NCBI RefSeq assembly: GCF_022637455.1
Contig: NZ_CP093341.1
Location: forward strand, 992,001-1,056,000
DNA length: 64,000 nucleotides
Direction: 5' to 3'
Origin: Lysobacter sp. S4-A87
Lineage (GTDB): Bacteria; Pseudomonadota; Gammaproteobacteria; Xanthomonadales; Xanthomonadaceae
Part shown: piece by piece, positions 1 to 64,000 of the stretch
Layout of the letters: every line of letters begins with the position of its first letter
Position numbering within the stretch: position 1 is the first letter of the stretch
Notes under the pieces: generated by a model
The model's input: only the letters and a program-made list of their open reading frames with translations
Databases searched by the model: none
What the model was told of the DNA's origin: nothing
Program-made: the position numbers and the translations under genes

Positions 1-363
1 GGCCACGCCCTCGGCGTGGCTGAGGCTGGTGTGCAATGCCATGCCGGGCAGGCATGGGCAGCCACGCTCGTCGCGCGACAGCGGCACCTCTGCCGCCGGA
101 ATGCCGAGCACGCCGGCCAGCACCATTCGGTGCAGGGCGTAGGCAATGGTCAATGCTTCGCGGTCGGCCGGCAGTCGCCGATGCAGCACGCGCGAGCGTT
201 CGGCCGGATCGAGCAGGGTCCAGGCTTCGTCCAGCCAGGACTGCCACGCCTCAAGCTCGGCGAACGCGACCACGCACGAGCGCGCCCGCGAGGGCCGCAG
301 GTCCGGCGCGGCGGGCATGGCGCCAGGCACTCCGAGCGGGCGCACGGGCACGATCAGTGTCAT
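1..363 (-). CDS. 4'-phosphopantetheinyl transferase, N-terminal part (cut by window edge)
   Basis: Partial gene; the first 121 codons are visible, starting with ATG at 363 and still open at base 1. The reading ends in LSHAEGVA, which matches the conserved motif of Sfp/AcpT-type transferases where the polypeptide contacts coenzyme A (family motif NLSHS in Sfp). The preceding stretch RVLHRRLPADREALTIAYAL also fits the family's N-terminal helical segment. Enzymes of this family move the phosphopantetheine arm of CoA to a serine of acyl, peptidyl or aryl carrier proteins. The magnesium-binding and WxxKE motifs that would confirm activity lie beyond the window, so subtype (primary or secondary metabolism) is not decidable. 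Confidence 0.75.
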   Translation of the reverse strand, partial: MTLIVPVRPLGVPGAMPAAPDLRPSRARSCVVAFAELEAWQSWLDEAWTLLDPAERSRVLHRRLPADREALTIAYALHRMVLAGVLGIPAAEVPLSRDERGCPCLPGMALHTSLSHAEGVA

Positions 364-676
364 CCGACACCCCGCGCCGTGTTGAATCCCCGTGCCATCT
401 GTTCCCCCTGCCCGGCCTTGCGCCAGCTCACTGTCGATCACGACTACCCTCAACGCGGGAGCGCACGTGCTCAGGCCAAGTCGCCCATGGCGGGCCGCTT
501 GCGGCACCTTCGCGTCGCCCGCGCGTCCTGTTCCGGCCCCGCTGCGCGTTATCTGCTGCGAGGCCGGATATCACCACCGTGATGTCGCCTCCCACAGGGG
601 CCACCATGCGCGAACGCCAGCACAGCCATCCGTCCACGCCTTCGCGCGGCGCGTGCCGCGTCGGCGCCTGAGCACC
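364..676. other. Intergenic region, nothing recognised
   Basis: About 310 bases separate the leftward phosphopantetheinyl transferase from the rightward sugar dehydrogenase, so both promoters should lie here. I see no convincing -35/-10 pair, terminator or conserved RNA. A short open frame at 606-671 has no supporting composition or ribosome binding site and is not called. Confidence 0.4.
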
Positions 677-2104
<1,428 letters not shown>

Positions 2105-2156
2105 CATCGCCCGCCCATTCCAACCCTTCCCCCACCCCTTTCGGAGATCCACCGCG

Positions 2157-3197
2157 ATGAAGGTCCTCGTTACCGGCACGGCCGGATTCATCGGCTCGCA
2201 TGTCGCGCTGGAACTGCTGCGGCGCGGTGACGAAGTGGTGGGATTCGACAACCTCAACAACTATTACGACGTCGGCCTGAAGAAGGCGCGGCTGGCGCGC
2301 TTCATCAGCCACCCGCGCTACACGCACCTGCATGCCGACCTGGCCGACCGCGACGCCGTCGAGGCCGCGTTTGAGCGCCATCGTCCGCAGCGGGTGGTGC
2401 ACCTGGCCGCGCAGGCGGGCGTGCGCTACGCAGCGGAGAATCCGCACGTCTACATCAACAGCAACGTCACCGGTTTCCTGCACGTGCTGGAAGGTTGTCG
2501 CCGCCACACCAGCGAGCACCTGGTATTCGCGTCGACCAGTTCGGTCTACGGCGCGAATACGTCGATGCCCTTCTCCGAGCACCAGCCGACCGAACACCCG
2601 TTGACGCTCTATGCGGCGACGAAGAAGGCGAACGAACAGATGGCGCACAGCTACGCGCATCTGTACGCGATCCCGAGCACGGGCCTGCGCTTCTTCACCG
2701 TCTACGGCCCCTGGGGACGTCCGGACATGGCGCTGTTCCTGTTCACCAAGGCCATCCTGGCAGGCGAACCGGTGCCGGTGTTCAACCATGGCCGGCACAA
2801 GCGCAGCTTCACCTACATCGACGACATCGTCGCCGGCGTGGTGCGCGCCCTGGACCGGATCCCGACGCCCGACGATGGTTGGCGCGGCGAATCGCCGGAC
2901 CCGGCCAGCAGCGGCGTCGCGCCGTACCGCCTGTACAACATCGGCAGCCGCGAGAGCGTGGAGCTGCTGCGCTACATCGAAGTGCTGGAGCAATGCCTGG
3001 GACGCAAGGCCACGCTGCAGATGCTGCCGCTGCAGGCCGGCGACGTCCCGTCGACCGAAGCCGATTGCAGCGACCTCGCGCACGACATGGGCTACAGCCC
3101 GCAGTTCACGGTCGAGGAAGGCGTGGAGAATTTCGTGCGCTGGTATCGCGACTACTACCACCTCGGCGCAGCAGTACCAGCACGCCAATACGCCTGA
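2157..3197 (+). CDS. NAD-dependent UDP-glucuronate/UDP-hexosaminuronate 4-epimerase
   Basis: 346-residue short-chain dehydrogenase/reductase of the extended epimerase class. It has the NAD-binding motif TGTAGFIGSH at residues 7-16, a serine-rich catalytic stretch FASTSSVYG, and the YxxxK pair in YAATKK. The signature TVYGPWGRPDMALFLFTKAI and the KRSFTYIDDIV block are typical of CapI/Gla-like UDP-glucuronate 4-epimerases, which invert C4 of the uronic acid. The ATG at 2157 follows GGAGATCC. The gene starts 52 nt after the sugar dehydrogenase, so the two probably act in sequence: oxidation at C6, then epimerisation at C4. The preferred sugar (GlcA, GlcNAcA or GalNAcA) cannot be read from sequence. 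Confidence 0.88.
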   Translation: MKVLVTGTAGFIGSHVALELLRRGDEVVGFDNLNNYYDVGLKKARLARFISHPRYTHLHADLADRDAVEAAFERHRPQRVVHLAAQAGVRYAAENPHVYINSNVTGFLHVLEGCRRHTSEHLVFASTSSVYGANTSMPFSEHQPTEHPLTLYAATKKANEQMAHSYAHLYAIPSTGLRFFTVYGPWGRPDMALFLFTKAILAGEPVPVFNHGRHKRSFTYIDDIVAGVVRALDRIPTPDDGWRGESPDPASSGVAPYRLYNIGSRESVELLRYIEVLEQCLGRKATLQMLPLQAGDVPSTEADCSDLAHDMGYSPQFTVEEGVENFVRWYRDYYHLGAAVPARQYA

Positions 3198-3200
3198 CAC

Positions 3201-3241
3201 AAAGCAAAAGGGCCGATGGTTTCCCATCGGCCCTTCGCTTT
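3201..3241. terminator. Bidirectional intrinsic terminator
   Basis: A perfect 10-bp stem GGGCCGATGG/CCATCGGCCC (3210-3219, 3224-3233) with a 4-nt loop is flanked by complementary A- and T-rich tracts. It can end the rightward sugar operon and, on the other strand, the leftward tRNA-Arg transcript. Confidence 0.85.
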
Positions 3242-3247
3242 CTTGTG

Positions 3248-3324
3248 TGGCGCGCCCGGAGAGATTCGAACTCCCGACCACCAAGTTCGTAGCCTGGTGC
3301 TCTATCCAGCTGAGCTACGGGCGC
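3248..3324 (-). tRNA. tRNA-Arg(ACG)
   Basis: 77-nt cloverleaf on the minus strand with encoded CCA. The acceptor arms GCGCCCG and CGGGCGC pair fully, the D-arm reads AGCTCAGCTGGATAGAGC, and the T-arm contains GTTCGAATC. The anticodon loop CTACGAA gives anticodon ACG, which is normally edited to ICG and reads CGU, CGC and CGA. It lies downstream of csrA and tRNA-Ser(GCT), as argV follows serV in Escherichia coli. Confidence 0.95.
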
Positions 3325-3335
3325 TGAGTTGAAAA

Positions 3336-3364
3336 ATTATGACGGGTCGATTTCGATTCGTCAA
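3336..3364 (-). promoter_or_regulatory. Sigma-70 promoter of tRNA-Arg
   Basis: On the minus strand TTGACG (3364-3359) and CATAAT (3341-3336) are separated by exactly 17 nt. The -10 ends 11 nt before the mature 5' end of the tRNA. This is the best promoter by consensus in the window. Confidence 0.8.
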
Positions 3365-3552
3365 ACATTTTTCGAACATTTTCCTGTCGATTGCCTCGCT
3401 CATTGCGAGGGTCTTCAGGACCACGAAACACCCGGAGGAGTTTCGTGATTGGCGAAGTCCGCGGTTCCGGGCATCGCATGGAGCCATCCATGTCGACGCG
3501 TTCTCAGGAGGTGCATTGCACTACCTGCGGAACCCGGCCCCGCCGGAAAAAC

Positions 3553-3645
3553 TGGCGGAGACTGAGGGATTCGAACCCTCGATGGAGCTTTTGACCCCAT
3601 ACTCCCTTAGCAGGGGAGCCCCTTCGGCCTCTCGGGCAAGTCTCC
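3553..3645 (-). tRNA. tRNA-Ser(GCT)
   Basis: 93-nt tRNA with the long variable arm typical of serine tRNAs and encoded CCA. The acceptor stem GGAGACT pairs with AGTCTCC. The anticodon stem CTCCC/GGGAG encloses loop CTGCTAA, so the anticodon is GCT, reading AGC and AGU. It follows csrA on the same strand, matching the csrA-serV order of enterobacteria. Confidence 0.95.
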
Positions 3646-3674
3646 GCGACAAACTCAATTCGGCGCGGGCGCAA

Positions 3675-3703
3675 AGCATAACGGCTCGCCCCGCGCACGG
3701 CAA
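3675..3703 (-). promoter_or_regulatory. Probable sigma-70 promoter of tRNA-Ser
   Basis: On the minus strand TTGCCG (3703-3698) and TATGCT (3680-3675) have 17-nt spacing. They lie between the csrA stop codon and the tRNA, so the tRNA can be transcribed independently of csrA. Confidence 0.6.
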
Positions 3704-3713
3704 ACAATTTGTG

Positions 3714-3917
3714 TCAGCCGTCGGTGCTCTTGCCCGCATCGTCAGCGGGTTCTTCGCCGCGCTGGATTCGCTGGTAGATCTCTTCGCGGTGCACAGCGAC
3801 ATCTTTCGGTGCGGTAATTCCGATACGCACCTGGTTGCCCTTGACGCCGAGCACGGTGACAGTCACCGAGTCGCCGATCATCAGGGTCTCACCGACGCGA
3901 CGCGTCAGGATCAGCAT
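3714..3917 (-). CDS. csrA: Carbon storage regulator CsrA/RsmA
   Basis: 67-residue RNA-binding global regulator. It opens [16 protein letters not shown] and continues through [11 protein letters not shown] and HREEIYQRI, the canonical CsrA core. The homodimer binds GGA motifs in 5' leaders and controls translation and stability of mRNAs for carbon storage, motility, biofilm and virulence factors. The conserved N-terminal Leu4 and Arg7 and the C-terminal Arg of the RNA-binding face are present. The tail after residue 50 ([13 protein letters not shown]) is acidic and unconserved. An AGGAGA ribosome binding site precedes the ATG. It follows alaS on the same strand with a 138-nt gap, as in E. coli. 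Confidence 0.97.
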
Positions 3918-4055
3918 CTAACATCTCCTATGGCCGGCAGGTCCGCCGCCGGCAAATGGACGCTCCCGGGAGCGCCTCCAGTTCTGTACACAAACGTGAA
4001 CCATATTAGCGGCCGGTCAAACGTGACCGCAACCGCAGAAGGTCATGTTTCTCGT

Positions 4056-6704
<2,649 letters not shown>

Positions 6705-6946
6705 GCCTGCGCGCGGAGTCAGTGACCGGACTGGGCGGACCGGCCCATGTCCCTCACGATGGGGACGTCGACAGGAGCAGGCAACCCAGGACCCGAAAGC
6801 CGGTTAGGTTAACAGGACCGCGCAAGCTCTGCGCGAAGGCCCGGGAACCCCTGGCCGGTGCCTGGCAGCGGCTGCGCGGATGCGTCGATCAGTACCAGCA
6901 TCTACGAAAAGTTCGCCGGTGTGTGCCATCCGGCTCGGCAGCCGGG

Positions 6947-7510
6947 TCAGTCGTCCGGATCGAAACGGGTGGCGGCGCGCACGCTGGCGCCGTCGAAGCC
7001 CCGACGCATCAGGAAATCCGCGGCCTTGCGCCGCAGGTTCAATTCTTCGGTCACCCCGGGGCCGAACCGGCGCTGGACCAGCTCACGGGCGTTCTCGGCC
7101 CAGTCGCCCTCATAGGTCTCCATCGCCCGGGCGACGGCCTCGCGGTCCAGCCCGTGGGTGACCAGTTCGGCGCGGATCCGGACCGGCCCGTAGCCACTGC
7201 CGGCACGGCCACGGACCAGGCTTTCGGCGAAACGCTTGTCGTCCTGCCAGCCCTCGCCTGCCAGACGGCCCACGGCCGCCTCGACCTGCCCGGCATCCAG
7301 TCCGCGCGAGGTCAGCTTGCGACTCAGTTCCTTGCGCGAATGCTCGCGCCGGGCCAGCAGGCCCAGCGCTCGCTGCAACGGCGTCTGCTCCGGGCGCCCG
7401 CGGCGACGGGCTGGGCCGGGGCCGGCGCCGGGGTCGGCGCCGATACCGTCGCGGTCACCGGCCCCGGACCCGATGCCCGGTGCGTCATCGTCTGGCGAGT
7501 CGCCGTGCAT
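6947..7510 (-). CDS. recX: RecA regulatory protein RecX
   Basis: 187-residue RecX family protein, a modulator that binds within the RecA filament groove and limits its extension and its strand-exchange and co-protease activities. The three-helix repeats are visible: [20 protein letters not shown], then [22 protein letters not shown], then the C-terminal [13 protein letters not shown]. The first 40 residues are a Gly/Asp/Pro-rich low-complexity tail and may be unstructured. The gene begins 27 nt after the recA stop, so the two are probably co-transcribed with translation of recX kept low. Confidence 0.93.
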
Positions 7511-7537
7511 CGACGCCTACCCTTCCCTTGCGGTCCG

Positions 7538-8578
<1,041 letters not shown>

Positions 8579-8745
8579 CGTGGATTCCTTGAGGTCTGGT
8601 TGGCGTGTTGACGGCATTCGTGTTGGGGACAACTTAGGCTTGGCAGGTCGCACGGACTGAGACTCCCGTGGATGGACTGCAAATCTGTTCGATCAGGGAA
8701 CCGGTGGGCATTGGCGCACTCCAAAGCGGATGGTGGGGAAAGGCC

Positions 8746-8757
8746 GCACCGCGGTGC
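8746..8757. repeat. 12-bp perfect palindrome between lexA and recA
   Basis: GCACCGCGGTGC lies about 30 nt after the lexA stop codon. It has no T-tract, so it is a weak candidate for a terminator or an attenuating hairpin between lexA and recA. Confidence 0.4.
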
Positions 8758-8788
8758 TGGAACACCCCGCTCCGGGTCATGAAAAAGT

Positions 8789-9457
8789 TCATCGGTTCGG
8801 CCTCACCAGCCCGCAGTACAGGCCTTCGATGGCGAAATCCTGGTCGGGCTCGACCTCGATCGGCGCGTAGTCCGGGTTGCGCGGCAGCAGGCGGATGCGG
8901 TCCTTGCCGATCTTGAGCAGCTTTACGGTGATCTCGTCGTCGATGCGGGCGACCACGATCTGCCCCGAGCGCGCGTCACGGGTGCGGTGCACGCCGATCA
9001 GGTCGCCGTTGAAGATGCCTTCGTCGCGCATCGAGTCGCCCTTGACCTTGAGCAGGTAGTCGGGCGTCGGCGAGAAGAACACGCGGTCGAGCAGGACGAA
9101 ATCGTCGGAGCCGATGTCGGCACCGATCGGCCGGCCGGCGGCGACCTGCCCCAGCACCGGCAGCCGCAGGGCATCGTCGGAGACGGCGGCGGGGTCGGCG
9201 GCAGGGTCCACGGCCTGGACGGCAACCGTGTCGGCCACCTCCGCCACCGGCGCCACCAGGCGGATGCCGCGGGCCCGGCCCGGCATGCGCTGGATCGCGC
9301 CGGCCTGCTCGAGCGCCTCGAGGTGGTACTGGGCCGCACGCACGCTGCTGAAGCCCATGGCGCGGGCGATCTCGGTCTGCGAAGGCGGCACGCCCTCGGC
9401 TTCGATCCGCTCGGCGATCAGGGTGAGGATGGCGCGCTGGGTGCTGGTGATGTCCAT
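8789..9457 (-). CDS. lexA: SOS repressor LexA
   Basis: 222-residue repressor and autoprotease. The N-terminal winged helix-turn-helix spans roughly residues 1-65, with recognition segment EIARAMGFSSVRAAQYHLEA. The self-cleavage bond Ala107-Gly108 is in VAAGRP. The serine-lysine dyad is Ser142 (KGDSMRDEG) and Lys179 (EITVKLLK). The start is taken as ATG 9457, because the upstream TTG at 9466 lies inside the operator. RecA filaments trigger cleavage and release the SOS genes. The operator at 9457-9475 indicates autoregulation. Its position immediately at the start codon means either a leaderless transcript or a promoter overlapped by the operator. Confidence 0.96.
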   Translation of the reverse strand: MDITSTQRAILTLIAERIEAEGVPPSQTEIARAMGFSSVRAAQYHLEALEQAGAIQRMPGRARGIRLVAPVAEVADTVAVQAVDPAADPAAVSDDALRLPVLGQVAAGRPIGADIGSDDFVLLDRVFFSPTPDYLLKVKGDSMRDEGIFNGDLIGVHRTRDARSGQIVVARIDDEITVKLLKIGKDRIRLLPRNPDYAPIEVEPDQDFAIEGLYCGLVRPNR

Positions 9458-9475
9458 TAGTAGCAATACTACTAA
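9457..9475. promoter_or_regulatory. LexA operator (SOS box, Xanthomonadales type)
   Basis: TTAGTAGCAATACTACTAA is a near-perfect palindrome and fits exactly the TTAG-N6-TACTA site established for Xylella and Xanthomonas LexA rather than the E. coli CTGT-N8-ACAG box. It abuts and shares one base with the lexA start codon, so bound LexA would block its own transcription. Confidence 0.9.
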
Positions 9476-9521
9476 CAGGCTTTTCCCGCCGTCAACCCCC
9501 TGCCCGCCCTGCCTTGCGCCC

Positions 9522-10022
9522 TCAGGCCATCAGCTCGACCAGCCCGTGCAGGGCCGCGGCCACGGTCTGCCGGCGCACGTCGTCGCGGTCGCCGTCGAAA
9601 TGGAAGGTCACTGCGGTCGGGTAACCGCCACGCCGCTTCCAGGCGATCCAGACCGTGCCGACCGGCTTGTCCTCGGTTCCGCCACCGGGTCCGGCGATGC
9701 CGGTCACGGCGACCGCCAGCGTCGCGCCGGAATGCACGAGCGCGCCGGAGACCATCTCGATCACCGTGTCGCGGCTGACCGCGCCGTGCTGTTCGAGCGT
9801 TTGCGGGCGCACGCCCAGCAACGCCTGCTTGGCCTCGTAGCTGTACGCCGCCATGCCCGCCTCGAACCAGTTCGAGGAGCCGGGGATGTCGGTCAGCATC
9901 TTGGCGATCCAGCCGCCGGTGCAGCTTTCGGCGGTGACCAGGGTCTGGCGGTGGTTGCGGGCCGCTTCGCCCACCTGCTCGGCGAGGCGATGCAGGGCGG
10001 CATCGGAGACGTCGTTTTTCAT
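9522..10022 (-). CDS. pncC: Nicotinamide-nucleotide amidohydrolase, CinA C-terminal domain type
   Basis: 166-residue stand-alone CinA C-terminal domain. It deamidates nicotinamide mononucleotide to nicotinate mononucleotide, recycling pyridine nucleotides formed for example by NAD-dependent DNA ligase. Signature motifs are VTAESCTGGWIAKMLT and VTGIAGPGGGTEDKPVGTVW. The ATG at 10022 gives MKNDVSDAAL; the longer upstream frame has no family similarity. In E. coli the homologue (ygaD) also lies next to recA; here lexA is inserted between them. Confidence 0.93.
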   Translation of the reverse strand: MKNDVSDAALHRLAEQVGEAARNHRQTLVTAESCTGGWIAKMLTDIPGSSNWFEAGMAAYSYEAKQALLGVRPQTLEQHGAVSRDTVIEMVSGALVHSGATLAVAVTGIAGPGGGTEDKPVGTVWIAWKRRGGYPTAVTFHFDGDRDDVRRQTVAAALHGLVELMA

Positions 10023-10054
10023 GCGCGCATCATAGCCGCAAGCGAAGCGGCAAT

Positions 10055-10082
10055 CCCCTCTCCCGCGAACGCGGGAGAGGGG
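10055..10082. repeat. REP-like palindrome (CCCCTCTCCCGCG family)
   Basis: A 13-bp perfect stem CCCCTCTCCCGCG/CGCGGGAGAGGGG with a 2-nt loop lies between the TonB receptor stop and pncC. The same core recurs at 50149-50174, so this is a dispersed intergenic repeat. It can also form a strong transcript 3'-end hairpin. Confidence 0.8.
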
Positions 10083-10094
10083 CCACATCTGCGA

Positions 10095-12713
10095 TCAGTA
10101 CAGGATCCGCAACGTCATGCCGTAGGTGCGCGGCGCGCCGAGGAATCCGTTGAACGAGTTGAACGGATTGTTCGGCGCCGGCGACACGTTCTGCAGCGGC
10201 GCGTCGAAGCCGACCTGGACATAGTCCTCGTCGGTGAGGTTCAGCGCCCACAGCTCGACCATCCAGTTCCTGTTCTGCTTGCCGATGCCGATGCGTGCAT
10301 TGACCACGGTGAAGCCGTCCTGGACCTTCTCCACGTCCAGGTCCGAGCCGGTGTTGTACTCGGACATGTACTTGGCGCCGAGGTTGAAGCGCGCCAACAG
10401 GTCGCCGGCGAACGGATAGTCGTAGGTCACCGAGGCCGATGTCGACCAGTACGGGGCGAAGCTCACCCGGCTGCCCGGCAGCTTGTACAGCGCGCCCGTG
10501 GGCGCGACGAAATCGCCGCCGGGAATGTTGTCGCCGTAACGGGTGTCTGCATAGGTCACGCCACCCTGCACCATGAGCCCGCGAGTGGCCTGCCACAGCA
10601 CCTCGGTGTCGATGCCCTTGGAGATCACTTCGGGAATCGAGCGCACCACGAAGCTGGTGCCGAGGAAGCTGTTGAGCTGGAAGTCCTCGTAGGTCTGGTG
10701 GAACAGCGTGGCGTTGAGCAGCAGGTTGCCTTCGTCCCAGGTGGTCTTGGCGCCGAGCTCGTAGCTGTCGACGAACTCGCCCGGGAACGAGGTGTCGTTG
10801 ACCGGCAGGATGCCCGAGCCGCCACTGGACAGGCCGGTGTTGGACTGCACGCGGTCGAGGTTGAAGCCGCCGGCCTTGTAGCCGCGTGCGGCCGAGGCGT
10901 AGCCCATCCAGTGCTCGTTCCAGCGGTACGCCGCCTTGAGCGTGCCGGACCATTCCTTCTCATCGCTTTCCTGGTGGGTGACGCGGCCGTTGTGCAGCGG
11001 ATTGGCCCACGGCAGGCAGGAGAAGCCGATCACCTGCGGGATCACCGTCGGCAACGCCGCCTGCGGGACGCCGCGCGCCAGCAGCGCCGCCGCCACGCGT
11101 TGCTGCCCGCCCGGTCCGAGCATCGCCGAGCAGCCGGGGCTGCCATTGGGATTGCTGTAGGCCGAATCGAGCTCCTTCTCCTCGCGGGTGTAGCGCAGGC
11201 CCAGGGTCAGGTCCAGCGCATCGGTCGCGTGCCAGGTGTTGTTGGTGAAGATCGCCGCACTCTTGGCGTTCTGCTTGTAGACGTCGTCGGCACCGAAGCC
11301 GGCGAACACCGTGCCGAACGGCCGGCCGCTCGCCTGCGACAGGAACAGCGGCGCGGTCGGGCTGCGCCCCAGTGCCGGGTTGATCATCGACAGCAGCGCC
11401 ACCGACAGGTAAGGCTCGTAGGCATTGCCGATGCGGTAGGTCTCGTTGCGATCGAGGTCTTCGTCGGAATAGAACAGCCCGACCATCCAGTCGATGCTGT
11501 CGCTGGCGCCGGTCAGGCGGAATTCCTGGGTGAAGGTCTCGAAGCCGGTCAGCGACTCGTCTTCCTCGCCGTTGCGGTAGAGGATGTCGGCGCTGCTGAA
11601 GTCGAAGTCCAGGCCATTGATCGAATCCCACTCGCGCCAGGCGGTGATCGAGGTCAGCGTCGCCCCGTCGAACCACGGCGTGATCCAGTTGACCTCGGCG
11701 GCGACACCCTTGTCCTTGATGTCCTGCTTGGTGCTGCGGTTGCTCCAGGCCACGCGTGCGAACGGATCGGCCACTGGCGCCACGCCTTCGTCCGGCGACA
11801 GGGCGTTGACGATGTCGCCGGTCGCGCCGCGCACCGTGGTCACGCCGACGCAGCAGTTTTCCTCGCGACTGGTGAAGTCGGCGATGAAATTGATGTCGAG
11901 GTTGTCGGTCGGCTCCAGCAACAGCTGGCCGCGCAGGGTGTGGAAATTCTGGTCGCCGTCGTCGGTCTCCACGCGCGGGCCGGCGCCGGTGTGCACGTCG
12001 GTGAATCCGTCGCGCTTGCGCTTGGCGGCGTAGACACGGAACGCTGCCATGTCGCTGATCGGCACATTGAGCGAGCCGGCGACACCGACCGCGTTGTAGT
12101 TGCCGACCGTCAGCTCGCCTTCGACCTGGGTGAGGTAATGCGGGCGCTTGGTGATCACGTTGATCACGCCTGCGGAGGTGTTCTTGCCGAACACGGTGCC
12201 CTGCGGCCCCTTCAGCACTTCGATGCGCTCGATCTCGCCGAGGTCGCCGAAGCCGACGCCGTTGCGCGGCCGGTACACGCCGTCGATGACCACGCCGACC
12301 GACGATTCCAGGCCGGCGTTGTCGCCGACCGTGCCGATGCCGCGGATGCGTGCGGTGGTCTGGGCTTCGCTCTGGGTGCTGGTGACGGTCAGGCCGGGCA
12401 CCAGCACCTGCAGGTCCTTGACGTCACGAACGCCGGTGTCCTGCAGCAACTGCTCGGGCAAGGCGGTGATGGCGATCGGCACGTCCTGCAGCGCTTCCTC
12501 GCGCTTCTGCGCCGTGACCGTCAATCCAGCCAGCGTGGTCGGTTCTTCATCCTTCTTCAGCTCGCCGCCCTGCAGGACCGGGGCCGCTGCAGCCTCCTGG
12601 GCCTGGACCGACCAGACTGGCGTCGCGAGCGTCGTCGCGATCGCGAGCGCAAGCAGCTTCCTGGTCACGTTCTTTGTGGTGCCCACTGAAATAACTGGCT
12701 TGCACGAAACCAT
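10095..12713 (-). CDS. TonB-dependent outer-membrane receptor
   Basis: 872-residue outer-membrane receptor that imports a ligand with energy from TonB-ExbBD. A signal peptide covers about the first 35 residues (KLLALAIATTLATPVWSVQA). A TonB-box-like LTVTAQKREEALQDVPIAI follows, then the plug domain (VPGLTVTSTQSEAQTTARIRG, VIDGVYRPRNGVGFGDL). A 22-strand barrel follows, ending TLRILY with an aromatic last residue. The start at 12713 is preceded by GGGAGGGGAC. There is no partner regulator, FecR-like protein or hydrolase beside it. It resembles the large xanthomonad family of TonB receptors implicated in uptake of siderophores, vitamins or plant-derived sugars. The ligand is unknown. Confidence 0.92.
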   Translation of the reverse strand: MVSCKPVISVGTTKNVTRKLLALAIATTLATPVWSVQAQEAAAAPVLQGGELKKDEEPTTLAGLTVTAQKREEALQDVPIAITALPEQLLQDTGVRDVKDLQVLVPGLTVTSTQSEAQTTARIRGIGTVGDNAGLESSVGVVIDGVYRPRNGVGFGDLGEIERIEVLKGPQGTVFGKNTSAGVINVITKRPHYLTQVEGELTVGNYNAVGVAGSLNVPISDMAAFRVYAAKRKRDGFTDVHTGAGPRVETDDGDQNFHTLRGQLLLEPTDNLDINFIADFTSREENCCVGVTTVRGATGDIVNALSPDEGVAPVADPFARVAWSNRSTKQDIKDKGVAAEVNWITPWFDGATLTSITAWREWDSINGLDFDFSSADILYRNGEEDESLTGFETFTQEFRLTGASDSIDWMVGLFYSDEDLDRNETYRIGNAYEPYLSVALLSMINPALGRSPTAPLFLSQASGRPFGTVFAGFGADDVYKQNAKSAAIFTNNTWHATDALDLTLGLRYTREEKELDSAYSNPNGSPGCSAMLGPGGQQRVAAALLARGVPQAALPTVIPQVIGFSCLPWANPLHNGRVTHQESDEKEWSGTLKAAYRWNEHWMGYASAARGYKAGGFNLDRVQSNTGLSSGGSGILPVNDTSFPGEFVDSYELGAKTTWDEGNLLLNATLFHQTYEDFQLNSFLGTSFVVRSIPEVISKGIDTEVLWQATRGLMVQGGVTYADTRYGDNIPGGDFVAPTGALYKLPGSRVSFAPYWSTSASVTYDYPFAGDLLARFNLGAKYMSEYNTGSDLDVEKVQDGFTVVNARIGIGKQNRNWMVELWALNLTDEDYVQVGFDAPLQNVSPAPNNPFNSFNGFLGAPRTYGMTLRILY

Positions 12714-13042
12714 CGCGTCCCCTCCCCTCGAGTAATTGGATGTACGGCGTCCTGACCCAACAGCCAATGCACACGCCCCCTTTTGGCGCGACCGGCGACA
12801 CCCCCACCCAACGCAACACGGTCCCGATGGGCATACGGCAGCGAACGGCAACGGAAACGTAACATGTCCTTCGGACAGGCAATGTGGCAGTGCAGCAGGG
12901 AGTGGGGCGCGGCCGGCCAGCGAGCACGGATTCGCCCTGCAGGCAACGGGGTCCCGAATCCGCCCACGGCTGATAGCCTAGCGACCTCCCTCGCCGGCCC
13001 CCTGCGCCGGCCCTCCCGCACGCATACGAAGATCCACGATCC
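12714..13042. other. Divergent intergenic region, TonB receptor / mutS
   Basis: 329 bases between divergent genes. It must hold both promoters. I see a weak TTGGCT-N17-TACATC pair on the minus strand and a small hairpin TGTCC/GGACA at 12865-12877, but no confident operator. Composition is like the surroundings. Confidence 0.4.
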
Positions 13043-15619
<2,577 letters not shown>

Positions 15620-15683
15620 GTCCGCACTGCCACTCTGCGACCACATCGCTACACTAGGTCGCAGAACGGGGACAGGGGTGGTC

Positions 15684-18600
15684 ATGGAGCTTTGGTGGTT
15701 CGCGGGCGGCGCGTGCGTCGCCCTGGCGGTTCGTTTCTTGTTTGGCATCCGGCGCACGCCGCCGGCGGTACCTGCCCCCTCGACCACCGTCGATGCGATG
15801 CCCGACGTCGCGTCTGGCACGGCGACCGATCCCCCCGCGGCCGCGAGCGAGGCACCGGCCGATCGCCTGCATCGCCTGAAGCTGGAACTGGAAGCACAGG
15901 ACGATCGCATCCAGCGCCCGGCCGACCTGGCCGCGCTGCCTGCGTTCGACGAAGGCGTGCGACTGCTGGCCGGCAGTGATTTCAGCGCCGAGGACCTGAC
16001 CAATGCCCTCACCAGCCCCGGCTACGTGCTGCCTTCCATGGCCGCCGCGGCGCTGCGGTCGCGGCCGGATGTCAGCATCGACGCCGCCGTGGCGGCGGCC
16101 CCGAGCCTCGGCGGCTTCGCCCTGCAATTCCTGCTGGCGCACTTGCAGGCCCAGCCCGATGCGGCCGCCCTGCCGCAATTGATGCGGCACGCCCGCGACT
16201 GGTGGTGGGATTTCCAGCCCTGCCGCCTGCGCTTGCGCGACTACCTGCGCTGGGCCGACGCCCACGCCGCCGCGCACGCCACGGTGGCGCCGCTCGACGA
16301 CCTCGACGAGGACGCACTGGAGAAACTGCGCCAGGTCCTGGAGAAGTTCCAGGAGCCGGCACTGGGCGCGGTCCTGGCCCGGGTCGATGCGGACCTGGCG
16401 CTGCGACGCGAACGCCGCGTGCTCAGCGGTTTCGGCCGGGTGATGTCACGCCCGACCGAACGGCGCCGGATCGATCACACCGAGCTGGACCAGAACTGGC
16501 AGCGCCTGCATGACCTGAGCGCCGGCCAGGAACCAACCTCGGTGCTGGTGGTGGGCGAGTCCGGCGTCGGCAAGACCACGCTGATCGACCGCCTCGTCGA
16601 TGGCCTGCTTGGCGAGGGCTGGCTGGTGTTCGAAGCCTCCGCCGCGGAGATCCTGGCCGGGCAGAAGTACATCGGCGAACTCGAGCAGCGCGTGCGCGAA
16701 ATGCTCGGCGTCATGCACCGCAAGCGCGCGTTGTGGCGCGTGCCGGACTTCTTCGACCTGCTGAACAAGGGCAGCCACGACCGCGATCCGCGCGGCATCC
16801 TCGACCTGCTGATGCCGGCGGTGGAGCGTGGCGAGTTGCTGCTGGTCGGCGAACTCACGCCGCGCCAGCTGGCGCAGTTGCTGCTCGCCCGTCCAGCGGT
16901 CAAGCACCATTTCGACATCGTGCAGCTGCAACCCATCGCCGCACCCGTGCTCGGCGAGATCGCAAGCGGCTGGGCCGCGATGCAGGCACATCGCGCCGGC
17001 ACCGGCGTCGCCGACGCGGCGACCCTGGATGAAGCCGCGCGCATGGCCGCCCAGTACTTCCCCGAACAGCACGAACCCGGGCGCACGCTGCGCCTGCTCG
17101 AAGATGCTCTGTCGACCGCGACCGCGGCCGAACCGCCGCGCCTGCCCCTGGACGGCGAAGCGCTGCTGGCGGCGATCGCCAACCGCAGCGGCCTGCCGCT
17201 GGAAGTGCTGGACGACCGCCAGGTGCTCGATCTGGATACGTTGCGCGCGTTCTTCGGCCAGCGCGTGATTGGCCAGCACGAAGCGGTCGAATGCCTGATC
17301 GATCGCATCGCCATGCTCAAGTCCGGCCTGGTGGACAGTTCCCGGCCGGTCGGCGTGTTCCTGTTCGCCGGGCCCACCGGCACCGGCAAGACCGAAATGG
17401 CCAAGGCCCTGGGCGAACTCCTGTTCGGCAGCAGCGAGCGCCTGTTGCGCCTGGACATGAGCGAGTTCCAGTCCGAGGACTCCGCCTGGCGCCTGACCGC
17501 CGACGACGCCAACGGCAGCGCCCGCTCGCTGACCTCGATGATCCGCGCACAGCCATTCTCGGTAGTGCTGCTGGATGAGTTCGAGAAGGCCCACCCCAAG
17601 GTATGGGACCTGTTCCTGCAGGTTTTCGACGACGCCCGCCTCAGCGACCGCAGCGGCAACACGGCCGACTTCCGCCACAGCATCATCATCCTCACCAGCA
17701 ACGTCGGCTCGACCATTTCGCGCAGCGCCGGCCCTGGCTTCACCGCCTCCACGGCCGGCAGCTATTCGCGCAGCCACGTCGAGAAGGCGCTGTTCGAAAC
17801 GTTCCGGCGCGAGTTCCTCAACCGTCTAGACCGCATCGTCCTGTTCAACCCGCTCGATCGTTCGCTGATGCGCGAGATCCTGCACAAGGAGCTCAACCGC
17901 ACGCTGACCCGTCGCGGCCTGCGCAATCGCGACTGGGCGGTGGAATGGGAGCCGTCGGCGATCGAGTTCCTGCTCGACCGCGGTTTCACCCCGGACCTTG
18001 GCGCGCGCCCGCTGCGGCGCGCGATCGAGCACCACCTGCTGGCGCCATTGGCGCGCAGCATCGTCGAGCATCGCGCGCCGCACGGGGGGCAGTTCCTGTT
18101 CGTGCGCAGCGCCGGCGATCACCTCGACGTCCAGTTCATCGACCCGGACGAGGCCCCGGCCACTAGCGGAACTGCGGCGGCGAGCGGGCTTGCGCACGAT
18201 GCCGACCTGCGCGACCTGGTGTACCAGCCGTCGACCGGGCCGGACGCACGCGCCCGCCTGCTCGAACGGCTGCAGCAGTTGCAAAGCGCCGTCACCACGG
18301 ATGCGTGGATCCAGGCACGCGACGCTGATTTCTCGCGCATGGCCCACACCGACTTCTGGTCCGAACCGACGCGTTTCGACGTGCTCGACCGGATCGAGCG
18401 ACGCGACCGCATCGAAAGCGCGCTCGACAGCGCGCAGCGCCTCAGTGCCCGACTCGCCGGGGACGGCGGCAATGGCGAATTCGCCGCGCGCCTGACGCAG
18501 CTGCTGTTCCTGCTCGGCCTGGCGATCGACGCCGTGCTCGAGGGCCGCGCACAGGATGCCCTCATCGACATCAGCGCCAATGAATCCGACCTGCGTCGCG

Positions 18601-19022
18601 ATGGCGCGCAGACGCGGATCTGGTGGCAGCAGGTCCTGGCCATGTACCTGGAATGGGCGCAGCGCCGAAACATGCGGGTGGAAGTACTTGCGCAGGATGC
18701 GCAGCAGTGCAGCGCATGGCTGGCAGTCAGCGGCTTTGGCGCGCTCGACCTGCTCCAGGGCGAGGCCGGCCTGCACGTGATGGAGCAGGAGGCCGAAAAC
18801 CAGGCATCGCGTCGCATCGCGCTGCATGTCCAGGTCGCCGCCGATCTTCCGGGACAGGCACGCCGGCCACTGCGTCGGGATGCCGAGGACCGGCAAATCA
18901 GCCGGCGATACCGCTCCTCGCCCTCGCCGCTGGTGCGCGACACGGCGCGCGGCTGGCGCAGCGGCCGCCTCGACCGCGTGCTGTCGGGCGAGTTCGACGT
19001 CATCAGCGACAACAGCGGCTGA
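15684..19022 (+). CDS. Membrane-anchored double-AAA+ ATPase fused to a release-factor-2-like domain lacking GGQ
   Basis: 1112 residues. One transmembrane helix (about 4-22) is followed by a Pro/Ala linker and a helical repeat-like region (about 60-250). ClpB-like AAA1 has Walker A GESGVGKTT (291-299) and pore loop KYIGE (328-332), but VP stands where Walker B acidic residues are expected (about 353-354). AAA2 has Walker A GPTGTGKTE (563-571), Walker B VVLLDEFEKAHP (D631-E632), the arginine-finger region FLNRLDRI and sensor-2 GARPLRRAIE, but not the GYVG pore loop. Residues about 850-1112 align with bacterial RF2: FWSEP, MYLEWAQRRNMRVEVL, GEAGLH, then the C-terminal VRD..RG....LDRVLSGEFD. The GGQ hydrolysis domain is absent and the stop-codon tripeptide SPF is replaced. 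Start ATG 15684 follows AGGGG; a GTG at 15678 is the alternative. I infer an energy-dependent unfoldase or remodeller recruited to ribosomes or a membrane complex; function unknown. Confidence 0.85.
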   Translation: MELWWFAGGACVALAVRFLFGIRRTPPAVPAPSTTVDAMPDVASGTATDPPAAASEAPADRLHRLKLELEAQDDRIQRPADLAALPAFDEGVRLLAGSDFSAEDLTNALTSPGYVLPSMAAAALRSRPDVSIDAAVAAAPSLGGFALQFLLAHLQAQPDAAALPQLMRHARDWWWDFQPCRLRLRDYLRWADAHAAAHATVAPLDDLDEDALEKLRQVLEKFQEPALGAVLARVDADLALRRERRVLSGFGRVMSRPTERRRIDHTELDQNWQRLHDLSAGQEPTSVLVVGESGVGKTTLIDRLVDGLLGEGWLVFEASAAEILAGQKYIGELEQRVREMLGVMHRKRALWRVPDFFDLLNKGSHDRDPRGILDLLMPAVERGELLLVGELTPRQLAQLLLARPAVKHHFDIVQLQPIAAPVLGEIASGWAAMQAHRAGTGVADAATLDEAARMAAQYFPEQHEPGRTLRLLEDALSTATAAEPPRLPLDGEALLAAIANRSGLPLEVLDDRQVLDLDTLRAFFGQRVIGQHEAVECLIDRIAMLKSGLVDSSRPVGVFLFAGPTGTGKTEMAKALGELLFGSSERLLRLDMSEFQSEDSAWRLTADDANGSARSLTSMIRAQPFSVVLLDEFEKAHPKVWDLFLQVFDDARLSDRSGNTADFRHSIIILTSNVGSTISRSAGPGFTASTAGSYSRSHVEKALFETFRREFLNRLDRIVLFNPLDRSLMREILHKELNRTLTRRGLRNRDWAVEWEPSAIEFLLDRGFTPDLGARPLRRAIEHHLLAPLARSIVEHRAPHGGQFLFVRSAGDHLDVQFIDPDEAPATSGTAAASGLAHDADLRDLVYQPSTGPDARARLLERLQQLQSAVTTDAWIQARDADFSRMAHTDFWSEPTRFDVLDRIERRDRIESALDSAQRLSARLAGDGGNGEFAARLTQLLFLLGLAIDAVLEGRAQDALIDISANESDLRRDGAQTRIWWQQVLAMYLEWAQRRNMRVEVLAQDAQQCSAWLAVSGFGALDLLQGEAGLHVMEQEAENQASRRIALHVQVAADLPGQARRPLRRDAEDRQISRRYRSSPSPLVRDTARGWRSGRLDRVLSGEFDVISDNSG

Positions 19023-19192
19023 CTCGGGGGCCGGCAGGGGCGCAGAAATCCGGCCTGCCTTCGCCCTGGTTGGCCCCGTCGCTCTGCTGACATCTCAACA
19101 GTCGCGGCATGTAGACGCCGCGTGAACGCCTGAACGTTTACAACACCACTGCGCCCGCCACACGGTCGCGGTGCGATTGACCGTGCACGTCA

Positions 19193-19229
19193 ATAGCTTC
19201 CCCCTATCGGGTCATTCGCCAGAAACGAT
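19193..19229 (+). promoter_or_regulatory. Probable OxyR binding site upstream of catalase
   Basis: ATAG-N7-CTAT is exact at 19193-19207. The second half expected at 19215-19229 is degenerate (TTCG-N7-CGAT). The spacing fits the four-half-site OxyR consensus, and the position about 60 nt before the catalase start fits peroxide-induced activation. Confidence 0.6.
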
Positions 19230-19289
19230 TTTCCTTGATCGTTATTCCTCCTTAGCCTCGTAGCCACATCGCCAACGAAGGAACGCGCC

Positions 19290-20798
19290 ATGAGCAACAA
19301 CCCCACCGACAAGCCCGAAAAGACCCCGCTGACCACCGCCTTTGGCGCACCGGTGGTCGACAACCAGAACAGCATGACCGCCGGCCCGCGCGGCCCGGTC
19401 CTGATGCAGGACGTATGGCTGATCGAGAAGCTCGCCAACCTCAATCGCGAGATCATTCCCGAGCGCCGCATGCACGCCAAGGGTTCAGGCGCCTTCGGCA
19501 CCTTTACCGTCACAAACGACATCAGCAAGTACACGCGCGCGAAGATCTTCAGCGCCGTGGGCAAGAAAACCGAGATGTTCGCCCGCTTCACCACGGTCGC
19601 CGGCGAGCGTGGTGCCGCCGACGCCGAGCGCGACATCCGCGGCTTCGCCCTGAAGTTCTATACCGAGGAAGGCAACTGGGATCTGGTCGGCAACAACACG
19701 CCGGTGTTCTTCCTGCGTGACCCGCGCAAGTTCCCGGACCTCAACAAGGCGGTCAAGCGCGACCCGAAGACCAACATGCGCAGCGCGCGCAACAACTGGG
19801 ATTTCTGGACCAGCCTGCCCGAAGCGCTGCACCAGGTCACCATCGTCATGAGCGACCGCGGCATTCCGGCCAGCTATCGCCACATGCACGGCTTCGGCTC
19901 GCACACCTACAGCTTCATCAATGCCGCCAACGAGCGCTACTGGGTCAAGTTCCACCTCAAGACCCAGCAGGGCATCAAGAACCTGACCGATGCCGAAGCC
20001 GCGCAGATCGTCGGCAGCGATCGCGAAAGCCACCAGCGGGACCTGTTCGACGCGATCGAGCGTGCCGAATTCCCGAGGTGGACGATGTACATCCAGGTGA
20101 TGCCGGAAGCCGACGCCGAGAAGGTGCCCTACCACCCGTTCGACCTGACCAAGGTCTGGCCGAAGAAGGACTACCCGCTGATCGAAGTGGGCGTGATGGA
20201 GCTCAACCGCAATCCGGAGAACTTCTTCGCCGACGTCGAGCAGAGTGCGTTTGCTCCGAACAACCTGGTCCCGGGCATCAGCGTTTCGCCGGACAAGATG
20301 CTGCAGGCGCGCCTGTTCGCCTATTCCGACGCGCAGCGTTACCGGCTCGGCGTCAACCACCACCAGATCCCGGTCAATGCCGCACGCTGCCCGGTGCACA
20401 GCAACCACCGCGACGGCGCGATGCGCGTGGACGGCAACTACGGCGGCACCCTGCACTACGAACCCAACAGCTACCAGCAGTGGCAGGAGCAGCCCGAGTA
20501 CCGCGAGCCGCCGCTGAAGATCAATGGCAACGCCGATTTCTGGAACTTCCGCGAGGACGATGCCGACTACTACAAGCAACCCGGCGACCTGTTCCGGCTG
20601 ATGTCGCGCGAGCAGCAGCAGGTGCTGTTCGACAACACCGCCCGCGCGATGGGTGACGCGCCGGAGTTCATCAAGCTGCGCCACATCGGCAACTGCTCGA
20701 AGGCCGACCCGGCGTATGGCGCCGGCGTGGCGAAGGCACTGGGACTGGAATCGGCGGTGGCTGCACAGCGCAGCAACGAACCGATGGAAGCGGGCTGA
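19290..20798 (+). CDS. Monofunctional heme catalase, small-subunit (clade 3) type
   Basis: 502-residue catalase that splits hydrogen peroxide to water and oxygen. The distal histidine is in [13 protein letters not shown], the distal asparagine in [14 protein letters not shown], and the proximal heme-ligand tyrosine in [14 protein letters not shown]. Length, the absence of a C-terminal flavodoxin-like domain and the sequence place it with KatA-type clade 3 enzymes, which usually bind NADPH. There is no signal peptide, so it is cytoplasmic. GAAGGA precedes the ATG. An OxyR-like element upstream suggests induction by peroxide. A strong hairpin follows at 20821. Confidence 0.96.
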
Positions 20799-20820
20799 GG
20801 CGCCACGCCGTGCCCACCAC

Positions 20821-20843
20821 GAGGGGAGTCTGAGACTCCCCTC
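20821..20843 (+). terminator. Hairpin after the catalase gene
   Basis: Perfect 10-bp stem GAGGGGAGTC/GACTCCCCTC with a 3-nt loop, 22 nt after the catalase stop. No U-tract follows, so it may stabilise the mRNA end or act as a weak terminator. Confidence 0.6.
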
Positions 20844-20940
20844 GACGTCATCGGGCGAGGCGCGATGACGACTTCACACCATCACAGCCACTGAACGGCG
20901 CAGCGCTAGCATCGGAGCCCCACCCAAAGGACTGACAGAA

Positions 20941-21576
20941 ATGACCACTTCGTTGACCGATGATCTTCTCAACCAGCTGCAGGGACAGCCGCTGGCGCAG
21001 ATCGGACAACAACTCGGACTCTCGCCGTCGCAGGCCACCGGTGCCGTGTCTGCGGCGTTGCCCTTGCTGCTGGGCGCACTCGGTCGCAATGCCGGGCAGC
21101 CACAGGGCGCGCAGGCGCTGTACGGCGCGCTGGAACGCGATCACGCCAGCCTCGACCTCGGCAGTGTGCTCGGCTCGGTGATGGGCGGCGGCGGCGCTGG
21201 CGCAGGTGGCCAGATCCTCGGCCACATCTTTGGCGCGCGCCAGCAAGGTGCTGCGCAGGGACTCGGTGCCGCAACCGGGCTTGGCAGCAATCAGGCCGGC
21301 ACGTTGCTGCAGGTGCTTGCCCCGATCGTGATGGCCTATCTGGCCAAGCAGGTGTTCTCCAGCGGCGGCAACACGCTGGCCAGCCAGTTGCCGGCATCGC
21401 CGCAGTCGCTGGAGCAGGCGCTGGGCCAGGAACAGCAGACGATCACCCAGCAGGGTGGCGTCGGAGGCGGCCTGCTCGGTGCGGTGCTCGACCGTGATGG
21501 CGATGGCGACACCGACTTCTCCGACCTGATCGGACTGGCCGGTTCGATGATGGGCGGGAGCGAGCCGAGGCGCTGA
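20941..21576 (+). CDS. DUF937 domain-containing protein
   Basis: 211-residue protein of the DUF937 family. It has the family's helix-rich start (DDLLNQLQGQPLAQIGQQLG), a glycine-rich middle (GGGGAGAGGQILGHIFG) and an APIVMAYLAK helix. The C-terminus carries DRDGDGDTDFSDL, which looks like an EF-hand or dockerin calcium loop, though only one copy is present. There is no signal peptide. AAAGGA precedes the ATG. The molecular function of the family is not established. It stands alone between the catalase and HiPIP genes. Confidence 0.8.
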   Translation: MTTSLTDDLLNQLQGQPLAQIGQQLGLSPSQATGAVSAALPLLLGALGRNAGQPQGAQALYGALERDHASLDLGSVLGSVMGGGGAGAGGQILGHIFGARQQGAAQGLGAATGLGSNQAGTLLQVLAPIVMAYLAKQVFSSGGNTLASQLPASPQSLEQALGQEQQTITQQGGVGGGLLGAVLDRDGDGDTDFSDLIGLAGSMMGGSEPRR

Positions 21577-21612
21577 TCGCGCCCCTCGCAGTGAAGTCCG
21601 GGCATCCAGGTA

Positions 21613-21636
21613 CCGGTCGCCGACCATGGCGACCGG
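21613..21636. terminator. Hairpin between convergent DUF937 and HiPIP genes
   Basis: Perfect 8-bp stem CCGGTCGC/GCGACCGG with an 8-nt loop lies between two converging genes. It has no T-tract, so assignment as a bidirectional terminator is tentative. Confidence 0.45.
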
Positions 21637-21649
21637 ACACGTGCCTGCG

Positions 21650-21994
21650 CTAGCCGGCCTTCTTCGCCCAGGCCGAACACCAGCCTTTCGCCGCGACCGT
21701 GTTCTGCGGAAACATCAGGCACGGGCCGTAGGCCTGCCCGGCGGCGCCCTTGTAGAAGTTGCAGTTCGCGCAGTCGCTGCCGGGCTTGAATAACGGATGC
21801 TTTACGCCGGCGGCGTTCTCGGCATAGCCCAGGGCCTGGGCCTGCGGGTTGGTCAGTGGCAGTTTGGGCAGCGCAGCCGGCTTGCCGGCCGGCGGCTTGG
21901 CCTGGCCTGCCGCCGTGCCCACGGCCAGGGCCGACAGCGCCAGAGCCGCCAGACGGGCAAGGAAACCGCGTCGCGAAGGGTCGTATGCGTTCAC
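21650..21994 (-). CDS. High-potential iron-sulfur protein (HiPIP), Tat-exported
   Basis: 114-residue periplasmic [4Fe-4S] electron carrier. A twin-arginine signal [20 protein letters not shown] occupies residues 7-26. The four cluster cysteines occur as CANC, then PC and WC ([24 protein letters not shown]), the standard HiPIP spacing. The GTG start at 21994 is chosen because GGAGGTG sits just upstream and the next codons lead directly into the Tat signal; the longer upstream frame lacks both. HiPIPs shuttle electrons between the cytochrome bc1 complex and terminal oxidases. Divergent from mtnB with a 100-nt gap. Confidence 0.92.
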
Positions 21995-22082
21995 GGGGCA
22001 CCTCCAGGCGCAAGTATGCGCCCGCGGCGTTGCCCCGGCGTTGCGGCCCATTGCCGAAACACGGCATTGCCCCCGGTTTCGC

Positions 22083-22094
22083 TACACTTTCGCC
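22083..22094 (+). promoter_or_regulatory. Possible -10 element giving a leaderless mtnB transcript
   Basis: TACACT lies at 22083-22088, six bases before the mtnB ATG, with no Shine-Dalgarno sequence. Transcription would start at or next to the A of the start codon. No good -35 is seen. Confidence 0.4.
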
Positions 22095-22733
22095 ATGACC
22101 ACCCCACTGCCTTACGACCCCCAGCGCCTGGCGCATTGCGCCGGGGAGATCATCGTCAACGTGCGCGAGCTGTCGGAGCTGGGCTGGACGCCGGCGACCA
22201 GCAGCAACTTCTCGCGCCGCATGGACGACCAGTACATCGCCATCACCGTCTCCGGACGCGACAAGGGTCGCCTGACCGAGGCCGACATCATGGTCGTCGA
22301 CCTGGAAGGCAATCCGGTCGCGACCAGCAACAAGTCCTCCGCCGAGACGCTGCTCCACACCCAGCTGTACAAGCGCTTCCCCGAGATCGGCTGCGTCCTG
22401 CACACCCACTCCAAGGTGCAGACCGTGGCCTCGCGCCTGTATTCCGGCCAGGGCCACGTGCACCTGGAAGGCTACGAACTGTTGAAGGCCTTCAGCGGCA
22501 ACACCACCCACGAGATGAGCGTCGAGCTGCCGGTGCTGCCCAACAGCCAGGACATGCACACGCTGGCCGCGCAGGTCGATTGCCTGCTGGACCGCAAGTG
22601 CATGTGGGGCTACCTGATCGACGGTCACGGGCTGTACGCCTGGGGCAAGGACATGCCCGAGGCCCGGCGCCACCTGGAAGCATTCGAATTCCTGCTCGGC
22701 TGCGAGCTTGAAATCAGGAGACTGCAGCGATGA
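22095..22733 (+). CDS. mtnB: Methylthioribulose-1-phosphate dehydratase
   Basis: 212-residue class II aldolase-fold zinc enzyme of the methionine salvage pathway. It dehydrates 5-methylthioribulose-1-phosphate to 2,3-diketo-5-methylthiopentyl-1-phosphate. Family motifs include [13 protein letters not shown], the acid/base glutamate in [16 protein letters not shown], and zinc ligands in VLHTHS and the C-terminal [11 protein letters not shown]. The stop overlaps the start of mtnD by four bases (ATGA), so translation is coupled. Confidence 0.96.
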
Positions 22734-23287
22734 GCCGCCTGCGCATTTTCAACGAAACCGACACCACCACGCCGACCCTGGCCACGTCCGACCAGGCGGA
22801 GATCGCGCGCGAGCTGCAGCGGATCGGCGTCGCCTTCGAGCAGTGGCAGGCCAGCGCGCCGGTGGCCCCGGGCGATGCACCGGAGACGATCATGGAGGCC
22901 TATCGCGCCGACATCGATCGCCTGGTCAGTGAGCGCGGCTTCAAGACCGTCGACGTGGTCAGCATCGCCCCGGACAATCCGCAGCGCGAAACCATGCGTG
23001 CGAAGTTCCTCGACGAGCACTTCCACAAGGAAGACGAGGTGCGTTTCTTCGTCGCCGGATCCGGACTGTTCACCCTGCACGTCGGCGAGCAGGTCTATGA
23101 GATCAAGTGCGAGCAGGGCGATCTGATCGCCGTGCCCGACAGCACCCGCCACTGGTTCGACATGGGGCCGGAACCGAGCTTCATCGCGATCCGCTTCTTC
23201 ACCGAGCCCGATGGCTGGGTCGGCCACTTCACCGGCACCGACATCGCCCAGCGTTTCCCGCGCTACGAGAAAGGACAGGCGGGCTGA
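22730..23287 (+). CDS. mtnD: Acireductone dioxygenase
   Basis: 185-residue cupin metalloenzyme of methionine salvage. It cleaves acireductone with oxygen to the keto-acid precursor of methionine plus formate (iron form) or to an off-pathway product (nickel form). Metal ligands are seen in [13 protein letters not shown] (two His and a Glu) and the downstream His in [10 protein letters not shown]. It overlaps mtnB by 4 nt. mtnC follows 153 nt later with a REP-like palindrome in the gap. Confidence 0.96.
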
Positions 23288-23321
23288 GGCCTGGCTGCAT
23301 CCTTCGGCCTACCTTCACACA

Positions 23322-23416
23322 CCGTCATTCCCGCGCAGGCGGGAACCCATGGACGTTCTGCTCCCAGGCGTCCGGCAAGCCACGTCCAAGGATTGCCGCC
23401 TGCGAGGGAATGACGG
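23322..23416. repeat. REP-like element between mtnD and mtnC
   Basis: An imperfect palindrome about 95 nt long. The outer arms CCGTCATTCCC and GGGAATGACGG are perfectly complementary, and an inner hairpin TTCCCGC/GCGGGAA sits in the left half. The left half (TCATTCCCGCGCAGGCGGGA and the following ACCCATGGACGTT) recurs at 36291-36332, with related copies at 24142 and 53544. Confidence 0.85.
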
Positions 23417-23440
23417 GACCGACAGGCAACTGGAAATTCC

Positions 23441-24139
23441 ATGACCACCCGCGCCATCCTCACCGACATCGAGGGCACCACCAGCAGCATTTCCTTCGTC
23501 AAGGACGTGCTGTTCCCGTACGCGCGACGCGCCCTGCCCCGCTTCGTCGCCGCCCGCGGCAAGGAGCCGGCCGTGCGCAAGTGGCTCGATGCCGTCGCCA
23601 CCGAGAATGGCGGCATGTGCGACGACGCCATGATCGTCGAGGTGCTGCAGGGCTGGATCGACGAGGATCGCAAGCACACGGCGCTCAAGGCGCTGCAGGG
23701 CATGATCTGGGCCGACGGCTACAAGGGCGCCGACTTCACCGCCCACATCTATCCCGACGCCGCGCCGGCGCTGCGCGGCTGGCATGCCGCCGGGCTGCCG
23801 CTGTACGTGTACTCCTCCGGCAGCGTCCCGGCGCAGCGCCTGTTCTTTGGCCACAGCGATGCCGGCGACCTGACCACGCTGTTCTCGGGCTGGTTCGACA
23901 CCGAAGTGGGCGGCAAGCGCGAAGCGCAGAGCTACCGCAACATCGTCGAGGCAATCGGCACGCCGGCCGGCGACATCGTGTTCCTCTCCGACGTCGTCGA
24001 GGAACTGGACGCCGCCCGCGAGGCCGGCCTGCAGACCGTGCTGGTCGATCGCTTGCAGGACTATCCGCAGTCTCGACAGGGTGACGCGGCGCACGGGCAC
24101 ACCCGCGTGGAGCGTTTCGACCAGGTCGATCTGGCCTGA
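23441..24139 (+). CDS. mtnC: Enolase-phosphatase E1
   Basis: 232-residue HAD-superfamily enzyme that enolises and then dephosphorylates 2,3-diketo-5-methylthiopentyl-1-phosphate to acireductone, the substrate of mtnD. The nucleophile motif is [23 protein letters not shown] motif II is YSSGS, and motif IV is [12 protein letters not shown]. Together with mtnB and mtnD it gives three consecutive salvage steps. The upstream enzymes (nucleosidase, kinase or isomerase) are not in this window. Confidence 0.96.
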
Positions 24140-24141
24140 GA

Positions 24142-24170
24142 TGACGTCATACCGGCGAAAGCCGGGGTGC
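24142..24170. repeat. Short REP-like element after mtnC
   Basis: GACGTCATACCGGCGAAAGC and onward contains the stem CCGGC/GCCGG (24152-24165) and resembles half of the elements at 23322 and 53544. Confidence 0.6.
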
Positions 24171-24183
24171 AGTGGCTGCGGCA

Positions 24184-24768
24184 CTACGGGTGGATCTTCT
24201 CGCCCCTGGCGAGCATCTCGACGAACTTCGCCGCACGCGCATTGCGCGTTTCCGGCTTCTTCGCCGTGTGCACGCGCCAGCAGAACGCATAGCGGTTGGT
24301 GCCATCGAGTTGCTCGAAGAACCTGCGCGCCTTCGCATTCTTCGCCAGCGCCGCGGCCAATTCCGGCGGGACCTCCATGCCACTGGCCGCGTGGTATGCC
24401 GCCTGCCAGCGGCCGTCGGCGCGCGCCGCTTCGACTTCGCGCAAGCCGCCGGCCTGCATGCGCCCTTCCGCGATCAGCCGTTCGATCTTGCCGACGTTGA
24501 TCTTTGACCACAGGCTTTTGGCCCGGCGCGGCGTGAAGCGCTGCAGGAAGTACTGCTCGTCACAGGCTCGCTTGAGGCCGTCGATCCAGCCGTGGCACAG
24601 CGCCACATCCAGGGCCTCGGCATAGGTCACCGAGACCACGCCCTGGTCCTTCTTGGCGATCTTCAGCCACAGTCCAGGCGCGCTGCCGTGACCCAGCAGC
24701 CACTGCTCGAAGGCCGCGGCATCGCGGAACAACTGGATCGGCAGGTCGGTCGGCAGCGGCGAAGCCAT
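24184..24768 (-). CDS. YdeI/OmpD-associated family protein
   Basis: 194-residue YdeI-family protein. The signature ALDVALCHGWIDGLKRACDE, with YFLQRFTPRRAKSLWSKIN following, defines the family, and the C-terminal OmdA-like part contains PPELAAALAKNAKARRFFEQL. Members are cytoplasmic and have been linked to bacteriocin or antimicrobial-peptide resistance in a few species, but no reaction is established. It starts 5 nt after the metallophosphoesterase stop, so the two may be co-transcribed. Confidence 0.85.
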   Translation of the reverse strand: MASPLPTDLPIQLFRDAAAFEQWLLGHGSAPGLWLKIAKKDQGVVSVTYAEALDVALCHGWIDGLKRACDEQYFLQRFTPRRAKSLWSKINVGKIERLIAEGRMQAGGLREVEAARADGRWQAAYHAASGMEVPPELAAALAKNAKARRFFEQLDGTNRYAFCWRVHTAKKPETRNARAAKFVEMLARGEKIHP

Positions 24769-24773
24769 GGCCG

Positions 24774-26381
24774 CTACTCCTTGGCCTGGTCGAGACGGTA
24801 GCGCGTTTCCGACGTCAGCTCACCGCGCCAGCGATCGAACACGCGCACCTGGATGCGATGCTCGCCAGCGCCCACATCGGTCGGCAGGACGCCACGCCAC
24901 AGGTGGGTCGAGGGGACGGCTTCAGGCGAGCGGTCGTAGCCACGCAGGCGCTCGGCGCTGTCGTCGGCGAGGTTCTCCGCCACCAGGGTCGGATCCGGCT
25001 GCGACACCCGACGCATCGGCTTCCACGCGCCTTCGTCGATGCGGTACTCGACGCGGCTGTCGGCGTCGCCCATGAACACGTTGGCATAGACGCCATTGGC
25101 GGCCCAGGCGCCCAGTCGCAGCACCTTCGGCGCGTAGAGCGCCATCGCCCGGTCTGCCGGCGCACGCGCGACCTGGTAGCGCAGCGAGTATTGGCCGTCA
25201 GGCTTGAAGGTCAGCCAGGCGTAGCCGTTGGGCGTGCCGTCGCTCATGGTGGTGTCGGGGATTCCCTGGGCATCCTTGACGCCCGACCAGAACGCGCCGC
25301 AGGTCGCACCGACGTTGTACTCGTGCAGCGGCTGCGCGCCGTGCCAGCCGGTGCTGGCGTCATGGCGGTAGTGGCGCTGGTTGTGGGTGTGCGCGCTGAG
25401 CAGCAGGACCTGGCTGTGGTCCTTGAGCATCGCGAACAGGCGATCACGGTCGACACGGCGGAAACTCTCCACGCCCGGGTACGGCTCGAAGAACGGGATG
25501 TGCACGGAGATGACCACGCGCCGGTCCTTGGACAACGTCGCCAGGTAGGCCTGCAGGAACGCGAACTGGTCTTCGCGCAGCCCACCGATGTAGGCCGGCT
25601 GCTGGCCCGGCAGGTAGACCACGTCGTCGAGGACGATGAAACTCGCCTGCGGTTCTTCCCAGGCATAGCTGTCGGGGCCGAAGACGTTGCGGAACGACAA
25701 CAGCGCATCCTCGTCGCGCCCGGCGTCGAAATCGAGGTCGTGGTTTCCGGGCACGTGCATCCACGGCACGCCCAGCTGCGAGGTGACGCGGTTCATCGCC
25801 GGATACAGGCTGATGTCGTCGTTGACGATGTCGCCCAGGCTAAGCCCCAGCCGCACGTCGTGCTTGCCCACCAGCGGCTGCACGATGTCGCGTTCGTAGT
25901 AATCGACATCGATCAGGCTCTTGGGCTGCGGGTCGCCGAACACCAGCATCTTCAGGTCACCGCCGGACCGCTTCAGGTCACCGCCCGCCAGCCTGCGCAA
26001 TGGGAAATCCAGCTCGCCGGCCGTGGTGGCCGCGATGCCGCCGTAGCGCAGCTTCGGCGAACCGGCAGGAAAGACGTGATGCCAGAACAGCGGCAAGCCG
26101 TTGGCGCCGGTCGCAGTGGAGTATCCGGGCGGCTTGATCACGAACACCGTGCTGCCGTCGCGTGCCGGCAACCGGTAGCGGCCCTGCGCGTCGCTGGTGG
26201 CCAGCTCGCGCCCGTTGGAGACCTTGATGCCGGCGATTCCGCGCTCGGATGCGTCGCGTCGCTGGTTGCCATTGCTGTCGTTGTAGACGGTCCCGGTCAG
26301 TTGCGCGGTCTGCGCCTGCACATCGGCATGGCTGGCGGCCAGCAGGCCCAGGACGACGGCGCAAAGGGACGATCGCAGCAT
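24774..26381 (-). CDS. Secreted calcineurin-like metallophosphoesterase with N- and C-terminal accessory domains
   Basis: 535 residues with a signal peptide (about 1-23, AVVLGLLAASHADVQAQ). An N-terminal carboxypeptidase-regulatory/SdrD-like beta domain follows (LTGTVYNDSNGNQRRDASER). The phosphoesterase core has FGDPQPKS, GDIVNDD, VPGNHDLDFD, VHIPFFEPYPG and SAHTHNQRHY supplying the binuclear metal ligands. The last part (about 380-535) matches the C-terminal domain found in this subgroup. It is probably periplasmic or extracellular. Substrate is unknown; relatives are annotated as cell-surface or nucleotide phosphatases without firm evidence. Confidence 0.85.
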   Translation of the reverse strand: MLRSSLCAVVLGLLAASHADVQAQTAQLTGTVYNDSNGNQRRDASERGIAGIKVSNGRELATSDAQGRYRLPARDGSTVFVIKPPGYSTATGANGLPLFWHHVFPAGSPKLRYGGIAATTAGELDFPLRRLAGGDLKRSGGDLKMLVFGDPQPKSLIDVDYYERDIVQPLVGKHDVRLGLSLGDIVNDDISLYPAMNRVTSQLGVPWMHVPGNHDLDFDAGRDEDALLSFRNVFGPDSYAWEEPQASFIVLDDVVYLPGQQPAYIGGLREDQFAFLQAYLATLSKDRRVVISVHIPFFEPYPGVESFRRVDRDRLFAMLKDHSQVLLLSAHTHNQRHYRHDASTGWHGAQPLHEYNVGATCGAFWSGVKDAQGIPDTTMSDGTPNGYAWLTFKPDGQYSLRYQVARAPADRAMALYAPKVLRLGAWAANGVYANVFMGDADSRVEYRIDEGAWKPMRRVSQPDPTLVAENLADDSAERLRGYDRSPEAVPSTHLWRGVLPTDVGAGEHRIQVRVFDRWRGELTSETRYRLDQAKE

Positions 26382-26466
26382 ATGGCGTTCCAGGGATTCG
26401 CGGTGGCCGGGTGATTATCGGCCCGGGCTGCAGCAACCGGAAGGGTCGCCCGCCGGCCCGCCACAC

Positions 26467-27096
26467 TCAGCCACGATGGCGTTGTCGCAGCAGCGCTTCG
26501 ACCTCCGCCAGCCCGAGGCCGCGCGCGCGCAGCAACACCATCAGGTGGAAGATCAGGTCGGCGGCCTCGCCCAGCAGTTCCTCGTCCGGCTGCGCCACCG
26601 CGGCCAGGGCGGTTTCCACGCCCTCCTCGCCTACCTTCTGCGCGATGCGGCGCATGCCGCCCTCGAACAGCGACGTGGTGTAACTGCCCGCCGGACGCTC
26701 GCGGTCACGCGCGACGATCAGCGCATCGAGTTCGCCCAGGAACGACGAGCGCGCAGGCGCCTGCGGGAAGCAGCTGGCGCGACCGAGGTGGCAGGTCGGT
26801 CCCTGTGGCCGGGCAAGTACGAGCAGCGTGTCGGCATCGCAGTCGGGCTCGACCGACACCAGCTCGAGGAAATGGCCGGAACTCTCGCCCTTGGTCCACA
26901 GGCGCTGGCGACTGCGACTGAAGAACGTCACGTGGCCGCTGGATATCGTTGCCTGCAACGCATCGCGGTCCATGTAGCCAAGCATCAGCACCGCGAGCGT
27001 GTCGGCGTCCTGCACGACGGCGGGCAGCAGACCGCCCTGCTTCTCCCAGGCGAGCTCGTCGAAAGGTGACTGCAGCGAAGCAGCTTCAGCGGTCAT
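26467..27096 (-). CDS. hisI: Bifunctional phosphoribosyl-AMP cyclohydrolase / phosphoribosyl-ATP pyrophosphatase
   Basis: 209-residue HisIE fusion for steps 2 and 3 of histidine synthesis. The N-terminal cyclohydrolase has [30 protein letters not shown] and the zinc-binding DCDADTLL. The C-terminal MazG-like pyrophosphatase has [20 protein letters not shown] and [13 protein letters not shown]. It is the last gene of the his operon. The ATG at 27096 overlaps the hisF stop by 4 nt. Confidence 0.96.
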
Positions 27097-27863
27097 GCGC
27101 GCACCTCGATGCCCTGCTCGCGCAAGTGCCGTTTGAGTTCGGGAATGGGCACGGCGCCGGAGTGGAACACGCTCGCCGCCAGCGCGGCATCCACATCGGC
27201 TTCGCGGAACACGTCGGCGAAATGGCCGATGCTGCCGGCGCCGCCCGAGGCCACCAGCGGCACCAGGCAGCGCTCGCGCACGGCCTGAAGCTGCTCGATG
27301 TCGTAGCCCTCGCGGACGCCATCGCTGCCCATGCAGTTGAGGACGATCTCGCCGGCGCCACGCTGCTGAGCCTCGTCGACCCAGTCGAGCGTGCGTTGCG
27401 GCAATGCCCGTGTGCGCGACGGGTCGCCACTGTACTGGCGCACGCGCCATTGGCCGTCCTCATCGCGCAGGCTGTCGATACCGACCACGACGCATTGCTG
27501 CCCGAAGGCATCGGCGATCTCGCCGATCAGCTGCGGACGCTCCAGCGCCGGGGTATTGATCGAGACCTTGTCGGCACCGGCATGGAGCGCCGCGCGTGCG
27601 TCCTCCACCGAGCGGATGCCACCGGCGACGCAGAACGGGATGTCGATTTCGCGCGCGACGCGTTCGACCCAGGCGCGGTCGACGCTGCGGCCTTCCGGGC
27701 TGGCCGTGATGTCGTAGAACACAAGTTCGTCGGCGCCCTCGTCGCGATAGCGCAGCGCCAGCTCGACGATGTCACCCATGTCGACGTGGTCGCGGAAGCG
27801 CACGCCCTTGACCACGCGGCCGTCGCGCACGTCCAGGCACGGCACGATGCGCCGGCTCAGCAT
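27093..27863 (-). CDS. hisF: Imidazole glycerol phosphate synthase, cyclase subunit
   Basis: 256-residue TIM-barrel subunit. With HisH it converts PRFAR and ammonia to imidazole glycerol phosphate and AICAR. The conserved start [17 protein letters not shown] contains the catalytic aspartate, and a second phosphate-binding half contains [14 protein letters not shown]. It overlaps the hisA stop by 7 nt and hisIE by 4 nt. Confidence 0.97.
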
Positions 27864-28639
27864 CGCCGCACCCGCTCGAGCGCATCATCGAGGGCAAAGC
27901 GTTGCTCGATCAGCGCCTTGCCCAGGACCGCGCCACTGCAACCGGCCGCGCGCGCAGCCAGGATGTCGGCGACGTCGCGGATACCGCCCGATGCCTGCAC
28001 GAGCAGCTCCGGCGCCAGACTGGCAATCAGCCGGTACAGATCCAGGTTCGGTCCGCCGAGCGTGCCGTCGCGGGAAATATCGGTGCAGAGCAGATGACGC
28101 ACGCCGCCATTGGCGAAACGCCGTACCAGCGTCTCGAGCCGGGCGGCGCTGCTTTCGGTCCAGCCCGATACCGGCAGCTGCCATTCGCCGTCGGCGTCCT
28201 GACGCGCGTCGAGGGCGATGGTGATGCGCTCCGGGCCGAAGCGCTCGACCCACTCCAGCACCCGCTCGGGTTCGCGCACCGCCAGCGAGCCGACCACGAC
28301 GCGGTCGGCACCGGCCTGCAGGATCTCGGCGACATCCTCCTCGCTGCGTACCCCGCCACCGGTCTGCACGCGCAGCCAAGTCGTGCGCGCCAGCACCCGC
28401 AGCAGCGGCTGCAGGGTGTAGCCGCCGTGACGCGCGGCATCGAGGTCGACCAGGTGCAACCAGCGCGCACCCAGGCGGGCATGGCGCATCGCCATCTCGA
28501 GCGGGCGTTCCCCGTAGCGTGTCTCGCGCCCGTAGTCGCCCTGGTGCAGGCGCACCATGTGGCCTTCGCGCACGTCGATGGCCGGATACAGCTCGAATTC
28601 CATTCCAGGCACCGGCATCTGCAACGGATCGGCGCTCAT
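27857..28639 (-). CDS. hisA: 1-(5-phosphoribosyl)-5-[(phosphoribosylamino)methylideneamino]imidazole-4-carboxamide isomerase
   Basis: About 260-residue TIM-barrel isomerase (Amadori rearrangement of ProFAR). [20 protein letters not shown] carries the catalytic aspartate, [12 protein letters not shown] one phosphate-binding loop and [12 protein letters not shown] the other. The ATG at 28639 overlaps the hisH stop. A second ATG 12 codons further in would give the more usual family start ([10 protein letters not shown]), so the N-terminus is uncertain. Confidence 0.96.
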
Positions 28640-29265
28640 GCCGCCTCCATTGCCAGGAAATTCGCCAGCAGCCGCTGGCCCACCGCCGCCGACCGTTCCG
28701 GGTGGAACTGCGCGCCAAAGCAGCGGCCGTGCCCGGCCACCGCGGTGAAGCCGCCGCCATGATCGCTGCTGGCCAGCGTGGCCGCGCTCAAAGGTGCCGC
28801 GTAGCTGTGCACGAAGTAGGCGTGCGCGCCGGCATCGATGCCGTCGAGCAGCCCCGTCGGCTGCGACGGTTGCAACTGGTTCCAACCCATGTGCGGCACG
28901 CGAACCCCCGGTCCAGATGTCATGCGAACGATGCGGCCGGGCAGCAGGCCCAGGCATTCGACGTCGCCCTCGTCGGAGGACTCGTACAGCAGCTGCATGC
29001 CCAGGCAGATCCCGAGCAGCGGCTGCCGCAGCCGACGGATCGGCTCGACCAGCCCGAGCTCGCGCAACCGCGCCATCGCCGGCGGCGCAGCACCGACCCC
29101 GGGCAGGATCACGCGTTGCGCAGCGGAGATGGTCGCGGCGTCGGCACTGAGCACCGCGCGCGCACCCAACCTCTCAAGCGCGTAACGCACCGAGCCGATA
29201 TTCCCCCCACCCCAGTCGATCAGCACCACTTCGGTCACTTGTGATTGCACTCCAGTCACATTCAT
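28636..29265 (-). CDS. hisH: Imidazole glycerol phosphate synthase, glutamine amidotransferase subunit
   Basis: 209-residue class I glutaminase that feeds ammonia to HisF. The oxyanion region is PGVGA, the nucleophile cysteine is in [12 protein letters not shown], and the catalytic His-Glu is in [10 protein letters not shown]. The ATG at 29265 is preferred. A GTG at 29268 and a TTG at 29283 are in frame, and the family core only begins at [13 protein letters not shown], so up to about 15 residues are doubtful. Confidence 0.96.
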
Positions 29266-29286
29266 CACTTCATTGCGCGGCAAGCG

Positions 29287-30366
29287 CTACAGGCTGCCCT
29301 TGGTGCTGGGCAATTCGTTTCCCTCGCGCCGTATCGCCTGGCGCAACGCGCGCGCAACCGCCTTGAAGCAGGCTTCGACCTTGTGATGGTCGTTTTCGCC
29401 TTGCACGCGCAGATTGAGGTTGAGCCCGGCGCCCTCGCACAGCGAGCGGAAGAAGTGCGGCACCAGTTCGGTCGGCAGGCCGCCGACACGCTCGCGGTTG
29501 AAGGCACCGTCGAAGACGAAGTACGGGCGGCCGGAGAAATCCAGCGCGGCACTGGCCAGGCTTTCGTCCATCGGCAAGGTGAAGCCGTAACGACCGATGC
29601 CACGTTTGTCGCCCAGCGCCTCGCGCAGGGCCTGGCCCAGCGCCAGGGCACTGTCTTCGACGGTGTGGTGCTCGTCGATATGGAGGTCGCCTTCGCAGCG
29701 GAGCTCCAGGGCGAAACCACCGTGCTTGCCGATCTGCTCGAGCATGTGGTCAAAGAAGCCCAGGCCGGTCGTCACTGCCGGATCGGCGCTGCGGTCCAGG
29801 TCGAGGCCGACTTCGATCCGGGTCTCGCAGGTGGTGCGCGTGACGCGTGCGGTCCGCGGCACGTCCGCCAGGGCATGGGCGATACCGCTCCAGTCCCACT
29901 CGCCGCCGAACTGGGCGGTGCGCAACTGGAAGGCGCGGATGCCGAGGTTGCGGGCGAATGCGTTGTCGGTTTCGCGATCGCCGACCATGGCCGAGCGCGT
30001 CCAGTCGATTCCACGGTCCTGCAGATACGGCAGCGCCAGGCCGATTCCGGGCTTGCGCGTGGGCGCGTTGTCGGCCGGCAGGCTGGTGTCGATCAGCACG
30101 TCGCGGAACCGGATTCCCTGGCTTTCGAACACCTGCATCATCAGCGTGTGCGGGCCTTCGAAGTCCGCGCGCGGGAACGCCTCGCTGCCGAGGCCGTCCT
30201 GGTTGGTGACCATCACGAACTGGTAGCCGGCATCGCGCAGCCGCAACATCGCCGGGATCACACCGGTGACGAAGCGAAGCTTGTCGAAGCGGTCGATCTG
30301 GAAGTCGGACGGTTCCTCGATCAGCGTGCCGTCGCGGTCCACGAACAGGATGGGCGTCGCACTCAT
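29287..30366 (-). CDS. hisB: Bifunctional histidinol-phosphatase / imidazoleglycerol-phosphate dehydratase
   Basis: 359 residues. The N-terminal HAD phosphatase has [13 protein letters not shown] as nucleophile motif and [11 protein letters not shown]. The C-terminal dehydratase has [18 protein letters not shown], the metal ligands DEHHTVED and the second site [13 protein letters not shown]. This fused form is the gammaproteobacterial type. It overlaps hisC by 4 nt. Confidence 0.97.
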
Positions 30367-31478
30367 GGCGCGCCCTCCGCCGGCATGGACAGCACGGACA
30401 GCACCTGCCGGTTCTGCTCCGGCGTTCCGAGGCTGATGCGCAGCGCATCTTCGAGGCCGGCGGCGGCGCGCATGTCGCGGACCACCACGCCGGCGGCGAG
30501 CAGGCGGTCGAATGCGGCCTGGGCATCGTCGAAACGCGCGAGCACGAAATTGGCGCGCGAGTCGTAGGCACGTCGCACGCACGTCAGGCTGGACAGCGCC
30601 GATCGCAGGACATCGCGCTCGCTGCGAATGGCGGCGACACGCTCGACAGTGCGTGCGCGTGCCACCGGCGCCAATGCCTGCAGCGCCTGCGCGGTGCAGG
30701 CGGCAGGCAGCGGGTACGGCGCCTGGCAACGTCGCAGCACTTCGATGAGATCGGCATCGGCGATCACGCTGCCGATGCGTGCCGCCGCCAGCGCATGCGC
30801 CTTCGACAGCGTGCGCAGGACGACGACGTTGCGTTGTCCCGGCAACAGGCCGATGGCAGACGGCGCGTCGGCGTACTCCAGGTAGGCTTCATCGACGACG
30901 ACGAGTGCCTGGCCGTCGAGTTCGCGCGCCAGGGCCGCAATGTCCTCGAGCGCGAGCAGCGCGCCGGTCGGATTGCCCGGCGAGCACAGGAACACCAGCT
31001 TCACGCCATCACGCCGCACCGCTGCAGCGATCGCAGCGAAGTCGCACTGCCACCCCTGCGCGGTTTCGGACAGCGGCACGTCGACCACGCGCGTGCCATG
31101 CAAGCGGGCACTGACGGCATACATGCCGAACGTGGGCGTGGTGACCAGCACTGCATCGCCACCGGGGCGGCAAACCGCACGCACCAGCAGATCGATGCCT
31201 TCGTCGCTGCCGCGCCCCGCCAGCAGTTGTGCCGGCGCGCAGCCATAAAGCTCCGCCAGGGCGCTGCGCAGGGCCTGCGGTTGCGGATCGGGGTAGCGGC
31301 GCAGGGTTCCTTCGCGGTCGGCGTCGTTGCACCACGGCGATTCGTTGGCGTTGAGCCAGACCTGTCCCTGCAGGCGCTGGCTGCGCGCGGACTGGTATCC
31401 GGCGAAGCCGCGCAGGTCCTCACGCACCAGCTGCAAGGGGCTGGTGGCCGGACGCAGCGTGTCGGCGGCCGCGCTCAT
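30363..31478 (-). CDS. hisC: Histidinol-phosphate aminotransferase
   Basis: 371-residue fold-type I PLP enzyme converting imidazole acetol phosphate to histidinol phosphate. WLNANESPW is the conserved N-terminal substrate loop. [21 protein letters not shown] and the PLP-lysine motif [15 protein letters not shown] are all present. Start overlaps the hisD stop by 4 nt. Confidence 0.97.
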
Positions 31479-32803
31479 GCCGCCACCGCCTGCAGGCGCA
31501 GCGCCACGGCCTGGAGGTGCGCGTCGAGCCCTTCTGCTCGCGCCAGTTCCACCGCGCACGGCCCGATCGCCTCGATACCCTGGGGCTGCACTTCCTGCAC
31601 GGTGATCGCGATCTGGAAGCTGGCGACATTGAGGCCGCCGCTGAATCGCGCCGCACCGCTGGTAGGCAGGACGTGGTTGGTGCCGCTGCAGTAGTCGCCG
31701 AGGGCTTCCGGAGCCCAGTCGCCGAGGAACACCGAACCGGCGGCCTGCACGCGCGGCAACCATCGGCGTGCCTCGCGCACGGCCAGGATCAGGTGCTCGG
31801 GTGCGTAGTCGTTGCTTACCTGCAGGGCCTGCTCGATGGAGTCGACACGGATTGCGCACGAGGCAGCCAGCGCCTCCAGGGCGATGGCGGCGCGCGGCAG
31901 CGCCTGCAGTTGCTCGCGCACTTCGGTCGCAACCGCATCGAGCATTGCCTCATCGTCGCTGAGCAGGATCACCTGCGAATCCGGGCCGTGTTCGGCCTGC
32001 GACAGCAGGTCGGCGGCGACGAACGCGGCGTTGGCGCCGCCGTCGGCGATCACCAGCACTTCCGAGGGACCGGCCGGCATGTCGATGGCCGGGCCGTCCT
32101 GGCCCATCGCCACCTGCCGCTTGGCCTCGGTGACATAGGCGTTGCCGGGACCAAAAAGTTTGTCGCAACGCGGCAGGCTGTCCGTGCCCAATGCCATCGC
32201 GGCGATGGCCTGGGCACCGCCGACCTTGAAGATGCGATCGATGCCGCAACGCTGCGCTGCGTACAGCACGGCCGGGTCGGCCGTGCCGTCGCGCCGCGGC
32301 GGCGTGCACAGCACCACCTCGGGACAGCCGGCCAGGTGCGCCGGCACGCCCAGCATCAGCGCGGTCGACGGCAGTGGCGCCGATCCGGCCGGAACGTACA
32401 GGCCGACGCGACGGATCGGCCGCAGCACGCGCTCGCAGCGCACGCCAGGGGCGGTGTCGATGGCGTAGGCATTGCTCATGCCGGCCTCGTGGAACAGGGC
32501 GATGCGGGCGGCGGCTTCGTCGATGGCCTGGCGCAAAGCCGGTGTCAGCTTCGCGTCGGCGGCACGCAGTTCGTCGGCGCCGACGCGCAGGTCGTCCAGT
32601 GCGACGCCGTCAAAGCGCAATGCGAAGGCACGCAATGCGGCATCCCCGTTGTCGCGCACCTCCTCGATGATCGCCGCGACCGCGGTCGTGGTGATCGTCG
32701 ACGTGCGCTGCGAGGGACGACGCAGCAGCTGGCTGCGTTCGGCATCGTCGAGCCGGTTCCAGTCGGCGCGGCGCATCAGTAGCGCAGTGGCAGTGGCGCT
32801 CAT
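31475..32803 (-). CDS. hisD: Histidinol dehydrogenase
   Basis: 442-residue zinc enzyme oxidising histidinol to histidine with two NAD. Motifs: [32 protein letters not shown], the zinc and catalytic region AEHGPDSQ, and [10 protein letters not shown] with the [20 protein letters not shown] block. Start ATG 32803 overlaps the hisG stop by 4 nt. Confidence 0.97.
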
Positions 32804-33729
32804 GCCAGCATGCCCTCGACCGGCAACACCATCAGCCCACGCGCGCCGGCGCGCTTGAGTTCCTCCAGACGCTGCCAGGTGACGGCACCGTGGCACAGCG
32901 CCTGCAACGCCAGGTCGTCGCCATCGTCCAGGCGCATCACCGTCGGTGCTTCGGCGTCGGGAAGCAGCGGCAACAGGCTCGGCAACAGGTTGCGCGGGGC
33001 CTGGAACATCAGCAGCTTGCTGTGGCGGATGCGCAGCGCGCCATCGAGGCGGCGCAGCAGCAGGTCGGCGAGTTCGCCGCGAACCGGGTCGAACGCCTCG
33101 GCGGGTCCGGCCAGCACCGCTTCGCTCTCCAGCAGCGTCATCACCGGCTTGAGCTGGTTGGCCGACAGCGTGGCGCCGCTGGAGACGAGGTCGCAGATCG
33201 CCTCGGCCTGGCCCAGTCGCGGCGCGATCTCGACCGAACCCGAAAGCAGCACCACGTCGGCAGCGATGCCCTGCTCCTCGAGCCAGCGCGACAGCAACGC
33301 CGGGTAGCTGGTGGCGATGCGCTTGCCGGTCAGCTGCTGCGGACCCTGCCAGTCCCAGGCATCGGGCACCGCCAGGGCCAGCCGGCAGCCACCGAAGCCG
33401 AGTGCACGCCACTCGCGGAACGCCGACGCGCGGCCGTTGCCTGCGCCTCGATCGGTAGTGCGGCTGCCGTCCTGCTCGAGCAGGACATTGCGGCCGACGA
33501 TGCCCAGGTCACAGACGCCGTCGGCGATCAGGCCGGGGATGTCGTCGTCGCGCACCAGCAGCAGATCGATTGGCAGGCTTTCGCCGTAGCAGAACAGGCG
33601 ATCGCGGCTCTCCCGCCAGCTCAGGCCGCACGAGGCGAGCAGCGCGCGCGCCGGTTCGGCCAGTCGGCCGGATTTCTGGATGGCGATGCGCAGACGATCG
33701 CGCACCGGGGTATTGGCTGGGGGACTCAT
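32800..33729 (-). CDS. hisG: ATP phosphoribosyltransferase, long form
   Basis: 309-residue first enzyme of histidine synthesis, joining ATP and PRPP. The core has [32 protein letters not shown] and the PRPP-binding region [14 protein letters not shown]. The C-terminal about 80 residues correspond to the ACT-like regulatory domain of long-form HisG, so allosteric inhibition by histidine is expected and no HisZ is needed. It begins 15 nt after the TrpR-like regulator gene. Confidence 0.96.
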
Positions 33730-33744
33730 CGACGGCGGACTCGG

Positions 33745-34080
33745 CTAATCGCTGTTGCGGGGGGACGCCGGTCCGGTCTCGCCGGTCTGACGCTGGTAGG
33801 CGATGGCGTAGCCGCCGGCGCCGCGTTCGAGGGTGCGGGCGACGCGCCCGATGGTGGTGACGCTGACCTGGGTGCGGTCGTGGATCTCGCGGTACGGGAC
33901 GTTGCCGTACAGCAGCGGGACCACACGCCAGCGGTCGGTCATCGCCTCCAGCTCGGCCGGCGTGCACAGGTCCTCCAGGAAGGCCCGGACCTCCTCCGGG
34001 CTGCGCAGCCCCAGCAAGGCCGAGGCGAGGCCGGCGAGGTCGTCCTCGCCACGATCCATTTCCTGGGGACGTCGCTTCAT
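33745..34080 (-). CDS. TrpR/YerC-family DNA-binding regulator heading the his operon
   Basis: 111-residue protein of the YerC/TrpR-like family. The core PEEVRAFLEDLCTPAELEAM and the helix-turn-helix VPYREIHDRTQVSVTTIGRV are the family hallmarks. A tail of about 20 residues after GGYAIAYQRQ is unconserved. It is the first gene of the compact unit regulator-hisGDCBHAFIE, only 15 nt before hisG. An AT-rich inverted repeat sits 8 nt upstream of its start. I infer that it senses histidine or a related amino acid and represses the operon and itself. Family members in other bacteria also lie next to his genes, but ligand and operator are not established here. Confidence 0.85.
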   Translation of the reverse strand: MKRRPQEMDRGEDDLAGLASALLGLRSPEEVRAFLEDLCTPAELEAMTDRWRVVPLLYGNVPYREIHDRTQVSVTTIGRVARTLERGAGGYAIAYQRQTGETGPASPRNSD

Positions 34081-34088
34081 GATCTTGT

Positions 34089-34118
34089 ATTAATGTAATA
34101 ACGTGCTAATACATTAAT
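34089..34118. promoter_or_regulatory. Candidate operator of the his-operon regulator
   Basis: Perfect 9-bp arms ATTAATGTA/TACATTAAT around a 12-nt centre form a 30-nt, strikingly AT-rich block in GC-rich surroundings. It starts 8 nt upstream of the regulator's start codon, where a repressor would cover promoter or initiation site. Confidence 0.6.
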
Positions 34119-34333
34119 CCGGCATCGGGACCCCCGTCAACCCTGCGGGCGACGCCCCTGCCCGGCTGAAGGCCTGTCGGCGGCATTCACGCCGTTTGCC
34201 AGGCGATACGGATATAGGTGTCAGCCGAGCCTGACGGGGACGGATGGCGCAACTGAATCGAGCGCGCATAAGCTGCGCGCACGCCGACACCGTCCGCTCC
34301 GCGGCGGCACCGGCGACTGGGCAAGGGGGAGAC

Positions 34334-36178
34334 ATGGGACGTGGTTCTTGGCGTTGGTGGTGGCCATGGCTGGCAAGCCTGTGCCTGCTGTTGGCCGTAC
34401 CCGTCCAGGCCAGCACCACGGGCTCGATGACGCTGCCACTGGGCGCGAATGTCGAGCACGTGGCCCTGTCGCCCTACCTGGGTTACTACCACGACGCTTC
34501 TGCCGAAGATGATGTCGACGCGGTCGCGCGGCGGCTGGCGCAGGGACAGTTCGCACCCCTGCCGGGCGGACGCAGCGCATTCGGTTTCCGCACCGGCGCT
34601 TTCTGGTTCCACACGCGCGTCGTCAACCACGGCAACCCCGAGCAGCGCTGGTTGCTGGTGCAGAGCTACGCGCTCAGCGACAACATCGATGTGTATGCGC
34701 GCTACGCCGACGGCCACACGACCTTCCAGGCCGGTGGCGACCACCTGCCCTTCAGCGCCCGCAGCGTGCGTTACCGCCACCCCAATTTCTGGCTGACGTT
34801 TCCGCAGGGCCAGCCGGTCGACGTATTCGTGCGCGTGCGCAGCGAGAGCTCGATGCAGGTGCCGCTGGACATCTACACGCCCGTCGCTTTCGCCGAACTC
34901 TCGCGCGATGCACAGCTCGTGATCGGGCTGTACTACGGCATCCTGCTCGCGCTGTTCTTCTACAACCTGGCGCTGTGGCTGAGCCTGCGCGATGCCAGCT
35001 ACTTCTGGTACCTGTTCCACCTGTCGGCGTTCGGGCTGGTGCTGTTCACCCTCAACGGCTTCGGCTTCGAGTACCTGTGGCCGCAGTCGTCATGGCTGAG
35101 CGACCGCATGGTGCCGCTGTCGATCTGCCTGGCGCAGATCGGCATGCAGCAGTTCGCCCGCATCTTCCTCGGCCTGCGCGAACGCTGGCGCCTCGGTGAC
35201 CGGATCGGCCTGGGCCTGATTTCGTTCTTCGCCCTGCTCGGCATCGCATCGACGTGGTTGCCGTACCACATCTCCACGCCGATCGCGTCGGCGGCGGTGC
35301 TGGTCAGCATCGCCTGGATCGCGGTGGTGTCGATCTCGGTCGTGCGCCGCGGCTATGCGCCGGCGCAATTGTTCCTGCTGGCGTGGGCGATGTTCCTGCT
35401 CGGCACCGGCCTGTTCGTCGCCATCGCCTTCGGCATGATGCCCAAGACGTTCATCACGGAGTATGGGGTCCAGATCGGTTCGGCGCTGGAGATGCTGCTG
35501 CTGTCGATCGCACTGGGCCACCGCTACGCGGCGCTGCGCAACGAGAACGAGCGCATCGTCCGCGAGGCCAGGGACCAGCTCGAGCACAAGGTCGAGCAGC
35601 GCACCACGGAGTTGCGAAGCGCGCTGGGTCAACTCGAGGATGCGCACGCACGCCTGCGCGAGAGCAGCCAGCGCGACGCCCTGACCGGGCTGCACAACCG
35701 CAGCCACTTCCGCGACCGCTTCGAGTCGTTGCTGCGGCAGTCGCGCGAGCATCGGCGCCCGCTGTCGCTGCTGATGATCGACCTGGACAACTTCAAGCTG
35801 ATCAACGACCAGCACGGCCATCTGATCGGCGACGACTGCCTGCGCTGGGCTGCGCGGACGCTCGGCCATGGTCTGCGTCCGCATCACGATGCGCTGCTGG
35901 CGCGCTTCGGCGGCGAGGAGTTCGTGATCGTGCTGCCGGGCCTGAACCTGTCGGCGGCGACCCAGGTGGCCGAGGACCTGCGCCAGCATCTGCGCGATCA
36001 GCCGTTCCAGAGCGCCGACAGCCACATCACCGTCACGGCCAGCATCGGCGTGCATGCGATCGAGACGGTGTCGTTCGGCGGCATCGATCCGCTGCTGCAG
36101 CTGGCCGACCAGGCGCTGTACCGGGCCAAGGCCGACGGCCGCGACTGCGTGCGGACGTCGCAGGTGGAGACGGTCTGA
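34334..36178 (+). CDS. 7TMR-DISM membrane diguanylate cyclase
   Basis: 614 residues. A signal peptide (about 1-27) precedes a periplasmic 7TMR-DISM extracellular domain (about 30-185), then seven membrane helices (about 193-405), a coiled-coil linker (405-445) and a GGDEF domain (450-612) with active-site motif RFGGEEF (Gly526-Phe530). It should make c-di-GMP in response to a periplasmic ligand, perhaps a carbohydrate. No RxxD inhibitory site occurs at the standard position before GGEEF, so product inhibition is probably absent. ATG 34334 follows AAGGGGGAG; the longer upstream frame lacks both signal peptide and ribosome binding site. Confidence 0.92.
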   Translation: MGRGSWRWWWPWLASLCLLLAVPVQASTTGSMTLPLGANVEHVALSPYLGYYHDASAEDDVDAVARRLAQGQFAPLPGGRSAFGFRTGAFWFHTRVVNHGNPEQRWLLVQSYALSDNIDVYARYADGHTTFQAGGDHLPFSARSVRYRHPNFWLTFPQGQPVDVFVRVRSESSMQVPLDIYTPVAFAELSRDAQLVIGLYYGILLALFFYNLALWLSLRDASYFWYLFHLSAFGLVLFTLNGFGFEYLWPQSSWLSDRMVPLSICLAQIGMQQFARIFLGLRERWRLGDRIGLGLISFFALLGIASTWLPYHISTPIASAAVLVSIAWIAVVSISVVRRGYAPAQLFLLAWAMFLLGTGLFVAIAFGMMPKTFITEYGVQIGSALEMLLLSIALGHRYAALRNENERIVREARDQLEHKVEQRTTELRSALGQLEDAHARLRESSQRDALTGLHNRSHFRDRFESLLRQSREHRRPLSLLMIDLDNFKLINDQHGHLIGDDCLRWAARTLGHGLRPHHDALLARFGGEEFVIVLPGLNLSAATQVAEDLRQHLRDQPFQSADSHITVTASIGVHAIETVSFGGIDPLLQLADQALYRAKADGRDCVRTSQVETV

Positions 36179-36290
36179 AGTGAGGGATCTGCTGGTGCTG
36201 TTGCTGCTGCGTGCTGGGCTTGTGCTGCGGAACGGCGTCGGCCGCCGGGCCGGGGATTCGTTGCAGAGACTTCGATAGCGTCGGAACCCG

Positions 36291-36332
36291 TTCATTCCCG
36301 TGAAGGCGGGAACCCATGGACGTTGCTCCCAA
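36291..36332. repeat. REP-like element
   Basis: TTCATTCCCGTGAAGGCGGG and the following AACCCATGGACGTTGCTCCC match the left half of the element between mtnD and mtnC almost base for base. It lies between the converging GGDEF and ammonia-lyase genes and can act as a transcript-end hairpin. Confidence 0.8.
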
Positions 36333-36365
36333 CGCGCTCTAGCCCTTCATTGGGGACTACGAGCT

Positions 36366-38252
36366 TCAAGCACGCGCGGCTGCCAGGATGGTGCCTTGCT
36401 TCACCAGCCGCACCGCGGTGGCGACTTCGCCATCCATGGCGCGGTCGCGATCGAGGAACGGAATCGCTTCGCGGATTGCCGCGTGCGCGGCGGCCACTGC
36501 TCGACCGGGATGGAATTCGCCGGCTGCGGCCAGTTCGGCGCGCAAGCCTTCGACTTCGGCCAGGAAGGCGTCGAACTCGGGGCTGTCGGCGGCCGGTGCG
36601 CCCTGCACCTTCGCGGCCAGTGCACGCGCATCGGCACGATCGGCCAGGTCGCGCGCGGCGTTGATCATGTCGCGGCGCAGGTCCAGCGCCTGCGCGGCGG
36701 TGTAGAGCTCCAGCGCCAGCACCTTGCCCAGGTCATCGGCCATCGCCAGCACGTGGCGCGCCTCGTTGGCGCCCATCGAGACATGGTCTTCGGCATTGGC
36801 GCTGGTCGGGATCGAATAGACCGACGCCGGGTGGGCACGGCTGGCCAGGTCGTTGACGATGGCCGCGGCGGTGTACTGCACGATCATGTGCCCGGACTCG
36901 GTCGAGTCCTCGTTGCCGATCAGGAAGCCCGGCAGGCCGTCGTTGGTGGCCGGATCGACCAGCTTGTTGAGGCGGCGCTCGGAAATGCTCGCCAGCACCG
37001 GAATGGCCGCCTTGACGTAGCTCATCGCCAGCGCCAGCGGCATGCCGTGGAAGTGGCCGGCAGAAATCACCTGCTGCTCGACGAACTCGGCCTTGGCATC
37101 CGGGAAGATGATCGGGTTGTCGGTCAGCGCGTTGAGCTCGACCTCGAGCACGCGCGCGGCCTGTGCGACGGCATCGCGCACGGCGCCGTGGACCTGCGGG
37201 ATGCAGCGCAGCGAGTAGCTGTCCTGCGGCTGGTGCTTCTTGCCGCCGCGGAACGGGCGGAAGCGCAGGTAGAACTTCTCGCGGCCGTGGCGCTGGCTGA
37301 ACGGTACCCAGTCCCAACCGATGTCGAAGCGCAGCGCCTGCGATTCGGGCGTGTCCCAGCTGCGCGGCTGCCAGGCACGGAACTTCGGCACCAGGTGGTA
37401 CGGGATGTCGGCCAGCGTGGAGCCACCGAGCAGGTCGCGCAGATGGGCGGCGCTGTGCACCTGGCCCGGGTGCGGGCGCAGCGCGTGCACTTCCTCGGCG
37501 AACGCGCCAAGGCGGCCGGCGAAGGCATCGATGGTCATCGCCGCGGCGAGGTCGGCGGTGTCGAGCAGGTCCTCCAGCTGCGCCAGTGCGAGCACGCCAC
37601 AGGCAAGCATCTGCGCGGTGCCGTTGTTCAGCGCCAGGCCTTCCTTGTACGACAGCGTCACCGGCGACAGGCCGGCGCGCCTGAGCGCTTCGCCACCCGG
37701 GATGCGCTCGCCTTCAAAGAAGGCTTCGCCACCGCCCAGCAGCACGATCGCCAGGTGCGACAGCGGTGCGAGGTCGCCGCTGGCGCCGACCGAACCCAGC
37801 TGCGGCACCACCGGAACGATGCCGGCGTTGAGCATGGCGGTCAGTGCCTGCAGGGTCTCGACGCGGATGCCGGAGTGACCGCGCATCAGCGTGTTGATGC
37901 GGATGCACAGCATCGCGCGGACGATCTCCGGCGCGAACGCTTCGCCGACGCAGACGGCGTGGGTGACGATGAGGTTGCGCTGCAGCTCCTCGTGCAGGGT
38001 GACGTCCGAGCGCGCGGCGCCGGGCAGTTCGTCACGCAGGTGGTGGTTGCCGAGCAGGCGGTCGGCATTGCTGCCGAAGCCGGTCGAGACACCGTAGATG
38101 GGTTCCTCGCGCCGGACCTGTTCGGCCAGGAACTCGGCCGCGCGGGTCACCGCCGGCAGTTGCTCCGGTGCCAGCTGCACATGCGCGCCGTAGGCCACGT
38201 CCACCAGCTGCGCGCGGGTCAGCGAGCGGCCATCGAGTCGGATCGGTTTCAT
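36366..38252 (-). CDS. Aromatic amino acid ammonia-lyase, histidine ammonia-lyase-like with insertion
   Basis: 628 residues, about 120 longer than typical HutH. The MIO-forming triad Ala157-Ser158-Gly159 sits in GSVGASGDLAPLSH, the catalytic tyrosine is Tyr53 (PIYGVSTGFGS), and QDSYSLRCIPQ, NEDSTES and EDHVSMGANEAR are conserved. The selectivity region NLIVTHAVCVG resembles histidine lyases (SHA) more than tyrosine or phenylalanine lyases. About 60-70 extra residues rich in Trp, Arg and Phe (about 290-355) are inserted before QDSYSLRC. It most likely deaminates histidine to urocanate, but no hutU, hutI or hutG is nearby, so another aromatic substrate is possible. It follows hisS on the same strand after a 123-nt gap. 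Confidence 0.82.
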   Translation of the reverse strand: MKPIRLDGRSLTRAQLVDVAYGAHVQLAPEQLPAVTRAAEFLAEQVRREEPIYGVSTGFGSNADRLLGNHHLRDELPGAARSDVTLHEELQRNLIVTHAVCVGEAFAPEIVRAMLCIRINTLMRGHSGIRVETLQALTAMLNAGIVPVVPQLGSVGASGDLAPLSHLAIVLLGGGEAFFEGERIPGGEALRRAGLSPVTLSYKEGLALNNGTAQMLACGVLALAQLEDLLDTADLAAAMTIDAFAGRLGAFAEEVHALRPHPGQVHSAAHLRDLLGGSTLADIPYHLVPKFRAWQPRSWDTPESQALRFDIGWDWVPFSQRHGREKFYLRFRPFRGGKKHQPQDSYSLRCIPQVHGAVRDAVAQAARVLEVELNALTDNPIIFPDAKAEFVEQQVISAGHFHGMPLALAMSYVKAAIPVLASISERRLNKLVDPATNDGLPGFLIGNEDSTESGHMIVQYTAAAIVNDLASRAHPASVYSIPTSANAEDHVSMGANEARHVLAMADDLGKVLALELYTAAQALDLRRDMINAARDLADRADARALAAKVQGAPAADSPEFDAFLAEVEGLRAELAAAGEFHPGRAVAAAHAAIREAIPFLDRDRAMDGEVATAVRLVKQGTILAAARA

Positions 38253-38375
38253 CGTTTCACCTTGCAGCTGACTGCCATCTGCGCCGGCGGATGCACTTGG
38301 GCGTGCGCCGGCGTCCCCTGTCCTGAACGGCGCGGGCGGACCGGATCGTCCACCCCGCCTGCGTTTGCGCCGGCC

Positions 38376-39773
38376 TCAGCGGCCGGCGAGTGCGCGGTAC
38401 TGTTCCAGCTCCACGCGCAGCGTGCTCGCCAGTTCCTCCAGCGGCACTTCGAACTGCTCCTCGCGCAGCAGGTCCTTGACCGCGACCACGCCACGCGCCT
38501 TCTCGTCGTCACCGGCGAGGGCGACGAAGCGGATGCCGGCGCGCGAGGCGTACTGGAACTGCTTGCCGATCTTGCGCGCCTCCATCTGCACTTCGGTGTT
38601 GATGCCGGCCGCACGCAGGCGACGGGCGATCTCGAGCGCATCGGTCAGCGATTGACCATCCATCAGCGCGACCATCGCCTGCACCGTGCTGCCGGCGGCG
38701 TTGCCGAGCAGGCCGGCCTCGCGCAGCTGCCAGAACAGCCGGGTCAGGCCGATCGAGATGCCGACGCCCGGCAGCTTCGACTTGGTGTAGTGGCTGGCCA
38801 GGTTCTCGTAGCGGCCGCCCGAGCAGATCGAACCGATCTGCGGGTAGTCGTTGAGCGTGGTCTCGTAGACGGTGCCGGTGTAGTAGTCGAGGCCGCGCGC
38901 GATCGAGAAGTTCAGCGCGTAGGCGCTTTCCGGCACGCCGAGGGCGCGCACGAGCTCAAGCACCTCGCGCAGTTCGGCGACGCCTTCGCGCAGTGCCTCG
39001 TTGCCCTCGCCCAGCGCATCGAGCTGGGCCAGCGCATCGGCGTGCGAGGACGAACGCACCTTGACGAACTCGAGGATGTGCGCGACGGCATCGACCGACA
39101 GGTTGAAGCCTTCGCCGGTGAGGGTCTCGCGGACGTGGTCCTCGCCGCGCTTGTCGAGCTTGTCGACCTCGCGCAGCACCAGCGCCTGCAGTTCGCCGTC
39201 GACGATGCCCTGGGCCTCGAAGAAGCCGCGCATCAGCTTGCGGTTGTTGAGCTGGATGGTGAACGCGCCGATGTCGAGCTCGGAGAACACCGCATGGATC
39301 ACCGCCGGCAGCTCGGCATCGAAACGCACGCTCAGCGCGTCCTTGCCGATCACGTCGATGTCGCACTGGTAGAACTCGCGGAAACGGCCGCGCTGTGCGC
39401 GTTCGCCACGGTAGACGCGCTGCATCTGGTAGCGGCGGAACGGGAACGCCAGTTCGTGCTCGTGCTCGGCGACGTAGCGCGCCAGCGGCACGGTCAGGTC
39501 GAAGCGCAGCGCCAGCTCGGGCATGCCCTCGCCGGCCGCGCCCTCGGAGCCCTTGCCCAGCGCGCCGGTGGACTGGACGAAGTACACCTGCCGTTCGGTT
39601 TCGCCGCCGGACTTGGTCAGCAGCACCTCCGACAGCTCCATGACCGGCGTTTCCACCGGCAGGAAGCCGAATCGTTCAAAATTGCGGCGGATCGTGTCCA
39701 GCATGCGCTGGAAGGCGATCTGGTCAGGAGGTAGCAGCTCCATGACCCCGGGCGGGGTGCGCGGCTTGATCAA
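38376..39773 (-). CDS. hisS: Histidyl-tRNA synthetase
   Basis: 465-residue class II synthetase. Motif 1 begins at [12 protein letters not shown], motif 2 is [21 protein letters not shown], and the histidine-specific [13 protein letters not shown] is present, followed by the C-terminal anticodon-binding domain. No ATG fits. The TTG at 39773 is chosen because GGAG lies 7 nt upstream and the next residues start the family core. It is unrelated to the his biosynthetic operon transcriptionally. Confidence 0.96.
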
Positions 39774-39881
39774 GCAAGGCTCCAGTGACGACAGGCCGCG
39801 AACGCGGCCCGGTACCGTACAGGCTTGGCGGGCACGCGGTGGATTCGCGGTGTAGAGGGGGAAATCGTCAACAGTTTAGCC

Positions 39882-39914
39882 GTTGCGACCGCTTTTCCCC
39901 CAACCGGTCGCAAC
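39882..39914. repeat. Inverted repeat upstream of hisS
   Basis: Perfect 10-bp arms GTTGCGACCG/CGGTCGCAAC with a 13-nt T/C-rich loop, between the hisS start and the tRNA-Pro promoter. It could be a regulator site or a leader hairpin of hisS. Confidence 0.6.
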
Positions 39915-39917
39915 CGG
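39904..39917. repeat. Left member of a 14-bp inverted pair around tRNA-Pro
   Basis: CCGGTCGCAACCGG; its exact reverse complement is at 40170-40183 on the other side of tRNA-Pro and its terminator. Confidence 0.7.
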
Positions 39918-39953
39918 ACTGACACCGGATTGAAGGAATTTGTGTCCAACCCC

Positions 39954-39983
39954 TTGCCTCGACCCCGCCTCACTGACTAGAAT
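39954..39983 (+). promoter_or_regulatory. Sigma-70 promoter of tRNA-Pro
   Basis: TTGCCT (39954-39959) and TAGAAT (39978-39983) with 18-nt spacing, ending 15 nt before the mature tRNA. Confidence 0.65.
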
Positions 39984-39998
39984 TTGCGGCTCAGCAGC

Positions 39999-40075
39999 CG
40001 GGGTGTAGCTCAGCCTGGTAGAGCGCTACGTTCGGGACGTAGAAGTCGCAGGTTCAAATCCTGTCTCCCCGACCA
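39999..40075 (+). tRNA. tRNA-Pro(CGG)
   Basis: 77-nt cloverleaf with encoded CCA. Acceptor stem CGGGG..CCCCG, D-arm AGCTCAGCCTGGTAGAGC, anticodon stem CTACG/CGTAG enclosing loop TTCGGGA (anticodon CGG), T-loop GTTCAAATC. It reads the CCG codon, abundant in this GC-rich genome. Confidence 0.95.
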
Positions 40076-40136
40076 ACTCCGCATCCATATGTGGATCAAG
40101 GCCGGTCAAAGCTGCTGGACACGCTGTAAAACGACG

Positions 40137-40167
40137 AAACGCCGGCCCTGCCGGCGTTTTTCGTTTG
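40137..40167 (+). terminator. Intrinsic terminator of tRNA-Pro
   Basis: Perfect 10-bp stem AAACGCCGGC/GCCGGCGTTT with a 3-nt loop, followed by TTCGTTT, about 60 nt after the tRNA. Confidence 0.85.
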
Positions 40168-40169
40168 CG

Positions 40170-40183
40170 CCGGTTGCGACCGG
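40170..40183. repeat. Right member of the 14-bp inverted pair around tRNA-Pro
   Basis: CCGGTTGCGACCGG, exact reverse complement of 39904-39917. Confidence 0.7.
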
Positions 40184-40230
40184 CAGCGCGGCGCCGCGAT
40201 GATGTCGGCCCGCTTTTCCGTTGATGGCCG

Positions 40231-41085
40231 ATGGATCTCTCCTGCACACCTTTCCAGCGCGATGGCAGCGCGTGCCTGCGCCTGAACGCCGCTGACGGCG
40301 CCGTCGCCGAGATCTGCCTGCATGGTGCCCACGTGCTGTCCTGGCAGCCCACACCGGGCCGCGAGCGCCTCTACCTGAGCCCGCGCGCCAGTCTTGCCCA
40401 GTGCGCCGCCACCCGCGCCGCCATTCGCGGCGGCATCCCGGTGATCTTCCCTCAGTTCGGCGGGCGCGGGCCGATGGTCAAACACGGTTTCGCGCGACTG
40501 CTTTCCTGGCGCTACGTGGGCATCGAGGCCGACGCCGGGACTCCGGGAGCCGTGCTGGAACTCATCGACAACGAGGACACCCGCCGCCTGTGGCCGGCGA
40601 GGTTCCGCGCGCGCCTGCACGTCGCGCTGGCGCCAGGCGCGCTGACGGTCCGCCTCGCCATCGGCAACCAGGGCGAGGCGCCCTTCAGCTTCACCGCGGC
40701 GCTGCACACCTACCTGCGCGTGGACGACCTGGACGCGACATCGGTGCAGGGCCTGGAAGCGGCCGGCTTCGAAGACACGCGCGATGGCCGGCTCGCCGCG
40801 GCCGAAGGTGAACCGGTGCGTTTCCAGTCCGAGGTCGACCGGCTCTACCCCGATTGCGCCCACGACCTGCTGCTTGCCCAGGGCAACGATGCCATGCGCA
40901 TCAGCGCCGATGGTTTCCGCGACACCGTCTTGTGGAATCCCGGCGCGGCGCTGGCCGCGGGGATGGCCGATCTGGGCGCCGGTGAGCACCGGCACTTCGT
41001 CTGCGTCGAGTCAGGCACGATTGCCATGCCGGTGACGCTGGCGCCAGGCGAGGAATGGAGCGGAGCGCAGCGACTGCAGGTCTAG
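40231..41085 (+). CDS. D-hexose-6-phosphate mutarotase (YeaD type)
   Basis: 284-residue aldose-1-epimerase-fold protein that interconverts alpha and beta anomers of hexose-6-phosphates. The YeaD signature GGIPVIFPQFGGRGPMVKHG contains the phosphate and sugar contacts. The catalytic histidine is in TAALHTYLRV and the catalytic glutamate in FVCVESG near the end. Cytoplasmic, monocistronic. It converges on proA with a 25-nt gap and no visible terminator between them. Confidence 0.92.
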   Translation: MDLSCTPFQRDGSACLRLNAADGAVAEICLHGAHVLSWQPTPGRERLYLSPRASLAQCAATRAAIRGGIPVIFPQFGGRGPMVKHGFARLLSWRYVGIEADAGTPGAVLELIDNEDTRRLWPARFRARLHVALAPGALTVRLAIGNQGEAPFSFTAALHTYLRVDDLDATSVQGLEAAGFEDTRDGRLAAAEGEPVRFQSEVDRLYPDCAHDLLLAQGNDAMRISADGFRDTVLWNPGAALAAGMADLGAGEHRHFVCVESGTIAMPVTLAPGEEWSGAQRLQV

Positions 41086-41110
41086 CCAACGCGCGGACGT
41101 GGCAGCGAAG

Positions 41111-42379
41111 TCAGCGTTGCCGCGACTCCTCGTGCCGCACCTGCCCTTCCCCGCGCACCACGAACCGCTCGATGGTCAGCGATTCGGCGCCCATCGGCCC
41201 ATAGGCATGCAGGCGCGTGGTCGAGATGCCGATCTCGGCACCCAGGCCGAGCTGACCGCCATCGTTGAAGCGCGATGAGGCGTTGACCATCACCGCTGAG
41301 CTGCGCGTACCACGCACGAACGCTTCCGCGGCGGCAACATCCCCGGTGGCGATCACTTCGGTGTGGTCCGAGCCGTAGCGGGCGATGTGCGCCAGCGCGT
41401 CCCCGATTCCGTCGACGACCCGCACCGCCAGGATCAGGTCCAGGTATTCGGCGGCGTAGTCGGCGTCTTCGGCCTGCCCCACCTGGTCGGAGAACGCGCG
41501 CGTGCGTCCGCAGCCGCGCACCTCGACCTGGCGCGCCGCCAGGCGCTGCAGCGCCGCGGGCAGGAAGTCCGCGGCGATGTCGCGATGGACCAGCAACGTC
41601 TCCAGCGCATTGCAGACACCGGGTCGCGAGGCCTTGCCGTCGACCAGCAGGTCCAGCGCCTTGCCGACATCGGCGGCACGGTCGACGTAGAGATGGCAGA
41701 CGCCCTTGTAGTGCTTGATGACCGGCACGCGCGCATGCTCGGCGACGAAGCGGATCAGGCTTTCACCGCCGCGCGGAATCGCCAGGTCGATCAGGTCCGA
41801 CAGCTGCAGCAGTTCCAGCACGTGCTCGCGCGCCGGATCGGCGACCAGCGACACGGCCGCCTCCGGTAGCTCCTCTTCGCGCAATGCCTGGTGCAGGCAG
41901 GCGGCAATCGCGGCATTGCTCGCGCGCGCCTCGGAGCCGCCGCGCAGCAGCACCGCGTTGCCGGCCTTCAGGCACAGCGCCGCGGCATCTGCGGTCACGT
42001 TCGGTCGGGCCTCGTAGATCATCGCAATCAGGCCCAGCGGCACGCGCTGGCGCTCGATCACGATGCCGTTGGGGCGCACCTCGCTGCGCGTCACCTGCCC
42101 CAGCGGATCTGCCTGCGCGGCCACTTCCCGCACGCCCGCGGCCATTGCCGCGATGCGCGCCTCATCCAGCTTCAGCCTGTCGAGCAGGGCCGCGCCGAGG
42201 CCGGCTGCGCGGCCGCGCTCCATGTCCTCTGCATTCGCGGCCAGCAGTGCGGCGCCGTGGTGCTCGAGCAACTGCGCCATGCGTTCGATCAGTCGCCGGC
42301 GCGCATCGCCATCCAGCGCCGCCAGGACCCGTGATGCTTCGCGCGCGCGCTCGGCGAGGTTGCGTACGTAACCGCTCAT
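41111..42379 (-). CDS. proA: Gamma-glutamyl phosphate reductase
   Basis: 422-residue NADPH-dependent enzyme of proline synthesis reducing gamma-glutamyl phosphate to the semialdehyde. [28 protein letters not shown] and the catalytic cysteine region [14 protein letters not shown] are present, with [17 protein letters not shown] near the end. It is the last gene of the arg-pro unit; its ATG overlaps the proB stop by 4 nt. Confidence 0.97.
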
Positions 42380-43566
42380 GCCTTCACCTCGGGGTCGACG
42401 ACCAGCAGCACCAGATCGTCACGGTGGATCACCGATTCGCCATAGCGAAAGCCGAGCACGGCTTCGATGTCGTTGCTGTGCCTGCGCGCGATCCGGCCGA
42501 TTTCCATCGCGCTGTACTGCGCCAGGCCGCGCGCGAACGGCTCGGCGCCGGTCGTGGTGGCCACGATCTCGATCACGTCGCCGCGGCGGAAGTCGCCTTC
42601 GACGGCGGCCACGCCACCGGGCAGCAGCGATGCGCCCTGGCGGTGCAGCGCCGCGACCGCGCCGTCGTCGACCAGCAGCCGCCCTGACGAGGGCGCATGC
42701 CGCAGCCATTGCTTGCGTGCGCGCAGACGGTCGCCCTGTGCGAGCACCAGCGTGCCGTGCAACTGCCCCTCGCCCAGTGCCCGCACCACCGCATCGTTGC
42801 GACCGCAGAACAGCGCGGTGGGAATTCCGGCCGCGGTCGCCTTGGCCGCCGCCTCCAGCTTGGTGCGCATGCCGCCGGTGCCGAGCTTGCCGGCGCCGCC
42901 GCTGGCGGCCAGCAGCAGTTCGGGCGTGATCCGCTCGATGCGGTTGATCGCGCGCGCATCGGGATCGCGTTGCGGGTGGGCGCTGTAGAGCCCGCCGATG
43001 TCGGTGGCGATCAGCAGCAGATCGGCATCCACGAGCGAGGCCACGGCCGCGGCGAGATTGTCGTTGTCGCCGAGCTTGAGTTCGTCGACGGCGACGGCGT
43101 CGTTCTCGTTGATGATCGGCAAGGTGCCCAGGCGCAACAGTTCGCGCAGCGTGGCGCGGGCGTTGAGGTAGCGTCGGCGGTTGCGCAGGTCGTCGTGGGT
43201 GAGCAGGACCTGCGCGACCGGCTGCTCCGACAACTGTTGCCAGAACCCCATCAACGAGGCCTGGCCGAGCGAGGCCAACGCCTGCCGGAGCACCAGGCTG
43301 TCGCCACCGGCACCGATGCGGCCACGTCCGGCAGCGACGGCGCCAGACGACACCAGCACCACTTCGCGCTGCTGCGCGCGGGCCTGGGCGATGAAGCGCG
43401 CGAGCCCGGCGGCATGGCGAGGGTCGAGTCCCGCCGCGTCGGGCTGGTCGGAGAAGCCGGCGAGCAGGCTGCTGCCGACCTTGAGTACGGCGCGCCGCCA
43501 GCCTGGCAGCGGTTGTGCCTGGAAGTCCCGGACGGCGGTGTCGGCGGTACTTCCAGGCATGCTCAT
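42376..43566 (-). CDS. proB: Glutamate 5-kinase with PUA domain
   Basis: 396 residues, first step of proline synthesis. The amino-acid kinase domain (about 25-270) has [37 protein letters not shown] and [12 protein letters not shown]. The C-terminal PUA domain (about 290-390) includes [19 protein letters not shown]. Proline feedback inhibition is expected. The ATG at 43566 overlaps the argH stop (ATGA); another ATG two codons later is possible. Confidence 0.96.
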
Positions 43567-44852
43567 CGCAATGCTGCCAGTCGGCTTCGCAGTTCGCCCA
43601 GCCGCAGTTCGGCGCCAGCGCCGGGCGACGCCCGTGCCGCCAGGCTCGCTTCGGGATCGCCCTGTTCCCAGCGTGCGGGGTCTGCGGCCTGCTTGTAGGC
43701 CTCGCGGAACGGCAGGCCCTGTCGTGCCAGGTCGACGGCCAGGTCGGTCGCATACATCGAAGGATCGAGCGCTTCGCGCATGCGCTCGGCCTTCCACTCC
43801 AGGTTCCGCAGCAGGTCCGGCAACAGCTCCAGCGCCCCCAGCCCGCGGCCGAAAGCGTGGAAGATCGCGCCCTTGGAGAACTGCAGGTCGCGGTGGTAGC
43901 CCGACGGCAGCGACAGCAGCTGCTCGATTTCGGTGCGTGCGGCGGCGGCAGCCGAATAGCTCGCGCGCATCAGCTCGATGACGTCGGGGTTGCGCTTGTT
44001 CGGCATGATCGAACTGCCGGTGGTGTACTGCGACGGCAGCGCCACGAAACCGAATTCGGCACTGGTGAACAGGCTCAGGTCCCAGGCCAGGCGGCGCAGG
44101 TCGAGCAGCGCCGAGGACAGCGCCTCGATCGCGGCCATCTCGAACTTGCCGCGCGATATCTGCGCGTAGGTCGCCGCGACCTGCATGCGGCCGAAGCCGA
44201 GCGCGGCGGTGGTGTGGTCGCGCGCCAGCGGCAGGTTGACGCCGTAGCCGGCCGCGCTGCCGAGCGGATTGGCATCGACCCACTGCAGCGTCTGCACGGC
44301 GCGCTGCGCGTTGTCGATGAAGCCTTCGGCCCAGGCCGCCCACCACATGCCCAGCGACGACACCATCGCGCGTTGCAGGTGGGTGTAGCCCGGCAGCGGC
44401 ACGCCCTGCTCGGCCTCGGCGCGGGCGAGCGCCACTTCGGCACTCTCGCGGCACGTGGCCGCCACGCGCGCCAGGCGGTCCTTCAGCCACAGGCGCGTGG
44501 CCACCAGGATCTGGTCATTGCGGCTGCGGCCGGTGTGGATCTTCTTGCCGGCGTCACCGAGCCGTTCGACCAGGCGCGATTCGATCGCCGAATGGCAGTC
44601 CTCGAAACGCTCGTCGAGGATGAAGCGGCCTGCACGGAAGTCTTCGGCCAGTGTTTCCAGCTCGGTCTTCAGGCCGGCAAGCTCGTCCGCATCGAGGATG
44701 CCGATCTGCTGCAGGCCTTCGGCGTGCGCGCGACTGGCCTGGATGTCGAACAGGAAGAACTCGCGGTCCAGGATCACGTCCTCGCCGGCGAGGAACTGCT
44801 GGATGCGCGCGTCGACCTTGACGCCGGGTTTTTGCCACAACAGATCGGACAT
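43563..44852 (-). CDS. argH: Argininosuccinate lyase
   Basis: 429-residue fumarase/aspartase superfamily enzyme, last step of arginine synthesis, splitting argininosuccinate to arginine and fumarate. [18 protein letters not shown] and the signature loop [18 protein letters not shown] with the catalytic serine are all present. It begins 24 nt after argC and is translationally coupled to proB. Confidence 0.97.
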
Positions 44853-44876
44853 CGTCGAATTCCTTGGTGCGTGGGG

Positions 44877-45836
44877 TCAGCGCGTGATGCCGGCCATTTC
44901 GTCCAGGCCAAACGCCAGGTTGAGGTTCTGCAACGCCTGCGTCGCCGCACCCTTGAGCAGGTTGTCCTCGGTGGCAACCACCACCAGGCGCTTGCCGTCG
45001 GGCGTCAGGGTGAAGCCGCCGAGCTCGACATGGTGGCGCCCGGCAATCGCGCTGACCCAGGGGGCCTCGTCGCCGACATCGACCAGCGGCTCGCCTGCGT
45101 AGCGGTCAACATAGCGCGACACCACCTCTTCGCGCGCGAAGGCCCTGGCCAGCGGCAGGTTGGCGGTGATGGTGAGCCCGCGGAAATGCGGCGCCACGTG
45201 CGGCAGGAACTGCACTTCGTGGCCAAGCTGGCGGGTGACTTCGCGCTCGTGCACGTGGTTGGTCAGCGCGTACGGCATCAGGTTGTCGCGCAGCTTGCCG
45301 GGGTCGTTCTTGTCCGAAGGCGAGGTGCCGGCGCCGGAATAGCCCGACACACCGAAGCACTGCACCGGACCTGCAAGCGCGTCGAGCATCGGCGCGACTG
45401 CCAGCTGCATCGCCGTGGCATAGCAGCCGGGATTGCTGATGCGGCGCTGGCCGCTGTACTGGCCGCGGGTGAGCTCCGGCAGGCCGTAGTACCAGCCGTC
45501 GTCGAAACGGTAGTCGGCCGAAAGGTCAACGATGACGGGATCGGCGCCGGCCGCGTCGAACGCCGCCACGCACGCCGCGGCCTTGCCGTTGGGCAGCGCC
45601 AGCACGACCGCGTCGGCGCCCGGCGCCGGCAACTCCTCGTGCGAGGGCGAGTTGTAGCGCAGCTCACCCTGGTACTCCGGGATATGGTCGGCGACGCGCT
45701 GCCCGACCAGCTCGCGCGAGGACACGAACGCGAGTTCGAATACCGGGTGCGCGGCGATCAGGCGGATGAGTTCGGCGCCGACGTAACCGCGCGCGCCGAC
45801 GATGCCAACGGACTTAGTCACGTCCGGATGCTCCAT
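44877..45836 (-). CDS. argC: N-acetyl-gamma-glutamyl-phosphate reductase
   Basis: 319-residue NADPH-dependent reductase, third step of arginine synthesis. The Rossmann motif is [17 protein letters not shown], the catalytic cysteine is in [12 protein letters not shown], and the acid/base His lies in [10 protein letters not shown]. Its start overlaps the end of the preceding GNAT gene by 23 nt. Confidence 0.96.
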
Positions 45837-46434
45837 GGTTCTGCAACTTGTGAAGAAGATTGCGTTTCACCGCCGGCCATTCCGATTCGATGATCGAGAA
45901 GGCCACGGTGTCGCGCACGCTGCCGTCGGCATGGCGCCGGTGGCTGCGCAGGATTCCGTCCTGTTTGGCACCGAGCCGGGCGATGGCTGCGCGCGATGCC
46001 AGGTTGAACCAGCTGGTCTCGAAGCCGACGCAGATGCTGCCCATGGTCTCGAAGGCATGGCCAAGCAACAGCAGCTTGGCCTCGGTGTTGAGGCCGGTGC
46101 GCTGCACCTTCGGGGCGTACCAGGTGTAGCCGATCTGCACGCGCGGAACGGACTGGTCGAGGTCGTAATAGCGGGTGCTGCCGACGATGTCGCCACTGGC
46201 GTCGCGCACCGCGAATGCCATGGCCTTGCCCTGGTCCTGCACGTCCAGCGCGGCGCTGATGTACGACTCGACCTGCTCCGGCGCCGGCACGCTGGTGTAC
46301 CACAGGCGCGACAGCTCGCCGGCGCCGAGCGCGGCGCGCAAGTCCCCGGCATGGGCCGCCTGCAGCGGCTCCAGCGCGACGTGCTGGCCGCGCAGGGTCG
46401 GGACGACGCTCCAGTGGTCGGCGGTCGCTGGCAT
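45814..46434 (-). CDS. GNAT-family N-acetyltransferase embedded in the arg operon
   Basis: 206-residue RimJ/RimL-type acetyltransferase. [19 protein letters not shown] is the typical start, and the acetyl-CoA-binding half contains [20 protein letters not shown] and [21 protein letters not shown]. It starts 1 nt after the argA/B fusion stop and overlaps argC by 23 nt, so it is tightly co-translated with arginine genes. Its substrate is unknown. A direct role in N-acetylglutamate or ornithine acetylation is possible, but the family commonly acetylates protein N-termini, small molecules or antibiotics. It contains a full catalytic core and no sign of decay. Confidence 0.88.
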
Positions 46435-46435
46435 C

Positions 46436-47758
46436 TCAGTCCTTCAACGTCGCCGTGCGCCCCGAGCAATGCTCGACGCAGCGTTCGATCTCGTCGAAGC
46501 CATCCATGCCGTACCAGAACACCTTCCACTTCTCCTGCTTGATGCAGCCGTCAGACTCGGCGTAGTAGAACGGATTGACCGGATTGCCGTGGCGCGAACG
46601 CCAGAACAGGCGCGGATTCTGCTCGCGCATGACGTGCCACACGGCGCGGCCAAGGCCTTCGCCCTGCGCCTCGTCGAGCACGGCGAACTTGTCGAGGTAG
46701 ATGCCGGCGTCCTCCTGGGTGAGGATCACCGCGGCGCGGTAGTTCTCGCTGACATAGGCACGGTGCAGCGTGGTGCGCTCGAAATAGTCCGGCATCAGGC
46801 GACGGCCGAAGGCCGATTCGATCAGGCCGCGCAGGCGTTCCAGGTCGAGCTCGCCCCAGCGGGTGACCTGCAGCACGCGCTCGCCGCGGCGCACCAGCGT
46901 GCCCGAGCCCTTGTGGGTGAACAGTTCCTTGGCCAGTTCCGCCGGCTTGGTGATCGACACCGACGAGGTCAGCGGCAGCTTGTCGAGCAGGTCCTTGATC
47001 TGTTCGATCTTCACGCGCATGCCGCCGTTGATCCACGGCTGCGACATCAGGTGCTCGTACTCGGTCGACAGGTTGATCGAGTCGATGACCTTGCCGGCAT
47101 CGTCGAGCAGGCCACCGGTGCCGGTCAGGAACACGATCTTGTACGGCTGCAGCTTCTGCACCAGCTCGTTGGCGGCGAAGTCGGCGTTGACGTTGAGGAT
47201 CTGGCCACCGGCGGTCTCGCCGAGGCTGGCGATGACCGGGATCGAGCCGGCGCGCAGGCTGGCCTCGATCGGCGCCAGGTTGACGCGTTGCACTTCGCCG
47301 ACCAGGCCGTAAGTGTCGCGGTCCAGGTATTCGGACTCGAACACGCCTGACACGATTGACGTAGCGCGCGCATCGAACGCCTGCAGCGCCTCGACCAGCT
47401 TGAGGTTCTGCGACTGGAACACGCGGCGCACGATCGCCAGTGCTTCCGGCGAAGTCACGCGCAGGCCGTTGACGGTCTGCTTGACGATGCCGGCGGCGGC
47501 CATCTCGTCGTCGAGCTGCGGCCCGGCGCCGTGGATCACGATCGGGGTCAGGCCGACGTCCTGCAGGAACGCTAGCGAGGACGTCAGCGCCTCGAGGTCG
47601 TCGCGCAGCACGGCGCCGCCGACCTTGACCACGGCGAAGCGCTTGGCATCGAGCTGGGAGAAACGCTTCAGGTACTGCGAGATTTCCTTCGCACTGGCCA
47701 TGCTCGAAAGCAGGCGCACGATGGTCTGGCGAGTCTGGATGTCACGAGAATCGTTCAT
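46436..47758 (-). CDS. argB: Bifunctional N-acetylglutamate synthase / kinase (NAGS-K)
   Basis: 440 residues fusing an N-acetylglutamate kinase-like domain (about 1-285; [42 protein letters not shown]) to a C-terminal GNAT synthase domain (about 290-440; [45 protein letters not shown]). This architecture is the NAGS-K known from Xanthomonas and relatives, related to vertebrate NAGS. One polypeptide therefore carries both first steps of arginine synthesis. Arginine is expected to regulate it. The ATG at 47758 is 11 nt after the deacetylase stop. Confidence 0.95.
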
Positions 47759-47769
47759 TGCTATGGAGT

Positions 47770-48852
47770 TCAATCCAGAATCCGGATGATGGAGTCGGTG
47801 TAGCGCTGCAGTTGTTCCAGGGCCACCCATTCGTCGGCGGTATGGGCCTGGGCGATATCACCCGGGCCATAGACCAGCGCGGTCATGCCGGCGTTGGAGA
47901 ACAGCGAGGCCTCGGTCCAGAAATCGACGGCATTGCCGATCGGCAGCTGCAGTGCATCGGCCAGGTCGCGGGCCTCCAGGCGCCGCTGCTCGGCATCGGC
48001 AACGTCTCCCGACGGCAGCGAAGGACCGCGGAAGGTTTCCTCGTAACGCTCGATCGCACCGGCCTCGACCAGCGTGCCGAAACGCTCGTGCAGCGCGTCG
48101 ATCGACATCGACGGCAGCGGACGGAAACCGAAACGCAGTTCCGCGCTCGGCGCGATCATGTTGGCCTTGATCCCGCCTTCGACGCGACCGATGTTGAAGC
48201 GCAAACCGGTCAGGCCGCCGAAACGCTGGTGCGCCTGGCTCTCGACGTAGTCCAGCGCGTGCCCGCCCCAGCGGATCGCCTGGTGCAAGGCACTGGCCTG
48301 CATCGCATTCGCACCCGACGCATGGCCGGCAACGCCGCGGAAGCGCAGCAGCACCGAGCTGATGCCGCGATGGGCCAGCACCGCCTCGCACTGCGTCGGC
48401 TCGGCAACGACGACTTCGTTGAAGCCGTGCTGGCTGCCCAGGAACGCGGCAACGCAACGGGCATCGTTGGCCTCCTCGTCGGTCGAGAACAGGAAGGCGG
48501 CATCGCCCTGCGTCACCGAGGCGGCGGTCACCAGTCCGGCCGCGGCGCCCTTGATGTCGCAGGCACCCAGTCCGATCGCGCGGTCGGCGGTGACGCGCAG
48601 CCTGTGCGGATCGGCGCTCCACGCTTCCGACGACGGCACCGTGTCCAGATGCACGTTGAACAGGCGCGTGGGATTGCCGCGCACGGCCAGCATCGACACC
48701 GCGCCGTCGCCGTGGTCGGTGACCTCGATGCGGAAACCGGTCAGCTGCGAGCGCAGGTAATCGAAGATGCCACCGGTGCCGATGTCCCGCGGTGGATTGC
48801 GGGTGTCGTACGAGACCAGGGCGTCGAGGTGCTTGAGGGTTTTTGCGAGCAT
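47770..48852 (-). CDS. argE': N-acetylcitrulline deacetylase (ArgE/DapE family)
   Basis: 360-residue M20 metallopeptidase-fold amidohydrolase. Metal ligands appear in [19 protein letters not shown] and [10 protein letters not shown], and the dimerisation region contains [19 protein letters not shown]. In organisms using acetylornithine carbamoyltransferase this enzyme removes acetate from N-acetylcitrulline, not from acetylornithine. The neighbouring argF' supports that substrate. It starts 6 nt after argG. Confidence 0.92.
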
Positions 48853-48858
48853 GGCCGG

Positions 48859-50052
48859 TTACTTGCGGTTGATCTCAGCCCACAGCGTGCTGCTCATGCC
48901 GAACAGCTTGATGAAGCCCTCGGCCTCGGCCACGCCCCAGTCCGCCGCCTGGGCGTAGGTCGCGCCCTTGGCATTGAGGATGTGCCTGGACTCGATCGCC
49001 ACCGCGCTGACCAGGCCGCCCTGCGTTTCCAGCACGACGTCGCCATTGACGGTCGACTGGCTCGACTGCAGGAATGCTTCCAGGTCGGTCTTGAGCGGAT
49101 CGTGGAAGAAGCCCTCGTACACCAGCTCCACCCACTTGCGCGCCACGTCCGGCTTGAAGCGGTTCTGCTGCTTGCTCAGCACGGCTTCTTCCAGTGCGCG
49201 GTGCGCGGTCAGCAGCGCGGTCAGGCCCGGCGCCTCGAAGATGATGCGGCCCTTCAGGCCGATCGTGGTGTCGCCGGTGTACAGGCCGCGGCCGACGCCG
49301 TACTGCGCGAACAGGCCGTTGAGCCTGGCCAGCATCTTGTGGCCGTCCATCTTCTCGTCGTCGAGCGCAACCGCCTCGCCGTTGACGAAGCTGACCTTCA
49401 CCCGCAACGCCTGCGCCGGCCATTCGCTGCGTGGCTTGCACCAGCCGACCGCACCCTCGCCCGGCGCCTGCCAACGGTCGATCTCGCCGCCGGACATGGT
49501 CAGGCCGAGCAGGTTCTCGTTGATCGTGTAGGCCTTCTGCTTGGCGCGCACACCGAAGCCGCGCTCCTCCAGGTACTTCTGCTCGTAGGCGCGAACCTCG
49601 GTGTGCTCCTTCTGGATCTCGCGGATCGGCGCCACGATCTCGTAGTCGCCCAGCGCCTTCACGGCCAGGTCGAAACGCACCTGGTCGTTGCCCATGCCGG
49701 TGCAGCCGTGCGCGATCGCCTTCGTGCCGAGCTCCTCGCAACGCTTGAGCGCGGCTTCGACGATCAGGTAGCGGTCGGACACCAGCAGCGGGTACTGGCC
49801 CTGGTAGCCCTCGCCGGCCCAGACGAACGGCTTGACGAAGCCTTCCCAGATCGCCGGGCCGCCGTCGACGGTGACGTGCGAGGCGACGCCCAGTTCGGCC
49901 GCGCGCTCCTCGATGAAGGCGCGCTCTTCGGCATCGACGCCGCCGGTGTCGGCGAACACGGTGTGCACGTTCCAGCCGCGCTCCTTCAGGTAGGGCACGC
50001 AGAAGCTGGTGTCGAGGCCGCCGGAGAAGGCGAGGACGATGTCTTTGCTCAT
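48859..50052 (-). CDS. argG: Argininosuccinate synthase
   Basis: 397-residue N-type PPi synthetase joining citrulline and aspartate with [22 protein letters not shown] is the ATP-binding P-loop, and [14 protein letters not shown] and [17 protein letters not shown] are conserved. Separated from argF' by a 133-nt gap filled with REP-like palindromes, then followed at 6 nt by the deacetylase. Confidence 0.97.
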
Positions 50053-50076
50053 GTTCTTGTCTCGTTTGTGATCTGC

Positions 50077-50174
50077 CCCTCCCCGCTTGCAGGGAGGGTG
50101 AGGTGGGGGCAAACGGGGCTTGGCAGCGGCTGGCTGCCCTCACCCCTACCCCTCTCCCGCGAGCGGGAGAGGGG
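50077..50174. repeat. REP-like cluster between argF' and argG
   Basis: Two palindromes, CCCTCCC/GGGAGGG (50077-50098) and CCCCTCTCCCGC/GCGGGAGAGGGG (50149-50174), surround complementary GGTGAGG-like and CCTCACC-like tracts. The second is the family also seen at 10055. Located inside the arg transcription unit, it may modulate argG expression or mRNA stability. Confidence 0.8.
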
Positions 50175-50185
50175 CTGTATGCGAA

Positions 50186-51205
50186 TCAGCGGCCGATCAG
50201 GGCGGCCATGATCGCCTTCTGCACGTGCAGACGGTTCTCGGCCTCGTCGATGGCGATGCACTGCGGCGAGTCCATCACCGCATCGGTCGCTTTCACGTTC
50301 CGCCGCAGCGGCAGGCAGTGGCTGAAGACGCCGTTGTTGGTCAGCGCCATCTTCGCCTCGTCGACGATGAAGTGCTTGTACTGGTCGCGAATGGGCTTTT
50401 CCGGGCCCCAGTTGCCGAAGAACGGCAATGCGCCCCAGCTCTTGGCGTAGACCACGTCTGCGCCGCTGTAGGCACTTTCGATGTCATGGCTGACGGCGAG
50501 CGAACCGCCGCTCTCGGCGACGTTCTGCTCGGCCCAGTCCATGTAGCGCTGATCGAGGATGTAGTCGGGCGTCGGGCACAGCAGGGTCACGTCCATGCCC
50601 ATGCGCGTGGCGATCGTCAGCGCCGAGTTGGCCACCGCCGTGTTGAGCGGCTTGGGGTGGTAGGTCCAGGTCAGCACGTACTTCTTGCCGCGCAGGTCGC
50701 TGGTGCCGAAGTGCTCCTGCAGCGCGAGGATGTGCGCCAGCTCCTGGCACGGATGGGTGATCGTCTCCATGTTGATCACCGGCACCGGCGAGTACTTGGC
50801 GAAGCTCTTGAGGACGATGTCCTCGCGGTCGTACTGCCAGTCGACGAACTTCGGGAACGCGCGCACGCCGATCAGGTCGACGTAGCGGCCGAGCACCTTG
50901 GCGACCTCGGCGATGTGCTCCTCGGTATCGCCGTCCATGACCGTGCCGAGGTTGAACTCGATCGGCCACGCGTCCTTGCCCGGCTGCAGCACCACCGCAT
51001 GGCCGCCGAGCTGGAACGCGCCCAGCTCGAAGCTGGTGCGGGTGCGCATCGACGGATTGAAGAACACCAGGGCGATCGACTTGCCCTTGAGCTGCTCGCC
51101 GGCCTTGCTGCGCTTGAACTCGGCGGCCTGCGCCAGCAGCGCGTCGAGGTCGGCGCGCGACCAGTCCTGGGTGTTGAGGAAGTGTCTGTTGCCAAGAGCG
51201 GTCAT
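50186..51205 (-). CDS. argF': N-acetylornithine carbamoyltransferase
   Basis: 339-residue transcarbamylase that carbamoylates N-acetylornithine to N-acetylcitrulline. The carbamoyl-phosphate motif SMRTRTSFELG and HPCQELAH are typical of the superfamily. TWTYHPKPLNTAVANSA and FSHCLPLRRNVKATDAV are specific to the acetylornithine enzyme described in Xanthomonas. The ornithine-type DxxxSMG signature is absent. ATG 51205 gives MTALGNRHFLNTQDW. It is the first gene of the arg-pro unit and lies behind a structured leader. Confidence 0.95.
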   Translation of the reverse strand: MTALGNRHFLNTQDWSRADLDALLAQAAEFKRSKAGEQLKGKSIALVFFNPSMRTRTSFELGAFQLGGHAVVLQPGKDAWPIEFNLGTVMDGDTEEHIAEVAKVLGRYVDLIGVRAFPKFVDWQYDREDIVLKSFAKYSPVPVINMETITHPCQELAHILALQEHFGTSDLRGKKYVLTWTYHPKPLNTAVANSALTIATRMGMDVTLLCPTPDYILDQRYMDWAEQNVAESGGSLAVSHDIESAYSGADVVYAKSWGALPFFGNWGPEKPIRDQYKHFIVDEAKMALTNNGVFSHCLPLRRNVKATDAVMDSPQCIAIDEAENRLHVQKAIMAALIGR

Positions 51206-51268
51206 CGAGTGCGGTTCCGGTGATCGTATGGGGAGGAAGGTGGGACGCTGCGCGGGTCCTGAAAGCAA

Positions 51269-51296
51269 AAAAGCCCAGCGCGTAGGCTGGGCTTTT
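51269..51296 (-). terminator. Intrinsic terminator in the argF' leader
   Basis: An 11-bp perfect stem AAAAGCCCAGC/GCTGGGCTTTT with a 6-nt loop. On the minus strand it is followed by a run of T and ends about 64 nt before the argF' start, so it would stop transcription ahead of the operon unless prevented. Confidence 0.8.
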
Positions 51297-51334
51297 CGTG
51301 TGTCACTTCGTCTGTTGCAAGACGCGCTAGTGAC
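51277..51334 (-). promoter_or_regulatory. Candidate attenuator hairpins upstream of argF'
   Basis: Reading leftward, a stem GTCACT/AGTGAC plus CGTCT/AGACG (51334-51302) directly precedes the terminator. The 7-nt segment AGCGCGT in its 5' half (51328-51322) is exactly complementary to ACGCGCT in the terminator loop and 3' arm (51283-51277). The alternative pairing would break both hairpins, the layout of a transcription attenuator. Confidence 0.5.
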
Positions 51335-51336
51335 CG

Positions 51337-51441
51337 TTACCCAGCTGGATGGCAGGTATGCGGTCGGCGAGCACGCGAGGTCATCCCCGCCGCCATGTAG
51401 GCGGAGGTCAGGACGTCGGCGTCGGCGTAGTGGGCGTTCAT
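51337..51441 (-). CDS. Possible leader peptide of the arg operon
   Basis: A 34-codon open frame from ATG 51441 to TAA 51337 ends just before the first hairpin. It contains three arginine codons close together (Ser-Arg-Ala-Arg-Arg, codons 22-26). No clear Shine-Dalgarno sequence precedes it and arginine is not strongly repeated, so it may be fortuitous. It is listed because of its position relative to the attenuator-like hairpins. Confidence 0.3.
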   Translation of the reverse strand: MNAHYADADVLTSAYMAAGMTSRARRPHTCHPAG

Positions 51442-51502
51442 TGAGGCGCGCATGCTCGCATGCACCCGCGGCGGGCGCAAGCTTCCGGCTGTGGAGGGGC
51501 GC

Positions 51503-51958
51503 TCAGCGGTCGCCAGCGGGCGCCACGACCGGCGTCACCGACACCCGGATGCGCAGGCGGTTGCCCGGATCCTCGGCCAGGCGCGAACGGAACTTGGCGC
51601 CCTTGTAGGTGTAATCGACGTCGTAGGCGATCGGGCGGCGGTACTCGCGCTCGACCGTCACCGGCTTGCACTTGTTGTCCTGCTGCTCTTTCTCTTCGCG
51701 GGTCAGCGCTTCCTTGACCGCACCGACCACCCGCGACAGGCGCGAGTCGCCTTCGCACTTCTGCTCGACCGTGTTGGCCTTGAGCGTCTGGTAGACCGGT
51801 GTCACCCGCAGCACCTGGGCGTAGTCGAAGCGGACGTTCTCGGCCTGGATGACCGTGTTCTGCGCCCTCGCCTCCGTGCCGGGCCAGGCAGCCAGCACCA
51901 GTCCCAGCAGGACAGTCCAGGTCACGGCGGTCGGAAGCGGAACTGGACGGTCCATCAC
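51503..51958 (-). CDS. Secreted hypothetical protein related to glycine-zipper (17 kDa antigen-like) proteins
   Basis: 151 residues with a signal peptide (about 1-33, VTWTVLLGLVLAAWPGTEARA). The beginning YAQVLRVTPVYQTLK with a following Cys, and the end VDYTYKGAKFRSRLAEDPGN with RIRVSVTPVV, resemble the flanks of periplasmic glycine-zipper 2TM proteins. The glycine zipper itself is missing and a charged helix (KEALTREEKEQQDNK) stands in its place. Two cysteines could form a disulfide. Function unknown. A short AT-rich stretch around 51975-52000 is a likely promoter region. Confidence 0.7.
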   Translation of the reverse strand: MMDRPVPLPTAVTWTVLLGLVLAAWPGTEARAQNTVIQAENVRFDYAQVLRVTPVYQTLKANTVEQKCEGDSRLSRVVGAVKEALTREEKEQQDNKCKPVTVEREYRRPIAYDVDYTYKGAKFRSRLAEDPGNRLRIRVSVTPVVAPAGDR

Positions 51959-52144
51959 ACTCGCGGAGTCATAATTGTTTAGAAATTGTAAGCGCAGACC
52001 GGGGCCGAGGTCTGAACCCCGCCTTTAGACTACCGGCCGAAACGGCAAGGTGGTCCCTTGCTCCGGTCGCCGCCCGGACGACCGGCACGGCGCAGGTCGC
52101 CTCGATCAGCCGCTAGAATGACCGCAACTCCGGCGGTACCCCCC

Positions 52145-53518
<1,374 letters not shown>

Positions 53519-53543
53519 CCGCCTGGTCGCCACACCCCATGCA

Positions 53544-53586
53544 GTCATCCCCGCGAAGGCGGGGATCCAGCGACTTCGGGAATGAC
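53544..53586. repeat. REP-like element between cysS and sufE
   Basis: GTCATCCCCGCGAAGGCGGG opens the element and GGGAATGAC closes it, giving an imperfect palindrome of the same family as those at 23322 and 36291. Confidence 0.8.
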
Positions 53587-53637
53587 AAACCAGCATCCGC
53601 ACACGGGCAGCACCTGTACGGGCGTAAAATTCCCCCG

Positions 53638-54090
53638 ATGAACGCCATCGCCGCCCCCGCCAGTCCTTTCCCCATCGAAGCCTCGCCCAGCGAGGCGCAG
53701 GCCGCGATCCGCGACGAGTTCGCCTTCTTCGGCGACTGGTCCGAGCGCTACCAGTACCTGATCGACCTGGGCCGCAAGCTGCCCGACCTGCCGGACGAGT
53801 GGAAGACCGAGGAACATCGCCTGCACGGTTGCCAGTCGATGGTGTGGATCGTCGCCGAGGGCGACGCCGACCGCCTCGACTTCCATGCCATCAGCGACTC
53901 GGCGATCGTCTCGGGCCTGATCTACCTGGCCCTGCGCGTGTACTCGGGCCGCAGCGCGGCGCAGATCGCCGCCACCGATGCCAACTACATCGCCGACATC
54001 GGCCTGGCCAAGCACCTCTCGCCTACCCGCAGCAACGGCCTGGCCGCCATCCTCGGTTTCATCCGCGACCAGGCCCGGCTGCGGCTGTGA
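53638..54090 (+). CDS. sufE: Cysteine desulfuration protein SufE
   Basis: 150-residue sulfur acceptor that takes persulfide sulfur from SufS for iron-sulfur cluster assembly. The active cysteine is in EEHRLHGCQSMVW, with flanking WSERYQYLIDLGRKLPDLP and DANYIADIGLAKHLSPTRSN as in E. coli SufE. There is no Shine-Dalgarno sequence. TAAAAT at 53625-53630 lies 7 nt before the ATG, so a leaderless message is possible. No other suf genes are adjacent. Confidence 0.95.
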   Translation: MNAIAAPASPFPIEASPSEAQAAIRDEFAFFGDWSERYQYLIDLGRKLPDLPDEWKTEEHRLHGCQSMVWIVAEGDADRLDFHAISDSAIVSGLIYLALRVYSGRSAAQIAATDANYIADIGLAKHLSPTRSNGLAAILGFIRDQARLRL

Positions 54091-54160
54091 CCGGTTGCCA
54101 CGACGCCCACGATGACGCCGCGGCTGCGGCGCGGCCGCGTCGACCCGGCGTTGCCGCGCA

Positions 54161-55426
54161 ATGACTGCCGACGCTGACGCCCTGCCCGTCCCGGGCGTCT
54201 CCGAGCTACTGCGCAACCGCGGTTTCACCGGCCTGCTGACCTATCGCCTGCTGGCGATGCTGTCCTACCAGATCGTCGCGGTGACGGTCGGCTGGCACGT
54301 ATACGAACTCACCCGCGACCCGTTCGCCCTTGGCCTGATCGGCCTGGCCGAGGTGATTCCGTACTTCTGTTTCGCCCTGTTCGCCGGCTACGCGGTCGAC
54401 CATCTGCCCCGGCGCAAGCTGGGCATGGCGGCCTGCCTGGGGTTGCTGGTCACGACATTGACGCTGGCCGCCGTCGCCGGCGGCGTACTGCCGGCCGGCA
54501 TCGCCGGTTTCGGCACGCTCACGATCTATGCGGCCATCGCGGTCAACGGCGTGGTCCGGGCGTTCCTGGCACCGGTCTACATGTCGCTGTTCGCGCGCGT
54601 GCTCAAGCGTGAGCAATTCGCGCGAGGCGCCGGCGTCAGCAGCGTGGTGATGCAGACGGGCCTGGTGATGGGCCCGGCGATGGGTGGCCTGCTGGTCGCC
54701 TGGGGCGGCAAGACCTCGGCGTATCTGGTGGCCGCGGGTTTTGCCCTTGCCGCGGCGATCGCGGTGATTGCGGTGCGCGTGACCGAGCCGCCGATGCCGG
54801 CCGAGCGTGCGCCGGTGTTCAAGAGCATTGGCGAGGGGCTGCAATTCGTCTTCAGGACGCAGGTCGTGCTCGGTGCGCAGGCGCTGGACATGTTCTCGGT
54901 GCTGTTTGGCGGTGCGGTGGCGCTGTTGCCGGCCTTCATCAACGAGATCCTGCATTACGGGCCAGAGGCGCTCGGCCTGTTGCGTGCATCACCCGCCGTT
55001 GGCGCGGTGCTGGTAGGCATCGTCCTGGCACGTCGACCGCTGCAACGCCATGCCGGTCGCGTGTTGCTGGTGGCGGTGGCGGGTTTCGGCCTGTGCATCA
55101 TCGGTTTCGCGCTGTCGCGCCATCTGTGGCTGTCGGCGTTGATGTTGATGCTGTCGGGGATGTGCGACGGTGTGTCGGTGGTGCTGCGTTCGACGATCCT
55201 GCAGTTGGCTACGCCTGATCACATGCGTGGTCGGGTGTCGTCGATCAACGGCATCTTCATCGGCTCGTCGAACGAGCTGGGTGCGTTTGAATCCGGTGTG
55301 GCCGCACGTCTGCTCGGCCTGGTGCCTTCGGTGATCTTCGGCGGCTGCATGACGCTGACGGTGGTGGGCATCACGGCGAAACTTGCGCCGAAGCTGCGTC
55401 GACTGGATTTGCGCGATCTGCACTGA
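54161..55426 (+). CDS. MFS transporter, EntS/MFS_3-like
   Basis: 421 residues with about 12 predicted membrane helices. The loop GYAVDHLPRRKLGMAACLGL between helices 2 and 3 matches the major-facilitator motif A variant, and the family phrase PDHMRGRVSSINGIFIGSSNELGAFESG is typical of the EntS-like MFS_3 group of exporters. Substrate unknown; members export siderophores, drugs or metabolites. It follows sufE after 70 nt and ends before a bidirectional terminator. Confidence 0.87.
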   Translation: MTADADALPVPGVSELLRNRGFTGLLTYRLLAMLSYQIVAVTVGWHVYELTRDPFALGLIGLAEVIPYFCFALFAGYAVDHLPRRKLGMAACLGLLVTTLTLAAVAGGVLPAGIAGFGTLTIYAAIAVNGVVRAFLAPVYMSLFARVLKREQFARGAGVSSVVMQTGLVMGPAMGGLLVAWGGKTSAYLVAAGFALAAAIAVIAVRVTEPPMPAERAPVFKSIGEGLQFVFRTQVVLGAQALDMFSVLFGGAVALLPAFINEILHYGPEALGLLRASPAVGAVLVGIVLARRPLQRHAGRVLLVAVAGFGLCIIGFALSRHLWLSALMLMLSGMCDGVSVVLRSTILQLATPDHMRGRVSSINGIFIGSSNELGAFESGVAARLLGLVPSVIFGGCMTLTVVGITAKLAPKLRRLDLRDLH

Positions 55427-55517
55427 GCCGACGAAGGGGCGGAGCAATCCCCGGGTCGGCGGACGACGCCACTCCGCAGACGGAGGCCTGCCAACTCGCG
55501 CAGAGACACGAAGCCAA

Positions 55518-55545
55518 AAAAAGCCCGGCATAAGCCGGGCTTTTT
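55518..55545. terminator. Bidirectional intrinsic terminator
   Basis: 12-bp perfect stem AAAAAGCCCGGC/GCCGGGCTTTTT with a 4-nt loop between the converging MFS and DksA-like genes; both strands end in a T-run. Confidence 0.9.
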
Positions 55546-55567
55546 CCACAGGCAGTCGGCGCAAAAC

Positions 55568-56698
55568 CTAGTCGCCCATCTGCTTTTGCATGTGCTCCCA
55601 GCGCTCCTGAGCATCGATCGTGCGCTCGGCGGTGAGGCGCGCCTCGAGGCGTTCCAGGCCGATTTCCTCGCCGGTATCGACGCAGTAACCGTAGTCGCCC
55701 GAATCGACGCGCTTGAGCGTGCTGTCGATCTTGCTGATCAGCTTTCGGTAACGGTCGCGGGTGCGAAGCTCCAGCGAGTTCTCGGTCTCGCGGGTCGCGC
55801 GCTCGGCTTCGTCGCCGACATCACGCACTTCGTCCTTGAGGTTCTCGATGGTCTGCTTGGATTCCTCGACCAGATCCGTGCGCCAACGCAGCAGGCGCTG
55901 ACGGAAATACTCGAGCTGGAGCGGATTCATGTACTCCTCGTCGGTCGCCGGGCGATAGCCCGTCGGGACGATGGGGCGTCCGCTGGATTCATCGGTGGTG
56001 TACGGCACGACCTTGACCTTGCCTTTCGGCGCAGGGGCCTGCGGCTTGGCGACGACGGCGACGGCTACCTTGCCGGTCGGACGTGGAGCGGTTTTGGTCG
56101 CTGGGATACTGGCGGCCGCCGCTTTCGCAGGCGCCTTGTTGGATGCGGATTGCGTCACTGGATTCTTGGCAACTTGAGGCTTGCTTACGGCCGGTTCCAC
56201 CGATGCTGACTTGGTGGCCGGACGCGGTGCGGGTTTCTTGACGACGACGGGCTTGCTCTCCGGCTTGGCGGCGGGCTTGCCCTCGTTACGGGGGAGGGCC
56301 TTGCTCGGCGCGGGCTTGGCCGGAGCGGCCTGCTTCGCGGGAGCTTGCTTTACTGCTGCCGTCTTGACGGCTGCCGGCTTGGTGGCCGGCTTCACGGGCG
56401 CCGCCTTCCTGGCGACCGGCTTCTTGGCCGGTACCGCCTTCTTGGCGACGGGTTTCCTGGCGACGGCCGCCTTCTTGACGGGCGCCTTCTTGGCGACCAC
56501 GGCCTTCTTGGCGACCGGCTTCTTCACCGGGGCCGCCTTCTTGGCGACCGGCTTCTTGCTGGCGACCTTCTTGGCGGCCGGCTTCTTGGCTACCGCCTTT
56601 TTCGCTGCGGGTTTGCTGGACACAGCCTTCTTTGCGGCCGGCTTGACGGTCTTCTTGACGGCCTTGGCGGCCTTCTTCGCGGTTTTTTTCACTGCCAC
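55568..56698 (-). CDS. DksA-family RNA polymerase-binding protein with histone-H1-like N-terminal tail
   Basis: 376 residues. The first about 230 are Lys/Ala/Pro-rich repeats (KKPVAKKA-type units), like histone H1 or AlgP. The rest is DksA: coiled coil about 260-325, acidic tip D296-x-x-E299 (Asp71-x-x-Asp74 in E. coli), [13 protein letters not shown] and [16 protein letters not shown]. Only one of four zinc cysteines remains (Cys339); the others are Thr342, Thr360 and Ala363. This resembles zinc-independent DksA2-type proteins. It should enter the RNA polymerase secondary channel and act with ppGpp, while the basic tail could bind DNA or RNA. Transcribed away from yidD, with 282 nt between them. 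Confidence 0.88.
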
Positions 56699-56735
56699 GA
56701 GCGACTTGTCCTTCTGTTCCCCTGAGGACCTCCGA

Positions 56736-56749
56736 ACCTGGGTTCGAAG
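56736..56749. repeat. 14-bp palindrome upstream of the DksA-like gene
   Basis: CGAACCTGGGTTCG, about 40 nt before the start codon on the minus strand; could be an operator or a leader hairpin. Confidence 0.4.
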
Positions 56750-56896
56750 GCTGAATTAAGGCCAGCGTGCTAAGGCCACAGCATGCCCGACTTTGCATCA
56801 CGGCGTACAAGTGCCGGAATGCCGGTACGGAGCCATACATCGTGCCGGTTCCGCACGGTTCAAGCGATCCGCTGCGGATCGTCCGAACCGGAAGCC

Positions 56897-56924
56897 TTGT
56901 GACGGGAAAGCGCGCTGTTATACC
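56897..56924 (+). promoter_or_regulatory. Probable promoter of the yidD-dihydroorotase unit
   Basis: TTGTGA (56897-56902) and TATACC (56919-56924) with 16-nt spacing, about 57 nt before the yidD start. Confidence 0.5.
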
Positions 56925-56980
56925 CTGCCCCGGCACCTGCGGCAACCGCACATTCAAGTGCTTGACCGCATTAAGGAATC

Positions 56981-57226
56981 GTGATCGACCGCCTCCTCAT
57001 TGCCATGCTTCGCGGCTACAAGCGCTGGATCAGTCCACTGCTCGGGCCGCGTTGTCGTTTCCATCCCACCTGCTCGGAATACGCCATGCAGGCGGTCGCC
57101 CGTTTTGGTGCCCTCAAGGGCAGCTGGCTGGCCGTCCGGCGGATCCTGCGCTGCCATCCCCTGCACCCCGGCGGGCACGATCCGGTGCCAGAGCCCCTCC
57201 ACGGAAAGCACACATGTCGACACTGA
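56981..57226 (+). CDS. yidD: Membrane protein insertion efficiency factor YidD
   Basis: 81-residue small amphipathic, membrane-associated protein that assists YidC-dependent insertion. The family core is complete: [53 protein letters not shown]. It starts with GTG, preceded by AAGGAAT. It is separated from its usual rnpA-yidC neighbours. Its last 13 nt overlap the dihydroorotase gene. Confidence 0.95.
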
Positions 57227-58557
57227 TCGTCAACGCCCGCCTGGTCAACGAAGGCCGGGAATTCGACGGCGACCTGCGCATCGAAGCCGGCCGCATCGCC
57301 CAGATCGGCAGCGGCCTGTCCGCCCGCGACGGCGAAACGGTGGTCGATGCCGGCGGGCGCCGGCTGCTGCCTGGCATGATCGATGACCAGGTGCACTTCC
57401 GCGAGCCGGGCCTGGAGTACAAGGCCGACATCGCCACCGAGTCGGCCGCGGCCGTGGCCGGCGGCCTGACCACCTTCATGGACATGCCCAACACCAACCC
57501 GCCCACGCTCGACGCGGCGGCGCTGGAGAACAAGTACCAGCGCGCCACCGGCCGCGCCTGGGGCAACTTCGGCTTCTACATGGGCGCGAGCAACGACAAC
57601 CTCGCCGCGATCCAGTCGCTCGACCCGCGCACCGCGCCGGGCATCAAGGTGTTCATGGGCGCATCCACCGGCAACATGCTGGTCGACAACCCCGACATCC
57701 TGGACGGGATCTTCCGCGACGCACCGACACCGATCATCACGCACTGCGAAGACACGCCGATGATCGACGCCGAGATGGCCCGCTACAAGGCCAAGTACGG
57801 CGACGACATCCCCGCGGCCTGCCATCCCGACATCCGCTCGCGCGAAGCGTGCATGAAGTCGACGCAGCTGGCGCTGTCGCTGGCGAAGAAGCACAACTCG
57901 CGCCTGCACGTGCTGCACATCAGCACCGCCGACGAGCTGGCCCTGTTCGAACGTGGCCCGCTGCTGCGCGGCGACGGCACGCGCAAGCGCATCACGGCCG
58001 AAACCTGCATCCATTTCCTGCGCTTCGACCGCGCCGACTACGAGCGCCTGGGCAACCTGATCAAGTGCAACCCGGCGATCAAGGACGCCAGCGACCGTGA
58101 GGCCCTGATCCAGGCGCTGGTCGATGATGTCATCGACGTGCTCGCCACCGACCACGCACCGCACACGCTGGAGGAGAAGGCGCGTCCCTACGCGTCCGCG
58201 CCGAGCGGCCTGCCGCTGGTGCAGTACGCGCTCAATGCCGCGCTGGAGCTGGTCCACGAAGGCCGCCTGACCACAGCCCAGGTCGTGCAGAAGTTCGCCC
58301 ATGCACCGGCGCAGCTGTTCGACGTCCAGGGCCGCGGCTTCCTGCGCGAAGGCTACGCGGCCGACCTGGTGCTGATCGACGACACGCCGTTCACCGTGCA
58401 GCGCGAGGACGTGCTGTCGAAGTGCGGCTGGTCGCCGTTCGAGGGCACCACCTTCCATTCGCGCATTGCCTCGACCTGGGTCAACGGCGAGCTGGTCTGG
58501 GACGGTCGGCGCCTGGTCGGCACGCCGCAGGGCCAGCGCCTGGCCTTCGATAGATGA
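57214..58557 (+). CDS. pyrC: Dihydroorotase, [10 protein letters not shown] subtype
   Basis: 447-residue amidohydrolase that closes carbamoyl aspartate to dihydroorotate in pyrimidine synthesis. The metal motif reads [10 protein letters not shown], so Gln replaces the first His of the usual HxH. This variant is typical of a subgroup seen in xanthomonads and Bacteroidetes. FMDMPNTNP, the bridging-lysine region [30 protein letters not shown] and the catalytic [12 protein letters not shown] are conserved. The end overlaps the M23 peptidase start by 4 nt. Assignment to dihydroorotase rather than another cyclic amidase rests on overall motif agreement. Confidence 0.88.
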
Positions 58558-59432
58558 GATTGCGCATCGCGGCAGTGCTGGCGCTCCAGGTCCTGGCGCT
58601 GTCCGGTGCAGCAAGCGCGCGGCAGGCGCCCGATTCGCAGGTGCAGGGCCAGCGGTTCCATGCCGCGTTCCTCCCGACCAGCGTGCCACAGGGGTCGCTG
58701 GTGATCGGCCTGGCCGCGCCCGACGCCATCGTCGAATACGACGGCCGGCGCCTGCGCGTTTCGCCTGATGGCACCTTCGCGTTTGGCGTCGGTCGCGACG
58801 CCAAGGGCCCGCTCTCGGTGAAGATCACCGATGCCGACGGCAACGCGGTGGTCAACGCCATCGCCGTTTCCGCGCGCGACTGGCCGGTGGAGAACATCAA
58901 CGGCGTACCGCCCAAGACCGTCGATCCACCGCCGGAGATCGCCGCGCGCATCGAACGCGAGCAGGCGCAGGTCACCGCCGCGCGCGTGCGCGACGACGAC
59001 CGCGACGACTATGCGCAGTCATTCATCTGGCCGGTGCAGGGCCGCATCAGCGGGCGCTTCGGCAACCAGCGCGTCTACAACGGCACGCCCAAGTCACCGC
59101 ATTCGGGAATGGACATCGCCGCGCCCAGCGGCACGCCGATCAAGGCCCCCGCCGCGGGCGTGGTGACGTTCGCCGCGCCGGACCTGTACCTCACCGGCGG
59201 CACGCTGCTGATCGACCACGGCCACGGCGTCAGTTCGAACTTCCTGCACCTGTCGCGGATCGACGTGAAGGTCGGCGACCGCGTCCAGCAGGGCCAGGTG
59301 ATCGGCAAGGTCGGGGCCACCGGTCGTGCCACCGGGCCGCACCTGCACTGGGGCATGAACTGGTTCGACGTGCGCATGGATCCGCTGCTGGTACTCGAGC
59401 ACGGCAACGGTTCGACCGCCGCAGCGAAGTGA
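58554..59432 (+). CDS. Secreted M23 (LytM-type) zinc metallopeptidase
   Basis: 292 residues. Signal peptide about 1-22 (AAVLALQVLALSGAASA), then a beta-rich N-terminal domain (about 30-110), a charged linker, and the LytM domain (about 160-280). Zinc ligands are the His and Asp of SPHSGMDIAAPSGTPI and the second His of GPHLHWGMNWF; NFLHLSRIDVKVGD supplies the catalytic His. Both HxH and HxxxD are intact, so it is likely an active periplasmic peptidoglycan endopeptidase. Coupled by 4-nt overlap to the dihydroorotase. Confidence 0.92.
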   Translation: MRLRIAAVLALQVLALSGAASARQAPDSQVQGQRFHAAFLPTSVPQGSLVIGLAAPDAIVEYDGRRLRVSPDGTFAFGVGRDAKGPLSVKITDADGNAVVNAIAVSARDWPVENINGVPPKTVDPPPEIAARIEREQAQVTAARVRDDDRDDYAQSFIWPVQGRISGRFGNQRVYNGTPKSPHSGMDIAAPSGTPIKAPAAGVVTFAAPDLYLTGGTLLIDHGHGVSSNFLHLSRIDVKVGDRVQQGQVIGKVGATGRATGPHLHWGMNWFDVRMDPLLVLEHGNGSTAAAK

Positions 59433-59444
59433 CCTGCTGCCGCG

Positions 59445-61127
59445 TCAGACCGTCTCCGCTGTCGCGCGCAGGCGCGAGGCGGTGTAGCCGGTGACGCGAT
59501 CCCGCCCCGTTTCCTTGCTCGCATACAGCGCCGCGTCGGCGCGCTCGAGCAGCTTCTCCACGCTCTCGCCGTGATGCAGCTCGGCAACGCCGAGACTGAG
59601 CGTGGCCGGGAACAGGCGGCCGTCGATCGATAGCGGCCGGCAGTTGACCGAAACGCGCAGGTTCTCGGCCACGCCGAGTGCCTCGCGCAACTGCGTGTCC
59701 GGCAGCACCACCAGGATCTCGTCACCGCCGAAGCGGCCGAACATGTCGTAGGTGCGCAGCCGGTTGCGCGTGCGCAGCGAGATGATGCGCAAGGTCTGGT
59801 CGCCGATGCGGTGGCCGTGCTCGTCGTTGATGCGCTTGAAATGATCGACGTCGAAGAACACCACCGACAGCGGCCGGCGACCGCGCTGCGCCGACTCGAC
59901 CAGCGCCTCCAGTCGTTCCTCGATCGCCGAGCGCGTCAACGCGCCGGTCAGCACGTCATAGGTCGCCAGGCGGCTGGCGTGGTCGCGGTCGCGGCGCAGC
60001 TGGTGCATGTGGTCGGTCAGGCCGATCGTCAGCACCAGCCCACCCAGTGCAAAGCCAATCGGCAGCGCGTACTCCAGCCACTCCGGATTGCGCCAGCCGC
60101 CGAGCAGCTCGCCCATGCGCAGGATCACCAGCACCACCATCGGCGACCACGACAGCAGCATGAAGTAGGCCTCGCGCTGGCGCTGGAAGCAGCCGACGAC
60201 GCTGGCGACGAACATGATCGCCGCCGATACCAGGAGCACCAGGTTGCCGGTCAGCGCGATCGCGCTGGCGGCACTGGCGACCGTGGCTAGCATCAGGATC
60301 AACAGCACGGCATTGCAGCCATGCAGGACCTTCATCAACCGCGGTTGCCGTTCCGGCAGGCTCAGGTAGAAGGCCAGGAAGCTGTTGCTGGCCAGCACCG
60401 TCAACATGCCGAACATGCGTCCCACGCGCGGGTCGTAGCCGATCAGGTCGGCCAGCCAGGGCAGGATCCGCAGTTCGCCGCCAATGCAGGCCTGGTACAG
60501 CGCCTGGGCGAACATCGCCATGAACAGGTAGACATAGCTGCGCTCGCCGATGCCGATCCAGAAGCCGAAGGCGAGCATCGCCAGCACCAGCAGCGTGCCC
60601 AGCACGAGTGTGCGCAGGGCGACGTGGCTCAGGTCGTGGCGGTGGACGTCCGTCAGCGATTCGATGGCCACCGGCATCGGTGACGGGCTGAGCATGTGCA
60701 CGCGCAGGTAGATCTGCTCGCCCGTCGCCAGACCTTGCGGCAGCGGCACGACCAGCGCGCGCGTGGACACGGTGCGGTCGGCAACCGATCCGATCAGTCC
60801 GCGGCGTACCGGCATGGCTTCGCCGGGTCGCCAGACTTCGACCTGGTTGAGGTGGGGAAAGCGCAGGACCAGGTTGGGTGCGTCGGCCGGGGCCACCGCC
60901 TCGCGCGCGGTCAGTCGCCACCAGCGCGGCTGCGACGAGGTTTCGAATACCGACTGGCCTTCGACCTGGGCGAATTCGCCATCAAGCTCGCCTGCCAGCA
61001 CCTGCACCGGAAGTGGATCGCCATCCAGTCGCGCCACGTCGAAATGCTGCGCCGACACGGAGGTCGCCACCAGCATTCCCAACACGGCAACTGCAGCTTG
61101 CCACCACCGACGCGCGGGTTTCCCCAT
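59445..61127 (-). CDS. 7TMR-DISM membrane diguanylate cyclase with RxxD inhibitory site
   Basis: 560 residues: signal peptide (about 1-26), periplasmic 7TMR-DISM domain (30-160), seven membrane helices (about 170-375), GGDEF domain (about 385-545). The active-site motif is RFGGDEI (Gly467-Ile471). Arg458-x-x-Asp461 lies exactly five residues upstream, the allosteric c-di-GMP inhibitory site. ATG 61127 is preferred; the frame extends to a TTG at 61169 without support. It converges on the M23 gene with a 12-nt gap. Confidence 0.92.
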   Translation of the reverse strand: MGKPARRWWQAAVAVLGMLVATSVSAQHFDVARLDGDPLPVQVLAGELDGEFAQVEGQSVFETSSQPRWWRLTAREAVAPADAPNLVLRFPHLNQVEVWRPGEAMPVRRGLIGSVADRTVSTRALVVPLPQGLATGEQIYLRVHMLSPSPMPVAIESLTDVHRHDLSHVALRTLVLGTLLVLAMLAFGFWIGIGERSYVYLFMAMFAQALYQACIGGELRILPWLADLIGYDPRVGRMFGMLTVLASNSFLAFYLSLPERQPRLMKVLHGCNAVLLILMLATVASAASAIALTGNLVLLVSAAIMFVASVVGCFQRQREAYFMLLSWSPMVVLVILRMGELLGGWRNPEWLEYALPIGFALGGLVLTIGLTDHMHQLRRDRDHASRLATYDVLTGALTRSAIEERLEALVESAQRGRRPLSVVFFDVDHFKRINDEHGHRIGDQTLRIISLRTRNRLRTYDMFGRFGGDEILVVLPDTQLREALGVAENLRVSVNCRPLSIDGRLFPATLSLGVAELHHGESVEKLLERADAALYASKETGRDRVTGYTASRLRATAETV

Positions 61128-61262
61128 GATCCGGACCGGCCCCCTGGTTACGCAGTCAGCATAGCCCAAGTGAGACGGCCGTCGCGAAACCGCCCGGCGG
61201 AGCGGGCGCGCCTATCGTCGAATAAGGGCCATCCTGCGACCCTTCACAGCGGGGCCCGGGCG

Positions 61263-62240
61263 TTACGCCTGGGCGCCCTGGCCGCTGACCCGTGCCACCG
61301 CGTCGTGCGCGTGGAGGCTCTCGAAATGGGCCACTTCGGCGTCGAAATGCTCGATCCGCGGGTCGGCCGACAAGGCGGCGGCGACGCGGCGGGCGGCGTC
61401 TTCGCAGAACATCAGGTTCTCGGCGTTGAGGCGGGCAAAGGCCTGCTCGTCTTCACGCTTGACCGCGGTCTGCACGGGCGTGCCGAGCGCCTGCTCGAGG
61501 GCGTCGATCAGCGCCGCCAGCGGCAGTTCGTCGAAGGCCGGGCGCAGCTCGACGCGGACGTCGGCGCGGCTGCGCTGGGCATGCGGGGTCGCGGCCAGGC
61601 CGCGTTCCGATGCCAGCCACTCGCCGACGACGGCATTCGACAGCGGTCGCGCACCGGCGAAATCCTCGGCGAAGCGATCGGCATTGAGCTGGCGCGACAG
61701 CGCGGCGGAGGCCGGGCACGTGCTTGAGTACTCAACCGCGAAACGCAGGGCCAGGCGCAGGTGCCCTTCACGCAGGCTCGCGTCGATCTCGACCGGGTAG
61801 CGCTTCCAGCCGGCGTTGTCGCTGGCCAGCGCCTTGCGCAGCAGCAGCTGTTCGTAGCGGACCACCAGGCGCGCGGCGCTGGAGATGCCGCCCTGGTTGT
61901 CGATCAGCGTCTGCAGCACGCGGCGCAGGCCGGCCGGGGTGACCGTCTCGCTGGCGAAGGCGTTCTGCAGCTGCAGGTACATGCGCGACATGTGGATGCC
62001 GCGGGCGTTGGCGTCCTTGAGGTCGACGGAGACGTCGACCGAGGCGGCAACGGTCATGGTGTCGCCGTCGGCCGAGGTCACGCGCAGCGGCAGGGCGATG
62101 TTGGACATGCCAACCCAGTCGAGCGGTCGCGCCGCGGCGGCGGCGTCGAAGGCGACATCGGGGAGACGGCGCGGGGTTTGCGGGATCGTGGTCACGGCAA
62201 GGGATATGGGGTTGGCGCCGGGGGGCGCAAGCCGGGCCAT
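61263..62240 (-). CDS. folE2: GTP cyclohydrolase I, FolE2 type
   Basis: About 325-residue T-fold enzyme making dihydroneopterin triphosphate from GTP for folate and, in many bacteria, queuosine. Hallmarks: the start IPQTPRRLPDVAF, DWVGMSNIALP, ARGIHMSRMYLQL, the metal-cysteine region VEYSSTCPASAALSRQ and AENLMFCEDAARRVAAAL. FolE2 can use metals other than zinc and is often important under zinc limitation. The start is uncertain: ATG 62240 is used, but GTG 62195 would give the family-typical VTTIPQTP start. Confidence 0.94.
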   Translation of the reverse strand: MARLAPPGANPISLAVTTIPQTPRRLPDVAFDAAAAARPLDWVGMSNIALPLRVTSADGDTMTVAASVDVSVDLKDANARGIHMSRMYLQLQNAFASETVTPAGLRRVLQTLIDNQGGISSAARLVVRYEQLLLRKALASDNAGWKRYPVEIDASLREGHLRLALRFAVEYSSTCPASAALSRQLNADRFAEDFAGARPLSNAVVGEWLASERGLAATPHAQRSRADVRVELRPAFDELPLAALIDALEQALGTPVQTAVKREDEQAFARLNAENLMFCEDAARRVAAALSADPRIEHFDAEVAHFESLHAHDAVARVSGQGAQA

Positions 62241-62324
62241 TGTAGCGGGCACCCGTGACCGCCCTGCGGCGAGGCCTGCAACAGTCAGTTGCGGCGTCGC
62301 CGCTGGGATCGTGCCGGGCTGGCC

Positions 62325-63098
62325 TCAGTTGCCCCGCGCACCGCGCCATCCGGTCAGCAGCGCGCTCCAGGGCGGCAATGGCAGCGTCGCATCGCCCCGG
62401 CGCAGTCGCTGCCGGGCCAGGGCCGACCACAGCCGGCGCGGCCGCGTGGCTGCGCTTGCCGTCGGCCAGGTCCGCAGCAGCTCGGCCGCCCAGGCGTGGG
62501 CCACCGACAGGCCCTCGGTACGGGCCAGTGTCGCCAGCGGCGCAGCCGATTCGCCGACGTGCGCCAGGCGTGAATACAGCAGCCCCGCAGTAACAAGGCG
62601 CTCGGCCGGATCAGCAAGCTCTGTCGCGGCGGCGGTTGCATCCGGCACGTCCGCGCCGCCGAACAGCACTGCCTCGATGCGGGCCGCGGCCTGCGCGAAC
62701 GTCTGCAGCGACGCATAGGCGTCTTCCAGGTCACGCGGGCGCTCACGGCTTTCGCGCAGCGCCGGCAAGGCTGCCGCCAGCGTCTTCCACGGCGCCGGCA
62801 GCTTCTGCAGGGCGATGCCCAGCGGATGGCGGCGTGCGCCTTGCGACCAGCCGTGCAGCTCTTCGCTCCACCACGCCAGCTTGGCCTCGCCCGGACGCGC
62901 ATCGCTGCCGCCCCACGCCGCATCGGTCAGTTCCTGCAGCAGCGTCGCCCAGGCCAGCGCGATGTCGCGCTGCGCCTGCGGCACGAACACCTGCACCACG
63001 GCCCACTCGGGCCAGCGCGCGCGGAACTTGTCGAGAAAACTGTCCAGCGCGTCGCTGCTGCCGCCGTCGGCAACGGCCACGGGCAACGGCTCGCTCAT
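62325..63098 (-). CDS. Squalene/phytoene synthase-like protein lacking catalytic aspartates
   Basis: 257 residues with the overall helical pattern of the squalene/phytoene synthase family (ALAWATLLQELTDAAWG, EAKLAWWSEELHGW, LLYSRLAHVGESA). The first DDxxD diphosphate-binding motif is replaced (ELTDA) and no second DxGxDD is found. Such degenerate members include the mitochondrial complex I assembly factor NDUFAF6, so an assembly or scaffold role is more plausible than isoprenoid synthesis. ATG 63098 overlaps the stop of the upstream phosphatase gene by 4 nt. Confidence 0.75.
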   Translation of the reverse strand: MSEPLPVAVADGGSSDALDSFLDKFRARWPEWAVVQVFVPQAQRDIALAWATLLQELTDAAWGGSDARPGEAKLAWWSEELHGWSQGARRHPLGIALQKLPAPWKTLAAALPALRESRERPRDLEDAYASLQTFAQAAARIEAVLFGGADVPDATAAATELADPAERLVTAGLLYSRLAHVGESAAPLATLARTEGLSVAHAWAAELLRTWPTASAATRPRRLWSALARQRLRRGDATLPLPPWSALLTGWRGARGN

Positions 63099-63784
63099 CG
63101 CGGCACCGGCCACGTGGCGGCAACCACCAGCTCGGCCGGGGTTTCGATCATGACGTCACCCAGCCATGCCGCCGGGTCGTCGCCGTCGAGGCGATAACCC
63201 CACAGCGCGACCACCGACGGCATGCCGGCGGCGCGTGCCGCCTGGATGTCGCGCTCGTCGTCGCCGACATAGATGCACTGCGTCGGTTCGATGCCGATGC
63301 GCTCGGCGGCGACGGTCAGCGGCAACGGGTCAGGCTTGCGCCGCGTCAGGGTGTCGCCACCGATCAGCACCGCGCAACGCTGCTCCCAGCCCAGTACCGG
63401 CATCAGCTGGCGGGCCAGGTATTCGGGCTTGTTGGTGACGATGCCCCAGGTACTGCCGGCCGCTTCCAATGCCGCCAGCATCGCGTCGACGCCGTCGAAC
63501 AGCCGGCCGTGGCGACCGAGCTCGCGCTCGTAGTGGTCGAGGAATTCCGGGATCCAGCTTTCGCGCTGCGGCTCGTCGACCTGCGGGAATGCCGCCGCGA
63601 CCATGGCGCGCGCGCCCTTGGACACATGCGGGCGCAGTTCGTCGAGCGGCATCGACGGCTGCCCGCGCGCAGCGCGCATCGCATCGATCGCAGCGACCAT
63701 GTCCGGCGCGCTGTCGAGCAGGGTGCCATCGAGGTCGAACAGGACGGCGCGGGGGAACTGCGGGGTGTGTGCGTTTGCGGGCAT
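63095..63784 (-). CDS. HAD phosphatase, Gph/MupP type
   Basis: 229-residue HAD hydrolase with nucleophile motif VLFDLDGTLLDSAPDM, motif II VTNKPE, lysine and motif III in RRKPDPLP, and motif IV YVGDDERDIQAARAAGM. Relatives are phosphoglycolate phosphatases, or MupP, which dephosphorylates N-acetylmuramic acid 6-phosphate in cell-wall recycling. The neighbouring ubiG matches the pseudomonad ubiG-mupP arrangement and favours MupP, but sequence alone does not decide. Confidence 0.88.
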   Translation of the reverse strand: MPANAHTPQFPRAVLFDLDGTLLDSAPDMVAAIDAMRAARGQPSMPLDELRPHVSKGARAMVAAAFPQVDEPQRESWIPEFLDHYERELGRHGRLFDGVDAMLAALEAAGSTWGIVTNKPEYLARQLMPVLGWEQRCAVLIGGDTLTRRKPDPLPLTVAAERIGIEPTQCIYVGDDERDIQAARAAGMPSVVALWGYRLDGDDPAAWLGDVMIETPAELVVAATWPVPR

Positions 63785-63790
63785 GGCGCG

Positions 63791-64000
63791 TCAGGCCTCC
63801 GGCTTCAACGCGCACGCCAGGTAGTTGACGTCGGTGCGGCCGATCACGCGGGCGCTGTTGCGCCACGGCTCGTACATCAGCCCGCTGACATCTTCCAGCT
63901 GCATCCCTGCGTCGCGCAGCCACGCGCCCAGCTCCGACGGCTTGATGAAGTCGCGGTACTGGTGGGTGCCGCGCGGCAATACGCGGGCGACGTATTCGGC
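63791..64000 (-). CDS. ubiG: 3-demethylubiquinone-9 3-O-methyltransferase UbiG, C-terminal part (cut by window edge)
   Basis: The last 69 residues of an S-adenosylmethionine-dependent methyltransferase of ubiquinone synthesis, open at base 64000. [20 protein letters not shown] and the ending [14 protein letters not shown] match the UbiG C-terminus (GTHxxxxFIKPxEL...DVNYM). The SAM-binding domain lies outside the window. It is 6 nt upstream of the gph/mupP gene and probably co-transcribed with it. Confidence 0.88.

Follow-up and report, generated by a model that had tools for sequence, protein, structure and literature searches.

A Clp-type AAA+ protein of Lysobacter sp. S4-A87 fused to a release factor 2-derived domain without the GGQ domain

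A stretch of 64,000 nucleotides from Lysobacter sp. S4-A87 (NZ_CP093341.1, positions 992,001 to 1,056,000; referred to here as the window) was found to contain a gene which encodes, in a single uninterrupted and stop-free frame, a protein consisting, from the N-terminus to the C-terminus, of a membrane helix, a helical domain, two Hsp100/Clp-type AAA+ modules (D1 and D2) and a C-terminal domain homologous to release factor 2 (RF2). As a membrane-anchored Clp-type motor is joined here to an RF2 stripped of its releasing and stop-codon-reading parts, a protein of translation seems to have been taken over as a permanent arm of a different machine. The start codon is the ATG at 15684, with a GTG at 15678 as the alternative. 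An original prediction had described a frame of 1112 residues with a membrane anchor, two AAA+ modules and an RF2-like C-terminus, and this was borne out by Pfam, by profile-profile comparison and by predicted fold, and in the case of the anchor by hydropathy only. An Rfam search of window positions 13000-21000 returned no match and no sigma-70 promoter-like site was seen in 15400-19400. The coordinates of the features are given in Table 1.

Table 1. Features of the fusion gene and its protein (coordinates are positions in the window)
Feature	Residues	Coordinates	Strand	Basis
Complete gene, AAA+/pseudo-RF2 fusion protein	1112 aa	15684..19022	+	Single frame; fusion in 21 further genomes
N-terminal membrane helix	3-21	15690..15746	+	Hydropathy in members with intact N terminus; model helix 3-19
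All-helical N-terminal domain	58-248	15855..16427	+	AlphaFold2 model, pLDDT about 90 over most
D1 AAA+ module	266-480	16479..17123	+	Fold similar to D1 of ClpC/ClpA/ClpB; aligned to ClpA and ClpB of the genome
D1 Walker A, GESGVGKT	291-298	16554..16577	+	Aligned to the genome's ClpA and ClpB
D1 degenerate Walker B, ALWRVPDFFDLL, replacing LFIDE	349-360	16728..16763	+	Alignment
D2 AAA+ module and D2-small domain	491-808	17154..18107	+	AAA_2, ClpB_D2-small; motifs complete
Shortened D2 pore loop	604-614	17493..17525	+	No GYVG aromatic in any member with the region
PGF tripeptide at position of IGF ClpP-docking loop of own ClpA	684-686	17733..17741	+	Alignment
RF2-derived C-terminal domain	838-1112	18195..19019	+	Pfam, profile-profile, predicted fold
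RF domain-1-like helical part, FWSEP...VLDRIERRDRIE	850-957	18231..18554	+	hhalign from residue 876; Foldseek
RF domain 2/4 superdomain	958-1112	18555..19019	+	VIA-align to RF2 125-363, domain 3 skipped
Linker replacing GGQ domain and switch loop	1055-1071	18846..18896	+	VIA-align gap; most variable segment tested
End strand and final helix, RRY..PSPLVRD..RGWRSGRLDRVLSGEFD	1072-1105	18897..18998	+	Most conserved part of domain

The C-terminal domain is RF2 minus domain 3. The Pfam family PCRF was matched at residues 974-1043 with 26.8 bits (curated cut-off 24), one of three PCRF matches in the whole genome alongside RF1 and RF2, and each of the 21 family members examined matches it, the best with E 5.6e-10. 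Profile-profile comparison of the domain with ordinary RF2 gave a probability of 98 (E 2.5e-13 over 150 columns) and with RF1 an E-value of 2.1e-12, and a profile of 21 members found ordinary release-factor genes with E-values down to 8e-16 per genome. The last helix was found to match the RF2 C-terminal helix, in order, with a score of 22.1, which was reached by none of 100 column shuffles (maximum 16.9). The best PDB matches of an AlphaFold2 model of residues 838-1112 (four sequences, pLDDT 77.5) were RF2 (Foldseek E 7.5e-9); as the last 27 residues of this model are of low confidence, the assignment of the final helix rests on sequence and not on the model. Model residues 119-252 were superposed by VIA-align on RF2 125-363 (Z 13.7, 117 residues, 2.7 A), so that approximately 100 RF2 residues are skipped, where the GGQ domain sits. 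According to PMC6514570, the GGQ domain is inserted in the core of the domain which recognises stop codons, and its removal therefore leaves a closed fold. The original prediction of a C-terminal RF2 which lacks the GGQ domain and has SPF replaced agrees with these results, the GGQ columns being without counterpart and falling in the gap of the superposition; the profile search and structure prediction proposed with it placed PCRF above its cut-off and recovered the RF2 fold, and the contrary outcome, a domain unrelated to PCRF or RF2, did not occur.

Residues of 27 RF2 sequences were compared with those of the family, using the numbering of the RF2 frame from the same genome and, beyond the GLH motif, a pairing set by hand from motifs. 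At 23 of 128 near-invariant RF2 positions the RF2 residue was also the commonest in the family, and the fully kept core positions include W46, W143, M150, Y151, W154, G184, A187, L191, E194, G196, H198, R212 and D334. The residues of GGTE, SPF and HTS, the switch-loop tryptophan and GGQ were replaced or absent in the family, the columns for the stop-codon tripeptide (SPF or PxT) and for the GGTE helix tip being variable as well, and there was no RF-1 match (PF00472) in the fusion gene, the genome's three PF00472 matches all lying elsewhere. Judged by the residues compared, the RF2-derived arm is predicted neither to read stop codons nor to release peptides.

Mean entropy was 2.10 for the equivalent of the RF2 helix-5 tip, 1.96 for the equivalent of the SPF loop and 1.46 for the whole domain, and 8 and 14% of equally sized domain windows were as variable as the two decoding loops. 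The highest and lowest values in this comparison belonged to the linker in place of domain 3 (2.21) and to the end strand with the final helix (0.63), which is the most conserved stretch and in which the helix is basic and invariant (RGWR(S/T)GR). The variability of the decoding loops is the chief, though suggestive, evidence against docking in the decoding centre, and an RF2-derived binding arm is favoured over A-site decoding, as docking there would be expected to conserve these loops. Of the two uses put forward in the original prediction, recruitment of the ring to ribosomes and reuse of the release-factor fold as an adaptor, the latter fits these data better than docking in the decoding centre would.

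Genomes of the order (397 in total) were searched with a profile made from two members. The fusion was present in 22 of these, its own genome included, and a 23rd match was an ordinary release factor; in 19 of the 21 further genomes the frame was of about 1100 codons or more. One member (in G760) lies at a contig end. The member in G437 (L108, G437:C766:1-10000, 19-2990) is split near its start into frames 19-597 and 609-2990, which points to a frameshift or an assembly error in that genome. In a phylum-wide set of 398 genomes the fusion was found only in its own genome, G033 and G416, and the matches listed for 89 other genomes were short frames of ordinary release-factor size. The family spans at least ten genera of one order, with Lysobacter sp. 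Root916 and a Lysobacteraceae MAG among its named members, and the order of parts is constant throughout. Trees of the AAA+ and C-terminal parts agreed in their supported groups, as expected of one old fusion inherited as a unit. Seven pairs gave dN/dS values of 0.07-0.53 for the C-terminal domain and 0.007-0.17 for D2, indicating that both are under purifying selection. There was no match to the C-terminal domain in the plasmid and phage collections searched.

The absence of the fusion from other species of its genus is what would be seen if the frame were an artefact, that is, a frame error or an assembly chimaera of an AAA+ gene and a decayed prfB. This explanation was rejected, and its probability is negligible, as the same junction is present in 21 independent genomes of the order, most of them with full-length frames, and both the purifying selection and the compatible trees speak against it; the frame error joining two genes which had been envisaged in the original prediction did not materialise.

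Within its genus the gene was found in this species only (12 genomes), and in sister species the position immediately behind mutS is a clean empty site. In several genomes of the genus with sufficient flank, among them G010, whose MutS is 99% identical, the homology at the mutS end resumes at window positions 19078-19288, beyond the gene. The empty site spans window positions 15626-19077, and the other members of the genus are likewise without the gene. Since the gene also follows mutS in most other family members, the site is old, and the distribution points to loss or to recombinational replacement at a shared site. Across the 22 loci, mutS was found at 15 (the window included), with katG or katA, rplS-trmD-rimM and recA-lexA nearby; this is an ordinary mutS region with housekeeping genes, and no specific partner gene was found across the 22 loci that could serve as a functional clue. 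Ordinary RF1 and RF2 are retained in the genome, together with an ArfB-like gene whose 142-aa frame matches PF00472; the termination and rescue set thus looks ordinary, and termination is independent of the fusion protein.

A separate locus (L110, G032:C8:8000-27900) was observed to contain, at 537-18363 and in an operon-like arrangement, an SPFH-like gene, a gene for a DUF3686 ATPase of 1747 aa, three Clp-type AAA+ genes in tandem and one gene for a GDSL-type hydrolase. The first two AAA+ proteins have C-terminal segments which are faintly RF2-like (GEVGIH; SVAGFALAPLLAAETG). This triple AAA+ operon was considered as a relative of the RF2 fusion and rejected, as single-sequence comparison was not significant (E 0.02-0.6, probabilities under 3%). 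A relative of the C-terminal segment of the first AAA+ protein was found in one other genome of 250. DUF3686 ATPases adjoin SPFH-like genes, without AAA+ genes, at seven of seven Pseudomonadota loci (L119-L125), and blastp found no AAA+ genes like those of L110 within the stretches examined at seven DUF3686 loci. A search of the fusion's own genome for DUF3686 gave no match, the controls of the same search being equally silent.

The membrane anchor was called from hydropathy only and, because basic residues follow the helix, the rest of the protein is probably cytoplasmic. Residues 58-248 sit between this helix and D1, at the position occupied by Clp_N in Clp proteins; Clp_N was not among the best 25 of 46 Pfam matches for the fusion protein. 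The N-terminus plus D1 was folded as a separate model, and no structural relatives of residues 58-248 were found in the PDB, the matches of this model falling in D1. D1 itself matched the D1 fold of ClpC, ClpA and ClpB with Z up to 10.4. Alignment with the ClpA and ClpB of the same genome showed that D1 keeps its Walker A motif and a KYIGE pore loop and is without the Walker B acids and the arginine finger, from which it is probably not catalytic, binding nucleotide without hydrolysing it.

In D2, Pfam matches were obtained to AAA_2 at residues 554-717 (E 5e-40) and to ClpB_D2-small at residues 724-803, and the Walker A, Walker B (LLDE), arginine finger (FLNRLD) and sensor 2 (GARPLRR) motifs are conserved. 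Matches to the PADLOC models of the anti-phage defence ATPases DolB (1.4e-29) and PDC-M37B (2.8e-22) were confined to residues 516-676, the D2 AAA+ core. The GYVG aromatic is present in D2 of the genome's own ClpA and ClpB and is missing from D2 of the fusion family, which speaks against the usual threading of substrates through D2. Where ClpA has its IGF loop, with the docking-loop pattern [LIV]-G-[FL], all members with the region have a tripeptide, which is mostly PGF and in a few cases MGF, VGF or AGF, and which is lacking in the genome's own ClpB. This tripeptide would be in keeping with a protease-coupled unfoldase, in which the D2 loop docks ClpP and the RF arm picks clients for degradation; we regard such coupling as very improbable, however, as the first position is proline or alanine in most members and as D2 is without the aromatic pore loop used for client threading.

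From the computed architecture, homology, loss of RF residues, state of the AAA+ motifs and pattern of conservation, we infer a hexamer, its topology, a docking role for the arm, remodelling and each further functional step as follows. The protein would be a membrane-anchored AAA+ protein of Hsp100/Clp type, presumably forming a hexameric ring, with D2 as the putative ATP motor and D1 binding nucleotide, probably without hydrolysis. Its C-terminal arm would be an ancient copy of RF2 that has cleanly lost its catalytic GGQ domain, and would most likely dock through helical domain 1 and the conserved basic C-terminal strand and helix. The arm could thereby bring a specific partner to the ring, be it a client protein, an RNA or a complex bound to ribosomes at the inner membrane, and the ring would then remodel the partner so delivered. 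We give about an even chance to such a membrane-held, D2-powered assembly with an RF2-derived docking arm. It is consistent with the invariant fold core, the strong conservation of the end strand and helix, the complete D2 motifs and the purifying selection; the lack of a conserved partner gene nearby and the missing D2 pore-loop aromatic count against it.

Next in rank after the docking arm, as a tentative second choice, comes recruitment to ribosomes through a surface that does not involve the decoding loops, for which domain 1 and the C-terminal basic helix are candidates. In this reading the pseudo-RF2 arms would dock on stalled, hibernating or membrane-engaged ribosomes and the membrane-held, ATP-driven ring would pull on or dismantle something there. 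The parts of RF2 that remain include domain 1, which is described as GTPase-interacting in the release-factor account of PMC6514570, and the domain 2/4 fold, and with these retained ribosome binding could still be in use; the basic, invariant final helix and the membrane helix, seen in members whose N terminus is intact, point the same way. Against it, the family has lost the residues by which RF2 sits in the decoding centre, the corresponding loops belong to the most variable parts of the domain, and a family-specific translation gene is absent from the neighbourhood. Slightly more doubtful still is a membrane AAA+ machine which senses ribosomes through a permanently attached release factor without catalytic activity and whose targets are translation complexes that are stalled or engaged at the membrane; if true, it would amount to a translation quality-control route in which a pseudo-release factor serves as the sensor.

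Similar conservation would also be expected if the C-terminal domain had only a structural or regulatory part to play in the ring; it might in that case just cap or oligomerise the ring, or regulate it, without any external partner. The diverged D2 pore loop and degenerate D1, with which the assembly as a whole has departed from the ClpB mode, are compatible with such a module, and a C-terminal location beside D2-small would suit inter-subunit packing; a complete two-domain RF fold nevertheless exceeds what a cap needs, and conservation peaks in one strand and helix and is not evenly spread, so that this role is considered unlikely.

Discussion of release factors usually centres on the GGQ domain. 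The fusion is the opposite case, in which everything but GGQ has been kept and built into an AAA+ motor as a fixed part, and the codon-recognition fold can thus survive without decoding. The fusion offers a tractable route to other binding partners of this fold and may connect Clp-type remodelling with the inner membrane and with translation.

The architecture was compared with known systems. A literature search, with subscription journals mostly outside its range, found no description of an AAA+/RF fusion. A precedent for a repurposed RF2 is plastid PrfB3 of land plants, reported in PMC5897788 as an RF2 relative which is devoid of SPF and GGQ and shields the ends of petB mRNA; with it the fusion shares descent from RF2, the loss of both motifs and a role elsewhere; PrfB3 is, however, a plastid RNA stability factor, and an AAA+ part goes unmentioned in that account. 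The census of the bacterial release-factor superfamily in section 2.4 of PMC6514570 comprises RF1/RF2, ArfB and PrfH. ArfB and PrfH, though of the same superfamily as the fusion's RF2 part, both retain the catalytic GGQ domain, whereas the fusion keeps the other RF domains instead. Domain 1, the domain 2/4 fold and core residues are shared with RF2 (PrfB), from which the fusion differs in being without domain 3, GGQ, SPF, GGTE and the switch-loop tryptophan and in forming part of a 1112-residue AAA+ protein. The double AAA+ arrangement, the homologous D2 with D2-small and the D1 fold are those of Hsp100/Clp proteins (ClpA, ClpB, ClpC). The NCBIfam equivalog and exception models for ClpA, ClpB, ClpV, ClpK and ClpG all scored far below cut-off, with ClpB (TIGR03346, E 2.9e-83) at 280.7 against an equivalog cut-off of 1232.1 and ClpA (TIGR02639, E 1.9e-76) at 257.8 against 993.15. 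The differences from Hsp100/Clp proteins lie in the N-terminal membrane helix and helical domain, the loss of the D1 Walker B and arginine finger and of the D2 pore-loop aromatic, and the RF2-derived C-terminal domain. The fusion is an Hsp100-class protein with a pseudo-release-factor domain, a known class in a new form.
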